From positions 72,582 to 136,581 of the forward strand of contig JAUXNJ010000009.1 in assembly GCA_030682795.1 (NCBI GenBank): DNA of 64,000 bases, given 5' to 3'. How positions within the stretch are numbered: position 1 is the stretch's first letter; each line of letters opens with the position of its first letter. The notes beneath the pieces were generated by a model that saw nothing but the letters and a program-made list of their open reading frames with translations, searched no databases and was not told the origin of the DNA. Below, in pieces: positions 1 to 64,000 of the stretch. A program made the position numbers and the translations under genes. The stretch comes from Sphingobacteriaceae bacterium. Lineage in GTDB: Bacteria; Bacteroidota; Bacteroidia; UBA7662.

Positions 1-1
1 G

Positions 2-763
2 ACCGACTACATTCTCGGTGCTTTTCGTCAAATGGAGGTACGGATGCCTGTACCCAAAGCAGGCGTTGAAAATGCTAAAAAACAAATCAGCGTAACGGGT
101 AAAAAGGTTGAGCTGTACAGCAAAGGAAAAAAGGTGCGTGTTGTATACGTGGGGCATGCTACCATCGATACCCGTGGCACCTATATGATAAAAGAAGGAG
201 CCGAAACGCCTTTTATTGTACATATACCAGGCTGGGAAGGCTATTTATCGCCCAGGTTTTTTACCGATTTACAAGAATGGAGAGAGCGAACGATCTTTCG
301 CTTGCATCCTGATAGTATTGCCAATATCTCCACTGAATTTCCCAACGCACCCGAAGAAAGCTACAGCATAAGCATCACTCCAGAAAAAACATTCGTCTTG
401 CAGGATGGCAATGGAAAAGTGCAAACCACTGTAAACGAGTCATTCGCAAAATCGTTGTTTGGCGGGTTTAACAAAGTGGATGTGGAAGCATTCGACAATT
501 TTGGTGTCATGCGCGATAGCATTGTTAACATGGCGCCGTCCTGGCTCAATCTCACCATCACTGAAAAAAGTGGGAAAAAGCATACGTTTACTACGTATTT
601 CAAAAGCCAACTCAATCAATTAGATGTAGTTCTGCTCGATGTAATGCCCGATTTAGATCGTGATTATTTGTTTTATGAGGAAGCCAATGAGTTTGCCATC
701 ATACAAAAGCGGGCAATGCCCTGGTATTATGTCAGATTATCTCAATTGAAAAGCAAGGATTGA
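2..763 (+). CDS. DUF4340-type protein, C-terminal part (cut by window edge)
   Basis: The reading frame is open from base 2, upstream of the first ATG at 32, so the gene starts outside the window and only about 253 C-terminal residues are visible. The sequence is mixed alpha/beta without obvious membrane segments in the visible part. It resembles the DUF4340 proteins that Bacteroidota often encode beside the gliding-motility ABC transporter genes gldF and gldG, though those neighbours cannot be seen here. The partner gene dnaN follows after 128 bp. The function of DUF4340 is unknown. The family call comes from overall similarity to remembered sequences, not from a diagnostic motif. Confidence 0.6.
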   Translation, partial: TDYILGAFRQMEVRMPVPKAGVENAKKQISVTGKKVELYSKGKKVRVVYVGHATIDTRGTYMIKEGAETPFIVHIPGWEGYLSPRFFTDLQEWRERTIFRLHPDSIANISTEFPNAPEESYSISITPEKTFVLQDGNGKVQTTVNESFAKSLFGGFNKVDVEAFDNFGVMRDSIVNMAPSWLNLTITEKSGKKHTFTTYFKSQLNQLDVVLLDVMPDLDRDYLFYEEANEFAIIQKRAMPWYYVRLSQLKSKD

Positions 764-891
764 GCGAAGAAAAATTATCTTTACAAGCTGAATGTTCTGC
801 CCGCCGCTTTTAACGAAGCTGGCTTGGCGCCAGCAGCAGTCAATTTGGCCCTTGTGGCCATCCCAATTCGTAAAGCCAAACACAAAGGATA

Positions 892-2016
892 ATGAAATTT
901 ATTGTTTCAACCACCTCATTGTTAAAGCACCTGCAAAGCGTGCAAGGTGTAATCAACAGCAGCTCGGTTTTGCCGATTCTCGACAATTTTTTGTTCGAGA
1001 TCGACGATAAAAACCTCACCATCTGCACCACCGACTTGAATACCACCATGAAAACCTCCTTGCCAATTGAAGGCAAAGGCAAGGCCAAGATCGCGGTGCC
1101 AAGCAAAATATTGCTTGAAACCCTCAAGTCGCTGCCCGATCAACCCATCACCTTTTCGTTCGACGACAACACTTTTGCCATCGAAATCAATACCGATAAA
1201 GGCAAGTACAAACTCTCAGGTGAAAACGGTGAAGATTTTCCGGCCATTCCAGAGGTAAGTCGTGCCAGCAGCTTCAGCATTCCTTCAAGTGCATTGCTGT
1301 CGGCGGTTACCAACACCCTCTTTGCGGTGGGAACCGACGAATTACGCCAAGCCATGACCGGTGTTAAATTCGAACTCGATACCAACAGCATCAATTTTGT
1401 AGCCACCGACGCTCATAAATTGGTACTCCACACGGTTAAAAAAATTGCTATTGAAGAGACTGGCGGCTTTATTGTTCCGCGCAAAGCCCTTAACCTGCTG
1501 AAGTCGGCCTTACCTGGTGATGATACCCTGGTTACCGTAGAGCACAACAGCACCAACGTTTTCTTCTCTTTCAAAGAAATTCACTTGGTTTGTCGCTTGA
1601 TCGACCAAAAGTACCCCGATTATACAGCGGTGATTCCGAAAGACAATACGAATATCCTTTCTATTAACCGTGCAGAGTTTTTAAATACACTTCGTCGTAT
1701 TTCTATCTACTCTAACAAAACCACCTATCAGGTGCGCCTCAAAATCAAAGGCAGCGAGTTACAGGTATCGGCGGAAGACCTCGATTTTTCGAATCAGGCC
1801 GACGAAACCTTGGCTTGCGAGTATAGCGGCACCGATATGGAAATTGGCTTTAACGCCCGCTTCCTCATTGAAATGCTTAATACCTTAGGTGGAGATACAG
1901 TGAAGTTTGAAATGAGCTTGCCAAGTCGCCCAGGCGTAATGCTTCCTACCGATCAAGAGCCGAATGAGGAGACCCTCATGCTCATTATGCCAGTGATGCT
2001 CAATACTTACGAATAA
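892..2016 (+). CDS. dnaN: DNA polymerase III subunit beta (sliding clamp)
   Basis: The 374-residue product has the usual length for the ring-shaped clamp that encircles DNA and tethers the replicative polymerase. The N terminus (MKFIVSTTSLLKHLQSVQG) and the clamp segment LRQAMTGVKFE near residue 150 are typical. So is the C terminus ending in the LMLIMPVML strand, which is part of the hydrophobic pocket that binds clamp-binding motifs. Three repeated clamp domains of about 120 residues fit the length. The ATG at 892 gives exactly the conserved N terminus. A hairpin with a T run follows the stop codon. The gene is essential core replication machinery. Confidence 0.97.
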   Translation: MKFIVSTTSLLKHLQSVQGVINSSSVLPILDNFLFEIDDKNLTICTTDLNTTMKTSLPIEGKGKAKIAVPSKILLETLKSLPDQPITFSFDDNTFAIEINTDKGKYKLSGENGEDFPAIPEVSRASSFSIPSSALLSAVTNTLFAVGTDELRQAMTGVKFELDTNSINFVATDAHKLVLHTVKKIAIEETGGFIVPRKALNLLKSALPGDDTLVTVEHNSTNVFFSFKEIHLVCRLIDQKYPDYTAVIPKDNTNILSINRAEFLNTLRRISIYSNKTTYQVRLKIKGSELQVSAEDLDFSNQADETLACEYSGTDMEIGFNARFLIEMLNTLGGDTVKFEMSLPSRPGVMLPTDQEPNEETLMLIMPVMLNTYE

Positions 2017-2037
2017 TCATCATCCTGTTTGTTGAAG

Positions 2038-2067
2038 GCCTCGTTCATTAGAGCGGGGCTTTTTTTT
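2038..2067 (+). terminator. Rho-independent terminator after dnaN
   Basis: GCCTCGTTC (2038-2046) pairs with GAGCGGGGC (2051-2059) across a 4-nt loop, with two G-U pairs, and is followed by eight T residues. A second possible hairpin uses ATTAGAGCGGG (2047-2057) with CCCGCTCTAAT (2069-2079), so the two structures exclude each other. Confidence 0.8.
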
Positions 2068-2135
2068 GCCCGCTCTAATCATACTTTACCGAAGCTCCAT
2101 ACAGCAAGAAGCGGTTGCTTTTTGCTACGCATCTT

Positions 2136-3419
2136 TTAGCGTTTGGCTAACCATGGCGCGGGATCAATCTTGGTTGTGCCCTTCCAAACTTGCAACTGCA
2201 CCTCAGCTTTATTCTCATCCTCATCAAAATATACAGTACCTAAGACTTGGCCTGTTTCAATTTTGCTGCCTTTGCTTACGTTTACGGTTTCCAAGTGAGC
2301 GTACACTGATAAATACTGGCCATGTCTTACAATAACGGCCTTTTGCATGCCAGGAATGCTCACAACCGCAGTTACCTCACCTCTAAAAACGGCCTTCACT
2401 TCTGCTTCTTTCGCCGTACGTATACTCACGCCATCGTTGCGTACTTTCACATTTTTCAACACTGGGTGCGGATGTTCTCCAAAGGCTTCACTTATAAATC
2501 CTTTGGCAACCGGCCAAGGCAATTTTCCTCTATTAGCCTCAAAATCCGCACCTAGGGCTTTGGCCTCAGGTGTAAGTTCAAACTCTTCCTTAGTGGTTTT
2601 AGGAGTAACGGGTGGCTTTTCTCCTAGCTTCCGCTGCCGCTCAGCTTCTTTCCGGCGGGCCTCTTCTATTTCTCGTTGGATGATATCCTCAATGGTTTTT
2701 TGCAAACGAGCCCTCGCTGCTTCTTTTTCTTGAAGCTCTTGGCGTAATTGTTTTTCGTTTTGTTGCAAGGTGCTTACGAGCTGATTGGTCTTGTCGCTCT
2801 CATAGCTCAACAAGGTTTTTTGTGTTTCTTCCTCGGTCAGCAAATTAACCCGCTCCTGCTTTTTCTGCTCAAGCTGGGCCTTACGTCGATTAAGCCCTTC
2901 TTGGGTTTTGTTGATTAATCGCACTTGCGTTTGACGAAACTCATTGTATTGTTGCAAATAACGAAGTCGCTTGAAAGCCTGGTTAAAATCTTTAGCCGAT
3001 AACACCAAAATCACATTGTTGTAATTACTGCGATTGCGATAGGCCACTTGCAACATCTTACCATACTCAGCCTTCAGCTTTTGTAAATCCCGCTCAAGGG
3101 CTTCAATCAAACCTGTTAAATTGTTGATTTGCTCTTGCGTGATGGCAATGTCGTTGTTGTAATTTTCGATCAACCGCTGCCGTACTTGAATCTGCTTGCG
3201 AAGGGTTACAAGCTGATTTACGCTGGCTTCCTTCTTGCGTTGTACTTGCTCAAGTTGCTTTTTAGTAAAGTTGATTTGCTCTATGAGCTGATTGCGCTGA
3301 TTTTCAAGCTGCTTTTTGGTTTGCGCCTCTGCACTACCCACCAGCAACAACAATAGCACACTTACGCTAATCGATGCGCGTATAGCTGCTCGGAATGCTG
3401 AAAGGATAGGTTTGCCCAT
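2136..3419 (-). CDS. EnvC-like murein hydrolase activator (coiled coil plus degenerate LytM/M23 domain)
   Basis: The protein has 427 residues: a signal peptide with a leucine-rich core ending near AEA-Q, then about 250 residues of charged coiled coil, then a C-terminal LytM fold from about residue 310. The usual zinc ligands of active M23 peptidases are not all present. The first His of the HxxxD-type motif is replaced (VRNDGVSI) and the HxH segment reads EVQLQVW, although YAHL is kept. By analogy with E. coli EnvC and NlpD, it should bind and activate periplasmic amidases rather than cut peptidoglycan itself. It is the last gene of the envelope operon and overlaps the DUF4292 gene by 53 bp. 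Confidence 0.85.
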   Translation of the reverse strand: MGKPILSAFRAAIRASISVSVLLLLLVGSAEAQTKKQLENQRNQLIEQINFTKKQLEQVQRKKEASVNQLVTLRKQIQVRQRLIENYNNDIAITQEQINNLTGLIEALERDLQKLKAEYGKMLQVAYRNRSNYNNVILVLSAKDFNQAFKRLRYLQQYNEFRQTQVRLINKTQEGLNRRKAQLEQKKQERVNLLTEEETQKTLLSYESDKTNQLVSTLQQNEKQLRQELQEKEAARARLQKTIEDIIQREIEEARRKEAERQRKLGEKPPVTPKTTKEEFELTPEAKALGADFEANRGKLPWPVAKGFISEAFGEHPHPVLKNVKVRNDGVSIRTAKEAEVKAVFRGEVTAVVSIPGMQKAVIVRHGQYLSVYAHLETVNVSKGSKIETGQVLGTVYFDEDENKAEVQLQVWKGTTKIDPAPWLAKR

Positions 3420-4125
3420 TTTCTACTGCAAATTTGGAAAAATTTATGTCAATCGTGCCACTTTCTTTGCCCTCAATAATCAATTTCAAACTTTTAGGAA
3501 GTTGTTTGCCCTCGAAATTCACAAGCTCTATAAAGTCAACCCTTAACTTTTGATCTGGCCGAATTACTTCCAAGCCCTTCAGTTTATTACCCGTAGCATC
3601 TGGTTGAAGCAGGTATCGCAAACCATCTAAACTCAGTTGCAACTGCCTTTCTTGCGAAACCAAGCGATTTCCTCTTGTTAAAAACCCCACATTGTTGAGT
3701 AGCAAGTCCTGCAAGGTAGCATAAGTAAATGGTGCTTTGGCCATTTCCGACAACCAAGCAAACGGCTTTTGAAGGTATTGCTTATTCAGCCGATCTACTA
3801 CGAAAATACTGTCTGGCCGAATCAACACGCGGAAGGCCTCAATGCCTAACATAGGCTTAACACTAATCCAGATTTGTTGATCCTTTTGCATCTTCAAACT
3901 CATGGGCGAACTCAAGCGCTGGTCGTTCATATCAACCGTAATGCCTCCGTTCATGCTTAGTTCAGTAAGCATAAAATCATGTAGCAGCAATTGCTGAAAA
4001 CGTTGGTCAGCACTGGCCAACAAGGCAGAATCTGTACCTACACCATCCGCACTAAGCTTGCGCTTACTTTTACAAGCCGACATACTCAACAGCAGCAGTA
4101 AGAAAACAAGGACACTCTTATTCAT
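3367..4125 (-). CDS. DUF4292 lipoprotein
   Basis: The 252-residue protein starts with a lipoprotein signal peptide (hydrophobic stretch then SMSAC), so it should be lipidated at about Cys18. The rest looks like the beta-rich fold of DUF4292 proteins, which resemble LolA/LolB-type lipoprotein carriers. I infer a role at the outer membrane but see no catalytic motif. It overlaps the upstream TPR gene by 8 bp and the downstream EnvC-like gene by 53 bp, so translation is probably coupled. The order TPR, DUF4292, M23-type protein is one I associate with Bacteroidota genomes. Confidence 0.8.
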   Translation of the reverse strand: MNKSVLVFLLLLLSMSACKSKRKLSADGVGTDSALLASADQRFQQLLLHDFMLTELSMNGGITVDMNDQRLSSPMSLKMQKDQQIWISVKPMLGIEAFRVLIRPDSIFVVDRLNKQYLQKPFAWLSEMAKAPFTYATLQDLLLNNVGFLTRGNRLVSQERQLQLSLDGLRYLLQPDATGNKLKGLEVIRPDQKLRVDFIELVNFEGKQLPKSLKLIIEGKESGTIDINFSKFAVENGQTYPFSIPSSYTRID

Positions 4126-5869
4126 ACAAAGTTCCTTCGGCTATTTTACGATCGATGAAATCTGACGTATCCCCCGCTGCTTTGGCCCTTATCCATAACT
4201 GCAGCGCTTGTTGTTTTTCTCCCAATTTATAAAGCACATCACCCATATGCTCCAACAAGGTGCCATTATCGCCAGGCGTAGCTGCAATGGCATCGTTGAT
4301 GTATTTTTTAGCTTCGTTATATTTACCCAACTGATACAAAATCCAACCATATGTATCAAGATAGGAAGCGTTTTTAGGCTCTAGTGTCAGCGATTTGCGA
4401 GACATCTCCTCTGCTTTTTCTAGGTTTACTTTGCGTAAACTCAAATAATAACTGTAATTGTTGAGCACTAAAGCGTTGTTAGGATTAAGCCGCAAAGAAC
4501 GGTCGTAACTCAAATCGCTTTCATCATGTTTTTTGATGGCATTATAAGCATCGCCCAAGCTGGCATAAAACTGCGACTCTAACTGCGTATTGCCATACAC
4601 TACTTTGGCACCCGACCGCAACAGCTCAATGGATTTATCATACTGCTTTTCCTGCAATAGCGCCACCCCTCCCAAGAAAAAAGGCACCGGCTGGTTTGGA
4701 AAAAGATCAACCGCTTTCTGTGCCTCACTCGCCAGCAATACAAATTGTTGCGTTTCAAGCAAACTCAACAGATATTGCTGCCACACCGTATATTTCTGTG
4801 CAGCTACATCCGTGTCGATGGCTCTTTTGTAAGCCGTTACTGCACCAGCAAAATCACGGCTGTGGTATAAAAAATCTGCCCGAATAGCCCACGACTTTGC
4901 ATCTTCAGGATGTACTCCTGTGAGCGTTTCACTCAAATCCAAGGCCAGCTTCCGTAATTTCGGGTCACGGTCAAAGTCCTCGAATAAATTTAACAACACT
5001 TGCACCTTGATGTCAATATCAACATCCGTAAAGGCAAAAGCCTTTCGTAAATACCCAAAAGCCTGGTCATCCTGCTTCAAAACCCGGGTCACATCGGCCA
5101 AGGCGAAGTAAATTTTACCATTATCGGCATCAATGGCCAAGGCTTTTTCAAATTCAATCTTCGCTTTGGCATATTGCTGCTGCTCGAAATAAAGCTGACC
5201 TAAGTATAAAATGAAGTCGATGTCGCCAGGAAAAGCTTCATTGAGTTTTCGTATTTCCTCAATGGCTTTATCGGGCTTGTTGAGCTTGGTCCAGTATTGC
5301 CGCTTTTGTTCGGCCAGCTCAGGCCCAGGTCCATTTATTTTTTCGATTTCGTTGAGCACCTTAATGGCCTCAGCGTATTGGTTCAACTCCCCATGTAACA
5401 TCGAAATGTCGAGCAAAACCGACAGCACATCTTGTTCTGGCAATTTGCTCAAACGACGTAAAACCGGAATAGCCTCTTGCTGACGCCCCAGCTGACGGAG
5501 CAAATCAGCCTCTAAGCGCAGATACCAGCCATTTCGCGGATCCAAAGCGCTTGCTTTGGCGGCGAAATCATGGGCACGAGGAAAGTCCTGACGCGACATA
5601 CTCGTACGTCCCACTTCGTAATGCGCCTGGGCCTGGGTGGGATCACGTTTGATGATCTCCAAAAACAAATTTTCGGCCACCCCCATATTGCCAATGAGCT
5701 TTTCTTTTTGCGCATTGAAGAATAAAAAGTCGATTTCCATGCGCTCGCTTTCGCTGAGCACACGGGAAGCTGGTTGCTTTTGTTGAGCCGAAGTGTTGGA
5801 TTTCTTACTGGCACAAGCGCTGCTCAAAAGCAATGCCGCCGAAAGTCCTCCTATGAATAGTATCCTCAT
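4118..5869 (-). CDS. TPR-repeat lipoprotein
   Basis: The protein has 583 residues, a lipobox (LLLSSAC, lipidated Cys near residue 19), then a chain of tetratricopeptide repeats over almost the whole length. Repeats with the small-Gly-Tyr-Ala pattern are clear near residues 80-110 (AHYEVGRTSMSRQDFPRA), 220-270, 440-480 and 510-550. TPR arrays are scaffolds for protein complexes. From its place in an operon with a flippase, a sugar nucleotidyltransferase and an EnvC-like protein, I infer a role in envelope or polysaccharide assembly at the outer membrane. It overlaps the gene before it by 4 bp (ATGA) and the one after by 8 bp. Confidence 0.88.
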   Translation of the reverse strand: MRILFIGGLSAALLLSSACASKKSNTSAQQKQPASRVLSESERMEIDFLFFNAQKEKLIGNMGVAENLFLEIIKRDPTQAQAHYEVGRTSMSRQDFPRAHDFAAKASALDPRNGWYLRLEADLLRQLGRQQEAIPVLRRLSKLPEQDVLSVLLDISMLHGELNQYAEAIKVLNEIEKINGPGPELAEQKRQYWTKLNKPDKAIEEIRKLNEAFPGDIDFILYLGQLYFEQQQYAKAKIEFEKALAIDADNGKIYFALADVTRVLKQDDQAFGYLRKAFAFTDVDIDIKVQVLLNLFEDFDRDPKLRKLALDLSETLTGVHPEDAKSWAIRADFLYHSRDFAGAVTAYKRAIDTDVAAQKYTVWQQYLLSLLETQQFVLLASEAQKAVDLFPNQPVPFFLGGVALLQEKQYDKSIELLRSGAKVVYGNTQLESQFYASLGDAYNAIKKHDESDLSYDRSLRLNPNNALVLNNYSYYLSLRKVNLEKAEEMSRKSLTLEPKNASYLDTYGWILYQLGKYNEAKKYINDAIAATPGDNGTLLEHMGDVLYKLGEKQQALQLWIRAKAAGDTSDFIDRKIAEGTLYE

Positions 5870-6873
5870 TCAGTAATTACATTGTAGTCGCCCACACTCA
5901 AATCGCGTGAACGGCCATTCCATACAGCATGGTTACCCACCATGGCATTGTGCAGCAATACCGAACGCAACTGGCTGTTGGTTTGGATGATGCTGTTGCT
6001 GATGACGCTGCCGCTGATGTGGCTGTTGTCGCCAACCGATACATGCGGACCAAGCACCGTGTTTTCAATCACCACATTTTCGCCAATGTAACAAGGCTGA
6101 ATGATGGTGCTGTTGGTGATTTTGGCCGTTGCTGCCTGCAGCGGTTGACCTTTGATAAACTCTAAATAACGCTGATTGGTATATACCGTGGCATCTTTAT
6201 TGCCACAATCGAGCCACTCGGTTACCCTACCTGGGAAAAACTTGGTGCCCTTTTGCTTCATATTTTCAAGCGCATTGGTGAGTTGGTACTCGCCTTTGTC
6301 GCGGATGTCGTTGTCGAGCAAATACTGGAGCTCCGACTTCAAATACGCCCCATCCTTGAAATAATAAATGCCAATGATGGCCAAATCGGAGATAAACTCC
6401 TGTGGTTTTTCGTGGAACTCGCTGATGTGCCCATCTGCCGCAATTTTTACCACCCCAAACTGACGCGGATCTTCTACTTGATTCACCCAAATAATGCCTT
6501 CGTGGGACGTATCGAGTTTAAAATCGGCCTTAAACAAAGTATCGGCAAAAGCTACTACCACTTTACCGCTCAAAGCCGACTGTGCGCACATGATGGCGTG
6601 AGCGGTACCTAGGGCTTCTTCCTGGTAATGGATGGTGCCTACGGCGCCGAGCCGCGCAGCAATATCTTTTAATTTGGCCTCCACCGCAGCGCCAAAAGCT
6701 GGGGAGATGATATAGGCAATTTCGTCAACCGACTCATTACATACCTGCACAATGTCTTCCATCAGACGCTCCACAATGGGTTTGCCAGCAATGGGTACCA
6801 AGGGTTTTGGTACGGTAAGGGTGTGTGGACGCATGCGCTTGCCGAGTCCGGCCATAGGGACGATGATTTTCAT
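5866..6873 (-). CDS. Sugar-phosphate nucleotidyltransferase with C-terminal left-handed beta-helix
   Basis: The 335-residue protein begins with the nucleotide-binding motif MAGLGKRMRPHT and PKPLVPIAGKP, typical of enzymes that make NDP-sugars from sugar-1-phosphate (RmlA, GlmU and GDP-mannose type). The catalytic domain spans about residues 1-230. Residues 245-320 are hexapeptide repeats (IIQPCYIGENVVIENTVLG), which form a left-handed beta-helix. Substrate cannot be decided from sequence: dTTP/glucose-1-P and UTP/GlcNAc-1-P are both possible. It lies 33 bp after the flippase and overlaps the TPR gene by 4 bp. Confidence 0.88.
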   Translation of the reverse strand: MKIIVPMAGLGKRMRPHTLTVPKPLVPIAGKPIVERLMEDIVQVCNESVDEIAYIISPAFGAAVEAKLKDIAARLGAVGTIHYQEEALGTAHAIMCAQSALSGKVVVAFADTLFKADFKLDTSHEGIIWVNQVEDPRQFGVVKIAADGHISEFHEKPQEFISDLAIIGIYYFKDGAYLKSELQYLLDNDIRDKGEYQLTNALENMKQKGTKFFPGRVTEWLDCGNKDATVYTNQRYLEFIKGQPLQAATAKITNSTIIQPCYIGENVVIENTVLGPHVSVGDNSHISGSVISNSIIQTNSQLRSVLLHNAMVGNHAVWNGRSRDLSVGDYNVITE

Positions 6874-6906
6874 AGAGCGTTGATTATGGTTGTCGATATT
6901 TGAATG

Positions 6907-8394
6907 CTACGAAGTTACGGATTTGAAAAGCTTTTCTGTAACGAGACCCTGCAAAGCATACACAAAAATGAGCAGCACCCGCAAGGTCCAAAGCAGGGGT
7001 GCGGCTAAATAAGGTTGCAACCAGGCTTCTAGTCCAAAAAAGAGGAGCGCTAACCCCACATAACGTAAAATGCGCGGCACATTGTAGGGAACGGGATAGT
7101 GTTTTTGTCCTAGCCAGTAACTCGCTGCCATCATCAAAAAGTAACAAGCCAGGGTGGTATAGGCCGAGCCAGTATAGCCAATTATTGGAATAAGCAGCCA
7201 GTTACCCAAGAGGGTGATGGCAGCCCCGAAAAACGACAGATACATGCCCCAACGCGTTTTGTCGGCCAGCTTGTACCAAACCGACTGGTTGTAATACATC
7301 CCCAAAAAGAGGTTGGCCATCAGCAAAATGGGCACCACATGCAAGCCGCTGAAGTAGGCCTCCGATACAAAATGCCTGGCGAGATCCATAAAAAGGGTGA
7401 CGGCTAAAAAGATGGTGCCACCAGCCAACACAAACACATGCATCACCCTGGCGTAAGTGAGGGTGGCATTCGCATTTTTGGCTTGCTGAAAGAAAAAGGG
7501 CTCGGCGGCAGTGCGGAACGTTTGGGTAAAGATGCTCATAAGCATGGCCAGCTTGTACACCGCCCCATACACGCCTACCTCATGCAAGGCTTCCTCGCGG
7601 GAAAGCGGCAGCAGGTATTTGAGCAGCACCCGGTCGATGGTTTCATTGACCATGCCTGCCATCCCGGCGAAAACCAAGGGGAGACTGTACACAAACATGC
7701 TGCGCCAGGTTGTGAAGTCGAAGCCTGCGAAAGTGCGCGGGAAATGCGGCAGCAAAAACAGCAGGGTAATGCCGTTGGCAAGTAAGTTGCTGAGGAAGAT
7801 GTAGCCGACGCCGATTTGAGGGTCGTAAATGAGATCGGTGAGAGCTGTAAGCTGATTGTTTTCAATTAACCAAGGACAAAGCAGCAGGAAAAACAGGTTA
7901 AGGCCGATGTTTAAGCCAATGTTCAGCAGCTTGATGCCAGCAAATTGCAAGGCTTTTTGTAATTGGCGGAGTCGCGAAAAAGGCATGGCGGCGATCGCAT
8001 CAAAGCCCAAAATCAAAGCAAACCAACGTACATATTCAGGATGGTTGGGGTAGCGCAAGCCCGTGGCAATGGGCTGGGCGAGCAAAAGCAGCAGACTCGT
8101 AAACAGCACCGAAGAAAAAAGCAACGACCAAAAAGCGGTTTGATATACCTTTTCACCGCCCTCCTGCACCTTGCGGAAGTAGGCGGTTTCCATGCCGTAG
8201 GTGAATACAATGTTGAGAAAGGCCACCAAGGCGTAGAGGTCGGTCACCACCCCGTACTCTGCAGGTACAAACAACCGCACGTACAGCGGCACCAGCAAAT
8301 AATTGAGCATGCGGCCCACAATGGTGCTGAGTCCGTAGGCGGCAGTTTGCGAGGCGAGTGATTTGATGCTGCTCAAGGAGAGGTTTGTATGCAC
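6907..8394 (-). CDS. Oligosaccharide flippase (Wzx/MurJ-like, MOP superfamily)
   Basis: The protein has about 495 residues and some 12-14 hydrophobic segments, with the MATE/Wzx pattern near the N terminus (SQTAAYGLSTIVGRMLNYLLVPLY). Family members flip undecaprenyl-linked sugars across the inner membrane. It is the first gene of the minus-strand envelope operon. The start is uncertain. A -7 promoter box occupies 8395-8402, so the TTG at 8397 lies inside the promoter. The GTG at 8394 directly follows it, and a TTG at 8376 is also in frame. I chose the GTG, but an initiation point at 8376 would leave a more normal leader. Confidence 0.88.
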   Translation of the reverse strand: MHTNLSLSSIKSLASQTAAYGLSTIVGRMLNYLLVPLYVRLFVPAEYGVVTDLYALVAFLNIVFTYGMETAYFRKVQEGGEKVYQTAFWSLLFSSVLFTSLLLLLAQPIATGLRYPNHPEYVRWFALILGFDAIAAMPFSRLRQLQKALQFAGIKLLNIGLNIGLNLFFLLLCPWLIENNQLTALTDLIYDPQIGVGYIFLSNLLANGITLLFLLPHFPRTFAGFDFTTWRSMFVYSLPLVFAGMAGMVNETIDRVLLKYLLPLSREEALHEVGVYGAVYKLAMLMSIFTQTFRTAAEPFFFQQAKNANATLTYARVMHVFVLAGGTIFLAVTLFMDLARHFVSEAYFSGLHVVPILLMANLFLGMYYNQSVWYKLADKTRWGMYLSFFGAAITLLGNWLLIPIIGYTGSAYTTLACYFLMMAASYWLGQKHYPVPYNVPRILRYVGLALLFFGLEAWLQPYLAAPLLWTLRVLLIFVYALQGLVTEKLFKSVTS

Positions 8395-8423
8395 CAAAAA
8401 TAGGGAAAAAGCTGGCCTTGCAA
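8395..8423 (-). promoter_or_regulatory. Promoter of the flippase-to-envC operon
   Basis: On the minus strand TTG (8423-8421) is separated by 18 nt from TATTTTTG (8402-8395), a match to the Bacteroidota -33/-7 consensus TTG and TAnnTTTG. It abuts the GTG start codon, which bears on the start choice. Confidence 0.65.
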
Positions 8424-8571
8424 GGCTTTTGGCGGGATGGATTGGGCTTTTTTAACGGCAAAAGCGCTTAAAACGGTTGCTTTTGCGAGAGGCTTTTGCA
8501 TTTGCGCGTAAAATATTCGGACGTTTTTGGCCAAAATCTATTTGCCTGCTGGAACTTTGTGTCGCGTTCCG

Positions 8572-8579
8572 TACTTTTG
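8572..8579 (+). promoter_or_regulatory. -7 promoter element of feoAB
   Basis: TACTTTTG matches TAnnTTTG and lies 25 nt before the GTG start of feoA. It shows that the in-frame ATG at 8527 is upstream of the transcript. No convincing TTG at -33 was found: the nearest is 12 nt away. Confidence 0.5.
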
Positions 8580-8604
8580 TCTTTTTAAAACAATTCTAAA
8601 TAAC

Positions 8605-8844
8605 GTGCGACTCAGCGAGCTCCGAACCGGCCAAGTGGCGGTAATCAAGTCCTTAGGCGACCATCCCATATCCAACAAATTGTTAGAAATGGGCTGTTTA
8701 CCGGGAGAATTGTTGCGCGTGCGTCGCATTGCGCCATTCGGTGATCCGATGGCCATCGAAATATTGGGATATGAGCTGGCCATGCGCCTCGATGAAGCAG
8801 AAGCCATTGAGGTAGAAGTGCGTCCGAATTTTGTGCAATTGTGA
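8605..8844 (+). CDS. feoA: Ferrous iron transport protein A
   Basis: The 79-residue protein is an SH3-like FeoA domain (MRLSELRTGQVAVIKSL, then GCLPGELLRVRRIAPFGDP and the end AEAIEVEV). FeoA is a small cytoplasmic partner of the FeoB iron permease. I chose the GTG at 8605 because the FeoA domain begins there and a -7 box sits at 8572-8579. The longer frame from ATG 8527 would include 26 residues with no family match. Its stop codon overlaps the feoB start by 4 bp (GTGA), so the two are translationally coupled. Confidence 0.9.
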   Translation: MRLSELRTGQVAVIKSLGDHPISNKLLEMGCLPGELLRVRRIAPFGDPMAIEILGYELAMRLDEAEAIEVEVRPNFVQL

Positions 8845-10949
8845 AAAAAGACTTTCAAATAGCCCTCGTTGGCAATCCCAACAGTGGTAAATCCTCCCTT
8901 TTTAACGCCCTTACTGGTTTAAACCAAAAGGTGGGCAATTTCCCCGGCGTAACGGTCGACAAAAAAAGCGGCTTTTTGAAAATAGGAAACGGCGACTCGG
9001 TTGAAATAACCGACTTACCGGGCACTTACAGCTTGTACCCAAGGTCGGAGGACGAGCAGGTTACTTTTAATGTGCTGCTCGACACGCAAAATGCCTCACA
9101 CCCCGACTTGGTTCTGGTAGTTGCAGATGCATCAAATTTGCGTCGGAACCTGCTGTTTATTACGCAGATCATAGATTTAGGCTTGCCAACGGCTTTGATC
9201 ATCAATAAAATGGACTTGGCCAAGGAGCAGGGCATGGACCTCAACCTAGCGGCTTTGTCGACGCACCTCGGCATTCCCGTACTTGCCACCAACGCCCGCA
9301 AAGGCGAGGGCATCAGTGAGGTAAAGCGCTTGATTGCCGAAAGAGGAGCCGGACAGCCGCTCCCCTTTTATCTGCCAAGCGAAGAAGTACAGCCCATTTT
9401 ACAAGAACTCACGCCCATTAACGGTTTGCAGCCGGGTTACCGCTCCTTTATCTACCTCTGCAACCACGATTATTTACAAAACATCAGCGACAAGCAGCAC
9501 CGCGAACTCGATGCGCTTATCAGCAAGCACAACATTAACATTACCCAGCTGCAGGCGCGCGAAACGGTGCGGCGCTACGAGCAAATCACGGGCTTGTTGG
9601 GCAGCATTGAAAAACGCAGCACCAAAGAAGTGGGCAAATCGCGCACCGAAAAAATCGACCGCATTTTGCTGCATCCAGTGTATGGTTATGTGGTTTTTTT
9701 AGGCATACTGTTCTTCATTTTCCAGTCTATCTTTTCCTGGGCCAGCTGGCCGATGGAGTTCATTGAAACCGTGTTTAACCAGCTCGGCAGCTGGGGCAGC
9801 GCCAACCTTCCCGATGCGTGGTACACCGATTTGTTGGTGAACGGCGTGCTGGCTGGTCTCGGCGGCATCATTGTGTTTGTTCCCCAAATCGTGCTGCTGT
9901 TTTTGTTCCTCAGTCTGCTCGAAGAAACCGGCTACATGGCGCGGGTGAGTTTTTTGATGGACAAGCTCATGCGGAAGTTTGGGTTGAACGGCAAATCGGT
10001 GGTGCCCCTCATTGGTGGCTACGCTTGTGCCGTGCCGAGCATCATGGCCACCCGCAGCATCAACAGCTGGAAAGAGCGCATCCTCACCATCATGGTGCTG
10101 CCGCTGATGAGCTGCAGTGCGCGTTTACCGGTGTACACCCTGCTTATTGGCATGACCGTGCCTGAGGAAAGGGTGCTCGGACTGTTTAACCTCCAAGGTT
10201 TGGTGATGATGGCCTTTTATTTATTGGGATTTGTGGCTGCCATTGGCTCTGCCATGGTCATGAAGTGGTTCATCAAGGAGCGCAACAGTTCTTTCTTCTT
10301 GTTGGAGATGCCCATTTACCAATTCCCACGCTGGCAAAATGTAGGCTTAACCTTGGTTGATAAAGCCAAGGCCTTTGTGTTTGGTGCCGGTAAGGTGATC
10401 ATTGTGATTTCGATTATTTTGTGGTTCATGAGCAGTTTTGGTCCGGGCGACGCCTTCGAAAAGCTCGAGCAGCAATTTGCCACCGAGCTAGTGGATGGCG
10501 AACTTTCGCCAGAAGCCGAAAACGAGCTCAACAAACTCAAGCTCGAGCATTCGTATGCGGGCCGAATGGGCAAGTGGATGGAGCCCGGCATTGCGCCTTT
10601 GGGCTTTGACTGGAAAATTGGCATTTCACTGGTTACCAGCTTTGCAGCTCGGGAAGTATTCGTTGGTACCATGGCCACCATTTACAGTCTGGGCAGCGAA
10701 GATTTTGAAGAAACCACCTTACGTGAAAAAATGATGGCTGACGTGCACCCCACCACGGGCAAACCGCTTTACAGCACCGCCACCACCTTTAGTTTGATGC
10801 TGTTTTACGCCTTTGCCATGCAGTGTATGAGTACCTTGGCCATTACCTACCGCGAAACCAAAAGCTGGAAATGGCCGGCGCTGCAGTTTTTTTACATGAC
10901 CGGACTGGCCTATTTAGCGAGTTTATTGGCTTATCAGCTGCTTTCTTAA
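8841..10949 (+). CDS. feoB: Ferrous iron transport protein B
   Basis: The 702-residue inner-membrane Fe2+ transporter has an N-terminal G domain: G1 GNPNSGKS (residues 11-18), a G3 DLPG near residue 57 and G4 NKMD near residue 122. A membrane domain with two Gate-type repeats starts near residue 275. Conserved pieces include GYACAVPSIMATR and SCSARLPVYTLL, whose Cys lies in the second transmembrane region, and SFAAREVFVGTM. It starts with GTG, overlapping feoA. No feoC follows. The start is fixed by the conserved G1 motif shortly after it. Confidence 0.97.
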   Translation: MKKDFQIALVGNPNSGKSSLFNALTGLNQKVGNFPGVTVDKKSGFLKIGNGDSVEITDLPGTYSLYPRSEDEQVTFNVLLDTQNASHPDLVLVVADASNLRRNLLFITQIIDLGLPTALIINKMDLAKEQGMDLNLAALSTHLGIPVLATNARKGEGISEVKRLIAERGAGQPLPFYLPSEEVQPILQELTPINGLQPGYRSFIYLCNHDYLQNISDKQHRELDALISKHNINITQLQARETVRRYEQITGLLGSIEKRSTKEVGKSRTEKIDRILLHPVYGYVVFLGILFFIFQSIFSWASWPMEFIETVFNQLGSWGSANLPDAWYTDLLVNGVLAGLGGIIVFVPQIVLLFLFLSLLEETGYMARVSFLMDKLMRKFGLNGKSVVPLIGGYACAVPSIMATRSINSWKERILTIMVLPLMSCSARLPVYTLLIGMTVPEERVLGLFNLQGLVMMAFYLLGFVAAIGSAMVMKWFIKERNSSFFLLEMPIYQFPRWQNVGLTLVDKAKAFVFGAGKVIIVISIILWFMSSFGPGDAFEKLEQQFATELVDGELSPEAENELNKLKLEHSYAGRMGKWMEPGIAPLGFDWKIGISLVTSFAAREVFVGTMATIYSLGSEDFEETTLREKMMADVHPTTGKPLYSTATTFSLMLFYAFAMQCMSTLAITYRETKSWKWPALQFFYMTGLAYLASLLAYQLLS

Positions 10950-11083
10950 GCGCATCTCAGAATTTTTTGACTTCTTTAGGGGCGCTCATAGCTATTAAAT
11001 CTGAGTACAAAATCAGCAGCTTTTCCTTCCGTGATGACCAATGTAGGTGAAAAATTTGCTTAAAATTTTAAAGGTTATGGATG

Positions 11084-11106
11084 TTTGTCTATTTTTGTTA
11101 GACAAA
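11084..11106 (+). promoter_or_regulatory. Palindromic operator over the -7 box of the xre-res operon
   Basis: TTTGTCTA (11084-11091), a 7-bp spacer and TAGACAAA (11099-11106) form a perfect 8-bp inverted repeat. The spacer and left arm contain the -7 element TATTTTTG (11090-11097). A dimeric repressor bound here would block RNA polymerase. The likely ligand is the Xre-type antitoxin encoded 11 bp downstream. Confidence 0.75.
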
Positions 11107-11116
11107 TTTACCAGCC

Positions 11117-11623
11117 ATGAGTAAGGAATACCGCCCTTTTCCAGAGGAGCTCTCCCTAGACAACTTAGTAAATGATATGGAGGTTGCGTATGGTGCTGCT
11201 CGTACTGCAAAGCAAGTACCACCTGGTGCCTACCTAGTGGAGCATTCTCAAAAGTTTGCCTTTTGGGAAGCCATCCAAACCGGCGTATCCCAGTCAGCTT
11301 TTGAGCGCATTCGGAAGGTGAGTCCTTTCACCGATGCCGATTGGGCTCGTTTTTTAGATATCTCTACCAAATCATTGTTGCGCTACCGCCAAGATACCAA
11401 CCACCGTTTCAAGCCTGGTCATTCCGAAACCATCCTCGAAGTGGCCGAGCTTTGTACCGTTGGTGTAAGGGTTTTCGGCTCCCCCGAAGCTTATGAGCGT
11501 TGGCTGGTCACCCCCAATGCCGCCTTGGCTGGTCATAAACCACAAGCTTTGGTAGGCAGCAGTTATGGGCAGCAGCTCCTCCTCGATGAACTCATCCGCA
11601 TCGATCAAGGCATTTTCGCCTAA
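11117..11623 (+). CDS. Xre/ParS-MbcA family antitoxin of a RES-Xre pair
   Basis: The 168-residue protein has a helical N-terminal part with a helix-turn-helix-like region (SQSAFERIRKVSPFTDADWARFLDIS). It ends with the short C-terminal domain (ETILEVAELCTVGVRVFGSPEAYERWLVTPN) typical of antitoxins that neutralise RES toxins. The conserved F-G-S and W-L-x-x-P-N segments mark that domain. It should bind the RES toxin and, as a dimer, repress its own operon through the palindrome at 11084-11106. The stop codon is directly followed by the toxin ATG with no gap. Confidence 0.93.
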   Translation: MSKEYRPFPEELSLDNLVNDMEVAYGAARTAKQVPPGAYLVEHSQKFAFWEAIQTGVSQSAFERIRKVSPFTDADWARFLDISTKSLLRYRQDTNHRFKPGHSETILEVAELCTVGVRVFGSPEAYERWLVTPNAALAGHKPQALVGSSYGQQLLLDELIRIDQGIFA

Positions 11624-12082
11624 ATGGAGCTTTATCGGCTATACCGTGCCAAGTACGGCAATCCGTTGAGCGGACAAGGCGCTGCGCTTCGTGGCGGTCG
11701 CTGGAATTCGCCGGGTACCTCCTTGGTATATACTGCCAGCAACCGCTCACTCGCCATGGCCGAGGTATTGGTGCATTTAAGCTTGGCTACCATGCCTCAA
11801 GACTACGAAATGGCGGTGTTGTACCTGCCCGAGCAGCTGCCGATTGGCCGCTTGCATCCGCAGGCTTTGCCTCCCAACTGGCAAGACTTCCCGCCGCCGG
11901 AAATCCTGCGCCAGCATGGCGATGCCCTCGTGCGAAAAAATGAGTTTGTGGCCTTGCAAGTGCCTTCCGCAGTCACACCCGGCGATTTCAACATCTTGCT
12001 TAACCCCAATCATTCCGGTTTTCAGCAGGTAAAACTACTCGAAAGCGTGCCTTTTGGATTTCAGCGGCGCTTGTTCAAATAA
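11624..12082 (+). CDS. RES-domain toxin (NAD+ phosphorylase type)
   Basis: The 152-residue protein is a complete RES domain. It carries the Arg of YRLYRAKYG, the GGRWNSPG segment, the Glu in AMAEVLVHLSL and the later Leu-Asn-Pro (NILLNPNHSGF). Known RES toxins such as MbcT degrade NAD+ and stop growth unless bound by their Xre-type antitoxin. The ATG is immediately after the antitoxin stop codon, the usual antitoxin-first order. All core residues are visible, so I expect it to be functional. Confidence 0.93.
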   Translation: MELYRLYRAKYGNPLSGQGAALRGGRWNSPGTSLVYTASNRSLAMAEVLVHLSLATMPQDYEMAVLYLPEQLPIGRLHPQALPPNWQDFPPPEILRQHGDALVRKNEFVALQVPSAVTPGDFNILLNPNHSGFQQVKLLESVPFGFQRRLFK

Positions 12083-12152
12083 GGACTTGCGTCTAGCTTC
12101 ACAAAATCTCCACATCCACCCCAGCGAGCCTGCCTTTTCCTATTTTTACGCC

Positions 12153-12791
12153 GTGAACAGCCCCCTCCAGCTGCAGCTCGAAAATGCACTGCGCCCATTT
12201 ATGCCAGAAACCGCTTTGGCCTATGCTGCCGCTTTTTTGGTGGAGCACCGGGTGCAGCTCACCCTTACAAGGGGCAGGGCTACCAAGCTGGGCGACTACC
12301 GCCATCCTTGGCAGGGCAAAGGCCACCGCATTACGGTAAACCAAACACTCAATAAGTACGCCTTTGTGGTAACGCTCATCCACGAATTTGCACACCTACT
12401 GGTTTGGGAACAACATAAAAACAAGGTGAAACCGCATGGAGAAGAGTGGAAAAAGGCTTTTATGGGACTGATGAGCCCGCTGCTGCTGCCCAGCGTTTTT
12501 CCTGAAGCGCTACTGCCGGTGCTGCACAACTACTTTGCCTCTCCCAAGGCCTCTAGCTGCTCCGACCCCGATTTATTGCGTTCACTTTCGGCCTACGATG
12601 CCCGTCCTGCGCATGTAAAACTACTCGAAGAATTGCCCGAAGGGAGCGTTTTTGCCACCCGCCAAAACCGCATCTTCAAAAAACTGGAGAAGCGCCGTAC
12701 CCGCTACCTCTGCACCGAGCTGGCCAGCGGAAAACAATACCTCATTCACCACTTGGCAGAAGTACGCGTTTCCCAAAATAGCGCACAATAA
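12153..12791 (+). CDS. SprT-like zinc metalloprotease domain protein
   Basis: The product has 212 residues from the GTG at 12153. The SprT-like signature is HEFAHLLVWE (HExxH, here HEFAH) with a third ligand His in KPHGEEWK, as in SprT and the Spartan protease domain. Lys/Arg-rich C-terminal residues (IFKKLEKRRTRYLC) could contact nucleic acid. I prefer GTG 12153 to the ATG at 12054, which overlaps the toxin gene, because a near-consensus -7 box (TATTTTTA, 12141-12148) lies 4 nt before the GTG. The last 80 bp are repeated at 13924-14003, on the far side of the AbiF island. Confidence 0.85.
   Translation: MNSPLQLQLENALRPFMPETALAYAAAFLVEHRVQLTLTRGRATKLGDYRHPWQGKGHRITVNQTLNKYAFVVTLIHEFAHLLVWEQHKNKVKPHGEEWKKAFMGLMSPLLLPSVFPEALLPVLHNYFASPKASSCSDPDLLRSLSAYDARPAHVKLLEELPEGSVFATRQNRIFKKLEKRRTRYLCTELASGKQYLIHHLAEVRVSQNSAQ
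12710..12789 (+). repeat. 80-bp direct repeat, left copy (island boundary)
   Basis: These 80 bp match 13924-14003 with 4 mismatches. The last 55 bp (12735-12789) are identical. The copy contains the 3' end of the sprT-like gene up to the first base of its stop codon. With the right copy it brackets the AbiF island. Confidence 0.92.
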
Positions 12792-12832
12792 GTCAAGAGC
12801 GTAAGCAGGAGCAGACTGATTTTCACCCACTA

Positions 12833-12865
12833 TTGGGAATAGAAATCAAAAAAGTATTACCTTTG
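12833..12865 (+). promoter_or_regulatory. Promoter of the abiF leader RNA and gene
   Basis: TTG (12833-12835), a 22-nt spacer and TACCTTTG (12858-12865) match the Bacteroidota consensus. The promoter lies inside the island, about 45 bp after the left repeat, so the island brings its own transcription start. Confidence 0.7.
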
Positions 12866-12869
12866 TAGC

Positions 12870-12925
12870 AACAGTACTCGCCACGCTTAAGTCTGAAAAG
12901 ACTGCGTACCAGGGCGAGTCTTTTG
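12870..12925 (+). ncRNA. Structured leader RNA upstream of abiF (candidate abiF RNA motif)
   Basis: A long hairpin is visible: ACTCGCC (12876-12882) pairs with GGCGAGT (12913-12919), ACGC (12883-12886) with GCGT (12904-12907), and AGTCT (12890-12894) with AGACT (12899-12903), closed by a GAAA loop. A TTA bulge sits on the left side. The stem is followed by CTTTT, so it could also end a short transcript. It starts about 10 nt after the -7 box and lies 74 bp before the AbiF coding start. A conserved RNA (the abiF RNA motif) is known upstream of abiF genes. I have not been able to compare it with a covariance model. Confidence 0.65.
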
Positions 12926-12993
12926 CATTAAAGGGTTTTCAGAAGTACAAAAAGGGCAAGAATATCCATCACATACTCACGTAAGGCTCATCT

Positions 12994-13892
12994 ATGATTT
13001 ACAACAAGCAGACATTCACGATCGTAGAACACATACAGCAATTACGCAATAGAGGCCTCCAAATTAATGACGAGGAACTAGCAATACACTATTTATCTCA
13101 CGTGAGTTACTACAGGCTTGCTGGCTATTGGTGGCCGATGCAAAGCAATAAAGAAACACATAATTTCAAACCAGATAGCAAATTTGAAGATGTTGTTTCC
13201 TTGTACAATTTTGATAGAGAATTACGCATTCTCCTTTTTGACGTAATAGAAAAAATCGAAATTAGCCTTCGCACCAAACTTATCTATCATCTTTCGCATG
13301 AATTCGACCCCTGGTGGTTTCAAAACACTACCATTTTTCAGGATAGCGGAGCATTAATTGATACCTTGGCGAGTCTAAAAGAGGAAGTGGATCGTTCCAA
13401 GGATGCCTTCATCAAAGAACATAAAAAAAATATAAAGATGATTTGAGGTTTCCACCCGCATGGAAAACGCTCGAGCTTGCGAGTTTTGGGAGCCTTTCGA
13501 AACTTTATGGGAACCTTAAGAACACCATTTCGTCGAAAGATACTATTGCCAAAGAATTGGGTGCAGTAAATCATACCTATTTGCCTAGTTGGCTACAATC
13601 CATTTCGCAACTCAGGAATTATTGCGCACATCACAGTCGCCTGTGGAACAAAAATCTTCCCGGTAGTCCAAAATTGCTTTCCAAACCCCCCTACAATTGG
13701 GTATATAACGTACCTACAGATACCTCGAAATTATACCTTCATCTTTGCATCATGAGGTACCTTATAAATAATATTGCTCCCGAAAACTCCTTTTCTGCAA
13801 AACTTCAGAAGTTACTCCGGAAGTATCCCTCTGTAGACCCAAAAGCCCTTGGTATGCTACCAGGATGGGAAGAGGAACCGCTATGGCGTTAA
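12994..13892 (+). pseudogene. abiF: AbiF/Abi_2-family HEPN protein, frame broken at an A8 tract
   Basis: Two frames together give one Abi_2 protein of about 300 residues. The first, 12994-13446, has the N-terminal signature (HIQQLRNRGLQI, YLSHVSYYRLAGYWWPM) and stops after FIKEHKKNIKMI. The second, from 13443, continues with the family segment LRFPPAWKTLELASFGSLSKLY and the HEPN catalytic motif RNYCAH (RxxxxH, codons 13614-13631). The break is at eight A residues (13423-13430). One extra A, or a -1 slip on A-AAA-AAT, restores HKKKYKDDLRFPPAW. AbiF proteins are abortive-infection effectors, and HEPN domains are typically RNases. The DNA is more AT-rich than its neighbours. It may be a dead gene, a phase-variable one, a slippage product or an assembly error. 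Confidence 0.85.
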
Positions 13893-13923
13893 CAGCAATC
13901 CGAAAGTTAGGCGAAGCCAGCTT

Positions 13924-14003
13924 CTGCACCGAGTTGGCCAGCGGCGAGCAATACCTCATTCACCACTTGGCAGAAGTACGCGTTTCCCAAAATAGCGCAC
14001 AAT
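13924..14003 (+). repeat. 80-bp direct repeat, right copy (island boundary)
   Basis: This is the second copy of 12710-12789, with 4 mismatches. It still encodes the 3' tail of the sprT-like protein in sense, with TGA at 14003-14005 in place of TAA. In antisense it supplies the last codons and stop (13956-13958) of the nhaC-type gene. Confidence 0.92.
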
Positions 14004-15872
14004 GAGCCACAGGGCTGGCAAAGCCAACAAATAACTCAGGTACACGGGCATGCCAAAAGCAGCCGGAATGGTGCCAAATACAATGGCCACAGCACCCACA
14101 GTAAGGGCATAAGGCAGCTGCGTACGTACATGGTCGATGTGGTTGCAACCCGAAGCCAAGGAACTCAAAATGGTGGTGTCGGAAATGGGTGAACAGTGAT
14201 CGCCGAGCACACTGCCGGCCAACACACAGCTTACCACATTGTGGAAGATAGCCAAGGCGGCTTCGTGGTCCATCCCAGCCTCCATGCACAGTTTCCAGCT
14301 GGCAGGCAGCATCAGCGGATATAAGATGGCCATGGTGCCCCAGCTCGAACCGGTGCTAAAGGCTACCACGCCGGCCAGTAAAAAAGTGATCACCGGAATC
14401 CAGCCAGGCCCAACATCAAGCGACAACAGCGCATTGGTGATGTAAGTGGCCGTTTCTAATTCTTTGGTGATGCTGGCCAGCACCCAAGCCAAACTCAAAA
14501 TGAGCACGGCGCCGAGCATGGTTTTAAAGCCAGTAATAGCGGCTTCCACGCTTTTTTCGAGGGATAGGCGCTTGCTGGCCAAACTCCCCAAAACCGCTAC
14601 TAAAAGTCCGGCAAAGGAGCCCCACAACAAAGCAGTGTAAGAATTGGCGTTGCCAATGATGAGCGACAACCGGCGGTAGAACGGCAAACTGGTGTCGTTC
14701 CACACCTCTTGGTCCCAGCCCGTATGCAGCAAGCCCCAAATCACCACGCCAATCACCGTGAGCACAGGCACCAACGCCAAAGCCGCCATGGGTTTGAGGC
14801 CGGGTTCCATTTGGAAGGCGTCGGCTTCACCGCTCAGCTGCGCCTGTGCGTGCACCTCACCAGGTGCGTTGGCACGAGCTTTTGTTTCAGCGGCCAGCAT
14901 TGGACCATAATCGCGCCCCTGCTTGATGAGCATGAGCATAAAAATTAAGGTGAGGATGGGGTAGAAAGAATAGGAAAGCGAGCTTAAAAAGACGGTGTAA
15001 GCGTTTTCATCCAAATCGGCAATGCTATTGATGCCATCTTTGATGTAGCCCAACTCGGCCCCAATCCAGGTGGTGATAAAAGCAATGGCCGCCACCGGAG
15101 CTGCGGTTGAATCGACCAAATAACTGAGCTTTTCTCGGGAGATGCGAAGTTTGTCGGTGACCGGCCGCATGGTATTGCCTACAAGCAGGGTGTTGGAATA
15201 ATCGTCGAAAAAGATGGCCACCCCGAGCAGCCAGGTTACAAATTGGCCCGATTGTGCATTGCGCGCCCGGCGGGCGAGGATGTTTACTACGCCTTGCATG
15301 CCGCCGTTACGACTGATCACCGCCACCATACCGCCAATCAACATCGAAAACACAATGATGGCCTGGTGATCGCCATCGCTCAAGGCCTCAATTAAATAAG
15401 TATCGGCAAACTGCCTGATGGCAAACCAGAGTCCGGCTCCCACCCCCAACTGATAACCCCCGATGACCCATCCCCCCAATAAAATGCCCGCCAAAAGCGC
15501 TGAATACACTTCCCGAAAAAGCAAAGCAATAAAAATGGCCAAAAGCGGGGGCCATATGCTCCAAGCCAATGGAATGGGATTGTAGCTGCGCACAAAGGCT
15601 TGATCGTGCACCTCCAACCTGATATCGGCAGCCGTATTTAGGGTTTGCGTAAGCCTTGCGACGCCCATCAACACCGGCAACTGCATCTTTTCACCGTTGA
15701 GCAGCACTTCTATGCTATCGATGGGGCCCAAATCTTCTAAAACCACTTCAAAGGCAAGGCCTTGCATTACGTGGGTGGGCCAATCGACCCGCACCTCTGC
15801 CTTGCTTTCGTATCCATTTAAGAGCAATAAGCCGCCTAACAGCAGCCAAAGCCAGCTTTTGTGCACTTTCAT
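13956..15872 (-). CDS. NhaC-family Na+/H+ antiporter with N-terminal extracytoplasmic domain
   Basis: The protein has 638 residues. A signal-like hydrophobic start is followed by about 85 residues of beta-rich sequence, and then by an antiporter domain with about 11-13 membrane segments. The family motif IFFDDYSNTLLVGNTMRPVTD lies near residue 215, and DHCSPISDTTILSS near residue 570. Members exchange Na+ or another cation, or an amino acid or organic acid, for protons. The substrate is not decided here. The last 15 codons lie within the direct repeat at 13924-14003. Before the island arrived, the gene would have overlapped the sprT-like gene by about 50 bp. Confidence 0.87.
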   Translation of the reverse strand: MKVHKSWLWLLLGGLLLLNGYESKAEVRVDWPTHVMQGLAFEVVLEDLGPIDSIEVLLNGEKMQLPVLMGVARLTQTLNTAADIRLEVHDQAFVRSYNPIPLAWSIWPPLLAIFIALLFREVYSALLAGILLGGWVIGGYQLGVGAGLWFAIRQFADTYLIEALSDGDHQAIIVFSMLIGGMVAVISRNGGMQGVVNILARRARNAQSGQFVTWLLGVAIFFDDYSNTLLVGNTMRPVTDKLRISREKLSYLVDSTAAPVAAIAFITTWIGAELGYIKDGINSIADLDENAYTVFLSSLSYSFYPILTLIFMLMLIKQGRDYGPMLAAETKARANAPGEVHAQAQLSGEADAFQMEPGLKPMAALALVPVLTVIGVVIWGLLHTGWDQEVWNDTSLPFYRRLSLIIGNANSYTALLWGSFAGLLVAVLGSLASKRLSLEKSVEAAITGFKTMLGAVLILSLAWVLASITKELETATYITNALLSLDVGPGWIPVITFLLAGVVAFSTGSSWGTMAILYPLMLPASWKLCMEAGMDHEAALAIFHNVVSCVLAGSVLGDHCSPISDTTILSSLASGCNHIDHVRTQLPYALTVGAVAIVFGTIPAAFGMPVYLSYLLALPALWLIVRYFGKRVLLPSGE

Positions 15873-16003
15873 CAGCGCTAATCTAATAGAAAATTCCCAG
15901 CTGTGTGATCCGAATTTGAATTGCTTGGTTTACAGGAGGTCCATGGCTGGCCGGCTTTCAAAATTTGCTTAGAAATTTCGCTGGCTTGCTGCGTTGAAAA
16001 GCT

Positions 16004-16011
16004 TAATTTTG
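16004..16011 (+). promoter_or_regulatory. -7 promoter element of gcvP
   Basis: TAATTTTG matches TAnnTTTG and lies 59 nt before the start codon. The 198-bp gap between the divergent antiporter and gcvP holds no gene. No hairpin resembling a glycine riboswitch was recognised in it. Confidence 0.5.
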
Positions 16012-16070
16012 CGCTGCTTTTCAAAACCTTTAGGGTGAGATAAGCATTGTAGTTTCAAACCTGTCATACA

Positions 16071-18944
16071 ATGAACCAAAGCATGGGAAGTACTGAATTT
16101 CAATCGCGCCACATCGGTCCGCATTCGTCTGATTTACAGCATATGTTGGGCACCATCGGTGTGGAGAGTCTCGACACCTTGATCGAGCAAACCATTCCGG
16201 CCAACATCCGCCGCCAAACGCCCATGCAAATGGCACCAGCCCTCAACGAGTTTGAGATGCTGAAGGCCTTGCGCCAGATGGCCAACAAAAACCAAGTTTA
16301 TAAGAATTACATCGGCCTCGGCTATTACGATGTGATTGTACCAGGGGTCATTCTCCGCAACATCCTCGAAAATCCAGGTTGGTACACTCAGTACACGCCT
16401 TACCAGGCCGAAATTGCACAGGGTCGCCTCGAGGCACTCATCAATTACCAAACCATGGTGTGCGACCTCACGGGCATGGAAATTGCCAACGCGAGCTTGC
16501 TCGACGAAGCCACCGCCGCTTCAGAGGCCATGTTGATGCTGCACAGCATGAAGGCTGCTGGCAAAGGCAATAAGTTTTTCGTTTCTGAGAAGTGCTTCCC
16601 ACAAACCAAGGCGGTGCTCGAAACCCGTGCAGAGCCTTTGGGCATTGAGTTGGTGTATGGTTTGGTCGAAAATTTTGACTTCAACAACGACTTCTTCGGC
16701 GTACTGTTCCAGTATCCTGATGGCTACGGTTGCGTACGCGACTATGCCGATTTTTGCAGCAAGGCAAAGGCTAATGGCATTTATGTAGCCGTAGTGGCCG
16801 ACTTGATGAGCTTGGTGCTCCTTACCGCGCCAGGCTCTTGGGGTGCCGACGTGGTGATTGGTTCGGCCCAGCGTTTTGGGGTGCCGATGGGCTATGGCGG
16901 TCCGCACGCTGCTTTTTTCGCCACCCGCGACGAGTTCAAGCGCCAAATTCCTGGTCGTTTGATCGGTGTTTCGGTAGATGCCCAAGGCAATATGGCCTAC
17001 CGCATGGCGCTTCAAACCCGCGAGCAGCACATCCGCCGCGAAAAAGCTACTTCTAACATTTGCACAGCACAGGTGCTGCTCGCCATCATGGCCAGCATGT
17101 ATGCCGTTTATCATGGTCCCGAAGGACTTCGCAATATCGCCAAGCGTATTCACCGCAGGGCGAGCTTACTCGACAAAGCGCTGCGCCAGCTGGGCTTTAA
17201 TCAGGTTAACGACCAGTATTTCGATACGCTGCAGGTAAAACTATCGGCCGAGGAGCTCGAAAAGCTGCACAACATCGCCGACAGCAAGCAGTTGAATTTG
17301 AATTATTTTGTGCCAAGACAAGTAGGCATTTCGGTGGATGAAACCACCACCGTGGCCGACATTGCTCAAATTGTAAGTGTATTTGCAGCCATCACCAATG
17401 GACAACAAGTGCAAGTGGCCGAACTCGACCAGCAGTTAGAAGCCAATATTTCGAAAAAATTCCTCCGCACCGATGCCATTCTAAGCCACCCGGTATTTAC
17501 GAAGCACCACAGCGAGCACGAAATGCTCCGCTATATCAAATCGCTTGAGGCGAAAGATTTGTCGCTTTGCCACAGCATGATTCCGTTGGGCTCGTGTACC
17601 ATGAAGCTCAACGCCACCACCGAAATGGTGCCTGTAACCTGGCCTGAATTTGGCAACATCCACCCTTTTGCACCTTTGGCACAGGCACAAGGCTACAAGC
17701 AATTGTTTGATGAGCTCACTGCCGATTTAAAAGAAGTCACCGGCTTTGCGGGCATCAGTTTGCAGCCGAACTCTGGCGCGCAAGGTGAGTACACCGGGTT
17801 GATGGTGATTCGGGCTTATCACATGAGTCGTGGCGACCACCACCGCAACATCGCTTTAATTCCATCGTCTGCCCACGGCACCAACCCCGCTTCGGCAGTT
17901 ATGGCCGGCATGAAGGTCGTGGTAGTGCGTTGCGACGACAATGGCAACATCGACATTGAAGATCTTCGCGCCAAAGCCATTCAACACAGCAACGAACTTA
18001 GCTGTTTGATGGTTACTTACCCTTCTACCCACGGAGTTTTTGAAGAAGGCATTGTAGAAATTTGCGAAATCATTCACCAGCACGGTGGTCAGGTGTATAT
18101 GGACGGCGCCAATATGAATGCGCAGGTAGGCCTGACTTCACCAGCCCTCATTGGTGCTGACGTTTGTCACCTCAACCTCCACAAAACCTTCTGCATTCCG
18201 CACGGCGGCGGCGGTCCTGGCATGGGCCCCATCGGCGTAGCCCCACAATTGGTTCCTTTTTTACCGGGTCACCCCGTGGTAAACATTGGCAGCAAAACCG
18301 CCATGAAGCCCGTATCGGCTGCTCCTTGGGGAAGTGCCAGCATTTTGCTCATCTCTTACACCTACAGCCGCATGATGGGCGCAGAAGGCTTGACCGATGC
18401 CACCCGTTATGCCATTTTGAATGCCAATTACATCATGGCCCGCTTGCAGCCGGAGTTCCCAATCTTATACACGGGAGCCAATGGTCGTTGCGCACATGAA
18501 ATGATTGTAGACTTGCGTCCATTCAAAAACTCTGCAGGTGTGGAGGCAGAAGATGTGGCGAAGCGTTTGATGGACTATGGTTTCCATGCCCCAACCGTGT
18601 CGTTTCCTGTGGCTGGCACCATGATGATTGAGCCAACCGAGTCGGAAAGCGTAGCAGAACTCGATCGTTTTTGCGAAGCCATGCTCAGCATCCGCGAAGA
18701 AATTCGGGAAATTGAAATGGGCTTGGCAGACCGCAATAACAACGTACTCAAGCACGCCCCGCATACTGCAAGGGTGTTGGTGGCAGATTGGGATCGCCCT
18801 TATAGCCGTGAGAAAGCCGTATTTCCAGCTAGTTGGGTACTGCAAAATAAATTTTGGCCTTCTGTTGGCCGCGTAAACAACACCTACGGCGACCGAAATT
18901 TGGTTTGTGTTTGCCCGCCAATGGAGGCTTACGAAGAGGCTTAA
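16071..18944 (+). CDS. gcvP: Glycine dehydrogenase (decarboxylating), P-protein
   Basis: The 957-residue product has the length of the fused, homodimeric P-protein. This PLP enzyme decarboxylates glycine and passes the aminomethyl group to lipoylated GcvH in the glycine cleavage system. Landmarks are FQSRHIGP at the start, the N-half segment [11 protein letters not shown], and the catalytic region [20 protein letters not shown] with the PLP-binding Lys near residue 708. The C-terminal half also has [14 protein letters not shown]. Both ATG 16071 and ATG 16083 are possible starts. The other gcv genes are not in this window, as is common in Bacteroidota. A terminator follows. Confidence 0.97.
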
Positions 18945-18966
18945 TACCTAAAATTCAACCTATTTT

Positions 18967-19009
18967 AAAGACTTGAATACCCTAATAGCGGTGTTCAGGT
19001 CTTTTTTTT
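18967..19009 (+). terminator. Rho-independent terminator after gcvP
   Basis: AAGACTTGAATACC pairs with GGTGTTCAGGTCTT (two G-U pairs) around a short loop, followed by eight T residues. Confidence 0.85.
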
Positions 19010-19084
19010 GCGTTTTTAACTTTATTTTTTAGTCTGTTCGTGTTAATTTTATTTAAATTGCATTTTAAAATTTAAATAACATAC

Positions 19085-20983
19085 ATGAAGAAGTTATTAC
19101 TAATAGCCCTGATGGGCGGCTTTGCTTCAGCATCAATTGCACAAAATAGCAAGCCTTTGAACGTTCGCGACGAGCTCAAAACCAATAGTCCTTACGACTT
19201 TGGCACAACAACTCCGGCCAACAATCCTGAGAACGGCGCTACGCTATGGACTCAAAACTTCAATGCGCCTGTAACAGGTGTTTCTTTTGTACGCGGCTCA
19301 GGTGCGGGTGGCGGCAGTACCCCTTGGGAAATCGTGTCAACCCAACCTGCCAATTTAAGCAGCCAAGGTTTTCCGGCGATTGCATCAACCTCTGGTGCAC
19401 CTTTTGCGCTGATTAACTCTGACCTTTTTACCAATGGCACGCAAGATGATTACCTGGTACTCAAGGTAGGCGCTAATTTATCTACCGCTACAGGCGTGGT
19501 GTTATCTTGGCAGCAATATTTCCGTCGTTTCCAGGAAACACACAAAGTGCAGGTAAGTAACGACTCCTTAACTTGGACGGATGTTTACAATTCATCAGTT
19601 ACCGTTCCAGTAAATACCACCATCGCAAATCCAACTACCATCAGCGTTAATATTTCATCAGTAGCTGCTGGTCAAGCCAACGTTTGGGTTCGTTTTCATT
19701 ATGTAGGTGCATGGGATTGGTTTTGGGCAGTAGACAATGTGGCCTTGGTTGAGCCCCCTGCTAATGATTTAGTGCTTGAAAACTACAGTCTCGAGTTCAA
19801 GGATTTACTCGGCTTCTACGGACAAATCCCGGTTGCACAAGCCGCCGATTCGTTAAGAGCCACTGGTGCTATTTATAACTTTGGGGTGAACGCGCAGAGC
19901 ACGACCCGCTTCAACACCAAGGTAAACGCTGGCACGAATACCATTTTCAACAATAGCACAGCTAACTTCACCTTGCTTACCAACAGGCGCGACACGGTAA
20001 ATTCAACAGCTTTATTTCCAGTTGAAGGCCGTACCAAGGGCAACTATAGCATCATCCTTACCGCCGAAATGGATTCAGTTGATGCTAACCCACTAGACAA
20101 CAGTATTACCCTTCCGTTTGCCATAACGGATTCTATTTACAGCGCCATGTCTACCACGGTTACACGTGCAACAACACTTGGAACAGCTTCATTTACCGGC
20201 AATGCCGATGGCTTTATTGCAGCTTCTCTAATAGAGCTTACCAATGTTGATACCATCACTGCTGTACGCATTCACTTGGGCAGCACCACTGTTGCTGGCG
20301 GAATTATTACTGCTGCCGTTCGTGATACGAATGGCTTAGCCAATTCCGAATATGCCAATGCATTCTCTTTCACCCCATTGATTGAAAGTGAGGCTTACAC
20401 AGTTACGGCTGCTGATATCACCAGAGGTTTTGTTGACATTTTAATTCCGCGCTTCCTGTCTGGTACTCCACAAAATCTTATTTTACCAGCAGGTGCTTAC
20501 TATTTATCAGCCGAGCTGATCAGTAATGGTGGTGCATCACACATCCGCATTATCGACGATTTAACCTATGAGCGCTTCGCGCCCTTCTATCAGTCTATCA
20601 TTTACCTGCCTGCCCCACCAAATGCTTCAGCACGTTGGTACACCAATGGCGTTAGCATGGGCATTAGTGGTGTATTCGGCGATGCTCGTCGTTTAGGTTT
20701 GAATGTTAACGATCTTCAAAAGAATCTTTCATTGAAGTCGGTTTACCCAAATCCTGCTAAAAACGAAGTGAACATCAGCTACCAATTGACCAAAGCTGCT
20801 GAGGTTAGCATTACGATTCGCGACATCGCTGGTCGCACAGTGATGCAATCTATTGAAGGCCTGCAATTTGAGGGCACCCAAAAAGCCACCTTGACATTAA
20901 ATGGTCTGAATGCAGGCATGTATTTTGTTGAGCTCAATGCTGGTGGTGCAGTTGCGCAACAAAAATTGATTATCTCGAAATAA
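19085..20983 (+). CDS. Secreted T9SS cargo protein, function unknown
   Basis: The 632-residue protein has an N-terminal signal peptide (LLLIALMGGFASASIAQ) and a C-terminal type A sorting domain of about 75 residues (LKSVYPNPAKNEVNISY, DIAGRTV, LNGLNAGMYFVEL) that directs it through the type IX secretion system. Between them, residues 50-235 look like a beta-sandwich of the kind seen in choice-of-anchor proteins (WTQNFNAPVTG, WEIVSTQPANLSSQGF). No catalytic site is recognised. It probably stays on the cell surface or is released. It has its own terminator and stands next to a second T9SS cargo gene. Confidence 0.85.
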   Translation: MKKLLLIALMGGFASASIAQNSKPLNVRDELKTNSPYDFGTTTPANNPENGATLWTQNFNAPVTGVSFVRGSGAGGGSTPWEIVSTQPANLSSQGFPAIASTSGAPFALINSDLFTNGTQDDYLVLKVGANLSTATGVVLSWQQYFRRFQETHKVQVSNDSLTWTDVYNSSVTVPVNTTIANPTTISVNISSVAAGQANVWVRFHYVGAWDWFWAVDNVALVEPPANDLVLENYSLEFKDLLGFYGQIPVAQAADSLRATGAIYNFGVNAQSTTRFNTKVNAGTNTIFNNSTANFTLLTNRRDTVNSTALFPVEGRTKGNYSIILTAEMDSVDANPLDNSITLPFAITDSIYSAMSTTVTRATTLGTASFTGNADGFIAASLIELTNVDTITAVRIHLGSTTVAGGIITAAVRDTNGLANSEYANAFSFTPLIESEAYTVTAADITRGFVDILIPRFLSGTPQNLILPAGAYYLSAELISNGGASHIRIIDDLTYERFAPFYQSIIYLPAPPNASARWYTNGVSMGISGVFGDARRLGLNVNDLQKNLSLKSVYPNPAKNEVNISYQLTKAAEVSITIRDIAGRTVMQSIEGLQFEGTQKATLTLNGLNAGMYFVELNAGGAVAQQKLIISK

Positions 20984-21001
20984 ACGTAATTTTTAGTGCT
21001 T

Positions 21002-21030
21002 AAAAAGAGGGCTTCGGCCCTCTTTTTTTT
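21002..21030 (+). terminator. Rho-independent terminator
   Basis: GAGGGC and GCCCTC form a stem closed by a TTCG tetraloop, extended by A-T pairs and ending in a run of eight T residues. Confidence 0.92.
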
Positions 21031-21116
21031 GTCCTTGGATGCCAAACTGAAAAGGGGTGTTTTTAGATATTCATTAGAATTGATTACCTTAGAGGTTCAA
21101 ACAACAGGTTTAAAAA

Positions 21117-22445
21117 ATGAAAAAAACACTTTTACTCGCTACGCTAACTGCCTTCTTAGGCGGAGTTAGCCATGCTCAAACCCTGGTTCCAGCAACAAAT
21201 GATGCCCAAATTAGCATCCCTGCGAACCTTAACGTTCAACCTAAGGGCATTAAGCACAGTGCTCGCGTTGGGAATAATGTTGACCTTCGTATCAGCCATA
21301 CGGATGCCATCGTTAATGCCTTTGGTGTTGCTAATTTCGGAAGCTCTAGTTTTATCGATTACTACTGCGACACAACCTTGAGGGTTTCTTTCAGCGGCCA
21401 ACTTCTTACTACAGGCTTTAATGGTGTTGGTGGTATGTTCAATCCTTATCAGCTCTTTTTTGATGAGCCCCTTCCTACAGGTACTGGTTATCGTTTAGAT
21501 ACAGTTTGGATCGGCGGCATTTATCAGCGTATTGTGAATAATACCGTTGGTGATACGCTTCGTGTACAAGTAAATTTTGGGCCTAACACAGCGACTGGCA
21601 GCAGCGCTACAAGTGGTGCGCCATGGGTAGCTTTGCGTTTTAATGCCACCGCCCCGGCACCCATTGCTAACCGTGCGGTAACGGGTCAGATTTTTGCCGG
21701 TGCTCCAGGCCACGGACTGGCTGGCAATCTCAGCGCTTCAACGGTTACAGTGAACTATGTATTAACCGCTGCTGATACCATCAGTAACCCAACTGTAAAT
21801 CCAAATTATCCTTATATCCCTATTGTAATGCCGAATGGTGGCTTACAAATTCCAGCGAACAACTGGGTGAGCACCTTGGCTCGCTACCGTACAGGTAACC
21901 CAACAACCCCTGGTGATATCTATTGGAGCAACGTTCCTGCCGATACCGCTGTTCATAACTCCTTCCGTCCATTGGCTTGGGTTGAAAGCGCTAATCCAGC
22001 CGCTCACGTATTTATGTTCGACTCAACTGGATTGAGCACCACCTTAACCCGTGTAGCACGTTATGGCGCTAACGCTGGTCAATTCTGGGCTAGTCCTCGC
22101 ACAGACCGTGGTTATTGGATCGACTTCTCAATCAATGCAACCTTACCTGGTACAAGCGTTGAAGGCATTCCAGCTAACATCGCCCGTGTAGGCAACGTAT
22201 ATCCAAACCCAGTAAATGCAGGTGCCACCCTCGTTTTGCCAGTTGATCTCAAAAACAGCAGCAAAGTAAGTTACAGCATCAGCAACTACATGGGCCAAAT
22301 GATCGCTCGCGAAGATTTGGGTCAGTTGTTCGAAGGTGCCAACAAAATTGAAGTAAACACACAGACCTTAAACGCTGGCGTATACTTCATGACGGTGAAC
22401 ATCAATGGAGCTACACAAGCTATACGCTTCGTAGTTAACAAATAA
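21117..22445 (+). CDS. Secreted T9SS cargo protein, function unknown
   Basis: The 442-residue protein has a signal peptide (TLLLATLTAFLGGVSHAQ) and a C-terminal T9SS type A sorting domain (VGNVYPNPVNAGATLVL, ISNYMGQMI, LNAGVYFMTVN). The middle is beta-rich with a Thr/Ala/Asn-heavy composition and no motif I recognise. The C-terminal domains of this and the preceding protein are related, as expected for cargo of the same secretion machine. The genes are probably transcribed separately, because a strong terminator lies between them. Confidence 0.85.
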   Translation: MKKTLLLATLTAFLGGVSHAQTLVPATNDAQISIPANLNVQPKGIKHSARVGNNVDLRISHTDAIVNAFGVANFGSSSFIDYYCDTTLRVSFSGQLLTTGFNGVGGMFNPYQLFFDEPLPTGTGYRLDTVWIGGIYQRIVNNTVGDTLRVQVNFGPNTATGSSATSGAPWVALRFNATAPAPIANRAVTGQIFAGAPGHGLAGNLSASTVTVNYVLTAADTISNPTVNPNYPYIPIVMPNGGLQIPANNWVSTLARYRTGNPTTPGDIYWSNVPADTAVHNSFRPLAWVESANPAAHVFMFDSTGLSTTLTRVARYGANAGQFWASPRTDRGYWIDFSINATLPGTSVEGIPANIARVGNVYPNPVNAGATLVLPVDLKNSSKVSYSISNYMGQMIAREDLGQLFEGANKIEVNTQTLNAGVYFMTVNINGATQAIRFVVNK

Positions 22446-22464
22446 GCTAATCCTCCTAACATGA

Positions 22465-22494
22465 AGCCGGTGCCTTTGAGGTACCGGCTTTTTT
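22465..22494 (+). terminator. Rho-independent terminator
   Basis: AGCCGGT pairs with ACCGGCT, with inner CCT/AGG pairs, and is followed by six T residues. It overlaps the start of the murB promoter region. Confidence 0.9.
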
Positions 22495-22495
22495 G

Positions 22496-22527
22496 TTGCC
22501 CACAATCACCATCTCGCCTTATATTTG
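22496..22527 (+). promoter_or_regulatory. Promoter of murB, predicted leaderless transcript
   Basis: TTG (22496-22498), a 21-nt spacer and TATATTTG (22520-22527) form a full Bacteroidota promoter. Only CGC separates it from the ATG at 22531, so the mRNA probably begins at or next to the start codon. Confidence 0.75.
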
Positions 22528-22530
22528 CGC

Positions 22531-23559
22531 ATGCAGCTACACAAAGACTTCGACCTACGGGCGCTCAACACCTTCGGCATATCGGTTAAATGCAAATACC
22601 TGATCGAAATTCAAGAAGAAGATGAGCTACCGCGTGCCGTTGAAATGGCCACCCATTTTGGTTATCCTTTTATGGTGCTAGGTGGCGGCAGCAATATGCT
22701 ATTTACGGAAGATTACGAAGGCAGTATTTTATACATGCGCATTCCTGGCATTTCGGTTGAAGCCGTTGCTGACGATGAGGTTCTTGTAACTGCGGGCGCC
22801 GGGGTGGTGTGGAACGATTTGGTTAATTTTGCTGTGGAAAACGGCTATGGCGGACTCGAGAATCTGGCCTTGATCCCAGGCACAGTAGGCGCCTCCCCCA
22901 TTCAAAACATAGGCGCTTATGGCGTTGAATTGCAGGATGTTTTTGAAAGTCTGCGCGGCTACCACCTCGAACAAGGCTTTATGGACTTTGATAAAAAAAG
23001 TTGTCATTTTGGCTACCGACAATCGGTTTTCAAAGGTGCCCTCAAGGGTAAGTTCATTGTAACCCAAGTGCGTTTTCGCTTATCGACCAAGCCCGTTTTG
23101 AAACTACACTACGGGGCTTTACAAGAAGCCTTGGCACAGCGCGGCATCCAAAAGCCCAGCATTGCACAAGTGGCAGAGGTGGTAAGCAGCGTGCGCGTGA
23201 GCAAGTTGCCTGACCCCAGCAGCATTGGCAATGCCGGCAGCTTTTTCAAAAACCCAGAAATACCAGAAGAACAGTTTCAGCGGCTTAAAATCGATTACCC
23301 CGACATGGTGGGCTATCCTGCTGGGGAAGGTATCGTCAAAGCATCCGCAGCTTGGCTCATTGAGTCGTGCGGGTGGAAAGGTAAAGTGGTTGGGCCCACC
23401 GGTACTTATGCCAAACACGCCTTGGTATTGGTAAACCATGGCAGTGCCACTGGAAGTGACATTTGGGCCTTGGCGCAAAGCATTCAACGCTCGGTTCAGG
23501 AACGCTATGGCGTTTTATTAGAGCCCGAAGTGAATATTATCGGGCAAATACACAGCTAG
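22531..23559 (+). CDS. murB: UDP-N-acetylenolpyruvoylglucosamine reductase
   Basis: The 342-residue cytoplasmic flavoenzyme uses NADPH to reduce UDP-GlcNAc-enolpyruvate to UDP-MurNAc, the second committed step of peptidoglycan synthesis. The FAD-binding part has LGGGSNMLF and GLENLALIPGTVGASPIQNIGAYG. The catalytic Ser lies in GNAGSFFKNP and the catalytic Glu in LLEPEVNIIG. The length matches the type I MurB of E. coli. I take ATG 22531 as the start because TTG 22525, two codons upstream, lies within the promoter box. It converges on ldcA with a single base between stop codons. Confidence 0.96.
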   Translation: MQLHKDFDLRALNTFGISVKCKYLIEIQEEDELPRAVEMATHFGYPFMVLGGGSNMLFTEDYEGSILYMRIPGISVEAVADDEVLVTAGAGVVWNDLVNFAVENGYGGLENLALIPGTVGASPIQNIGAYGVELQDVFESLRGYHLEQGFMDFDKKSCHFGYRQSVFKGALKGKFIVTQVRFRLSTKPVLKLHYGALQEALAQRGIQKPSIAQVAEVVSSVRVSKLPDPSSIGNAGSFFKNPEIPEEQFQRLKIDYPDMVGYPAGEGIVKASAAWLIESCGWKGKVVGPTGTYAKHALVLVNHGSATGSDIWALAQSIQRSVQERYGVLLEPEVNIIGQIHS

Positions 23560-23560
23560 T

Positions 23561-24427
23561 CTAAAGCTCGAGCAGCTGGCCAAAAATAATGGCTTGATTG
23601 AGTGGCTGGTGGCCCGCCGGGAAGCCAAAAGCCACCGGATAATCATGGCCCGCTACTGCTTCAAAAATGATTTCTTCGGCTGTTTTACCGAAACCAATGG
23701 CGTTGTCGTTCATTTTGGTAAGACCGCCAACCAGTAAACCTGCTAAATCATCGAGCAAACCTCCTCGTTTGAGACACATCATCATGCGGTCGAGGTGGTA
23801 CAAATACTCGTCTAAATCTTCCAAAAACAAAATTTTGCCAGCTGTAGACGGTAAGCTGCTGCTACCCATTAAGCTGTATAAAACCGAGAGGTTGCCGCCC
23901 AAAATCTCGCCTTGCATCTTGCTGCCTCTTCTAAACTGAAGGCTTTGGAGCGCGTAAGCGGGCTGTTTGCCTTGCAGAGCCTGGTGTAACGACTCCCAAC
24001 TTTGGGTGCTTTCTACCGTATGGTCGAAATTGAGCGGCATGGTGCTGTGGATGCTGGCGAAACCCATTTGCTGCAATTGCGCATGCAAAACGGTGATGTC
24101 GCTATAACCACAAAGCCATTTGGGATGAGCGCGAAAGTCGGACCAGTCGAGTGCATCAACCAAGCGCACGGTACCGTAGCCCCCGCGGGCGCACAGAATG
24201 GCTTTAACCGCAGGGTCGTTGAGCTGGGCTTGAAGATCGGCACGGCGTTCGGCATCGCTGCCAGCAAACTGCCGATCTGCCAGGCCAATGCTGCTGCCCA
24301 AACGCACTTGATAGCCTTGTGCCTCGAGCCAAGTTTTGGCAGGTGCCACTTCATCGGCGGTAATTTTGCGGGCGGTAGCTACAATGGCAATGAGATCGCC
24401 TGCTTGGAGGAATGGAGGTTGGGTCAT
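23561..24427 (-). CDS. ldcA: LD-carboxypeptidase (S66 family)
   Basis: The 288-residue enzyme of peptidoglycan recycling removes the terminal D-Ala from murein tetrapeptides. The catalytic Ser is in the nucleophile motif CGYSDIT (near residue 108), the Glu in LEDLDEYLYHLDRM, and the His in GFPAGHQPLNQA near the C terminus, the expected Ser-Glu-His triad. CARGGYG is another family landmark. No signal peptide is seen, which fits the cytoplasmic form. Its start overlaps the end of the sugar dehydrogenase gene by 4 bp (ATGA). Confidence 0.93.
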   Translation of the reverse strand: MTQPPFLQAGDLIAIVATARKITADEVAPAKTWLEAQGYQVRLGSSIGLADRQFAGSDAERRADLQAQLNDPAVKAILCARGGYGTVRLVDALDWSDFRAHPKWLCGYSDITVLHAQLQQMGFASIHSTMPLNFDHTVESTQSWESLHQALQGKQPAYALQSLQFRRGSKMQGEILGGNLSVLYSLMGSSSLPSTAGKILFLEDLDEYLYHLDRMMMCLKRGGLLDDLAGLLVGGLTKMNDNAIGFGKTAEEIIFEAVAGHDYPVAFGFPAGHQPLNQAIIFGQLLEL

Positions 24428-25605
24428 TTTTGAATTACATAAACCACGCCCGTGCGGTTTTTGGGACCGAGTTGGGTTTGGGTGAGTACATAGATGTTAC
24501 CGGCCTGGTCTTCGCCCAGACTGTTGATATAGCCCAGTTCGTTGCTATTGCGAAAGCGGATGCTTTGCTCCTGCCAGCCACTAGCTTGTTGCTCTAGGGC
24601 CATCACCACTCCTTTCCAGTCAGCAAAAATGTATTTGCCTTTGAGCGCAGGAATGTTGGTATTGCGATACACATAACCCCCAATGACACTCACTTTGTCG
24701 GTACTGTGGCTGTATGCATGGATGGGTTTTTGCAGTGTCTTTCCTTGCTCGCAGTTTTTTTCGGGGTTGTAGCAGGCAGGTCCTTCCATGAGACGCCAGC
24801 CGTAGTTGCCTCCCTTTTCAACGATGTTCACCTCTTCGTACTTGTTCTGTCCTACATCCGCCACAAACAAACGGCCGTCTTTGTCGAACGAAAACTTCCA
24901 GGGGTTGCGAAAGCCATAGGCGTAGATTTCGGGTCTTCCGCCACCGCGCACAAAGGGATTGTCGGTCGGGATAGCGTAAGGCGGATCATCAACATCGATG
25001 CGGAGGATTTTACCCAACAGGCTATTGAGGTTTTGAGCGTTGCCCGTAAGTCCGTAACGGTCGCCAGCACCACCACCGTCGCCGAGCCCAATGTAGAGGA
25101 AGCCATCCGGACCGAAGCATATCGTACCTCCATTGTGGTTAGAGGCGGGTTGGTCGACCGTGAGCACCACGCGATGTGAGCTCAAATCAGCCATATTTGG
25201 GTCATAGGTGGAGGTCGTTAATTGGGCAATCACTGTTTGGTGGTCGGATGCTTTATCGGCCTTTGGCGCTGAATAATGCACATAAAAACGGCCATTGCTG
25301 GCATAGTTTGGGTGAAAAGCTAGTCCAAGCAGTCCCATTTCGCTGTAATACGGACTGATATTGGCCAATTTGCTTTTGATATCTAAAAAGGGCGTAGGAA
25401 GCAACACCCCATTTTGAATGATGCGGATGGTGCCACTTTGCTCCACTACAAATACGCGGTTGCTGGCATCTCCGGCATGGGTAAGGGCTACAGGTGCTGA
25501 AAGTCCACCCACTACCTTGGTAAGGGTGAGTGTAAGTTGTGCCCAAGAAGTCGTAGTAAAACACATTAGCGCCAGGCTAACGATTCCCAACAGGTGCAGT
25601 CGCAT
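24424..25605 (-). CDS. PQQ-type glucose/sorbosone dehydrogenase family protein, secreted
   Basis: The 393-residue protein has a signal peptide and a six-bladed propeller of the glucose/sorbosone dehydrogenase (YliI/Asd) family. Motifs include LLGLAFHPNYASNGRFYVHYS, HNGGTICFGPDGFLYIGLGD, and YGFRNPWKFSFD. Relatives oxidise aldose sugars with PQQ, but the substrate here is unknown. The ATG at 25605 is chosen because a -7 box (25609-25616) precedes it by 3 nt. A TTG five codons upstream lies partly in that box. The gene is cotranscribed with ldcA. Confidence 0.9.
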   Translation of the reverse strand: MRLHLLGIVSLALMCFTTTSWAQLTLTLTKVVGGLSAPVALTHAGDASNRVFVVEQSGTIRIIQNGVLLPTPFLDIKSKLANISPYYSEMGLLGLAFHPNYASNGRFYVHYSAPKADKASDHQTVIAQLTTSTYDPNMADLSSHRVVLTVDQPASNHNGGTICFGPDGFLYIGLGDGGGAGDRYGLTGNAQNLNSLLGKILRIDVDDPPYAIPTDNPFVRGGGRPEIYAYGFRNPWKFSFDKDGRLFVADVGQNKYEEVNIVEKGGNYGWRLMEGPACYNPEKNCEQGKTLQKPIHAYSHSTDKVSVIGGYVYRNTNIPALKGKYIFADWKGVVMALEQQASGWQEQSIRFRNSNELGYINSLGEDQAGNIYVLTQTQLGPKNRTGVVYVIQK

Positions 25606-25608
25606 ACT

Positions 25609-25616
25609 CAAAGCTA
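25609..25616 (-). promoter_or_regulatory. -7 promoter element of the sugar dehydrogenase-ldcA operon
   Basis: On the minus strand TAGCTTTG matches TAnnTTTG, and only AGT separates it from the ATG at 25605. This predicts a leaderless mRNA. No clear -33 TTG was found. Confidence 0.6.
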
Positions 25617-25643
25617 ACAAAAAGCCTCGAATGTAGGAAGTGC

Positions 25644-26414
25644 TTAGTGCGGGATAGCGAGGCGCTGACGCACAGCTTCAAAGAGCAGCACGCCTGCCGC
25701 CACCGATACGTTCAACGAGCCCACGGTGCCCACAATAGGGATTTTGGCCAGGTGTGAGGCTTTGCGGAGGGTGGCGGGACTGAGACCATCTTCCTCCGAG
25801 CCCATCACAATGGCCAGGGGCCCTGTCATGTCGAGCTGGTAATAGGTCTCCGCCGCATGTTCCGAAGCCGCTACCACCGAGAAGCCACTTTCGAGCAGGA
25901 AATCGATGGCCTGGTTGAGGGTTTGAACCCGGCATACGGGCAGACTCGCCAAGGCGCCGGCACTGGTTTTGATGGCGTCGCCGGTGACTTGCGCGCTGTT
26001 GAGCATGGGCAGGATGAGGCCATGCGCGTTGGCACAGCTGGCCGAGCGGGCGATGGCGCCGAGGTTGCGCACATCGGTAATCCTGTCGAGCAGTACGAGC
26101 AGCGGTGTTTCGCCTTTTTCGTAGATGTTGGCTACGAGCTCCTCGAGCGGGTGGTAAAAAACGGGCGAAATAAAGGCGATGATGCCTTGATGGTTTTTGC
26201 GCGTAAAGGTGTTGAGCTTTTCCTTAGGCACTTCTTGCACGGGCACACCCGCCTCGCGCGCCTGCTGCTGCAGGGCCTTTACTTCCTCGTCGCGGCGCTC
26301 ACGGGCCACCATGATCTTATTGATTTCTGCGCCCGAACCCAAAAGCTCGGCAACGGCATGAAACCCAAAGGCCATTTCTAACGGCTCTCTTTTTTCGGTA
26401 TGGGATCGTATCAT
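25644..26414 (-). CDS. rlmB: RlmB-type 23S rRNA 2'-O-methyltransferase (TrmH/SpoU family)
   Basis: The 256-residue protein has an N-terminal substrate-binding domain (AFGFHAVAELL, residues 14-90) and a SPOUT methyltransferase domain with the three family motifs: LLDRITDVRNLGAIARSA, IVMGSEEDGLS and VGTVGSLNVSVAAGVLLFEA. These enzymes methylate a guanosine 2'-hydroxyl in 23S rRNA. Two starts are possible: ATG 26414, which directly abuts the T run of the upstream terminator, and ATG 26375, where the conserved domain begins. The second is attractive because it leaves room for a promoter or leader. Confidence 0.92.
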   Translation of the reverse strand: MIRSHTEKREPLEMAFGFHAVAELLGSGAEINKIMVARERRDEEVKALQQQAREAGVPVQEVPKEKLNTFTRKNHQGIIAFISPVFYHPLEELVANIYEKGETPLLVLLDRITDVRNLGAIARSASCANAHGLILPMLNSAQVTGDAIKTSAGALASLPVCRVQTLNQAIDFLLESGFSVVAASEHAAETYYQLDMTGPLAIVMGSEEDGLSPATLRKASHLAKIPIVGTVGSLNVSVAAGVLLFEAVRQRLAIPH

Positions 26415-26441
26415 AACAAAAGCGCCCCATTGCTGGGGCGC
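26415..26441 (-). terminator. Rho-independent terminator after the DUF2723 gene
   Basis: On the minus strand GCGCCCC and GGGGCGC form a 7-bp GC stem with a 6-nt loop, followed by TTTTGTT, which runs up to the rlmB start codon. Confidence 0.9.
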
Positions 26442-26453
26442 CGTTTAATTTAT

Positions 26454-29400
26454 TTAGTTGGCTCGCGCCATGGCGTCAAATCTGGTTTGGAAGCCCTGCG
26501 CCACATCCTGTTGTTGATAGGTATTGGCCATGCGAATCATTTCTTGCATGATGGCCATGGCATTTTGCATGTCACGCTCGTAGAAACTGGCGTACTTACC
26601 ACGCAGTTTGCTGTAATAACGCGCTTCATCTTCAAACATATCAAACAAGTCGGCCGCTAAAGCATTGGCTTTTTCGGGCGCACCTGCCTGGTGATACAAC
26701 TCTACCATGCGGTAGTTGAAAATCATCAACGGCACTTTGTCGTGCGGCATCTCTGCCATCACCAAATCCATGATGTCGATGGCCTTTTGCTTGTCGCCTT
26801 TCATCAAAAACGACTCGGCCAAACGGGTGGCGTTGCTACGCAAATTGATGGTCATGCGGTTGGTTTCTGGGTCGATGTAGATGCCCTTGTTCATGCCGCC
26901 CCACTTGAACTTGTTCATCATATTGTCGTACATGATGTCGGAGGCTACACGACTCGACTGTCCGCCGTTGCTACGGGAGTATACTGGCACAAAACGATAG
27001 GCCAAGCCTTCCAGCTGGAAATAATCTTCTAAGCCCAAGTACTGCTCAGCACCCATGCTCACGGTCCAGTAAATCGGGCGTTCCCAGCCATTGCTGGCAA
27101 TGATATCGAGCACTACCAAATCGTTTTTCATGATGGCCGTGCGCGGGTATTCCCACTCAATGGCGTCGAGCATGATGGCGGTATCAGCTTCGGTAAGGGC
27201 ACCTTGTGCCAATACAGCTGCCTTATCAACAGGCACTCTGAACCTTCGGGTTGGGAAATAATTTACCATTGCACCTCCTTGGGTAGGAAGCTGTGAGCCT
27301 TTATCGTCACTGCTCAGGAAAGCTAAAATCTGACTTAAATCTACCGCACCTGGCAATTTACGGTCGTAAAAAGGCACATAATCACGGGTACCTGGCACGA
27401 GTTTTTCGGCGCCGATACTGAGTTTGATCTCAGGCGAGTTGTTCATCGGGCGGCGCAACTGGTTGATGTACCAATCGGTGCCTAACAAACTTAAGTTTAC
27501 CACACGCACGTCGGTACGAATGCCTTCTACTTCCTGGGCGTACCAGAGCGGATAGGTATCGTTGTCACCCATGGTAAAGATGATGGCATTTGGCGCGCAA
27601 CTTTCAAGGTAATTAATCGCAAAATCGCGAGCAGTGTACTTGCCTGAACGATCGTGGTCGTCCCAGTTTTCGGCTGCCAAAATACCAGGAACGGCTACCA
27701 AACAAATCGCCGTTACGGCTGCTGCGCTGAGGGTTTCTGGCGCCTTCTTACGCAACATCTCCCACAAAGCCATCACACCCAAACCAATCCAAATAGCAAA
27801 GGCATAGAAGGAACCTACGTAGGCATAGTCTCGCTCCCTTGGCTGCAAAGGCTCTGGATTGAGGTAAACGTTGATGGCAATACCTGTAAGCACAAACAAC
27901 ATGGCCACTACCCAGAAGTCTTTGTTGTCTTTACGCATGTGGTAAATCAAGCCTATCAATCCCAACAACAGCGGCAAGGCATAATATACATTGCGGCCCT
28001 TATTGGCTTGTTTGATGGCTGGGTAATTTTCTTGTGGACCTACCCGGCCCTTGTCGATGGCATCGATGCCGCTGATCCAGTTGCCGCGCTCAAAATCGAG
28101 TCCTTGGCCTTGAATGTCGTTTTGACGACCCGCGAAATTCCACATGAAATAGCGGAAGTACATATGCCCCAGCTGATAGGAGAAGAGGAAGTCGAGGTTC
28201 TGCGCAAAAGTTGGCTTCTGCCCGTCTTTCAAATTCAACCAGCGTTTGTAAAAGTCGATGTGGCGCTGGGCCGTACCTGCCCGACGATAGGCACGTGGGA
28301 AGATTGTTACATGAGCGGGGTCGTAAACGGCGGTTATATCGCGTCCAATTTCTTCGTATTTATCATCGCCTTTGCGGTATTTCATTTTTCCCTCAACCTG
28401 ATCGATGACTTGTGCAGTGAAATAAGGGCCTTTTACCAAGGGTCGATCACCATATTGCTCGCGGTTGATGTAACTCACCAATGAGAAGATGTTCGACGGA
28501 TTGTTCATGTTGATGGATGGCTGCGCATGAGAGCGAATAACAATCATGGTATACGAGCTAAAGCCTACAATTACAAAAGTGAGCGCCAATAAAGCCGTAT
28601 TGAGCAAAACCATTTGCTTCTTTTGGGTATGCCAAATACCGTAAGCAATGGCAGCCACCAAAAGGCTGAGGAAAACAGCGTTACCCGTACCGAAAGGAAG
28701 GCCAAAGCTGTTTACAAAGGCTAAGTCGAAATAAGAAGAAACCGTTGGAATACCTGGAATGATGCCGTACTGAATGAAGCCTAATACACCCACTGAAATA
28801 AGCAAGGTGTAGATGATGCCCTTTCGGGTGACGTCGAACTTCTTGAAATAGTAAACAAAACAGATGGCAGGAATGGCGAGCAAGTTGAGTAAGTGAACGC
28901 CAATAGACAAGCCCATGAGGTAAGCGATCAATAACAACCAACGGTTGCTGTCGGCCTGGTCGGCCACCCGCTCCCACTTCAAAATGGCCCAAAATACGAT
29001 GGCCGTAAAAAAGCTGGAATAGGCGTATACTTCGCCTTCTACCGCAGAAAACCAAAATGAATCGGTGAATGTGTAAGCCAAGGCACCCACAGCACCAGCG
29101 CCCATGATGGCAAACAAACGGCCACCCTCTACTACTTCGCCAGCCTTTTCAATGATTTTGCGACCAAAGGCCGTGATGGTCCAGAATAAAAACAAAATGG
29201 TAAAGGCACTGGCCAAACCACTCATAAAGTTCACCATCCAGGCTACCTGGTCGGGATTGCCTGCCAACAAAGTGAACATGCGGCCGGTGAGCATGAAGAA
29301 AGGCGCCCCAGGAGGGTGCATGATTTGCATTTTATAACAAGCCGAAATAAACTCACCACAATCCCAAAACGAGGTGGTAGGTTCTAAGGTCAGGGTATAA

Positions 29401-29465
29401 ACAACCGTGGCGATCAAAAACACGATCCAGCCGGTGAGATTGTTGATGCGCTGATATAAATTCAT
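26454..29465 (-). CDS. DUF2723 membrane protein (protein O-mannosyltransferase-like)
   Basis: The 1003-residue protein has about 12-13 membrane segments in the first 600 residues and a soluble C-terminal part with weak TPR-like helices. The signature DCGEFISACYKMQIMHPPGAPFF near residue 35 marks the DUF2723 family, which has a GT-C glycosyltransferase fold with the acidic residues on the first outer loop. A role in transferring lipid-linked sugars to surface proteins is inferred. ATG 29465 gives the usual N terminus (MNLYQRINNLTGW). The longer frame from 29528 adds 21 unrelated residues. Confidence 0.9.
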   Translation of the reverse strand: MNLYQRINNLTGWIVFLIATVVYTLTLEPTTSFWDCGEFISACYKMQIMHPPGAPFFMLTGRMFTLLAGNPDQVAWMVNFMSGLASAFTILFLFWTITAFGRKIIEKAGEVVEGGRLFAIMGAGAVGALAYTFTDSFWFSAVEGEVYAYSSFFTAIVFWAILKWERVADQADSNRWLLLIAYLMGLSIGVHLLNLLAIPAICFVYYFKKFDVTRKGIIYTLLISVGVLGFIQYGIIPGIPTVSSYFDLAFVNSFGLPFGTGNAVFLSLLVAAIAYGIWHTQKKQMVLLNTALLALTFVIVGFSSYTMIVIRSHAQPSINMNNPSNIFSLVSYINREQYGDRPLVKGPYFTAQVIDQVEGKMKYRKGDDKYEEIGRDITAVYDPAHVTIFPRAYRRAGTAQRHIDFYKRWLNLKDGQKPTFAQNLDFLFSYQLGHMYFRYFMWNFAGRQNDIQGQGLDFERGNWISGIDAIDKGRVGPQENYPAIKQANKGRNVYYALPLLLGLIGLIYHMRKDNKDFWVVAMLFVLTGIAINVYLNPEPLQPRERDYAYVGSFYAFAIWIGLGVMALWEMLRKKAPETLSAAAVTAICLVAVPGILAAENWDDHDRSGKYTARDFAINYLESCAPNAIIFTMGDNDTYPLWYAQEVEGIRTDVRVVNLSLLGTDWYINQLRRPMNNSPEIKLSIGAEKLVPGTRDYVPFYDRKLPGAVDLSQILAFLSSDDKGSQLPTQGGAMVNYFPTRRFRVPVDKAAVLAQGALTEADTAIMLDAIEWEYPRTAIMKNDLVVLDIIASNGWERPIYWTVSMGAEQYLGLEDYFQLEGLAYRFVPVYSRSNGGQSSRVASDIMYDNMMNKFKWGGMNKGIYIDPETNRMTINLRSNATRLAESFLMKGDKQKAIDIMDLVMAEMPHDKVPLMIFNYRMVELYHQAGAPEKANALAADLFDMFEDEARYYSKLRGKYASFYERDMQNAMAIMQEMIRMANTYQQQDVAQGFQTRFDAMARAN

Positions 29466-29592
29466 ATGACTAGGTTTATTGGCGTCGAAAATACTTAAAA
29501 AATAGTTGTGCTCAAGATAAAGCCGCAAGCATCTGGCAAAAAACTAACATTTTTTGCAGCAAATAGAAGGATTAGCCTTGCTCTTTAACATT

Positions 29593-30180
29593 TCAGTTGT
29601 TTTGTAGCAGCTGCTCTATCTCTTCAATGAGACAATGAATAATTTTGATGTGCACTTCTTGGATACGATCGGCGAAGCCTCCATGCGGCACTCGCAGTTC
29701 TACATCTGCCAGGGCAGCCAAGGCCCCTCCATCCTTGCCTGTAAGGGCAATCACCTTCATGTTTTGGGCACGTGCCGCTTCGGCAGCCCTCAGCACATTG
29801 GCAGAATTACCGCTGGTGCTGATGGCTAAAAGCACATCGCCGCGCTGACCAAAGGCCTGCACCCCGCGCGCAAACACCTGTTCGTAGCCATAATCGTTGG
29901 CCACGCAGCTGAGAAAAGCAGGGTCGGAAAGGGCTAAAGCTGCATAAGCCGGACGATCGTTGCGAAAACGCCCGCTGAGCTCTTCGGCAAAATGCATGGC
30001 ATCGCTCATGCTACCGCCATTACCGCAGCTGATTATTTTTTTGTCGTGACGCAAAGCATTGGCCATGATTTCAGCTGCATACACCAAGCGCTCCAACTGC
30101 TGGGCATCGCTTAAAAAACGATCCAGCAGTTCGCGTGCCTCGGTTAAGGAGGCCAATACCCTGGCATGGCGTGTGTTCAT
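29593..30180 (-). CDS. gmhA: Sedoheptulose 7-phosphate isomerase
   Basis: The 195-residue SIS-domain enzyme converts sedoheptulose 7-phosphate to D-glycero-manno-heptose 7-phosphate, the first step of heptose synthesis for LPS or other glycans. Motifs are [18 protein letters not shown] (substrate and zinc His), [18 protein letters not shown], the phosphate-binding ISTSGNS, and [11 protein letters not shown] with the later ligands. The start overlaps the dsbD stop codon by 4 bp, so it is expressed with dsbD. No other heptose genes are in the window. Confidence 0.94.
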
Positions 30181-32231
30181 CGGCCGGCTTTTTGGTAAAA
30201 CACTTCCTTGCCGCTGTCTAAAAAGTTGATGTAGGCAGGAATACTAGGGTCGTAAGCCGTTGGCGGCACCAAGAGGGTGCGGTCATGGTCCATCAGCACA
30301 TAATAAGGCTGCGAATTGATGTTAAAAGTGCTGGCTTGGTAGTCGCTCCACAAATTGCCCACGGTTTTGATCTTTTTACCGCTGAATTTGCTCACAAACT
30401 GCTCTTCAAGGGGCAACGGTGTTTTATCATCTACGTAGAGCGAAATCAACACATAATCGTCGCGCAGTCGGCGTAACACTTCACCATCGGCCCAAACCGT
30501 GGCTTCCATTTTGCGGCAGTTTACGCAGCTGTGACCGGTAAAGTCGATCATCACCGGCTTCCCTACTTTTTTGGCATAGGCCAAGCCTTCTTCGAGGTCG
30601 AAAAAGCAGTCGAGGTTGTGGGGACAATGCAGCAAATCGGCGTATTTCCGCGGCTCTTTGTTGAGGTCGGTTATAACGGCGTGGCCGCCACCTCGAGAGA
30701 GGTCAAAGTCTTGCGTAGCCATGGGGGGCAAAAAGGCGTTTACCGACTTCAACGGCGCGCCCCACAAGCCTGGCACCAAGTAAAAGGTGAAGCTGAAGGC
30801 AGCGATGGCGAACATGAGGCGCGGCACACTGAGGTATGGCAAAGGCGAATCGTGCGAAAACTTGATGATCCCGATCAGGTACAGACCGAGCATCAAGAAA
30901 ATGCTGATCCAAAGTACCAAAAATACTTCGCGGTCGAGGATGCCCCAGTGATAGGCCAAGTCTACATTGCTCAAAAACTTGAGCGCAAAAGCCAATTCTA
31001 AGAAACCCAGCACCACTTTAACGCTGTTGAGCCAACCACCACTTTTGGGCAGCGACTTCAACCAGCCCGGGAAGATGGCGAAAAGGGTAAAAGGCAGCGC
31101 TAAAGCCAACGAAAAGCCGGTCATGCCCACGGCTGGACCAAGTAAGGCGCCGCGGGTGGCTGCGTCTACCAACAAGGTGCCAATGATTGGACCTGTACAG
31201 CTAAACGACACCAGCGCCAAGGTGAAAGCCATAAAAAAGATGCCCAATACCCCGCCTTTGTCGCTTTTTTCGTCCATTTTATTTACCCAGCTCGCAGGCA
31301 AAGTAATTTCGAAGGCGCCCAAAAAGGAGGCACCAAAGACCACGAGCAACACAAAAAAGGCCAAATTAAACCAAATGTCGGACGCCAGTGCGTTGAGGGC
31401 ATCGGAGCCGAAAAACACGGTTACTGTTAAGCCAAGGGTCACATAAATGAGAATAATGCTAAGTCCGTAACCCAAGGCCTTCATCACCCCAGCACGGCGA
31501 CTGCCGCTTTGTTTGGTGAAAAAACTCACGGTCAACGGAATCATTGGGAAAACGCAAGGCGTTAACAGGGCAATGAGTCCACCCAAAAAGCCAGCGATAA
31601 AAATGGCCAACAAACCATCACCTGTGGCACCGCCTGGTTCCGCGGCTGGGTCTTGCACAACGGTAGCGCTGATGCTTTGCGCTACTGTGCTTGAATCGGC
31701 AGTTTCTTCGATAACAGCTATTTCTGCGTCCCCGGCATCTATACCAACTGCAGCAGCAGCACTAAAACCGGCAAGCTTGAACTCAAATTCTTTTTCGTCG
31801 GGTGGCAAACACTGTTTGTCATCACACACCATGTAATACACATTGCCTGTTACAACCGCGTTTTCTGCCAAAACTTTCACTTTTTGAACAAAAGTGACTT
31901 TATCGCTAAAAAAGCGCACCAGAATATTGTCGAACAAGGGCGTGATTTCTTCTGTGAGTTTGCCTTTTTCTTCGACTTTGCCGAGGAACTGAATACTTGG
32001 GTTCTTATTAAAGGTAAAAACCGTGACTTCTGGCCCAAACTGGTCCTCGGTCATTTTGATAAACTGCGAATACAAATGCCAGCCTTTGTCGATGCTGGCC
32101 GTAGCCTTGAGCAGCGCTTCCGTGTCCGAGACTTTTTCAACCTCAAACTTCCACTTTACAGGTTGCAAGATTTGGGCTTGCGACAGCAAAGCGCCGAGCA
32201 ATAACAGACTGCTTAAAACAAATTTTCTCAT
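30177..32231 (-). CDS. dsbD: Thiol:disulfide interchange protein DsbD
   Basis: The 684-residue protein has the three DsbD parts. An N-terminal periplasmic beta domain with the pair in YMVCDDKQC is followed by a membrane domain whose Cys residues lie in [15 protein letters not shown] and [10 protein letters not shown]. The C-terminal thioredoxin domain has CVNC ([14 protein letters not shown]). It moves electrons from cytoplasmic thioredoxin to the periplasm. ATG 32231 gives the signal peptide directly, whereas the frame extends to 32279 without support. It follows the VOC gene by 31 bp and overlaps gmhA by 4 bp. Confidence 0.95.
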
Positions 32232-32262
32232 GCTAATTCTAGGGTTTGGAGCAGGAAATGGT

Positions 32263-32655
32263 TCAACTTTCCCAGGCATTATATTCGGTAATTTCTATGA
32301 GGTGCCCATCCGGATCGTGGATAAAAAAGGCTTTTTTGCCCGATTCGCGCGTAGTTTCGGCAATAATTTCGATGTCGTGATAGCCCATGTCTTCTTTGTT
32401 GCCTTCATATTCTCCATCCTTCGACTCCAACACAATGTGCTGGTTGGGATAGCCCATTTGAATGAGCTGCACCCCTTCTTCAGAGGCAGATTTGGCCAGA
32501 TGACACACCAACATGGTGCTGCCCGCTACAAAAACCGCATGCTTTTCTTTCACATAACTTTGCGTACGAAATCCCAGGATGTCCTGATAAAAAGAAATGG
32601 CCTTCCGTAAGTTTTTTACTTGAAGATGGGTTTCCTTGAGCTTGGTAAATTGCAT
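32263..32655 (-). CDS. VOC/glyoxalase-fold protein
   Basis: The 130-residue single-domain protein has two VOC halves: KETHLQVKNLRKAISFYQDILGF at the start, and a C-terminal GYHDIEIIAETT and FIHDPDGHLIEITEY. The metal ligands expected at the end of these strands (His, His and Glu) are partly visible. Members include glyoxalases and extradiol dioxygenases, and I cannot assign a substrate. ATG 32655 is chosen because the fold begins there and a near-consensus -7 box (TATCTTTA, 32678-32685) lies upstream. Confidence 0.85.
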   Translation of the reverse strand: MQFTKLKETHLQVKNLRKAISFYQDILGFRTQSYVKEKHAVFVAGSTMLVCHLAKSASEEGVQLIQMGYPNQHIVLESKDGEYEGNKEDMGYHDIEIIAETTRESGKKAFFIHDPDGHLIEITEYNAWES

Positions 32656-32738
32656 AAGGGCTTGTTTTGAACGGTGATAAAGATACGCTTTTTGCATGCC
32701 CACATCACCCCGACTGCTGCGGAAGGGGTAATTTTCTC

Positions 32739-32746
32739 TATTTTTG
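32739..32746 (+). promoter_or_regulatory. -7 promoter element of the outer membrane protein gene
   Basis: TATTTTTG matches TAnnTTTG and lies 16 nt before the ATG at 32763. It sits in the divergent space shared with the VOC gene. Confidence 0.55.
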
Positions 32747-32762
32747 AGCGTTTTGCAACCGC

Positions 32763-33401
32763 ATGATCCGAATAATTTCTCTTTTCGCAGTGATTTTTTG
32801 TCTTGGCCTCTCCCCCGCACTAGCGCAGGTAGATGCCTATGACGAATACCTGAATGGGAAAAAGCGTGGCCAAAAGTCGCCCAGCGGTGACAAAAAAGCC
32901 TTCAATTATCGCGAACGCTATCTGGCAGAGTTAGGGGCCAGCTTTTACTGGTTTGATGTGAACACGATCTACGGGCCAGCCACCATTACCATGCCCGGCG
33001 TCAATTACGTGGCCCGCTTGGTGCTAAACCAATATCCCGACAAATACAGCTTGAGCATTGGCACCCATCCCTCACTGGGTTTGCAATTCGGTAATTTCGC
33101 CAGTTATTTTATGCTCAGCGTGCCCGTTATGCTTGAAGGAACCATTGGCATGGGCAGTAGTATATACAATGAATCTCGCATTGGCGCATTTGTGGGCCTT
33201 GGTCCAGAGTACAACATTGCCAGAAGCTGGGGTGACTTTGCTTTGCCTGTGCGCATCGACCAGGTAGCGGCCGTGGCAGCTGTTGGCTTACGCTTTCGTA
33301 TTCGCGAACGAGGTTACTACTTGCGGTACAGCGAAGCCTTCTGGGCGCCCGTTCAAGGCCAATACTTCCGCACCATTGCTTTCGGTAATTCCTTGTTTTA
33401 A
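32763..33401 (+). CDS. Predicted outer membrane beta-barrel protein, unknown function
   Basis: The 212-residue protein has a signal peptide (IISLFAVIFCLGLSPALAQ) and a Gly/Tyr/Phe-rich body with alternating hydrophobic strands (YLAELGASFYWFDV, RIGAFVGLGPEYNI, AAVAAVGLRFRI, YYLRYSEAFW), ending in a terminal Phe. These features fit a small outer membrane beta barrel. I do not recognise the family. It precedes the glycosyltransferase gene by 15 bp and is probably in the same operon. Confidence 0.75.
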   Translation: MIRIISLFAVIFCLGLSPALAQVDAYDEYLNGKKRGQKSPSGDKKAFNYRERYLAELGASFYWFDVNTIYGPATITMPGVNYVARLVLNQYPDKYSLSIGTHPSLGLQFGNFASYFMLSVPVMLEGTIGMGSSIYNESRIGAFVGLGPEYNIARSWGDFALPVRIDQVAAVAAVGLRFRIRERGYYLRYSEAFWAPVQGQYFRTIAFGNSLF

Positions 33402-33416
33402 CTTGCCGCTTTTTGC

Positions 33417-35354
33417 ATGAAACTGTCGGTCATCATTGTTAATTACAACGTTAAGTACTTCCTCGAGCAGTGCTTATTGTCGGTACAAAAAGCCATAACA
33501 GGCATCGAGGCCGATATTTGGGTGGTTGACAATGCCTCGAGCGATGGCTCTGTAGAAATGCTACGCAGCCAGTTTCCCGGGGTTAGGCTCATCGCCAATG
33601 CCGATAATGTGGGCTTTTCGCGCGCCAACAACCAAGCCCTTCGGGCGTCGGAAGCAGACTATGTGCTGCTGCTGAACCCCGATACGGTGGTGGCTGAAGA
33701 TACCTTCTCCAAATGCCTCGCCTTTATGGAGGCTAGGCCACAGGCGGGTGGACTCGGAATTCGCATGTTAGACGGCGGCGGGCGTTTTCTCAAAGAATCA
33801 AAACGCGGATTGCCTACCCCTCGGGTAGCTTTTTATAAGATGTTCGGCATTTCGGCCCTTTTCAAAAACAGTCCCAAATACGGCCAATACCACCTTACCT
33901 ACCTCAGCGAACAAGAGAACCACCCGGTCGACATCCTTGCCGGGGCCTTTATGTTGATGCGCAAATCGCTGCTCAACCAAATTGGCTTGCTCGACGAAAA
34001 GTACTTTATGTATGGCGAAGACATAGACCTGAGCTACCGCATTCGTTTGGCAGGCGCCGAAAACTGGTATTTTGCTGAGAGTGCCATCATTCATTACAAA
34101 GGCGAGAGCACCAAAAAAGACTCGGTAAACTATGTGCGGGTGTTTTACCAGGCCATGGCCATTTTTGCCAAGCAATATTTCAGTGCGCGTAATGCCCGGC
34201 TTTTTGCTTGGCTCATTCAGTTTGGCATCTTTTTTCGGGCTGGAATTGCCTTGTTGCGGCGTTGGTCGAAATTGGCTTTCCACCCGCTGCTCGATGCTGG
34301 TTTGATTTACGGCGGCATGTATTTGCTTACCCAATTTTGGGAAAACAATGTAAAAGTAGATGAAGGGCTCATTTATCCGCCTATTTACATGCAGCTCATT
34401 GTGCCCATTTATGTGCTTTTGTGGGTACTCAGTGCGTATTTCAGCGGGGCCTACGACAAGCCTTTTCGGGCAGCCAAGCTGGTGCGAGGGCTCCTGGTGG
34501 GTACCATTGTGATTTCTGCCGCTTATGGCTTTTTCCCAGCCGATCACCGCTATTCACGCGGATTGATTGTAGTGGGTGCTGCCTGGAGTATTTTGCTTAC
34601 TGTATCCGCCAGGGCTTTGATGAATTTGGCTTTATATGGTCGTACCGGACTTACCGCCCCGCCCGAAAAGGGCACTTTGGTGGTGGGCTCGGCCCTTGAA
34701 ACCGACCGGGTGCATGCCATTCTGCAGCGTGCCGGAGTAAATCACAAGTTTTTGGGCTTTGTATCGGACTTGCCGGGTGACGAGGACAACGAGTTTTATG
34801 TAGGCCGCTTGGCTGATTTGCCTGAAGCCGTGCGTGCCTTGCGGGTAGATGAGCTTATTTTCTGCGGACGCGACCTCAGCAACAAACAAATCATTGGTTA
34901 TTTCGAAAGTCTTGGTGGCCTGGTAGAAGAGCTCAAAATTGTGCCCGAGGGCAGCGATTATGTAATCGGCAGCAGCTCGGTAGACTACCCTGGCGACACC
35001 TATACGCCCGACTTTAACCTCCGCATCAGCTTGCCTGCCAGCAAGCGTAACAAAAGGGTGGTTGATTTGGCTGCCGGTATGCTATTGTTGCTCGGCTTGC
35101 CTTTGTTTTTTTGGCTGTATCCAGCCGCGCTCCGGCGGCCACTGGCCTTGTTCCAGTTGCTTTTTGGCCAGCGTACCTTGGTTGGGTATCCTCCCCATGC
35201 CCAATTGCCAAAACTCAAACCAGCGCTTATAGATTTAGCAGCCGCCCAAATGCAGCCTGCCTTGCAATTGCGCATCCGTAAAAGTTATGTGAAGGATTAT
35301 ACAGCTTTGGAGGATGTGAAAATCTTGCTAAGAAGCTTTTTTCCGAAGCATTGA
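33417..35354 (+). CDS. Family 2 glycosyltransferase fused to a degenerate sugar-transferase module
   Basis: The protein has 645 residues. Residues 1-270 are a GT2 domain (VDNASSDGS, LLLNPDT as the acidic metal motif, MYGEDIDLSYRI), of the rhamnosyltransferase type. Residues 280-400 hold several membrane segments, as in the N-terminal half of polyisoprenyl-phosphate sugar transferases. Residues 420-510 look like the CoA-binding/Rossmann domain of the same proteins (LVVGSALETDRVHAIL, VDELIFCGRD). The end (SKRNKRVVDLAAGMLLLL, RTLVGYPP) resembles the sugar-transferase core but is shortened, so the second activity is probably lost. It converges on purD with 4 bp between. Confidence 0.85.
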   Translation: MKLSVIIVNYNVKYFLEQCLLSVQKAITGIEADIWVVDNASSDGSVEMLRSQFPGVRLIANADNVGFSRANNQALRASEADYVLLLNPDTVVAEDTFSKCLAFMEARPQAGGLGIRMLDGGGRFLKESKRGLPTPRVAFYKMFGISALFKNSPKYGQYHLTYLSEQENHPVDILAGAFMLMRKSLLNQIGLLDEKYFMYGEDIDLSYRIRLAGAENWYFAESAIIHYKGESTKKDSVNYVRVFYQAMAIFAKQYFSARNARLFAWLIQFGIFFRAGIALLRRWSKLAFHPLLDAGLIYGGMYLLTQFWENNVKVDEGLIYPPIYMQLIVPIYVLLWVLSAYFSGAYDKPFRAAKLVRGLLVGTIVISAAYGFFPADHRYSRGLIVVGAAWSILLTVSARALMNLALYGRTGLTAPPEKGTLVVGSALETDRVHAILQRAGVNHKFLGFVSDLPGDEDNEFYVGRLADLPEAVRALRVDELIFCGRDLSNKQIIGYFESLGGLVEELKIVPEGSDYVIGSSSVDYPGDTYTPDFNLRISLPASKRNKRVVDLAAGMLLLLGLPLFFWLYPAALRRPLALFQLLFGQRTLVGYPPHAQLPKLKPALIDLAAAQMQPALQLRIRKSYVKDYTALEDVKILLRSFFPKH

Positions 35355-35358
35355 ACGC

Positions 35359-36633
35359 TTAGTCGAGGTCGAAACCAATATCACGGCGGTAGTTTTTACC
35401 TTCAAATTGCACCGTTTCAGCCGCTGAGAAGCTTTTTTGCAAGGCTTCAGCTTTGGTGGCGCCATAGGAAGTTAGGGCCAGCACCCGGCCCCCATTGGTG
35501 AGCACCTCACCTCCTTCGGCCTTGGTTCCGGCATGGAAACAAAGCGAATCGCGCACCTCCGGCAGTCCGGTCATCACCTTGCCTTTTTCATACGCCTCTG
35601 GATAACCTGCCGACACCAGCATCACCGTACAAGCGTAACGCGGATCAAAAATGGTCTCTTCGGCACCCAAACGGCCTTCGCAGGCGGCTAGGAGATGGCT
35701 CAACAAGTCGCTTTTGAGTCGCGGCAACACTACTTCAGTCTCTGGATCCCCCATCCGGGCATTGTATTCAATTACAAAAGGCTCGTCGCCAACTTTAATC
35801 AAGCCAAAAAAGATAAAGCCGGTATACGCAATGCCTTCAGCCGCCAAGCCCGCAATGGTGGGCTGGATGATGCGCTGATCAACCTTCTCCATAAATACTG
35901 CATCAGCAAATGAAACGGGAGAAATCGCTCCCATGCCACCGGTATTCGGGCCGGTATCGCCTTCGCCAATACGCTTGTAATCTTTGGCTTCCGGCAAAAG
36001 CAAATACTCTTTGCCGTTGGTAATTACAAACATGGAGAGCTCTATACCTTCCAAAAAAGCCTCTACCACCACCTGAGCGCTGGCTTCACCGAATTTGAGG
36101 TCCTCAATCATTTCACGGAAAACCTGCACGGCTTCTTCCCTACTTTGGCAAATTACTACGCCTTTGCCAGCAGCGAGTCCATCGGCCTTGAGCACAATGG
36201 GCAACGCGTGCTGCTCAAGATAGGCGATGCCTTCGGCCAGGGTATCGCGACTAAAAGTCTGGTAGGCCGCTGTGGGGATGTTGTGGCGGGCCATGAAGCG
36301 CTTGCTAAAATCTTTGCTGCCTTCGAGCTGGGCACCTTCGGCGCCTGGACCGAAAAAATGCAACTTTTGAAGCGCTGGATCGGCTTTGAGCTGGTCGGCG
36401 AGGCCGCGTACGAGGGGCTCTTCGGGACCAGAAATCACCATGTCGATGCTGTTTTCTTTCACAAAAGCGGCAACAGCTGCGGCATCATTGATGTTGAGTG
36501 CCACATTGGTGGCCATGGTGGCGGTACCTGCGTTGCCGGGGGCTACGTAGAGGGCGTCACAAAGCGGACTCTGTTTCAGTTTCCAAACAAAGGCGTGCTC
36601 GCGACCGCCGCTACCAAGGAGTAAAATGTTCAT
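35359..36633 (-). CDS. purD: Phosphoribosylamine-glycine ligase
   Basis: The 424-residue ATP-grasp enzyme makes glycinamide ribonucleotide in de novo purine synthesis. The N terminus [19 protein letters not shown] fixes ATG 36633; the longer frame to 36720 is not supported. Other landmarks are [25 protein letters not shown], the [12 protein letters not shown] loop and [14 protein letters not shown] with the metal-binding Glu. The length agrees with E. coli PurD (429 residues). It follows fcl by 43 bp. Confidence 0.97.
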
Positions 36634-36676
36634 GCTGCTGCTTTTGTGGTTAATGTTGGTTTGGGAGGAGCGTTGC

Positions 36677-37609
36677 TCAAGCCTGATATCGGGTTTTAAA
36701 ATCGGCATAAGCCAAGGCAATGCCGCTTTTGAGGTCTATTTTAGGTTGATAGCCAAGCGCCATCAGCTTGCTCGAATCCATGAGTTTGCGCGGGGTACCG
36801 TCGGGTTTGTCGGTATTGAAACGCAAGCCGCCCGTAAAGCCAACCACCTCAGCAACCGTTTGGGCCAACTCGGCGATGCTCACATCGCTGCCGTAGCCCG
36901 CGTTGAGAAAGCCCGACTGGTTGTATTGGTCCATCATCACCAAACAAGCCTCGGCCATGTCGTCTACATACAAAAACTCACGCAGCGGCTTGCCTGTACC
37001 CCAAATTTCGACCTCGGCGGCGCCTGAAATCTTGGCTTCATGAAATTTACGAATCAAAGCTGGCAGTACGTGACTGTTCTCGAGGTCATAATTATCGTTA
37101 GGCCCGTACAAATTGGTGGGCATGATGCTTGTGAAGTTGCAGCCATACTGCGCACGATAGGCGTCGCACATTTTAATGCCCGCAATTTTGGCGATGGCGT
37201 AAGGCTCGTTGGTAGGCTCCAGTAGTCCGGTTAACAAGCTTTCCTCTACCAATGGCTGCGGGGCCAATTTGGGGTAGATGCAGCTCGAACCGAGGAACAA
37301 CAGCTTTTTCACGCCCTGCACATAACTTTGGTGGATGACGTTGTTCTGAATCATCAGGTTATCGTGCAAAAACTCCGCCCGGTACACATTGTTGGCATGA
37401 ATCCCGCCCACCTTGGCTGCAGCCAAAAAAACGTACTCGGGCTTTTCAGCTTCAAAAAAATCTGCCACCGCCTGCTGATTCCGCAAATCAAGTTCCTTGC
37501 TACTGCGCAACACAAAATTGTTGTACCCACGCTTCATCAAGGCCCGGTGAATGGCGGAACCGACCATGCCCCGGTGACCGGCGATATAGATTTTTGCGAA
37601 TAACTCCAT
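36677..37609 (-). CDS. fcl: GDP-L-fucose synthase
   Basis: The 310-residue short-chain dehydrogenase converts GDP-4-keto-6-deoxymannose to GDP-L-fucose with NADPH. The NADP-binding loop is GHRGMVGSA, the catalytic Ser-Tyr-Lys set is seen in LGSSCIYPK and YAIAK, and [10 protein letters not shown] is the family's substrate loop. It lies upstream of purD on the same strand and on the far side from the IVS-like element. The partner gmd (GDP-mannose dehydratase) is not in the window. Confidence 0.95.
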
Positions 37610-37646
37610 TGCTTAAATAAAACTGACTGCGAAAATACCGCTTTTA

Positions 37647-37688
37647 GATTTCTGATTTGTGATCTCGGATTTCAGATTTATGATTTTG
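37647..37688 (+). repeat. Heptad repeat, left inverted arm of an IVS-like element
   Basis: Six exact 7-bp units of the form GATTTNN stand in tandem: GATTTCT, GATTTGT, GATCTCG, GATTTCA, GATTTAT, GATTTTG. Bases 37660-37686 match the reverse complement of 38171-38197 at 25 of 27 positions, so transcripts can fold into a long stem. Confidence 0.9.
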
Positions 37689-37797
37689 GTTCGGATTCCT
37701 AATAAAATGAGACAAGTTTGGCTTGATAAGTTTAGTGTTTAACGCATTCTTTTCACTTTTTTGGTAAGAAGTAGTGGTTTAGCTTATTTTCGAAATA

Positions 37798-38166
37798 ATG
37801 AACAGACAACTTCTTGAAAACAGATTGATTGCATTTGCGGTAGGCATAGTGCGGATTACCAAACATTTGGATAACGGCATTGCTGGCCAATATTTTGGCA
37901 ACCAAGTCCTAAGGTCGGGTGGCTCGCCTGCTTTGCATTATGGGGAAGCCGTTGGTGCTGAATCAACCAAGGATTTTATACACAAACTAAGTGTAGCCTT
38001 AAAAGAATTGCGAGAAACATACAACAACCTCAGAATAATTCAGCAAAGCGAATTATGTAGAGAGCCTAAGCAACTCGATCATCTGGTAAAAGAGTGCAAC
38101 GAGTTGATTGCTATTCTATACGCTACCATTAAAAAAACGAAACAGAACCAACAAACTACTCCCTAG
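37798..38166 (+). CDS. Four-helix-bundle protein (23S rRNA intervening-sequence family)
   Basis: The 122-residue, highly helical protein belongs to the S23/IVP family (LENRLIAFAVGIVRI, the middle LRSGGSPALHYGEAVGAES, and KELRETYNNLRII). Relatives are encoded in intervening sequences of 23S rRNA genes, and the Avd protein of diversity-generating retroelements has the same fold. The biochemical role is not established. It is bracketed by inverted heptad repeats. No reverse transcriptase or variable repeat is nearby, so it is not part of a retroelement here. Confidence 0.9.
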   Translation: MNRQLLENRLIAFAVGIVRITKHLDNGIAGQYFGNQVLRSGGSPALHYGEAVGAESTKDFIHKLSVALKELRETYNNLRIIQQSELCREPKQLDHLVKECNELIAILYATIKKTKQNQQTTP

Positions 38167-38168
38167 GC

Positions 38169-38210
38169 CCAATTCATAAATCTGAAATTCGAGATCAGAA
38201 ATCCTAAATC
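38169..38210 (+). repeat. Heptad repeat, right inverted arm of the IVS-like element
   Basis: On the minus strand six 7-bp units stand in tandem: GATTTAG, GATTTCT, GATCTCG, AATTTCA, GATTTAT, GAATTGG. The arm ends on the stop codon of the hemerythrin gene (38209-38211), so the element abuts that gene. Confidence 0.88.
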
Positions 38211-38970
38211 AACCTGGGAGCCGTTTCAACACCCGATCTTCCAATTGCACCACCCGGTTGAGGAGCACTTCAAACTCCACGGCTTCGTGACGCAGAAGGT
38301 CTTTTTCGAGCAAAGCCAATTCTTTGTACAAAGAGCGTTGCATAATACCGGCATCGGCGGGCGGGGTGTAATGATTGGTGAGGTAGCGGGCCTGATCAAA
38401 AAAAGCCACATCATCGTCGGCACGCAAGGCATGCGCCACAGGCGAAGGCTTTTCAAAAAGGATGCGCGCCTCTTGTTCACTTAAATTTCCTTGCAAATAG
38501 TGTTCTAATTGCTCGGCATAAGGATAAAGCGAGTCTTGCTCCTGCAGAATGTGGTCGCTGATGTCGGCCCTGAAAGCCTCAAAACGATCACGCAACTCCA
38601 ACAATACGGGTTGGTCGGCCCCTTTTCGAACTACCAATTCCCGCAAAATCACACTCATGCGGGGAATGCGGCGTACTAAAAAATCGTGGTGCTCCGACCG
38701 AAGTAACTGCACCATTTCTAAGGTAGGCAGCGCCTTAAAGGTTGCTTGATTGTAGGTTTCGCCCTGCTCCAGCAAACTGAGCTGACGGGTCCATTCAGCC
38801 ATAGGAACACCTGTAGCGGTAACCACCTGACCCATGTTTGCGCAATTCATGAAATGCTCGTCTTCCACGCCAAGCTTACGCAAAACTTCTGCCATCATGG
38901 GAACCAGCCGTAGCAAGTCACAAATGCTTGTGGATTCGTTCAGTTGCATCTCCTCTTTCCGTTCATGCAT
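38209..38970 (-). CDS. Hemerythrin-domain protein (RIC/YtfE-like)
   Basis: The 253-residue protein (from ATG 38970) has an N-terminal helical domain of about 70 residues resembling ScdA_N/DUF1858 and a hemerythrin-like four-helix domain. Likely iron ligands are the His of SEHHDFLVRRIP, HILQEQDSLYPYAEQ (His and Glu), the His of YLTNHYTPPADAG and RHEAVEFEVLLNRV. This pattern fits di-iron proteins that repair Fe-S clusters after nitrosative or oxidative damage. The N domain lacks the CC pair of classical RIC proteins. The frame extends to 39081, but that stretch looks unrelated. Confidence 0.85.
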   Translation of the reverse strand: MHERKEEMQLNESTSICDLLRLVPMMAEVLRKLGVEDEHFMNCANMGQVVTATGVPMAEWTRQLSLLEQGETYNQATFKALPTLEMVQLLRSEHHDFLVRRIPRMSVILRELVVRKGADQPVLLELRDRFEAFRADISDHILQEQDSLYPYAEQLEHYLQGNLSEQEARILFEKPSPVAHALRADDDVAFFDQARYLTNHYTPPADAGIMQRSLYKELALLEKDLLRHEAVEFEVLLNRVVQLEDRVLKRLPG

Positions 38971-39165
38971 AATGACAATAAAAGCAGGCAAAAGTTTTGA
39001 TTCGTTTAAAATACAAGCATTTTTTGGCATTTTGGCGCCTTCGGTACAAGCGCCGCAAGTCTGCGTTCCGTGTTCGTTCAATCGATTTGCTGCCTATTTC
39101 CAGAGCGAATTGCGGCATTTCCTCATAATCTCCCAGCGAAATGAAGCGTTACGGCATAAATGGAC

Positions 39166-39173
39166 TATTTTTG
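39166..39173 (+). promoter_or_regulatory. -7 promoter element of the hydrolase-rlmD operon
   Basis: TATTTTTG is a full TAnnTTTG match, and CAGC separates it from ATG 39178, predicting a leaderless mRNA. The upstream in-frame ATG at 39160 precedes the box and cannot be the start. Confidence 0.65.
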
Positions 39174-39177
39174 CAGC

Positions 39178-39945
39178 ATGCAATTGTATTTCCAAAAAAT
39201 GGGCAGCGGCGCACCCCTGCTTATTTTGCATGGCATTTTTGGGTCTGGCGATAATTGGCTTACGTTAGGTAGGCGCTTTGCCGAGCACTATACGGTTTAC
39301 CTCATCGACCAGCGCAACCATGGACAAAGCGACTGGAGCGATGCCTTTAGCTATAAACTGATGGCTGAAGATTTACGAGAACTCATGGAGCAAGAGCAGC
39401 TCGACAGCGCACATATTTTAGGCCATTCGATGGGTGGCAAGGTGAGCATGTTGTTCGCCCAGCTGTACCCAGAGCGCATTCAAAAGTTGATTGTGGTAGA
39501 CATTGCGCCGAAATCGTACCAACTCAATGAGCACAAGCACATCCTCGAAACGCTGCAGGGCTTCGATTTACAGGCCTACCAAACCCGCACCGAAATCGAC
39601 CAGGTCTTGAGCACGCCTTTGCCAGACTACGGTACCCGGCAATTTATCCTCAAAAACATCTACCGCAACGAGGAAAAGGCCTTTACCTGGCGCCTCAATG
39701 TAAAGGCCTTGTACAAAAATCTCCATGAAATAGGCAAAGGTCTCGATGCCGAAACCCCCTACGACGGTCCCACCCTCTTTATAAACGGTGGCAAATCGCG
39801 CTACATCCAGCCCGAGGACCATGTTAAAATCAAACGAATTTTCCGCCGCAGCGAGCTGCTCACCATTCCCGATGCCGGGCATTGGGTGCATGCCGAAGCC
39901 CCGGAAGCCCTTTTTACAGCAGTTACCCATTTTTTAGAAGCCTGA
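39178..39945 (+). CDS. Alpha/beta hydrolase (YbfF-like esterase)
   Basis: The 255-residue cytoplasmic hydrolase has the oxyanion segment ILHGIFGSGDNW, the nucleophile elbow GHSMGG (Ser near residue 92) and the catalytic His in DAGHWVHAEAPE. The acid is probably the Asp in the VDIAPKSYQL region or near NGGKSRYI. It resembles E. coli YbfF, which hydrolyses acyl-CoA and small esters. The natural substrate is unknown. The stop codon overlaps the rlmD start (TGATG), so the two are coupled. Confidence 0.9.
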   Translation: MQLYFQKMGSGAPLLILHGIFGSGDNWLTLGRRFAEHYTVYLIDQRNHGQSDWSDAFSYKLMAEDLRELMEQEQLDSAHILGHSMGGKVSMLFAQLYPERIQKLIVVDIAPKSYQLNEHKHILETLQGFDLQAYQTRTEIDQVLSTPLPDYGTRQFILKNIYRNEEKAFTWRLNVKALYKNLHEIGKGLDAETPYDGPTLFINGGKSRYIQPEDHVKIKRIFRRSELLTIPDAGHWVHAEAPEALFTAVTHFLEA

Positions 39946-41357
39946 TGCGCAAGAAAAAAAAGACAGAAACCCAGTACCTCGAAGGCGCTGTGATCACCGA
40001 CATGGCCGCCGACGGTTTGGCATTGGCTCGGGTAGAAGACAAAGTGTATTTTATTGAAGGCGCCGTGCCGGGCGACGTGGTGAATGCGCGGGTGTTGCGC
40101 GACAAAAAGCGCTATGCCATGGCGCAAATGACGGAACTCATTACGCCATCTCCCCAAAGGATTGACGCCGTTTGCGAGCACTTTGACTATTGTGGCGGCT
40201 GCAAATGGCAAAATTTGAGCTATGCCACCCAGCTGGAATACAAAGGCAAGCAGGTTTATGATGCCTTGACCCGCTTGGGAAAGCTCGACCTCAGCGAGCA
40301 AGTGCGGGTGTATGGCTCAACACAGCAATATGAGTTCCGCAATAAGCTCGAATTTACTTTCTCGCCCAGCCGTTGGCTCACGCCGGAGGAGTTGGCCGAC
40401 GAAAGCATCCTCAAGCCGCAGCCTGGCGTAGGCTTTCACTTGCCGGGTCGTTTCGACAAGGTGCTGCACGTGGATACCTGCCATTTGATGGACGATAAGA
40501 TGAACCTCATCCGCAACCATGTGCATCAATTGGGTCTAGAGCACGGCTTGACTCGCTACAACGTACGCGAGCACCACGGCTTTTTGCGCACCCTCACCAT
40601 CCGAAACACCAGTTTAGGTGAGTGGATGGTGTTGTTGATGGTGGGTGAAGACCAGCCGGAAGCACTAAAGCTGGTGTTAGACAGCTTGGCAAGCACTTTC
40701 CCTTGGATCAACAGCCTATTATACGTAATCAACACCAAGAAAAACGACACCTTATACGACCAAGAAGTACTCGTTTGGAAGGGAAGCGACGTGATTGTAG
40801 AAGCTTTAGAAGATTTGCGTTTTGAAATTTCTGCCAAATCCTTCTTCCAAACCAACAGCAAGCAAGCTTTGGAATTGTACAAAATCACCCGCGACTTTGC
40901 TGGCCTTACCGGCAAAGAGCTGGTGTACGACTTGTATACAGGCACCGGCAGCATTGCCCAATTTGTAGCTGCTAAGGCCAAAAAGGTGATAGGCGTTGAA
41001 TATGTAGAAGCCGCGGTAGTAGATGCCCGCAAAAATGCCGAGAAAAACGGCATCAGCAATTGCGAGTTTTTTGCTGGAGATATGAAAGACTTGTTAAACG
41101 ACGAGTTTTTGGCCAAGCATGGTCGCCCCGACCTCATCATCACCGACCCGCCGCGTGCAGGCATGCATGCCGATGTGGTAGAAATGTTGTGTCGCATTGG
41201 CGCCCCTCGTATTGTATATGTAAGTTGCAATCCTGCCACCCAAGCCCGCGACCTCGACCTCATGCGCGCGCACTACCGTTTGGTAAAATACCAGCCGGTA
41301 GACATGTTTCCACAGACCGCCCACGTTGAAAATGTTGCTTTATTAGAAAAAATTTAA
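39945..41357 (+). CDS. rlmD: RlmD/TrmA-type 23S rRNA (uracil-C5)-methyltransferase
   Basis: The 470-residue SAM-dependent RNA m5U methyltransferase has three parts: an N-terminal TRAM domain (residues 1-70), an Fe-S-type Cys set (CEHFDYCGGCKWQNL, residues about 80-95), and a methyltransferase domain. That domain has the SAM motif LVYDLYTGTGSIAQFVA, TDPPRAGMHADV and the catalytic Cys in YVSCNPATQARDL. RlmD and RlmCD homologues cannot be separated by sequence alone. ATG 39945 overlaps the hydrolase stop by one base; an earlier ATG at 39882 would overlap the hydrolase. Confidence 0.93.
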   Translation: MRKKKKTETQYLEGAVITDMAADGLALARVEDKVYFIEGAVPGDVVNARVLRDKKRYAMAQMTELITPSPQRIDAVCEHFDYCGGCKWQNLSYATQLEYKGKQVYDALTRLGKLDLSEQVRVYGSTQQYEFRNKLEFTFSPSRWLTPEELADESILKPQPGVGFHLPGRFDKVLHVDTCHLMDDKMNLIRNHVHQLGLEHGLTRYNVREHHGFLRTLTIRNTSLGEWMVLLMVGEDQPEALKLVLDSLASTFPWINSLLYVINTKKNDTLYDQEVLVWKGSDVIVEALEDLRFEISAKSFFQTNSKQALELYKITRDFAGLTGKELVYDLYTGTGSIAQFVAAKAKKVIGVEYVEAAVVDARKNAEKNGISNCEFFAGDMKDLLNDEFLAKHGRPDLIITDPPRAGMHADVVEMLCRIGAPRIVYVSCNPATQARDLDLMRAHYRLVKYQPVDMFPQTAHVENVALLEKI

Positions 41358-41359
41358 GC

Positions 41360-41758
41360 ATGGAAGAGCAAGTTCCTGGTTCCAATCCGCTTTTAGAGAC
41401 GCTGCAAAACGACCTTACCTATTATGCCGACTATCTGCAAGGATTGGCGCGCGAAATACTCGACAGCGGCACCAGCAAATACCCGGTTTTTGTAGCGCAC
41501 CAACAAGAACGCGGTCTCGATATAGGCAAGCCCATCCTGCAGCACGCCCAAATTGAAACCCGCTGGAGCATCAATGTATCGCTCATGGAAGAGTTTGTAG
41601 CCAAGGGTATTGTGGCGCGTGATAAATTTGCCGACTTTAAACAAAGCTGGAAGGACCCGGAAGAATACATGTGTGTGTTTGTGTATGCAGGCACGGCGAG
41701 TTCGTTTGTGTACTTGCCGTATGAGCGTCCAGCACCTTCGGACGAGGCTGAGGCCTAA
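41360..41758 (+). CDS. Conserved hypothetical protein cotranscribed with rlmD
   Basis: The 132-residue, acidic soluble protein begins two bases after the rlmD stop, so it is in the same operon. It has no signal peptide or membrane segment. Helical N-terminal sequence (LLETLQNDLTYYADYLQGLARE) is followed by a mixed region (KYPVFVAHQQERGLDIGKPI, WSINVSLMEEFVAKGIV). I do not recognise a domain and do not assign a function. Confidence 0.75.
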   Translation: MEEQVPGSNPLLETLQNDLTYYADYLQGLAREILDSGTSKYPVFVAHQQERGLDIGKPILQHAQIETRWSINVSLMEEFVAKGIVARDKFADFKQSWKDPEEYMCVFVYAGTASSFVYLPYERPAPSDEAEA

Positions 41759-41832
41759 ACCATAGTTGACTTAAAGCTTTGGCACTGGTAGCGCAGGCCT
41801 TGGCAAATTCGACCCAATGCTTATCTTGCAAG

Positions 41833-42285
41833 ATGCAAAACGCACCCAGTCCTTTTCTTTTTAGGTTGATGCTGCTCAAGATGTTGCCGCTTGGCTTTAT
41901 TGCCGGGCTAAAGCTGCAGCGCGCCGATGAACAGGCTTGTTATGTGGGATTGCGATACAGCTACCTCACCAAAAACCCTTTTCGGTCGATGTACTTTGCT
42001 GCCCAAGCCATGGCGGCCGAAATGAGCACCGGGCTCCCCGCCTTGCTGCATTTGCGGGCTACCAAAAGCAACACTTCCATGCTGGTCACCGATTTTGAGG
42101 CGAGCTATTTCAAAAAGGCTGTTGGCAAAATCCAGTTCCGATTTGAAGAGGTGGCGGCCCTGCGGCAAGCCATCGACACGACAGGAAGTGAAGGCAGTCA
42201 GTTTATAGCCATTTCGCGCGGCTACAACGCTCAAAACGAATGCGTTGCCGAGATGCGCGTGCGTTGGAGTTTTAAAAAGCGCTAA
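41833..42285 (+). CDS. DUF4442 protein (hotdog-fold, thioesterase-like)
   Basis: The 150-residue protein fits DUF4442. Hotdog-fold landmarks are KMLPLGFIAGLKL, SYLTKNPFRSMYFAAQAMAAEMSTG and the final EMRVRWSF strand. Relatives are predicted acyl-CoA thioesterases. I chose ATG 41833, the conserved beginning, instead of the earlier ATG at 41779. A weak -7-like sequence (TATCTTGC) lies 3 nt upstream. The substrate is unknown. Confidence 0.85.
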   Translation: MQNAPSPFLFRLMLLKMLPLGFIAGLKLQRADEQACYVGLRYSYLTKNPFRSMYFAAQAMAAEMSTGLPALLHLRATKSNTSMLVTDFEASYFKKAVGKIQFRFEEVAALRQAIDTTGSEGSQFIAISRGYNAQNECVAEMRVRWSFKKR

Positions 42286-42313
42286 CAGCGCCAGCAGCAT
42301 TCCCTTTAAATCA

Positions 42314-42678
42314 ATGCTCCAAAGCATCCACCACATTGCCCTCATTTGCAGCGATTATACGCGCTCCAAGCACTTCTACACCCAAATTTTAGGCTTAGAA
42401 GTTTTGCAAGAGGTGTATCGAGGCGAGCGGGAGTCGTACAAACTCGATTTGGCGCTACACGGACAATATGTGCTGGAGCTTTTCTCCTTTCCCAATCCGC
42501 CAGCCCGCAGCAGCCGGCCCGAAGCCTGTGGACTCCGGCACCTGGCCTTTGCCGTGGAAGAGCTAGAAAGTGCCATCGAGCAGCTACAGAAACCGTTCGA
42601 ATTGACGAATACACCGGCAAGCGCTTTACGTTTTTGCAAGATCCCGATGGATTGCCGATAGAGCTGTACGAAGCCTAA
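42314..42678 (+). pseudogene. YaeR/GloA2-like VOC protein with a frame-breaking deletion
   Basis: The first frame (42314-42661) reads as a YaeR-like VOC protein: QSIHHIALICSDYTRSKHFY, YVLELFSFPNPP, SRPEACGLRHLAFAVEELESAIEQL. After about 42595 it becomes KPFELTNTPASALRF and ends early. Another frame takes over with ETVRIDEYTGKRF, FLQDPDGLPIELYEA, the missing C-terminal half with the last metal-ligand Glu. About five or six residues are also missing at the join, so a small deletion, not a homopolymer slip, best explains the break. The protein would lack its metal site. Confidence 0.78.
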
Positions 42679-42780
42679 GGCAGCAGAATTTTGGCTTTTT
42701 CAAATAAATTTTACAAAGGGGTCAATCCAAGCCCCCAACTCCTGCCGTAGATAGGGTAACATTTAAACAAACCAAAAAAC

Positions 42781-43332
42781 ATGTTACACAAAAACATCTT
42801 CCGCAGTCTGGCCATTGCCGCCACCGTATTTACCCTCCAAGCCAACGCCCAAACCGTGCAAGTAGGCGGAGAAGCCATGTATCCAGCTAAAAACATCGTT
42901 GAAAACGCTGTTAATTCCAAAGAGCATACCACTTTGGTGGCTGCCGTAAAAGCTGCCGATCTGGTTGCTACCTTACAAACCGCTGGGCCTTTCACCGTAT
43001 TTGCCCCAGTAAACAATGCTTTCGAGGATTTGCCAGAAGGCACCGTAGAGACCCTCTTAAAGCCCGCCAACAAAGGCCAACTCAGCGCTGTATTGACCTA
43101 CCACGTATTACCTGGAAAGTATGATTTCGACGCCTTGGCCAAAGCCATCAAAGCCGGTAAAGGCACTGCCAAAATCAAAACCGTACAAGGTGGTGAGCTC
43201 CGCTTCATGATGAACGGTCCACGCAACATCACTGTAACTGATGCCAAAGGCAATACTGCCAACATCAGCACTTACGATGTGTACCAGTCGAACGGTGTGA
43301 TCCAGGTGATCGACCGCGTGCTTTTGCCATAA
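42781..43332 (+). CDS. Secreted fasciclin (FAS1) domain protein
   Basis: The 183-residue protein has a signal peptide (about 21 residues, ending NAQ-T) followed by one FAS1 domain: TLVAAVKAADLVATLQTAGPFTVFAPVNNAFEDL, YHVLPGKYDFDAL and the C-terminal H2 segment SNGVIQVIDRVLLP. FAS1 domains mediate adhesion. Here the protein is short and probably exported to the periplasm or surface. The ligand is unknown. It has no T9SS sorting domain. Confidence 0.93.
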   Translation: MLHKNIFRSLAIAATVFTLQANAQTVQVGGEAMYPAKNIVENAVNSKEHTTLVAAVKAADLVATLQTAGPFTVFAPVNNAFEDLPEGTVETLLKPANKGQLSAVLTYHVLPGKYDFDALAKAIKAGKGTAKIKTVQGGELRFMMNGPRNITVTDAKGNTANISTYDVYQSNGVIQVIDRVLLP

Positions 43333-43467
43333 AGCCACACCATTGCACAAACCAAAGGGCTGGGTTAACCGTTGGAACATTTAGACCAATCGGGTACACC
43401 CAGTCCTCTTTTTTCTCCTCAGATAAAATGCCCGAAACCATTCCACCCCTTTAATCGTTTAAGAATT

Positions 43468-43974
43468 ATGATCAAGCCGATCCTCCTTGCTTTAAGCTTC
43501 CTCCTTGCTTTTACAGCTTGTCAAGCGCAAGAAAAAAACAAATCCACCTCCAAAAACACCCCTGTGAATACAACCGAAACCCCCAATTTTTTGAATTTAA
43601 GCGATGAAGAGTGGGCCAAGCGCCTGAAGCCCGAAGAATACCGGGTACTGCGCCAACACGGCACCGAACGCCCCTACACTGGCGAATACGACCAACACTG
43701 GGAAGCCGGCACTTACGTGTGCAAGGGTTGCGGTGCCGATCTTTTTACCTCCAACACCAAGTTTGACGCTGGTTGCGGCTGGCCGAGTTTTTACGAAGGC
43801 ATCGACAAAAGCAAAATCAAAGAGGTGCTCGATAAGAGCTTTGGCATGACCCGTGTGGAAGTGCGTTGCGCGCGCTGCGACGGTCACTTGGGTCATGTTT
43901 TCAACGACGGTCCCCAGCCTACCGGCATGCGTTATTGCATCAACTCGGTGAGTTTGGGCTTTGTAAAAAAATGA
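43468..43974 (+). CDS. msrB: Peptide-methionine (R)-S-oxide reductase, lipoprotein
   Basis: The 168-residue protein has a lipobox (LLAFTACQAQ) at the N terminus, so it is anchored in the envelope, and a full MsrB domain. Two zinc CxxC pairs are visible (CKGCG and CARC), with CGWPSFYEG, the HLGHVFNDGP segment and RYCINSVSLGF carrying the catalytic Cys. It repairs oxidised methionine in exported proteins. ATG 43468 is the start because the signal peptide begins there; upstream in-frame ATGs add unrelated sequence. Confidence 0.95.
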   Translation: MIKPILLALSFLLAFTACQAQEKNKSTSKNTPVNTTETPNFLNLSDEEWAKRLKPEEYRVLRQHGTERPYTGEYDQHWEAGTYVCKGCGADLFTSNTKFDAGCGWPSFYEGIDKSKIKEVLDKSFGMTRVEVRCARCDGHLGHVFNDGPQPTGMRYCINSVSLGFVKK

Positions 43975-44094
43975 CCTTTTGGCGCTGCATATTCGCCAAA
44001 TTCTCGAAATAGTACTTGTTAAAGCTTTTTATACAACAATAAATTGTGTTAAACAGCCCTAATTCACTACCTTGCTCTGGGAGAGATTAGGCAC

Positions 44095-46263
44095 ATGGAT
44101 GTTGGCATTTACAAATCAAGCAAAATCAAGGCTAATTTAAGCGCATTGACGCTTAGTCTTTTGGTATTAGCAGCAACCTATCTGATTGCTTTTCAGCAAT
44201 ATAAAATCAACAGGAGTCAGCAGGAGCGATTGGTGCACGACAAAGCATCTTCCTTGCACGATCAGCTACAAGCGGTTATCAATAACGCCGAAAACGTAAG
44301 TCGCACCCTCGCCTTCATTGTGTCCAGAGACAGCCCTTCGGCTGACTTTAACACCATTGCCAGTAATTTAATTGATGGTACGAGTTATTTTTCTGGAATT
44401 CAGCTGCTTGACAGCGGAACCATAACGCATGTCTACCCTCAAAAAGGCAACGAAGGTGTAATTGGCTATAATGTATTAGCCGACAGCAGCAGAAATGAAG
44501 AATTGATCTTAGCTATCTCAGAAAAGCGGTTTCACCTTGCTGGTCCCTTCAATTTGCGACAAGGCGGCATGGGCATGGTTGGGCGCTATCCTATTTTTAA
44601 AGACGAAGGCTTTGTGGGCATGGCTGCCGTTATCATTCGCTGGGAAGACCTGAAGTCTTATATGCGTTTTGACGATCAAAGTGAAGCCGCCTATGCCATC
44701 CAGCTTTTTAAAGTCGATTCCAAAAGCAAAGACCTGATTCCGCTGCTGGATGGTGCTGCAAAAACAGAGCACCAATTTTGTGAAATTCGCCCCCTTCCAG
44801 AAGCCGCCATGGAGCTGCATGTAAATGCGTTGTTCCCTACCACTTTAGCTACTGAATGGCCAACGATGCTCTTCGGAATGTTGCTTGCATTCTTTTCGGG
44901 TTACATAACCAAAAAGCTTTTGCTTGAGCCACGCCGCCTAAGTCAGTTAATCAATGATCGAACCCAAGCCTTACAAGAAAGCCAAAACCTCTATCGAGAT
45001 ACCTTGTTGCGCATCAGTGATGGTTTTGCCAGCATTTGCAAGGACGGCAAAATACTCTATCTCAATCAACAAGCAGCTGCTCATTTTCATTTAGATGCTG
45101 AGAAAATGATTGGAGAAAATGCTTTTGAATATTTAGCGTATTTGGAAGGGAGCGGCGTATCGGAAGGGGTTAAGCGTGCCTTAAAAACTGGTCAAAACCA
45201 ACATTTCGAAGCTCAAAAACCCACTGACTTTCGCTGGTATAGCATCAATATTTACCCCTCCAACAATGGCGTTTCAGTATTCGCAACCGATATAACTTAC
45301 GAAAAAGAAGCCTTGCGCTTGTTAGAGCTCACCAATGAAGTCGCCCGCATTGGCGGGTGGGAATATCATAGAGAACGAAGGATTTTTAACCTTAGTCCCA
45401 TGGCGCGACAGCTTTTACGCCTACCCGACCATTCCGGTTTCAAAGTAGAGGATTTAGAACGCTACTTTGGCGAACATGCCGAAAAAATTCTGGAACGTTT
45501 GAATACGCTTTCAAACAACGAGACCTCCTTTTCGATTGAAGCCCAGGTTGTATTGGGTTATGACCCGCCGCTTTGGGTTAAAATTAACGCCCGGGTAATG
45601 GAGGATGTAAACACAGGTGCACGCATTTATGGCACCATCCAAGACATTGCCCTTCAAAAACAAACACAAGAAGTAATTACAAGCAGCGCCAGGCGCTACC
45701 GCAGTTTATTTGACCTGAATCCCTTGCCCATGTGGACGTTTTCGTGGGAAACGCTTACCATTATTGACGCCAATAAGGCTGCATGCGAAAGTTATGGATA
45801 CGAACGCTCGGCTTTACTTGGCCAATCTATCGCCATTCTTTGGAAAGATGATGGATTTAGGCAATATGTAGAAGGCATTCGCAGCAAAGAACCCGCGTCG
45901 AATTTTTGTGTGCATAAACGTAAAGATGGCTCCACTTTGCAGGTTGAAGTAATTTCAACACCGGTAGACCAAGGTGAATGTATGGCAGAATTGCTGTTGG
46001 CCCGCGACATCACCGAGCGTTTGGCACATTTAAGAGCCATTGAAGGTCAAAACAGCCGTTTGCGAGAAATAGCCTGGTTACAATCGCATCAGGTGCGGGC
46101 ACCCTTGGCTCGCATCATGGCCATCGTTCATTTATTGGACCTAGAAGAGCGCAATGCAGCGGAAGACGTTAAATTATTGCGAGAAATCATCCAATCGGCT
46201 TACGAGCTGGATGGCATCATTGCCGAAATTGTGAAAAATACCGAGTTGGCCAAACTCGATTAA
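44095..46263 (+). CDS. Membrane PAS-domain sensor with His-type dimerisation helix but no ATPase domain
   Basis: The 722-residue protein has an N-terminal membrane segment, a periplasmic CHASE-like domain of about 190 residues, and a second membrane segment near residue 265. Three PAS-like domains follow near 300-400, 415-525 and 540-645. The end has the H-box SHQVRAPLARIMAIVHLLDL (His near 664) and about 58 more residues. No N, G1 or G2 boxes of a histidine-kinase ATPase follow, and the frame ends in a stop. It cannot phosphorylate itself. Proteins of this shape exist in Bacteroidota, possibly as signalling partners. It converges on gluQ, overlapping by 4 bp. Confidence 0.85.
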   Translation: MDVGIYKSSKIKANLSALTLSLLVLAATYLIAFQQYKINRSQQERLVHDKASSLHDQLQAVINNAENVSRTLAFIVSRDSPSADFNTIASNLIDGTSYFSGIQLLDSGTITHVYPQKGNEGVIGYNVLADSSRNEELILAISEKRFHLAGPFNLRQGGMGMVGRYPIFKDEGFVGMAAVIIRWEDLKSYMRFDDQSEAAYAIQLFKVDSKSKDLIPLLDGAAKTEHQFCEIRPLPEAAMELHVNALFPTTLATEWPTMLFGMLLAFFSGYITKKLLLEPRRLSQLINDRTQALQESQNLYRDTLLRISDGFASICKDGKILYLNQQAAAHFHLDAEKMIGENAFEYLAYLEGSGVSEGVKRALKTGQNQHFEAQKPTDFRWYSINIYPSNNGVSVFATDITYEKEALRLLELTNEVARIGGWEYHRERRIFNLSPMARQLLRLPDHSGFKVEDLERYFGEHAEKILERLNTLSNNETSFSIEAQVVLGYDPPLWVKINARVMEDVNTGARIYGTIQDIALQKQTQEVITSSARRYRSLFDLNPLPMWTFSWETLTIIDANKAACESYGYERSALLGQSIAILWKDDGFRQYVEGIRSKEPASNFCVHKRKDGSTLQVEVISTPVDQGECMAELLLARDITERLAHLRAIEGQNSRLREIAWLQSHQVRAPLARIMAIVHLLDLEERNAAEDVKLLREIIQSAYELDGIIAEIVKNTELAKLD

Positions 46264-47147
46264 TTGCGGGCAAGCCACCAGGCTTCAAAATCTGACAAGT
46301 CTTTCAAATTTGCGCCCAAAGCCGTTCCCAAGGCCCCGTATAATGGACCTGAATCAGGGTAAGCATCTAATAAACTGTGTGCCTTGGCATCTCCAGCCGA
46401 TTTGCTGAGCTTTTGACCAGTAGGCCCTTGCACCAAATCATGATGCAAAAACCGAAGTTCCAAAAAGCCTTTTTCTTGCAGTATTTCGGCCATGTAGCGC
46501 TGAATAAGGCTGCTTTCGTACAAATCTACTCCACGCACCACATGAGTTGTACCATAGAGCACATCATCTGCCACACAGGCTAAGTGGTATGCTGGTAGAG
46601 CTGCAGCTCCGGGCCGCTCCTGCTTACGTCGCACCACCGGGTCTACTACTTCCTTTCCCAATACTTCCAACTTCGACTGGCCTTCAAAATCGAACAAGCA
46701 CACGGTCGTGCCGCGCTCTAAGCGCAGGCGCCAGGCATAACCGGGGTCGTCGAGCGGGAGCTTTTGCGCTAAACAGGCTGCGGAATTGTGGCCATGCGCC
46801 GCCATTTCGGCCCGACTGCAACCGCAGGCATATACCTGGCCCGTGGCTCGAAGTCTTTCCAAATAGTTTTCGTACAAGGAAAGGCGCAGCTCTTGGCGGT
46901 AGTCAGCAATAAATTCCGTGGCGCTGTGTGGACCGTGCTGCCAATCGATGCCCAACACTTCTAAAACGGCAAATACATCTTCCAAATAAGCCTGCCGAAA
47001 GCGGGTTCGATCGAGGTCGTCGATGCGTAAACGCAGTTCTAATCCCCGACGCTTGGCCTCAACAGCCGTCACCAAAAACGCAAACACATTGCCCAAGTGC
47101 AAAAAACCGCTGGGGGTGGGGGCGAGGCGCGTTTGTAGTGGCTTCAT
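46260..47147 (-). CDS. gluQ: Glutamyl-Q tRNA(Asp) synthetase
   Basis: The 295-residue protein is a shortened glutamyl-tRNA synthetase without an anticodon-binding domain. HIGH-type (FLHLGNVFAF), KMSKS-type (GQKLSKSAGD) and substrate motifs (RIDDLDRTRF, VRGVDLYESSLIQ) are present. The zinc-type Cys cluster is VYACGCSRAEM with a later Cys. GluQRS enzymes attach glutamate to the queuosine of tRNA-Asp. A candidate -7 box (TAATTTG, 47153-47159) lies just upstream of ATG 47147. Confidence 0.93.
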   Translation of the reverse strand: MKPLQTRLAPTPSGFLHLGNVFAFLVTAVEAKRRGLELRLRIDDLDRTRFRQAYLEDVFAVLEVLGIDWQHGPHSATEFIADYRQELRLSLYENYLERLRATGQVYACGCSRAEMAAHGHNSAACLAQKLPLDDPGYAWRLRLERGTTVCLFDFEGQSKLEVLGKEVVDPVVRRKQERPGAAALPAYHLACVADDVLYGTTHVVRGVDLYESSLIQRYMAEILQEKGFLELRFLHHDLVQGPTGQKLSKSAGDAKAHSLLDAYPDSGPLYGALGTALGANLKDLSDFEAWWLARN

Positions 47148-47272
47148 CGCCCCAAATTACAAAATGTGGCTGAATTTGGCAGACTATGACTTAATGCCTG
47201 CCTCCAGCTTGTTAGCCGATAGCTACGCCCGCTCATCACCCTTGTCACAACCCTTAACATTCTTAAAACATT

Positions 47273-47312
47273 TTTAGATTTGTCTAAATTTAATTTTAGC
47301 CTCGTATATTTG
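47273..47312 (+). promoter_or_regulatory. Promoter and palindromic operator of the TonB receptor
   Basis: TTTAGA (47273-47278), TTTG and TCTAAA (47283-47288) form a 16-bp palindrome whose centre is the -33 TTG (47280-47282). The -7 box TATATTTG (47305-47312) follows 22 nt later. A repressor bound to the palindrome would block the -33 contact. The shape, TTTAGnnnnnnCTAAA, resembles DtxR/MntR-type boxes, but I have not identified the regulator. Confidence 0.6.
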
Positions 47313-47316
47313 TGGC

Positions 47317-49671
47317 GTGAACCGGTTTTTGCTTCTGCTATTTTTCAGCTGTCCAAGTCTTTTGTATGCCCAAAGTCAGCTCAGCGGCCGCGTGCTCCAA
47401 GGCCAACAACCTTTGACGGGGGCGCATGTGCAGGTAAAAGGCAGCAACACAGGCACCAGCAGTACTGCAAACGGGAGCTACCAACTGTCGCTGCCCGCCG
47501 GCACACACCTGCTTCGGGTGAGCTTTTTGGGTTTCAAACCACTAGAGGTGCTGGTGGTTTTGGGAGAAAAAGAACAAAAAAAACTCGATTTTAAACTCGA
47601 AGCCGACTTACACGGACTCGAACAAGTGGTAGTTAGCGCCAACCGGGAAGAAGTGTCGCGCAGGGAAGCACCCGTTCGGGTAGAAGTAATCGACAGCAAA
47701 CGCATGCAGCAGTTGCAGGCGCCGGCTTTGGCCGATGGCTTGAGCTTTTCGCCTGGGGTGCGCACCGAAAATAATTGTCAGAACTGCGGCTTCAGCGCGG
47801 TGCGCTTGAACGGCTTGCCGGGTGCCTATACGCAGATTTTGATTGATGGCAGGCCGGTTTTTAGCGCACTGAATGGCGTATACGGTCTCGACCAAATTCC
47901 CGCGGCCATGATCGAACGTACCGAAGTGGTGCGTGGTGGCGGCTCGGTTTTGTACGGCGGCAACGCCATTGCCGGCACGGTAAACATCATTACCCGCACG
48001 CCCGTAGCCAACGGCTTTAGTGTGTGGCAGCAGAGCAGCTTAATCGGCGGCAAAAGTCCCGAAAACAACACCCAATTCCATTTTGATTTGGTAGATGAAA
48101 AAGACCAGAAGGCGGGCATCAGCTTTTATGGCAGTTTGCGTAACCGCGCTTATTACGACCACAACAACGACCAATTCAGCGATATTACCGCTTTGCAGGG
48201 ACAAACCATCGGCGCCAATGCCTTTGTGAACCTGCACAAACGCTTGCAACTCCGCACCAACGCCTACCATTTGCAAGAATTTAGGCGTGGCGGCTCCGAT
48301 TTTGAGTTAAAACCACATCAAGCACGGCTAACAGAGCAGCTCGAGCACCGGGTAAATGGCCTGCGCACCGAGCTCAGCTACTTCAGCAAAAACTACCGCA
48401 ACAAATTAACCCTCTACAACAGCAGTCAGTTTACCCAGCGCCTCAGCTATTACGGCGGCGGCGGGCGGGTGCTGCAGGCAGGCGACAGTTTAACTGCCCA
48501 AGACTTACTTGCCCTCAATGCTTACGGACAGGCCAATGACCGCTCGGTGGTAAGCGGCATCAATTGGCAGCGCTACCACAGCGATAAACTCTTGCTCACC
48601 GCTGGCACCGAATATTGGTTCAACAGCATCGAAGACCGCATGCCCGGCTACCAGCGCCTGCTCGACCAGCGCTACCAAGTGTGGGGCAATTTTACCCAAG
48701 CCGAATACCAGCTAAGCAAACGGGTGAAAGTGCTTGGCGGCCTCCGTTACGATTTGGTGCGACTGGCAGGACAATATGATTTGGCCACCGATGTCTTCCA
48801 GCAAGACCAATCCTACGGCCTGTTGCTGCCGCGCCTCAGTAGCATGATCAACTTTAACCCCAAAACCCAACTGCGCCTCAGCTGGGCACAGGGTTACCGC
48901 GCGCCGCAGGCCTTCGACGAAGACTTACACATTGAGCTTTTAGGCGGTGCAGCCCGCTTTGTGCGGCTTGGCAACGACTTGGTGCCAGAGCGCTCCAACA
49001 GCTTCAGTGCCACCCTCCAGCGCGAAAGCAGCATCCAGCACACAGGCTTACTCAGCAGTGTTGAGCTCTTTTACACCCAACTTCAAAATCCCTTTTTATT
49101 GTTAGATGCCGAAGTGCTGCCCAGCGGCTTGCAAGTGGTTAACAAGCGAAACGGCAGTGGCGCCCGTGTTTTCGGCTTCAACCTCAGCACCGAGGCGGTG
49201 TTCGAAAACAGTGCCCGCTTGCAATTTGGATTAACCGGGCAGCAAGCCCTGCTCAACGAAGCTGAAGTGTTGTGGGAAAGCGCTTCTGGCGACAGCATCA
49301 CCACCACCAATCGCCTGCTGCGCACCCCCAATTGGTACGGCTACGCCAACTTTAGGCAGCCTTTTGCCAAAGACTGGGCCATCCAAGCCAATTTGCAACT
49401 CACGGGTGCCATGTTGGTACCTCACGTTATTGAACCAGAAAGCGCCTATACCGTCACCAAAACCACGCCTAATTTTGCTGATTTAGCCCTTTTTGTAGAA
49501 AAACAGTGGGTGTTGGCCCCTCGCCTCCGCCTCGAAAGCAGTGTAGGCATCCAAAACCTCTTCAACAGCTTTCAGCGCGACCTCGACACCGGACCCGATC
49601 GGGATGCTGGTTATGTATATGGGCCAATGCGGCCGCGAACCCTACTCTTGAGCATCAGATTAGCTTACTGA
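47317..49671 (+). CDS. TonB-dependent receptor with N-terminal carboxypeptidase-like domain and CQNCG motif
   Basis: The 784-residue outer membrane receptor has a signal peptide, then a CarbopepD_reg-like domain (SGRVLQGQQPLTGAHVQVKG), a plug (LDQIPAAMIERTEVVRGGGS, LYGGNAIAGTVNIITRTP) and a 22-strand barrel ending in LSIRLAY. The plug begins with ENNCQNCGFS, a Cys pair that could bind metal or form a disulfide. Substrates of this subfamily are not known to me; iron or copper complexes or heme are plausible. It starts with GTG 47317, 4 nt after the -7 box. The multicopper oxidase gene follows 99 bp downstream. Confidence 0.88.
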   Translation: MNRFLLLLFFSCPSLLYAQSQLSGRVLQGQQPLTGAHVQVKGSNTGTSSTANGSYQLSLPAGTHLLRVSFLGFKPLEVLVVLGEKEQKKLDFKLEADLHGLEQVVVSANREEVSRREAPVRVEVIDSKRMQQLQAPALADGLSFSPGVRTENNCQNCGFSAVRLNGLPGAYTQILIDGRPVFSALNGVYGLDQIPAAMIERTEVVRGGGSVLYGGNAIAGTVNIITRTPVANGFSVWQQSSLIGGKSPENNTQFHFDLVDEKDQKAGISFYGSLRNRAYYDHNNDQFSDITALQGQTIGANAFVNLHKRLQLRTNAYHLQEFRRGGSDFELKPHQARLTEQLEHRVNGLRTELSYFSKNYRNKLTLYNSSQFTQRLSYYGGGGRVLQAGDSLTAQDLLALNAYGQANDRSVVSGINWQRYHSDKLLLTAGTEYWFNSIEDRMPGYQRLLDQRYQVWGNFTQAEYQLSKRVKVLGGLRYDLVRLAGQYDLATDVFQQDQSYGLLLPRLSSMINFNPKTQLRLSWAQGYRAPQAFDEDLHIELLGGAARFVRLGNDLVPERSNSFSATLQRESSIQHTGLLSSVELFYTQLQNPFLLLDAEVLPSGLQVVNKRNGSGARVFGFNLSTEAVFENSARLQFGLTGQQALLNEAEVLWESASGDSITTTNRLLRTPNWYGYANFRQPFAKDWAIQANLQLTGAMLVPHVIEPESAYTVTKTTPNFADLALFVEKQWVLAPRLRLESSVGIQNLFNSFQRDLDTGPDRDAGYVYGPMRPRTLLLSIRLAY

Positions 49672-49690
49672 TAACGGCGGCCCTTGTCCG

Positions 49691-49732
49691 TAACTTCTAG
49701 TGTGTAACTTCGGTTACATAACTTCGCCGTAG
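49691..49732 (+). repeat. Three 14-bp direct repeats upstream of the multicopper oxidase
   Basis: TAACTTC occurs at 49691, 49705 and 49719, exactly 14 bp apart. The middle copy also makes a hairpin with GTAAC (49704-49708), a TTCG tetraloop and GTTAC (49713-49717). Such regular spacing suggests binding of a response regulator or other activator. Confidence 0.6.
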
Positions 49733-49748
49733 AGTCACCTAAATTCGT

Positions 49749-49764
49749 AGGTTATTCTTAACCT
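49749..49764 (+). promoter_or_regulatory. Palindromic operator just before the multicopper oxidase start
   Basis: AGGTTA, TTCT and TAACCT form a perfect 6-bp inverted repeat 6 nt before ATG 49771. The arms equal those of DtxR/IdeR-type boxes (AGGTTA-n-TAACCT), though those have a 3-bp centre. A -7-like TATTCTTA (49753-49760) lies inside it. Confidence 0.5.
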
Positions 49765-49770
49765 GTAGTC

Positions 49771-51483
49771 ATGAAGAAAGCTTTACTCCTCACTACTTTA
49801 CTACTATACTCTGGGGCTTTGTTTTCGCAAAATCCCTTATTTATCCCGGATACCTTAAGCGGAAACAGCATCTCCTTGCAGCTGCAGCATGGAACCAAAC
49901 AATTTTATCCTGGTACACCAACCCAAACCATGGGCATAAACGGCAGCTTCCTGGCGCCCACGATTATCCTCAACCGGGGCCAACAAGTAACTTTAAATGT
50001 CCAAAACCAACTTACCGACACCACCACCATCCATTGGCATGGACTGCATGTTTCGCCCGCCAATGATGGCGGTCCCCACATATTTGTAATCCCCGGCCAA
50101 ACCTGGAGTCCTTCGTTTACAGTACTAGATTGGGCATCTACCTATTGGTACCACCCGCATTTGCATTACAAAACGGTAGAGCATGTGGCTGCCGGAATGG
50201 CGGGCATGATCATCGTTAGAGATAGCATTGAGGCTGCCTTAGCATTGCCTCGCCAGTATGGTATCGACGATATTCCGGTCATCATACAAACACGACAATT
50301 CAGCACCTCCAATCAAATAGTGGTTGGGCAACATCTCGACACGGCCGTTATGATCAACGGAACACTCAAGCCGTTTATTCAGCTGCCCGCTCAGCGAATC
50401 CGTTTGCGTTTATTAAATGGCTCCATAGAGCGTGTTTACAATATAGGCTTGAGCACCAACGAGTCGTTTCAACAAATTGGCAGCGATGGCGGGCTGCTTG
50501 CTGCTCCCGTAACCATGAGCCGGCTTCAATTGGCACCGGGAGAACGCGCCGAAATCATTGTGAATTTAACAGGCAAGCAAAACCAAACCATTCAGCTCAT
50601 GAGCTATGCCGCCCAATTGCCGAATGCCATCTACGGCGCCGCTCAGCCAGGGATGGGTTTTGGACAACAATTACCAGGTTATAGCAACAATGCCCTAAAT
50701 GGGTCGAACTTTAATTTGCTCGAAATGCGAGTAGGGGCTCCTGGCGACTTGCCCGCGGGACCTACTCCCAGCACCTTGGTTGCTCACAGCATTTTCGCTC
50801 CTTCACAGGCCGATACCACCAGAATACTTACGTTTATGTCGGCAGCCATGGGCCCAACCGCTATTCAGGGTCCCTTTATGATTAATAATGCCCATTTCGA
50901 CATGAATGTGATCAACCAGCACATTCCCTTCAATAACATTGAAATTTGGGAACTTCAAAACCAAACACCCATCGGGCATCCTTTTCATTTGCACGATGTG
51001 CCTTTTTACATTCTCAGCGTTAACGGGGCGCAGCCTATTGCCTCCCTTCGGGGAAGGAAAGATGTGGTATTTGTGCCAGCCATGGGCAACGTGCGCTTCA
51101 TCACCCAATTCGAAACCTTTTTCGACGACTCTTTGCCTTATATGTATCATTGTCATATGCTCACCCATGAAGACGATGGTATGATGGGGCAATTTCTGGT
51201 GAACTCTCCATTTGCATCGTCGGTCAAACAATACGGCTTACAGAAGGCTTCTGTGCATTTATACCCTAATCCCGCCAATAGCGAAGTATACATTAAGAGC
51301 ACGGCAAATCTTAATAAGCCATTAAGTCTGGAGATAAAAGACCTTCAGGGAAGGCTGCTAAAAACGATGGTTTTATACGATGAACGAGCACGGGTAGATA
51401 TTTCAGAGCTTTTGCCCGGCATTTATTTGTTTGTGGCTACGGATGGAGCAAGCTCCTTTTCGGCGCGTGTAATTAAACAATAA
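49771..51483 (+). CDS. Secreted multicopper oxidase with T9SS sorting domain
   Basis: The 570-residue protein has a signal peptide, cupredoxin domains with all four copper motifs, and a C-terminal T9SS domain (VHLYPNPANSEVYIKS, LPGIYLFVATD). Motifs in order are HWHGLH (about residue 89), YWYHPHLH (about 129), HPFHLHDVPF (about 407) and HCHMLTHEDDGMMG (about 463), which supply type 1, 2 and 3 copper ligands. It couples oxidation of a substrate (Cu+, Fe2+, bilirubin or phenols) to reduction of O2. The T9SS tail suggests export to the cell surface. It converges on the CPA2 antiporter with 3 bp between. Confidence 0.95.
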   Translation: MKKALLLTTLLLYSGALFSQNPLFIPDTLSGNSISLQLQHGTKQFYPGTPTQTMGINGSFLAPTIILNRGQQVTLNVQNQLTDTTTIHWHGLHVSPANDGGPHIFVIPGQTWSPSFTVLDWASTYWYHPHLHYKTVEHVAAGMAGMIIVRDSIEAALALPRQYGIDDIPVIIQTRQFSTSNQIVVGQHLDTAVMINGTLKPFIQLPAQRIRLRLLNGSIERVYNIGLSTNESFQQIGSDGGLLAAPVTMSRLQLAPGERAEIIVNLTGKQNQTIQLMSYAAQLPNAIYGAAQPGMGFGQQLPGYSNNALNGSNFNLLEMRVGAPGDLPAGPTPSTLVAHSIFAPSQADTTRILTFMSAAMGPTAIQGPFMINNAHFDMNVINQHIPFNNIEIWELQNQTPIGHPFHLHDVPFYILSVNGAQPIASLRGRKDVVFVPAMGNVRFITQFETFFDDSLPYMYHCHMLTHEDDGMMGQFLVNSPFASSVKQYGLQKASVHLYPNPANSEVYIKSTANLNKPLSLEIKDLQGRLLKTMVLYDERARVDISELLPGIYLFVATDGASSFSARVIKQ

Positions 51484-51486
51484 GGC

Positions 51487-53616
51487 TCATTCCCCGCTAC
51501 CAAAAGCCTTCTTCACGTATTTGCCCACCTTCGATATGCGCTCAATATTTTCTTGAATGGGCGATGGCATGCTGGCATCGAGCTGCAGATTGCTGGCTGC
51601 CGCGTTGTAGCCCTTGAGTTCAGGGAAAACGATGGTGAAGCTGTTGTCTTGAAAATACTTGCTCAATTGGCTGGGCACCTTGTCGAGCAAGGCTTGATGC
51701 GAAAGTGTACCCTTTCGGGCACTGATGACCATAAACAAATCGTTTTTTTGCACTTCCCGGCCAAGCACTAAAAAGTCTTCCCAATCTAAAAATGGAGAAA
51801 ACTGAAAATCGAAGGCTGTTTTTTTGTGTTTACTTACCTGCAACAAGCGTTCTTCTAATTGAGGTGAGCCGTAAAACAGCAGCTTTGATCCTGTTTGCTT
51901 TACAAAGTGCCGGATGAGTCGCAACCATACCATAAAGCCCGGCTCAAATTCGGCATGTTGGGGTACCACCACCAGCAAGCGTTTGATGGTATTGTTGGGC
52001 TGCACAGCACGCGACACCACAATGGTTTGTTCGGTGCGTCGCAACAAATTTTCCATGATGGAGCCGAAAAACTTGTCTACCACCAAAGGTTTGGGGTTCC
52101 AGCCAATGATGATTTCGCTGATTTTATTCTCTTTGGCTGCATACACAATGCCGTTGGTGATGTTCACATCCACCCGGGTAAGCATTTCCACCCGGTTATC
52201 GGTGGCTGCGCCGATTTTCGCAGCGCGTTCAAGCACTTTGTAGCTCGCGGCCAAGGCTGCAGGTCCGCTGTTGGCCTCATTGAGCACCGACAAAGCAAAA
52301 ATGGGCCGTTTGTTGGCTGGCTCTTTGATCAATACCGCTAATTCCATCAAGCTGTCCACCGAATCGGGATTTGCCAAAGGCACCAAAATACGCTCCCCCT
52401 CATCCACATCGGGAGTTTCGGTATCATTTTGTTCAAGTACCGCCATTTTTCGTGCAGCCCGTTCTACCGCAAAAGAACTCACCAAACAAGTTACCAAAAT
52501 CATGAGGATGGTGCCATTCAGTACGTCTTCATTCAACAATTTGAGCCGGTAACCCACTAAGACTGCCGCTAAAGTCGCCGCTGCTTGTGCATTGCTCAAG
52601 CCAAAGATCATTTGTCGGTCGGTCCGGCTTAACTTAAAGGTTAGCTGTGTAAAAAAAGCAGCTAACCATTTAGCCAACATGGCCACCACAATCATAGTAG
52701 CAGAAACAATCAAGGCATTGGGGCCCTTGAACAGCACCCGCAAATCAACTAACATGCCCACGCCAATCAAGAAGAAGGGAATAAACAGCGCATTCCCCAC
52801 AAATTCAATGCGGTTCATAATGGGCGAGGTGTGTGGAATGAGGCGGTTCAAGGCTAAACCCGCCAAAAAGGCCCCAATAATGCCTTCAATACCCGCCAAT
52901 TCAGCCAAAAACGCCCCCAAAAACACCATGGCGAGCACAAAAATGTATTGACTTACATTGTCTTCAAACTTCTTAAAAAACCAGCGGCCTATGATGGGAA
53001 AACCCAAAAGCACCACAGATCCAAAAATCAACACCGACACACTCAGCCTTATCCAAAAAACCTGGTCGAGCTCGCCTTGGGTGCTGCCAGCAATGACTGC
53101 CAACACCAAGAGTGCCAACGTATCGGTAATGATGGTGCCCCCAACCGTTACATTCACGGGCAGCGATTTACTCACGCCAAAACGTGAAGCAATGGGATAA
53201 GCTAGCAGGGTGTGCGAAGCAAACATGGAGGCTAACAAAATGCTGGAAGGCATACTAAAGGATAAAAAATAATAGCCCGCCACCGTACCTAAGCCCATCG
53301 GAATGAGGAAGGTAAACAAACCAAAAACGATGCTTTTGTTGCGGTTCTTTTTAAAATCCTTGAGGTCGATTTCTAAGCCCGCCAAAAACATGATGTAGAG
53401 CAAGCCCACAGTACCAAACAACTCAATGCTGGCATCACGCAGAAGGAGGTTGAAGCCATTGGGACCAATAGCCACCCCGGCCAAGATCAGGCCAATGATG
53501 CCCGGAATACGCAGTTTGTTTAAGATAATCGGTGCAAAAAGGATGATAAACAGCACCAACGAAAAAATCAGCACTGGATTTTTCAAGGGCAAAGTCCATT
53601 CGATGGTGAGTAACAT
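51487..53616 (-). CDS. CPA2-family cation/H+ antiporter with C-terminal USP-like domains
   Basis: The 709-residue protein has about 12 membrane segments in residues 1-390 (LRIPGIIGLILAGVAIGPNG, FLAGLEIDLKDFKKN, GFPIIGRWFFKKFEDN, GIIGAFLAGLALNRLIP). The 320-residue C-terminal part resembles two universal-stress-type nucleotide-binding domains. KefB-like proteins move K+ or Na+ in exchange for protons, and the C domain may gate them. It is divergent from the DUF389 gene and has a -7-like TACTTTG (53639-53645) upstream. Confidence 0.87.
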   Translation of the reverse strand: MLLTIEWTLPLKNPVLIFSLVLFIILFAPIILNKLRIPGIIGLILAGVAIGPNGFNLLLRDASIELFGTVGLLYIMFLAGLEIDLKDFKKNRNKSIVFGLFTFLIPMGLGTVAGYYFLSFSMPSSILLASMFASHTLLAYPIASRFGVSKSLPVNVTVGGTIITDTLALLVLAVIAGSTQGELDQVFWIRLSVSVLIFGSVVLLGFPIIGRWFFKKFEDNVSQYIFVLAMVFLGAFLAELAGIEGIIGAFLAGLALNRLIPHTSPIMNRIEFVGNALFIPFFLIGVGMLVDLRVLFKGPNALIVSATMIVVAMLAKWLAAFFTQLTFKLSRTDRQMIFGLSNAQAAATLAAVLVGYRLKLLNEDVLNGTILMILVTCLVSSFAVERAARKMAVLEQNDTETPDVDEGERILVPLANPDSVDSLMELAVLIKEPANKRPIFALSVLNEANSGPAALAASYKVLERAAKIGAATDNRVEMLTRVDVNITNGIVYAAKENKISEIIIGWNPKPLVVDKFFGSIMENLLRRTEQTIVVSRAVQPNNTIKRLLVVVPQHAEFEPGFMVWLRLIRHFVKQTGSKLLFYGSPQLEERLLQVSKHKKTAFDFQFSPFLDWEDFLVLGREVQKNDLFMVISARKGTLSHQALLDKVPSQLSKYFQDNSFTIVFPELKGYNAAASNLQLDASMPSPIQENIERISKVGKYVKKAFGSGE

Positions 53617-53737
53617 GGCTATTTTTTCCTAAAATTAACAAAGTATTGCAGGAACAAGCACATTGTCTTTAGGCGAAATGATGCGTTTAAAAGGCGGTAC
53701 CCCAATTCCTCCAACATTTTTATTTATTTTGCAAGGC

Positions 53738-55144
53738 ATGAAAAACGAGAGGCTATCTGAAAACGAACCGGAAATGAACAATGTGCAAGAGCTTTGGGCC
53801 AGTGCGCGTGCATATTTCCATCGTTTAACCAGCATTGAGGAAGGCACCGACGAAGAAGGCTCGAGCGCCGGCATCCGCCGGGATGTGGAGTTTAAGGGGG
53901 TAAATGTTTGGATTTTGGTGGCGTCGATTTTTATCGCCTCCATCGGTCTCAACACCAATTCTACTGCCGTAATCATTGGTGCGATGTTGATTTCTCCGCT
54001 CATGGGACCCATCATTGGTACCGGTTTGGCGGTAGGCATCATGGATTTTGCGCTACTCAAAAAATCACTACGCAATTTCGGCACTACGGTGCTTATAAGC
54101 ATCCTCACCTCTACCCTGTATTTCGCCATCAGTCCGCTTTCAGAAGTGCAGTCGGAGCTCCTCGCCCGTACCACCCCCACCATATTCGACGTGGGTATTG
54201 CCTTTTTTGGTGGATTGGCCGGCATTGTGGCCAGCTCGAGGCGTGAAAAAAGCAATGTGGTACCTGGCGTTGCCATTGCCACCGCCCTCATGCCGCCTTT
54301 GTGTACCGCAGGCTTTGGCTTGGCTTCGGGCGACTTCGGCTTCTTCCTTGGGGCCATGTATTTGTTTTTCATCAACTCGGTGTTCATTTGCTTTGCCACC
54401 ATCCTCATTGTGCGCTACCTCAAATACAAGCGCGTGGGTTTTGTGGATGTGCGCACCGAAAAACGGGCGCGTTACGGCATCTACCTCTTTCTCATCATCA
54501 CCATCCTACCCAGCGTATTTATTGGCTACAATGTAATTCAGCAGTCGATTTTTAAAACCAAGGCGCTCGGTTTTGTGCAAGATTATATGGAGTTCCCCAA
54601 CCGGCAGGTTATTAAAACTGAATTGAACTACAGCCGCGATTCTTCTACCATCGAAATTTCGTTGCTCGGCAAACCGCTTAGTCAGGAAGAAATCAACGGC
54701 TTCAACAACAAATTAAATGAGCGGGGTATGCGCAACACCCAGCTCATCATCCACCAAGGAGGCAGCTATACCGGCGAACTGGCTAGTCAGCTGAACCAAG
54801 AGCTCAAAACCGGCATTCTCGAAGACCTTTACAAGCGCAACGAAGTGGCTTTGCAGAACAAAGACGAAAAAATCAGTCTGCTCGAACAAGAGCTCCTGCG
54901 CTACCGCCTGAGCAACGTGAGCTACCAGCGGCTCTCGCAAGAAATCAAAGTGCAATATCCCAAAGTTGAAAAAGTGGGCTTCTCGCGCTTGGCCGAAACC
55001 AATATGAAAAGCATGACCACCGACACCATTCCCACCATTTTGGTGCGCTGGTCGGAATACCCGGGCAAGGCACGTGAAAAACAGCTGGGCGAATGGTTGC
55101 AGCTGCGGTTGGAACTTGATACAGTAAGAATAATAAGCTATTAA
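53738..55144 (+). CDS. DUF389 membrane protein
   Basis: The 468-residue protein has a DUF389 core (about residues 40-260) of five to seven membrane segments: IFIASIGLNTNSTAVIIGAMLISPLMGPI and AIATALMPPLCTAGFGLA are the family signatures. The C-terminal 210 residues are soluble and partly coiled coil (NKDEKISLLEQELLRYRL). Function is not established. ATG 53738 is preferred because a -7-like TTATTTTG (53724-53731) lies just before it; the longer frame from 53663 has no such support. The MbnP-like gene starts 3 nt after the stop. Confidence 0.85.
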   Translation: MKNERLSENEPEMNNVQELWASARAYFHRLTSIEEGTDEEGSSAGIRRDVEFKGVNVWILVASIFIASIGLNTNSTAVIIGAMLISPLMGPIIGTGLAVGIMDFALLKKSLRNFGTTVLISILTSTLYFAISPLSEVQSELLARTTPTIFDVGIAFFGGLAGIVASSRREKSNVVPGVAIATALMPPLCTAGFGLASGDFGFFLGAMYLFFINSVFICFATILIVRYLKYKRVGFVDVRTEKRARYGIYLFLIITILPSVFIGYNVIQQSIFKTKALGFVQDYMEFPNRQVIKTELNYSRDSSTIEISLLGKPLSQEEINGFNNKLNERGMRNTQLIIHQGGSYTGELASQLNQELKTGILEDLYKRNEVALQNKDEKISLLEQELLRYRLSNVSYQRLSQEIKVQYPKVEKVGFSRLAETNMKSMTTDTIPTILVRWSEYPGKAREKQLGEWLQLRLELDTVRIISY

Positions 55145-55147
55145 ACC

Positions 55148-55903
55148 ATGAAACCATTCCTTCTCGCTTTATTGATTTTTGGTGTTGTAGCCTGTAAAGA
55201 CGGTATAGCGCCTCCTCCTGAGCCTCCTCGCCCGCCTCAATTTGGTAGTTTATTGCTCAAACTCGAGCACATTTGGGGAGCTGGAAGTAGTTTTGTTTGC
55301 AACGACTGGTTGGTGCACCCTATTTCGGGTGATAGCTTGCGGTTCGACCAATTGCGCTATTACCTCAGCGCTTTTGAGCTGGAAGACAGCAATGGTGTGA
55401 AGGTGGTGCTGCCCCCAAACATTCCTTTAATCGCCCTATCCGGTTCCTTGTTTTTGGTAAGTATTGCCGATGTACCTGTAGGGAGCTATCGTAAAATCAG
55501 CTTCGACCTGGGATTTACAGCTGCAACCTTGCAGCAAAACCCCACGGCCACCTTCCTCGACCCGCTGTACGGCATGTACGCTGGACCAGATACCGGCTAT
55601 TTGTCGGTAAAAAGCTCAGGCTTGGCGCCCGCTAGTCCTACCGGCAGCTTTCAAATTGCCCTCGGCGGCGGCAGCGCTGCACAACCCATGCATCAGCGAC
55701 TTTCGTTTGAGTTTACCGATGGCCTTGTTCGCATCCGCCATCAGCGCGAAGCTTCTATGGAATTCGACGTAGATGTATCAAAAATTTGGTCGGTCGACAT
55801 GCCTCTGGCACAGTGGTACCAGGTTACAAGCCACGGCCAGCAGTGCGTGCGCATGCTTGGCAATTTGGGAACGGGCTTTAAATACAGGCATCTGCACGAC
55901 TAA
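55148..55903 (+). CDS. MbnP-like lipoprotein
   Basis: The 251-residue protein has a lipobox (FGVVACKDG) and a beta-sandwich with the MbnP signature near residue 60 (GDSLRFDQLRYYLSAFELED). MbnP family proteins are linked to copper and methanobactin handling in some bacteria and are widespread in Bacteroidota. The partner MbnH, a c-type heme protein, is not nearby. It may share the operon with the DUF389 gene. Copper links it loosely to the multicopper oxidase 4 kb upstream. It converges on the DUF5522 gene. Confidence 0.82.
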   Translation: MKPFLLALLIFGVVACKDGIAPPPEPPRPPQFGSLLLKLEHIWGAGSSFVCNDWLVHPISGDSLRFDQLRYYLSAFELEDSNGVKVVLPPNIPLIALSGSLFLVSIADVPVGSYRKISFDLGFTAATLQQNPTATFLDPLYGMYAGPDTGYLSVKSSGLAPASPTGSFQIALGGGSAAQPMHQRLSFEFTDGLVRIRHQREASMEFDVDVSKIWSVDMPLAQWYQVTSHGQQCVRMLGNLGTGFKYRHLHD

Positions 55904-55917
55904 TCCCCGAACCACCC

Positions 55918-56100
55918 TTAAACCATCCTTTTTGTTTTCGGTGCATTGCCATAAGGACAATGCCTGCAGCCACTTTTGCAGCAATGCCCTCTTTTGCGGT
56001 GATACAGGGCCGTAAACACCATCAAACCCTGCTCGTTGAAGTAGAAATCTTCTCCTTCAACGAGCTTTTGGTTAGAAGTGGGGGATGGTTTGCCGAACAT
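55918..56100 (-). CDS. DUF5522 small Cys-rich protein
   Basis: The 60-residue protein has the DUF5522 signature HRKRGHCCKSGCRHCPYGN with four Cys that may bind a metal or Fe-S cluster, and an N-terminal EDFYFNEQGLMVFT. Its ATG overlaps the btuG-like stop codon by one base (TAATG), so it belongs to the B12 uptake operon. Function is unknown. A small role in metal or corrin handling would be speculation. Confidence 0.85.
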   Translation of the reverse strand: MFGKPSPTSNQKLVEGEDFYFNEQGLMVFTALYHRKRGHCCKSGCRHCPYGNAPKTKRMV

Positions 56101-57152
56101 TAACGGTAATGGATATACCCTGGCGCGATGCCTGCACGAATCGAATCTTTCAATGCAAAATTGCGCTCGTAGCGGAAAATCCAGCCATTGCTGGCAAAAT
56201 CACCCGCATCGGTGCCGTACAACAAGCCGTCTGCGGTAGGGTCGAGTGAAAAATGGTAAAAACCACGGTTGATCACTGGATTGGCTGGCACAATGCTCGC
56301 TGGCACGGGCAAAGATTGGCTGTATACTGCCCCATTTACCTCATACAAAACTGCATTACCGCTAGGGTGGCTGGTGAAATTAGACGGATGGAAAGTCGCC
56401 GCTGGAAAACTGGCGATGCTGGTTTGCGCGCCGCTGATGGTTGCAATGGCACCTGCCGTTTCGCTGCCCGTCCAGCTAGGGTTGCCGCCGCACAATACCA
56501 AAAGGTTGTTGCCTTGACTTACAAAGCCGTTTGGCCGGTCGCCCACGGTGATGGTACGTAATACGGTATCAACGCTTGCATTGATCTCAACAACCGTGTT
56601 TTCGTTGCTGTTGGCCACATAAATGCGGTTGTTGTGGAAGGTAATGGCATTGGGGAAATCCCCCACAGGAATGCTTTTGATAACTGTGCGCGAAATAATG
56701 TCGATGACCGCCACCCGGCCAGGACTGCCAAAGCTTACCCATTCGGTTACATAGGCTTTACCGGTGTTGGCAGCTACCACAATTTTACTGGGCAGGCCCA
56801 AGCCCTCGATGCTGCCTACAGACTTAAAGTCTTTCAAATCAACCACCTCCACTTTGTTGGCATTGTTCACCACCAGGAGGCCTTGGGTGCCAAAACTAGC
56901 CATGCTCTGGGCGATATTGCCGAGGGGACGGCCATTGGCCTGCTGAAAAACATCCTGCTGCACGCCAGAAGTGCTGCGGTTGATGAAAGTAACCGTACCG
57001 GTACCGTTTTGAAAAGGTCCTTCATTGATTACAAATACACCTGTGCCGTAGGCGTTGGGAGGGGTTGGTACTGGTGGCTCATCTTTACAAGATTGCATCA
57101 GCATTACAAAGGCGAGCAAGCTCAAGCCGCGGAAAATAAAGTTGTGTTTCAT
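56100..57152 (-). CDS. btuG: BtuG-like surface beta-propeller lipoprotein
   Basis: The 350-residue protein has a lipobox (VMLMQSCKDEPP) and a YncE-like seven-bladed propeller (ANAYGTGVFVINEG, the repeat pattern KAYVTEWVSFGSPGRVAVIDI, RPNGFVSQGNNLLVLCGG), related to DUF5074. In Bacteroides, BtuG is a surface lipoprotein of this fold that binds B12 very tightly and hands it to BtuB. Here it directly follows btuB (4-bp overlap) and a cobalamin riboswitch, so the same job is likely. The symbol is inferred from context and fold. Confidence 0.83.
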   Translation of the reverse strand: MKHNFIFRGLSLLAFVMLMQSCKDEPPVPTPPNAYGTGVFVINEGPFQNGTGTVTFINRSTSGVQQDVFQQANGRPLGNIAQSMASFGTQGLLVVNNANKVEVVDLKDFKSVGSIEGLGLPSKIVVAANTGKAYVTEWVSFGSPGRVAVIDIISRTVIKSIPVGDFPNAITFHNNRIYVANSNENTVVEINASVDTVLRTITVGDRPNGFVSQGNNLLVLCGGNPSWTGSETAGAIATISGAQTSIASFPAATFHPSNFTSHPSGNAVLYEVNGAVYSQSLPVPASIVPANPVINRGFYHFSLDPTADGLLYGTDAGDFASNGWIFRYERNFALKDSIRAGIAPGYIHYR

Positions 57153-59050
57153 ATTTTATTGAGATGATAAGTAAGATTCAGATGGAAATGTCGGCCGGGC
57201 ATGGGGCGCCAAGCCACTGCTTGAAATTGGGTGTTAAAGAGGTTGTGGATGCCGGCGTTCAAACGCAGCAAATGCTTTTTGAATCGGATGTCGCTTCCAA
57301 AGAGCAAGCTGCTTTGTTCATATCCGGGTAAAAAGCTGTTGTTATCGGTGCTGGTATAGCGCAGGCCGTTGTACCCAAACTGCCAGCCAACAAAATGTTG
57401 CTCGTACTGCAAAAATGCCCGGCCGCGAACTTGGTGCCGGGGTACGTAAATGAGTTGTTTGCCGCGAATGTCAGCTTCGCCGGCACCCACTTGTTGGTTG
57501 GTGGTGTGTACATAAGCGTAATCGGCGGTGGCGCGCAGTTGCAGCTTGCCCAAGCTTTTCGACCAATTCAACTGCTGCTCAAAACCCCAGCTGCGTACGC
57601 TGCGCACATTGCGGGGCGACCAAAAACCCAATTGCGGATTGGGCAGCCAGATGATCCAGTTGTCGACTTCGGTGAAAAAAACACCGCTGCGGAGCGCAAA
57701 AGCATGGCCCTTGTACTGTGCTTTTTTATGCAAAGCTAACTCTGAACTCCAGCCTAACTCAGGCTTTAAGTCTACATTGCCTCCCGGCCGCCAATACAAA
57801 TCGTTCAGCGTAGGTAGGCGGTAGTTGCGCGCTACGGCGGCATGTATTTCGTAATCTTTGCCAAGGCGTTGTTCATGTTGCAAACTAGGGGTTAAAGGCA
57901 CCAGCTGGCCATCTACCCACTCAGCCCGCAGGCGCGCTTGGGTGCTAAACTGCTTTCGGTTGATGCGCCAGCCTGGTACCACTGCCAAACGCTGCTGCTG
58001 TACACCTAAATCATAATTAGGGGATGTGGCGCGGTAAAACGCTTGTTGCACGAGCAAAGCGCCTTGCTGATTGCCAGCAAACGTCTGTTGCAGGTTGAAC
58101 TCCTGCAGCAAGGCCTCGAATCGATGCCGCTCATCCAAATTGGTGCGCACATCTGCATAGTGATTGAGCTCATTGAGGTAGGCCGCTTTGAGACTGAAGC
58201 TGCGTTTATTGCCTTGAAAATCCCAGCTCAAAAACAGGCGATTGGCACTATCGGCCTGCGCTGCCGTACTTAAGGCCTCGGTCATGCTGGGCGGCAGTTG
58301 GCGGTCGTAGGCTTGGTACCACCAGCGCAGTTTGAGTCGGTGCCGAGGCGCAACTTGCCAGCCCACTTCTTGCAATAGCGCACCCATGCGGGTGGCGGCA
58401 TGACTAAGTCGTTCTTCTGGCGCTCCAAATTTGGCGGTGTTGAGAAACGGAAAGTCGTTTTGGGCCTGGCGATACAAGCCACGCACACTGTACCACCATT
58501 TTTTGGCACGGTGGGTATAGGCTAGTCCGGCCGAACGATCGCTAAAAGACCGCCCTTCTACAAAAGCCGACAAATTGCTGTGCTGCGGCACCGACTGCCC
58601 CAAGTGCAAAGCCCCACCTATGGCACCTGAGCCGAAATCGGTCGACGCGCTCCCCGTTTGCAACTGCACATCGCTGAACAACCAGAGGGGCAGCAGGTTA
58701 AAGTCGGGGGTGCTGTTGAGCGGACTCAGCAGCGACAACCCATCCCACAAAACAGCATTTTGCTGCGAGCTGCTGCCTCGCACCGATACGGTGGCCAAAC
58801 CTGCTGGTCCGTACGACCGCAAGCTCACTGCCCCTTGCCATTGCAACCAATCGGCCACGCTGGCCGCGGGCAAAGCGCGCAGCAACAAAGAATCGGGCGT
58901 ATAAGTAAAAAGCGCGGGTTGGCGTTGAACGGGCGGCAGCACGGCCTCTACCTGCACAGGTGCCAATTGCACCGTGGTGTCGCGTTGCTGGGCCGCTACG
59001 GGCAGCACACAGCTGAGGGCATAAATAAAAAATCCTGACCGTTTTTTCAT
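57149..59050 (-). CDS. btuB: BtuB-like TonB-dependent cobalamin receptor
   Basis: The 633-residue outer membrane receptor starts with a signal peptide. A plug follows (AASVADWLQWQGAVSLRSYG, LATVSVRGSSSQQNAVLWDG, DFGSGAIGGALHLG) and then a barrel ending in HLNLTYHLNKI. The identity as a B12 receptor rests on the cobalamin riboswitch in its leader and the following btuG-like gene; the sequence alone fits any small-ligand receptor. It starts at ATG 59050, with the hairpin and riboswitch upstream. The btuFCD transporter is not in the window. Confidence 0.88.
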   Translation of the reverse strand: MKKRSGFFIYALSCVLPVAAQQRDTTVQLAPVQVEAVLPPVQRQPALFTYTPDSLLLRALPAASVADWLQWQGAVSLRSYGPAGLATVSVRGSSSQQNAVLWDGLSLLSPLNSTPDFNLLPLWLFSDVQLQTGSASTDFGSGAIGGALHLGQSVPQHSNLSAFVEGRSFSDRSAGLAYTHRAKKWWYSVRGLYRQAQNDFPFLNTAKFGAPEERLSHAATRMGALLQEVGWQVAPRHRLKLRWWYQAYDRQLPPSMTEALSTAAQADSANRLFLSWDFQGNKRSFSLKAAYLNELNHYADVRTNLDERHRFEALLQEFNLQQTFAGNQQGALLVQQAFYRATSPNYDLGVQQQRLAVVPGWRINRKQFSTQARLRAEWVDGQLVPLTPSLQHEQRLGKDYEIHAAVARNYRLPTLNDLYWRPGGNVDLKPELGWSSELALHKKAQYKGHAFALRSGVFFTEVDNWIIWLPNPQLGFWSPRNVRSVRSWGFEQQLNWSKSLGKLQLRATADYAYVHTTNQQVGAGEADIRGKQLIYVPRHQVRGRAFLQYEQHFVGWQFGYNGLRYTSTDNNSFLPGYEQSSLLFGSDIRFKKHLLRLNAGIHNLFNTQFQAVAWRPMPGRHFHLNLTYHLNKI

Positions 59051-59095
59051 ATCGGGTCAGGCTTCGGATTGATAAAAACGAAAAGCAGCAGCGCA

Positions 59096-59112
59096 TTTAG
59101 CCCATGGCTAAA
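59096..59112 (-). promoter_or_regulatory. Hairpin between riboswitch and btuB start
   Basis: TTTAGCC, a 3-nt loop and GGCTAAA form a 7-bp stem in the btuB leader, 46 nt before the start codon. It could be part of the riboswitch expression platform. No T run directly follows it, so it is not a plain terminator. Confidence 0.4.
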
Positions 59113-59164
59113 CCCACTTTTACATTCCGATCTGTTGACTTTTATTCCCGAAAGCCTGTGATCT

Positions 59165-59335
59165 GCGGTTCATTGGCAGGTCTTCTGACTTACTCCCCCT
59201 CAGATGCCTTCCCGGTTGCCCAGTGGCGTGTGATCTGAAGGTTGCATGGAGCTCACAGCAGCGGGTACTGTCCCGGAATCACACCTAAATGCTACACCGG
59301 ATTCCCTTTTAATCCCACTTCCTAAAAAGTGGAAA
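59165..59335 (-). promoter_or_regulatory. Cobalamin riboswitch
   Basis: Read on the minus strand, the leader has the consensus parts of the B12 aptamer in order: GGGAATCCGGTG (59307-59296), CGGGACAGTACCCGCTGCTG, CACTGGGC with GGGAAGG, and the B12 box AGTCAGAAGACCTGCCA (59190-59174). It should repress btuB and downstream genes when adenosylcobalamin or a related cobalamin is bound. It begins about 15 nt after the promoter. Confidence 0.95.
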
Positions 59336-59349
59336 CCATTAAACCGTTG

Positions 59350-59379
59350 CAAACATACAATATTTTTTCTAGTCGGCAA
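59350..59379 (-). promoter_or_regulatory. Promoter of the riboswitch-btuB operon
   Basis: On the minus strand TTG (59379-59377), 19 nt and TATGTTTG (59357-59350) match the Bacteroidota consensus. The transcript start falls directly before the riboswitch. Confidence 0.75.
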
Positions 59380-59702
59380 CTCGCCCTGTTGAGGCAGCCT
59401 AAGCTATTCGAAAAACTGCCAGCCTATACCTCGCTGTGTTTGCACCACAAGCTCCGGTTTAACAAACTTCAGACCTCAGCATTGCGATTAAAATTAAAAA
59501 AGGTCATCTTTGTTTTTTGGTGTTCCAGATGTTGTTTTTCTATTCGGGAGTTCGTTTTTGCAAAGCACGGCCAGGGCTCACAGCTGGCCAAAACTATACA
59601 TGATGCGCTGCGCAGGCACCCGCCCCCTATCATGCTTCAAGCTTGACTTAAGCGCCATTTTATGGCTTTTTACGCTTTATTTCACTCTCTTCTTTTTGCT
59701 TT
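59380..59702. other. 323-bp intergenic region without a recognised gene
   Basis: Between the riboswitch promoter and the SulP start I see no convincing gene. The open frames in it have no family match or codon pattern like their neighbours. The only signal is a TCTTTTTG sequence (59691-59698), one mismatch from TAnnTTTG, 4 nt before ATG 59703; it probably serves the SulP gene. Confidence 0.6.
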
Positions 59703-61274
59703 ATGCCTCATAACAACCTGTTCGGCCCTAATTTAAAACATGACATTCCAGCAGGATTGGTGGTTTTTTTAGTTGCGCTGCCACTCTGTTTGGGCATTGC
59801 GCTCGCTTCTGGCGCACCGCTTATTTCTGGCGTTATTGCCGGCGTAATCGGCGGCTTGGTAGTTGGCCCGTTGAGCGGCTCTCAGCTCAGTGTAAGCGGT
59901 CCTGCTGCTGGACTTACCGTTATTGTGCTGGGCGCCATCGCAACTTTAGGGTCGTTTGAAGCCTTTTTAACCGCAGTGGTGCTGGCCGGCTGCATCCAAA
60001 TTGCCTTGGGATATGCGCGGGCAGGACTTATTGGCTACTATTTTCCGGCCGCTGTAATAAAAGGCATGCTGGCAGGAATTGGGGTGATCCTCGTTTTAAA
60101 ACAAATTCCTCACGCACTGGGCTTCGACCAAAGCAGCATGGGCTCGGTAGCCTTTGGAGAAAAACATAACGCCAATACCTTTACAGAGCTCTGGAGGGCC
60201 CTTACTACTGCCCATACTGGCGCACTCCTCATTGCCCTAAGTTCACTCCTCATCCTGGTTTTATGGGAGAACAAAAAACTAAAGCAGTTTGGGGTATTTA
60301 AGTTTATACCGGGTCCGCTCGTGGTAGTTGTAATTAGCACCCTGCTTAACGAGCTTTTTATGGCCATTGCTCCAACTCTGGCCCTGAGTAATGTACAGCT
60401 GGTAAATATTCCTCAGCTTTTTGGGGACGAAGCCAACCATGTACAGGTCGGGCCCGACTGGCGTGCTTTAGGTCAACTTGCCACCTGGACCCTCGCGGCT
60501 ACCATGGCCATAGTGGCTAGTTTAGAGTCGCTACTGAGTTTGGAAGCCTCCGACAAACTCGACCCTTACAAACGTAACAGTCCCCCCAACCGCGAACTCA
60601 AAGCCCAAGGTGTGGGCAACGTACTCAGCGGCCTGCTTGGTGGCTTACCCATAACAGCAGTAATTGTACGTTCTTCTGCAAACGTTACCGCTGGTGCCCG
60701 TACCCGCGTTGCCGCCATTGCCCATGGGTTTTTTATGGCAGGCTTTGTGCTTTTGACGCCTAAGCTCTTAAACCATATTCCACTGGCAGGACTCGCATCT
60801 ATTTTGATTTTTATAGGCTATAAACTGTCTTCGGTGAGCCTTTATCGCGGCATGTACCGCTTGGGTTGGTCACAATTCATGCCCTTTTTGATCACTGTTT
60901 TGGCCATCATTTTTACCAATTTGCTTCAAGGAATCGCCATCGGCTTAGTCGTTGCCTTGTTTTTTATCTTGCGCAACAACTACCGCAATGCCTTTGTGCT
61001 TCAAAAAGGGCAAGACAAAGACGGCGGCGAAATACTAACGCTGACCCTTTCTCAAGAAGTGAGCTACCTAAACAAGGGTGCCATTGCTAAATGTTTGCAA
61101 GAAGTGCCGGCCAATGGCTTTGTTGTAATCGACGCCACCACCTCCAACTACATCGACCACGATGTGCTGGAGGTACTCCAGGATTTTAAGATCAATGCTC
61201 CTTCACGCAACATCCACCTTACATTGATCAACATCCCCGACCTCCCCTTCGCAAATAGCGCTGCCACTTTATAA
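59703..61274 (+). CDS. SulP-family anion transporter
   Basis: The 523-residue protein has about 10-12 membrane segments and the SulP landmarks DIPAGLVVFLVALPLCLGIALASGAP, GPLSGSQLSVSGPAAGLT and NRELKAQGVGNVLSGLLGG. A STAS-like domain (residues about 435-520, VVIDATTSNYIDHDVLEVL) closes the protein. Members carry sulfate, bicarbonate or other anions. Bacteroidota relatives often sit beside a carbonic anhydrase, but none is here. The substrate is not decided. It converges on the amidohydrolase with 29 bp between. Confidence 0.92.
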   Translation: MPHNNLFGPNLKHDIPAGLVVFLVALPLCLGIALASGAPLISGVIAGVIGGLVVGPLSGSQLSVSGPAAGLTVIVLGAIATLGSFEAFLTAVVLAGCIQIALGYARAGLIGYYFPAAVIKGMLAGIGVILVLKQIPHALGFDQSSMGSVAFGEKHNANTFTELWRALTTAHTGALLIALSSLLILVLWENKKLKQFGVFKFIPGPLVVVVISTLLNELFMAIAPTLALSNVQLVNIPQLFGDEANHVQVGPDWRALGQLATWTLAATMAIVASLESLLSLEASDKLDPYKRNSPPNRELKAQGVGNVLSGLLGGLPITAVIVRSSANVTAGARTRVAAIAHGFFMAGFVLLTPKLLNHIPLAGLASILIFIGYKLSSVSLYRGMYRLGWSQFMPFLITVLAIIFTNLLQGIAIGLVVALFFILRNNYRNAFVLQKGQDKDGGEILTLTLSQEVSYLNKGAIAKCLQEVPANGFVVIDATTSNYIDHDVLEVLQDFKINAPSRNIHLTLINIPDLPFANSAATL

Positions 61275-61303
61275 ATAGCGCATTCGGCTTATTAACGCCT
61301 TTT

Positions 61304-64000
61304 TTAATGCATATGGGCAGCTTCCCCCATATCGCCCAGCGTTTCGCAATGCCATTCTGGCGCTACCATCATCACGGGCTTGCTGGTTTTTTTACCAGCT
61401 TTTTTGGCGTCTAACATCTTTTCGATCAAACGCTGGCGCTCTTTTTCGAGGGCTTCGCGTTGAGCAGCTTCGCGGGAAGCGTCAAAGTACGCCACGCCAT
61501 CAACCAAAGTCAACACCGGCTTGCTGTACATGCTCAACGGATGGGCATTCCAAAGCACCAAATCGGCCTGCTTGCCCACTTTGATGCTGCCGGTGAAGGC
61601 ATCGGCGCGGAGGGCTTTGGCGGGATTGATGGTCACCATTTTGAGGGCCTCCTCCTCGCTCATGCCGCCGTATTTCACGGTTTTGGCGGCTTCTTGATTG
61701 AGGCGCCGGGCCATTTCGGCATCGTCGGAGTTGATCACCACGTTTACGCCCACCCGGTTCATGATGGCGGCGTTGTGGGGAATGGCGTCGATTACCTCGT
61801 ATTTATAGGCCCACCAGTCGGCAAAAGTACTGGCATTGGAGCCGTGCGCCAGCATTTTGTCGGCCACCTTATAACCTTCGAGGATGTGGGTGAAGGTGTT
61901 CACCTTAAAACCGAGCGAATCGCCGGCCTTCATAAGCATGTTGATTTCGCTTTGCACATAGCTGTGGCAGGTAATAAAACGCTGCTGTTTCATGATTTCC
62001 ACCAAAGCATCAAGCGAGAGGTCGCGGCGTGTGGCGGTAGGATTGGCTTTGAGCGCGGCTTCATAGTCCCTCGCCCGCAAAAAGCCGTCGTGCATCACTT
62101 GCTCTACGCCCATGCGGGTTTGCGGGAAGCGTGAGGTATTGCGGTCGCCCCAATTCGACTGCTTCACATTTTCACCCAAAGCGAATTTGATGTAGCCGGG
62201 GGCTTCTTTGAATTTGAGTTCTTCGGGATGGGTGACGCCCCAACGCAGTTTGATGAATTGCGCTTGACCGCCGATGCTGTTGGCTGAGCCGTGCAGCAAA
62301 TTGCTGGAAGTTACGCCGCCGGCCAGTTGGCGATAGATGTTTACGTCGTCGGGATTGAGCACATCGCCGATGCGCACCTCGGAGGTGATGCTACGGGTGC
62401 CTTCGTTTACGCCGCGGGTAATGGCAATGTGGCTGTGCTCGTCGATGAGGCCGGGGGTAAGGTGCATATTACTGCCGTCGATTTCGCGCACGGAACCGGC
62501 TTTGCCGAAGATGGCGGCGCCGATGTTGGCACCTACCGCTACAATCTTACCGTCCTTCACCGCTACATCGGCCTTTTCGAGCACCCCAGCTGCGTCGCTG
62601 GTCCATACGGTAGCGCCTTTGATGAGGATATTTTCGGCTTTGGGTACCGATAAATGCCCCAAATCGGCAAAGGGATAGCGCATCACGCCCAGTGCAACCG
62701 CTGTTTTGGCAGGCTTTTCTTTGACTTTTTCGCTATGGGTGGCCACTTGGAGCAGCTCAACGGGTGTGAGTTGGCCTTCTTGGGGACTAAAACTGCCCTG
62801 AAACCCGGTTCCCTTGCGCCACAAGCTGAATCGCAGCAATTGCCCGTCCTTCAACTTGGCATCGCGCACCCATGCATTTACAAAATCGCCTTGCAGCTCC
62901 CACTTAAATTTCACCGTGGTGCTATCGTTTACCCGAATACTCGCCTCTGGTGCGCTGGCTTTGCCCTTGATTACCAGGGTGTCGCCATCTAAAGCGCCGC
63001 CTTTAAACACATAGGTGCCACGCATTTCACCTTTTTCGGGGAAAGCCTGATGCTCGTACTTCTTGCCCAACACCCAGGTTTGGTACATTTCATTGTCGGC
63101 ATTAAAAATGGGCTCGGAGCAAACAATGAAGTTGGCCAAGCCTCCCTTCACCAATTGTCCCACTAGCTTATCAGCCTTGAGCAAGCGGGCCGGCGCCAGG
63201 GTAAGGGCTTCTAGCGCTGCAGCTTCTGGCAAGCCGTATTCAATGGCTAAGCGCATATTGGGCAACAAGTCGGCCGGATTTTTCAAATCGCTGCTGGTAA
63301 CGGCAAAGGGCACGCCTGCTTTGTGCAGGGCAGCTAAGTTGCCAGGGGCAAGCTCCCAGTGGAGCATTTGGGCCAGACTCACATCACGGGCGTCGAGCGG
63401 GTCTTCCACATCAAAGGCATCCGGAAAATTCACAGGCACCAGCAGGGGTGTTTTGGCCGCTTTTACCGCGTCGAGGTATTGGTATTCGTCGCCCCGGCCT
63501 TTCACCACATAATTCAGCCCAAACTCGGCACCCAGTTTTTGGATGCGCAGGAGGTCGTATTTCTGAGCACTTTCAAAAATTTGCGGCAGGGTGGCTGTGG
63601 CCAGAAGGGCGTCGAGACTCAAATCTTGCAGCTGCAAAAGGCTTTTGTTGGCTTGGTACCAGCGGGCATCGTAATAAGTTTGGCGCAGCAAGGCAATGCT
63701 TCCCATTAAAGAGGAGGGATAATCTTGCGTGCTACTTCCCTTGTTAAAACTGAAATGGGCACTCAGCTGCGGCACCAATAACTGCTGGTTGTCGCTGCCA
63801 TCGCCGGTGGCTACCAAAGCGCCGGTGCCGCGGGCAATGCCGTCTTGCAGATGGGTGGCTACCGCACCATAGCCGCTTTTACGTAGTTTTTCGGCTGCTT
63901 TGGCATCTACCTGAAACAAGCTTGCTGCCTGTTGGTCGGCACGAATGGCGTCGTTGGCGGTATAAGCACCCCCACGCGCAGGGGTAAACTGCGGTCCGCC
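61304..64000 (-). CDS. Two-domain amidohydrolase, N terminus cut by window edge
   Basis: The frame is open to base 64000, so the gene starts beyond the window. About 898 residues are visible. Reading from the N terminus, the first half (GGPQFTPARGGAYT, then VPQLSAHFSFNKGSS) looks like a degenerate amidohydrolase repeat without clear metal ligands. The second half has the active-site pattern: GLIDEHSHIAI (HxH), a His in FITCHSYVQSE, and VVINSDDAEMARRLNQEA with the final Asp. Family members hydrolyse imidazolone, peptide or ring C-N bonds; the substrate is unknown. A Lys-rich tail ends the protein. Confidence 0.87.
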   Translation of the reverse strand, partial: GGPQFTPARGGAYTANDAIRADQQAASLFQVDAKAAEKLRKSGYGAVATHLQDGIARGTGALVATGDGSDNQQLLVPQLSAHFSFNKGSSTQDYPSSLMGSIALLRQTYYDARWYQANKSLLQLQDLSLDALLATATLPQIFESAQKYDLLRIQKLGAEFGLNYVVKGRGDEYQYLDAVKAAKTPLLVPVNFPDAFDVEDPLDARDVSLAQMLHWELAPGNLAALHKAGVPFAVTSSDLKNPADLLPNMRLAIEYGLPEAAALEALTLAPARLLKADKLVGQLVKGGLANFIVCSEPIFNADNEMYQTWVLGKKYEHQAFPEKGEMRGTYVFKGGALDGDTLVIKGKASAPEASIRVNDSTTVKFKWELQGDFVNAWVRDAKLKDGQLLRFSLWRKGTGFQGSFSPQEGQLTPVELLQVATHSEKVKEKPAKTAVALGVMRYPFADLGHLSVPKAENILIKGATVWTSDAAGVLEKADVAVKDGKIVAVGANIGAAIFGKAGSVREIDGSNMHLTPGLIDEHSHIAITRGVNEGTRSITSEVRIGDVLNPDDVNIYRQLAGGVTSSNLLHGSANSIGGQAQFIKLRWGVTHPEELKFKEAPGYIKFALGENVKQSNWGDRNTSRFPQTRMGVEQVMHDGFLRARDYEAALKANPTATRRDLSLDALVEIMKQQRFITCHSYVQSEINMLMKAGDSLGFKVNTFTHILEGYKVADKMLAHGSNASTFADWWAYKYEVIDAIPHNAAIMNRVGVNVVINSDDAEMARRLNQEAAKTVKYGGMSEEEALKMVTINPAKALRADAFTGSIKVGKQADLVLWNAHPLSMYSKPVLTLVDGVAYFDASREAAQREALEKERQRLIEKMLDAKKAGKKTSKPVMMVAPEWHCETLGDMGEAAHMH

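Follow-up and report, generated by a model that had tools for sequence, protein, structure and literature searches.

We propose that the S23 protein is the protein partner of heptad repeats, the S23 gene inside its repeat arms and the gene-less arrays elsewhere in the genome making up a two-part system that follows the logic of RAYT and REPIN with unrelated parts, and we give this reading a probability of roughly 0.55. Since the same plan, with different heptads, recurs in well over 100 S23 genes across distant bacteria, S23 is probably the partner that was lacking for the heptamer repeats found dispersed in the genomes of many bacteria. This may tie together two old puzzles, namely the function of S23 proteins, whose structures have been solved and whose role is not known (PMC4990558), and the heptamers that have been described with no known protein partner (PMC4692102, PMC4679880). 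The architecture of the elements, their period of 7, the unit common to both arms and specific to its lineage, the stop-codon position, and the gene-less hairpins carrying the resident unit are all directly observed.

The element of the window (the whole 64,000-nucleotide stretch of DNA analysed here) is 564 nt long in total and consists of one S23 gene between two inverted heptad arms (Table 1). Each arm has 43 nt, the two are 86% complementary at a spacing of 478 nt, and none of 2000 shuffles of the flanks exceeded an inverted-repeat score of 35 where the real arms reach 56, which bears out the inverted arms that an earlier note on this DNA had read around the gene. That note had counted six GATTTNN heptads per side; there are indeed six on each side, not all of them exactly GATTTNN, namely GATTTCT, GATTTGT, GATCTCG, GATTTCA, GATTTAT, and GATTTTG in the left arm and, reverse-complemented, GATTTAG, GATTTCT, GATCTCG, AATTTCA, GATTTAT, and GAATTGG in the right arm. 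The right arm ends, as had been claimed, on the stop codon of the hemerythrin gene, more exactly on its second base (TGA 38211-38209, minus strand), and the S23 gene is antisense relative to both neighbours. No Rfam family match was found within positions 33000-43000 of the window, and therefore the element lies outside rRNA, with protein genes flanking it on both sides.

Table 1. Features of the S23 element and its two neighbours, in window positions
Feature	Positions	Strand	Basis
Left (5') arm, six tandem heptads, unit GATTTNN	37647..37689	+	Sequence reading; inverted-repeat score
Leader, left arm to S23 start codon	37690..37797	+	Also aligns with congener G001
S23/IVP four-helix-bundle gene, 122 aa	37798..38166	+	Family profiles, AlphaFold2, dN/dS against G001
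Right (3') arm, six inverted heptads, last two bases inside the hemerythrin stop codon	38168..38210	-	
Left neighbour, GDP-fucose synthase/epimerase-like gene (context, outside the element)	36677..37609	-	Name from translation reading; order kept in G001
Right neighbour, hemerythrin-like gene (context; 5' end uncertain)	38209..39081	-	

The window gene matches the family profile TIGR02436 with 82.4 bits (cut-off 24) and PF05635 with 49 bits (cut-off 33.8), the latter being its sole Pfam match, and AlphaFold2 models its product confidently as a helical bundle (pLDDT 94.5). A structure search with this model ranked two S23 structures of the PDB, 2RLD and 2GSC, first and Avd next; the reading of the gene as an S23/IVP-type four-helix bundle is thereby confirmed. 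Solved relatives such as 2RLD and 2GSC are homopentamers, with five chains each (PMC4990558). Avd, which belongs to the diversity-generating retroelements (PDB 4DWL, 8UB7) and has the same fold as S23 according to the structure search, works with a reverse transcriptase on a template repeat; no reverse transcriptase was noted among the genes beside the window S23 gene. Between the window protein and the S23 protein of the congener G001, only 4 of 122 residues differ (dN 0.014, dS 0.47), and purifying selection on the gene is strong; for the hemerythrin protein next to it, identity between the two genomes is 88%.

The window genome (G000, 3.1 Mb) has one S23 gene and 55 matches to three consecutive GATTTNN heptads, located at about 24 further places without an S23 gene, mostly single intergenic arrays with an inverted partner in 3 of the 24 under a strict rule. 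Because these gene-less arrays are present in the same genome, the arms are not unique to the S23 gene. In the congener, the S23 gene and its arms have the same position and gene order; its right arm lacks AATTTCA and has an additional GATCTCG at an unchanged total length, the arms having gained and lost whole heptads between the two genomes. Among 25 genomes in which the pattern was counted, it occurs 55 times in G000 and 47 times in G001, both of which have this S23, 2 times in G002, the third species of the genus, and not at all in their other relatives within the family and order; genomes further out have 0 to 9 matches. By these counts the dispersed GATTTNN arrays co-occur with this S23 lineage, G000 and G001 standing for one evolutionary event. 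The earlier note had held that gene-less arms found genome-wide with no link to insertion would speak against it: arrays without the gene do exist genome-wide, which bears out half of this objection, and the link that emerges is to the lineage of the gene, not to this insertion. We rejected the view that the arms are a genome-wide repeat regardless of the gene, given that units differ among the elements of one genome and GATTTNN follows the gene lineage. Beside the arrays of the window genome lie other repeats, and many arrays (L113, L116, L126, L128, L130, L133) are joined to a second tandem repeat with CACGGAG-type units and a period of about 9 (CACGGAGGTCACGGAGGACACGGAG), while other shared blocks (at L118, L125, L129, L131 and L114, L119, L122) consist of CTGCTAAAAATGATCATTCCGGGCAG and TTTTAGGCATCATCA.

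The general plan was examined in 256 distinct S23 genes drawn from the same class, from 80 named genome contigs of many phyla, from Flavobacterium, from a gammaproteobacterial family, and from cyanobacterial plasmids, with relatedness among the sampled genes inflating several of the counts. Inverted arms with a score of at least 28 flank 164 of the 256, the 95% and 99% points of mismatched controls being 23 and 35, and the best period is 7 or 14 in 138 of these 164 armed genes; about a third of all 256 have no clear inverted arms, and in some none are detectable. In an earlier set of 92, identity was 0.66 at lag 7 and 0.68 at lag 14, against 0.24 to 0.29 at the other lags from 2 to 15, and the flanks of all 256 genes, taken without any selection for arms, peak at lags 7 and 14 only. 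An arm has a median of 4.9 heptads, five being the commonest count on both sides, and the median element measures 454 nt from arm to arm. Heptads are more similar between the two arms of one element (0.724) than between elements (0.460) or between elements of one genome (0.435). The arm before the S23 gene is poor in C (7%), and the arm behind it is poor in G. The elements fill intergenic junctions, with a median of 4 nt from stop codon to arm and about 10 nt from arm to the next start, and recur at fadB-fadA, fadA-fadE, sufB-sufC, sdhA-sdhB, carA-carB, accB-accC, and dnaK-dnaJ (names from neighbour translations). Two unusual forms were also seen: very large arms in Vreelandella sedimenti, where over 80 GTGAGTT heptads follow one another on one flank of an S23 gene (L213; G102 contig 12, 25060-26229), and two similar S23 elements with AATGGTT arms standing in tandem 2 kb apart in G018 (L096).

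Gain and loss can be followed at the fad operon of Flavobacterium, where we compared the fadB-fadA junction of 30 genomes with a nearly identical fadB end. This junction is empty (4 nt) in L253 and L263. In other genomes, inverted heptads with the unit AGAATAN or AAGAAGC form a gene-less hairpin there, about 90 nt long, or two hairpins in a row; in others again there is an S23 element with AGTATTA or TGTATAN arms, a decayed element, or unrelated sequence. Since a single junction can be empty, carry a hairpin that lacks the gene, or carry an S23 element, units of this kind are gained and lost; no target-site duplication was identified at the Flavobacterium junctions with an empty state, nor for the window copy. 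The earlier idea of a mobile unit is supported here, but not for the window copy, whose empty site was not seen in relatives; the congener carries the same gene and arms at that place, for which reason we dropped the idea that this copy has moved.

The neighbouring fadA-fadE junction is often filled by an S23 element, whose arms share their unit with the gene-less hairpin 1.2 kb upstream at fadB-fadA in 11 of 12 informative genomes, read by eye (Fisher p about 0.01, calculated by hand with relatedness ignored). On an S23 tree built from 47 Flavobacterium elements, every unit is specific to a single clade, and most sites have one clade only, although at least L237, an AGTGATT-clade element, lies at another site and still carries AGTGATT; because S23 clades mostly keep to one site, clade is confounded with site and unit. 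The AAGAAGC unit in the S23 element goes with a higher frequency of AAGAAGC arrays in the genome (p = 0.002), AGAATA arrays lean the same way (p = 0.06), and arrays also occur in some Flavobacterium genomes that have no S23 of matching unit, as judged from the S23 genes of the fad operon. We do not claim a general correlation of protein with heptad similarity at different sites, since over all different-site pairs it is weak (Mantel r 0.084, null sd 0.062) and seen among close proteins only. Where fadA-fadE has no S23 (L285, L286, L287, L292, L296, L298), it holds a different palindromic repeat of the GTCATTTCGACGAAGGAGAAATC type, which makes this junction a general insertion hotspot.

Heptamers have been published independently of S23, as GGGNATC in Xanthomonas and GGGGA(C/T)T in Nostoc (PMC4692102) and as TAACTGA in Beggiatoaceae (PMC4679880), and Xanthomonas campestris has 186 GGGAATC-type arrays, with 70 cases of inverted pairs and no known function (PMC4692102). 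All of these resemble S23 arms in unit length and intergenic location, and those of X. campestris do so also in their inverted pairs and in lying near the 5' neighbour ORF (28 nt on average), most of the arrays having about four units. They were described without S23, which is not mentioned in PMC4692102 or PMC4679880, whereas here XCC0516-like S23 genes lie inside GGGAATN arms; a search of the open-access literature, with subscription journals outside its scope, found no paper linking S23, IVS, and heptamers. XCC0516 is the S23 protein of structure 2GSC and is encoded in the X. campestris genome itself. GGGAATN arms surround the two tested S23 genes whose products are most similar to it (131 and 144 bits), these flanks being those of the relatives and not of XCC0516, and this pair belongs to a clade with the GGGAATN unit located mostly at accB-accC; less similar S23 proteins (78 and 90 bits) go with other units. 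One genome rich in the Xanthomonas repeat, G600, came from a search of Gammaproteobacteria, and in its family, which appears to be Xanthomonadaceae, S23 is present in 68 of 197 genomes. At accB-accC, G600 has a frame-broken S23 gene within inverted GGGAATC arms (L332). The same genome has a gene-less GGGAATC hairpin at another place.

A close parallel is the REP/REPIN system with its RAYT (TnpA-REP) gene, which likewise has a conserved single gene flanked by repeats and dispersed gene-less copies of the flanking repeat, often as inverted pairs (PMC3116915, PMC8266576). In contrast, S23 has no HUH or other nuclease domain, and its repeat is a tandem heptad rather than an imperfect palindrome; the window element has dispersed gene-less copies of its repeat and no HUH tyrosine transposase gene, PF05635 being the only Pfam match. 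In the two-part system that we propose, the S23 protein would recognise its own heptad array as nucleic acid, and the natural model would be a pentameric ring with one heptad per subunit, because five is both the number of subunits in the rings of solved S23 proteins and the commonest number of heptads in an array. Binding of the array by such a ring is suggested by relatives that are pentamers, by the preference for five units, by the fold shared with Avd, and by the way the unit follows the protein lineage. Bound S23 might maintain or spread arrays in trans, for which we propose the help of a host enzyme because S23 has no known catalytic domain, and the S23 gene itself would be mostly inherited in place and usually transcribed by read-through from the upstream gene. 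In its strongest form, S23 and the heptamers would be one two-component system, in which a five-membered ring reads a five-unit array with one heptad per subunit and a specificity that changes between lineages, and copies or maintains arrays at stop-codon junctions genome-wide by a mechanism unlike that of known transposases; this fuller version is tentative, and we put the odds somewhat against it. Should S23 bind the heptad found in its own arms, the flanks of each S23 gene would predict its target sequence, and the function of S23 could then be tested by a simple binding assay, with many natural protein-site pairs for learning the rules of recognition.

An unlikely alternative, though one that deserves serious weight, is that S23 is a ring-shaped RNA binder acting as a post-transcriptional regulator of heptad arrays in mRNAs, its own included, so that the dispersed arrays would be a regulon and not mobile DNA. 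A regulator would suit the purifying selection on S23, the fold relative Avd as a member of a reverse-transcriptase ribonucleoprotein, and the regulator already proposed for the TAACTGA arrays of Beggiatoaceae (PMC4679880). It would also suit the core-operon junctions (fad, suf, sdh, car, acc, dnaK-dnaJ) and the orientation of the elements there, given that S23 is co-oriented with same-direction neighbours in 101 of 103 cases and at 41 of 43 distinct sites, the two exceptions being the window element and one in Nostoc edaphicum; this count of 101 to 2 follows a strict neighbour rule and replaces the 134 to 1 of a loose rule. However, the window copy is antisense to both neighbours, and in near-identical Flavobacterium genomes one junction is patchily occupied and changes its unit, a picture closer to turnover than to a conserved regulon. 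A role at the RNA level, or a need for read-through, is favoured by the near-uniform sense orientation and by the conservation of the operon sites, and mobility by the patchy turnover at one junction; a RAYT-like spread or maintenance in trans and a regulation of array-bearing transcripts are both possible, and the data do not separate them.

Quite improbable, in our view, is a selfish element of the kind found as intervening sequences (IVS) in 23S rRNA, where RNase III would cut out the RNA stem formed by the arms and so make insertion into an operon harmless, with S23 aiding movement. The resemblance is real, since IVS of 23S rRNA that encode S23p, such as that of Coxiella burnetii (428 nt; PMC4990558), likewise hold an S23-family gene within complementary terminal repeats at a similar size, and the plan that the earlier note had recognised outside rRNA proves widespread among S23 genes. 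The termini of the window element are complementary and stem-forming, pairing in predicted single-stranded RNA (-163 kcal/mol, z = -5.4), and the near-uniform sense orientation and the site found both empty and filled would also fit. But heptad elements lie between protein genes instead of within an rRNA helix, have gene-less copies elsewhere in the genome, and build their arms from tandem heptads, which a plain IVS stem does not need; the comparison misses this central feature, the seven-base unit that each S23 lineage has as its own. Moreover, most S23 clades are inherited in place, and single-base arm mismatches on the sense strand have no G-U bias (48 vs 91). The arms fold as a stem in prediction, as the note had suggested, and we rejected selection of this stem in sense RNA because the G-U test went the opposite way. 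Least probable is that slippage during replication and template switching produced the heptads at stop-codon junctions, with S23 there by chance, for although whole heptads were gained and lost between G000 and G001 and short tandem repeats of heptads are frequent in many genomes (PMC4692102, PMC4679880), this leaves unexplained the 138 period-7 arm pairs around one protein family, the lineage-specific units, and the restriction of arrays to genomes with a matching S23.

The S23 arms of cyanobacteria have units such as GGGAGTA, GGGTGTA, GGTGACA, and similar ones. On cyanobacterial plasmids, the cas6-cas4 junction of CRISPR operons holds an S23 gene with heptad arms in Anabaena sp. 90 (L354) and in Pseudanabaena galeata (L356), and on the Anabaena sp. 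90 plasmid an annotated type I-D cas1 adjoins the S23 element.
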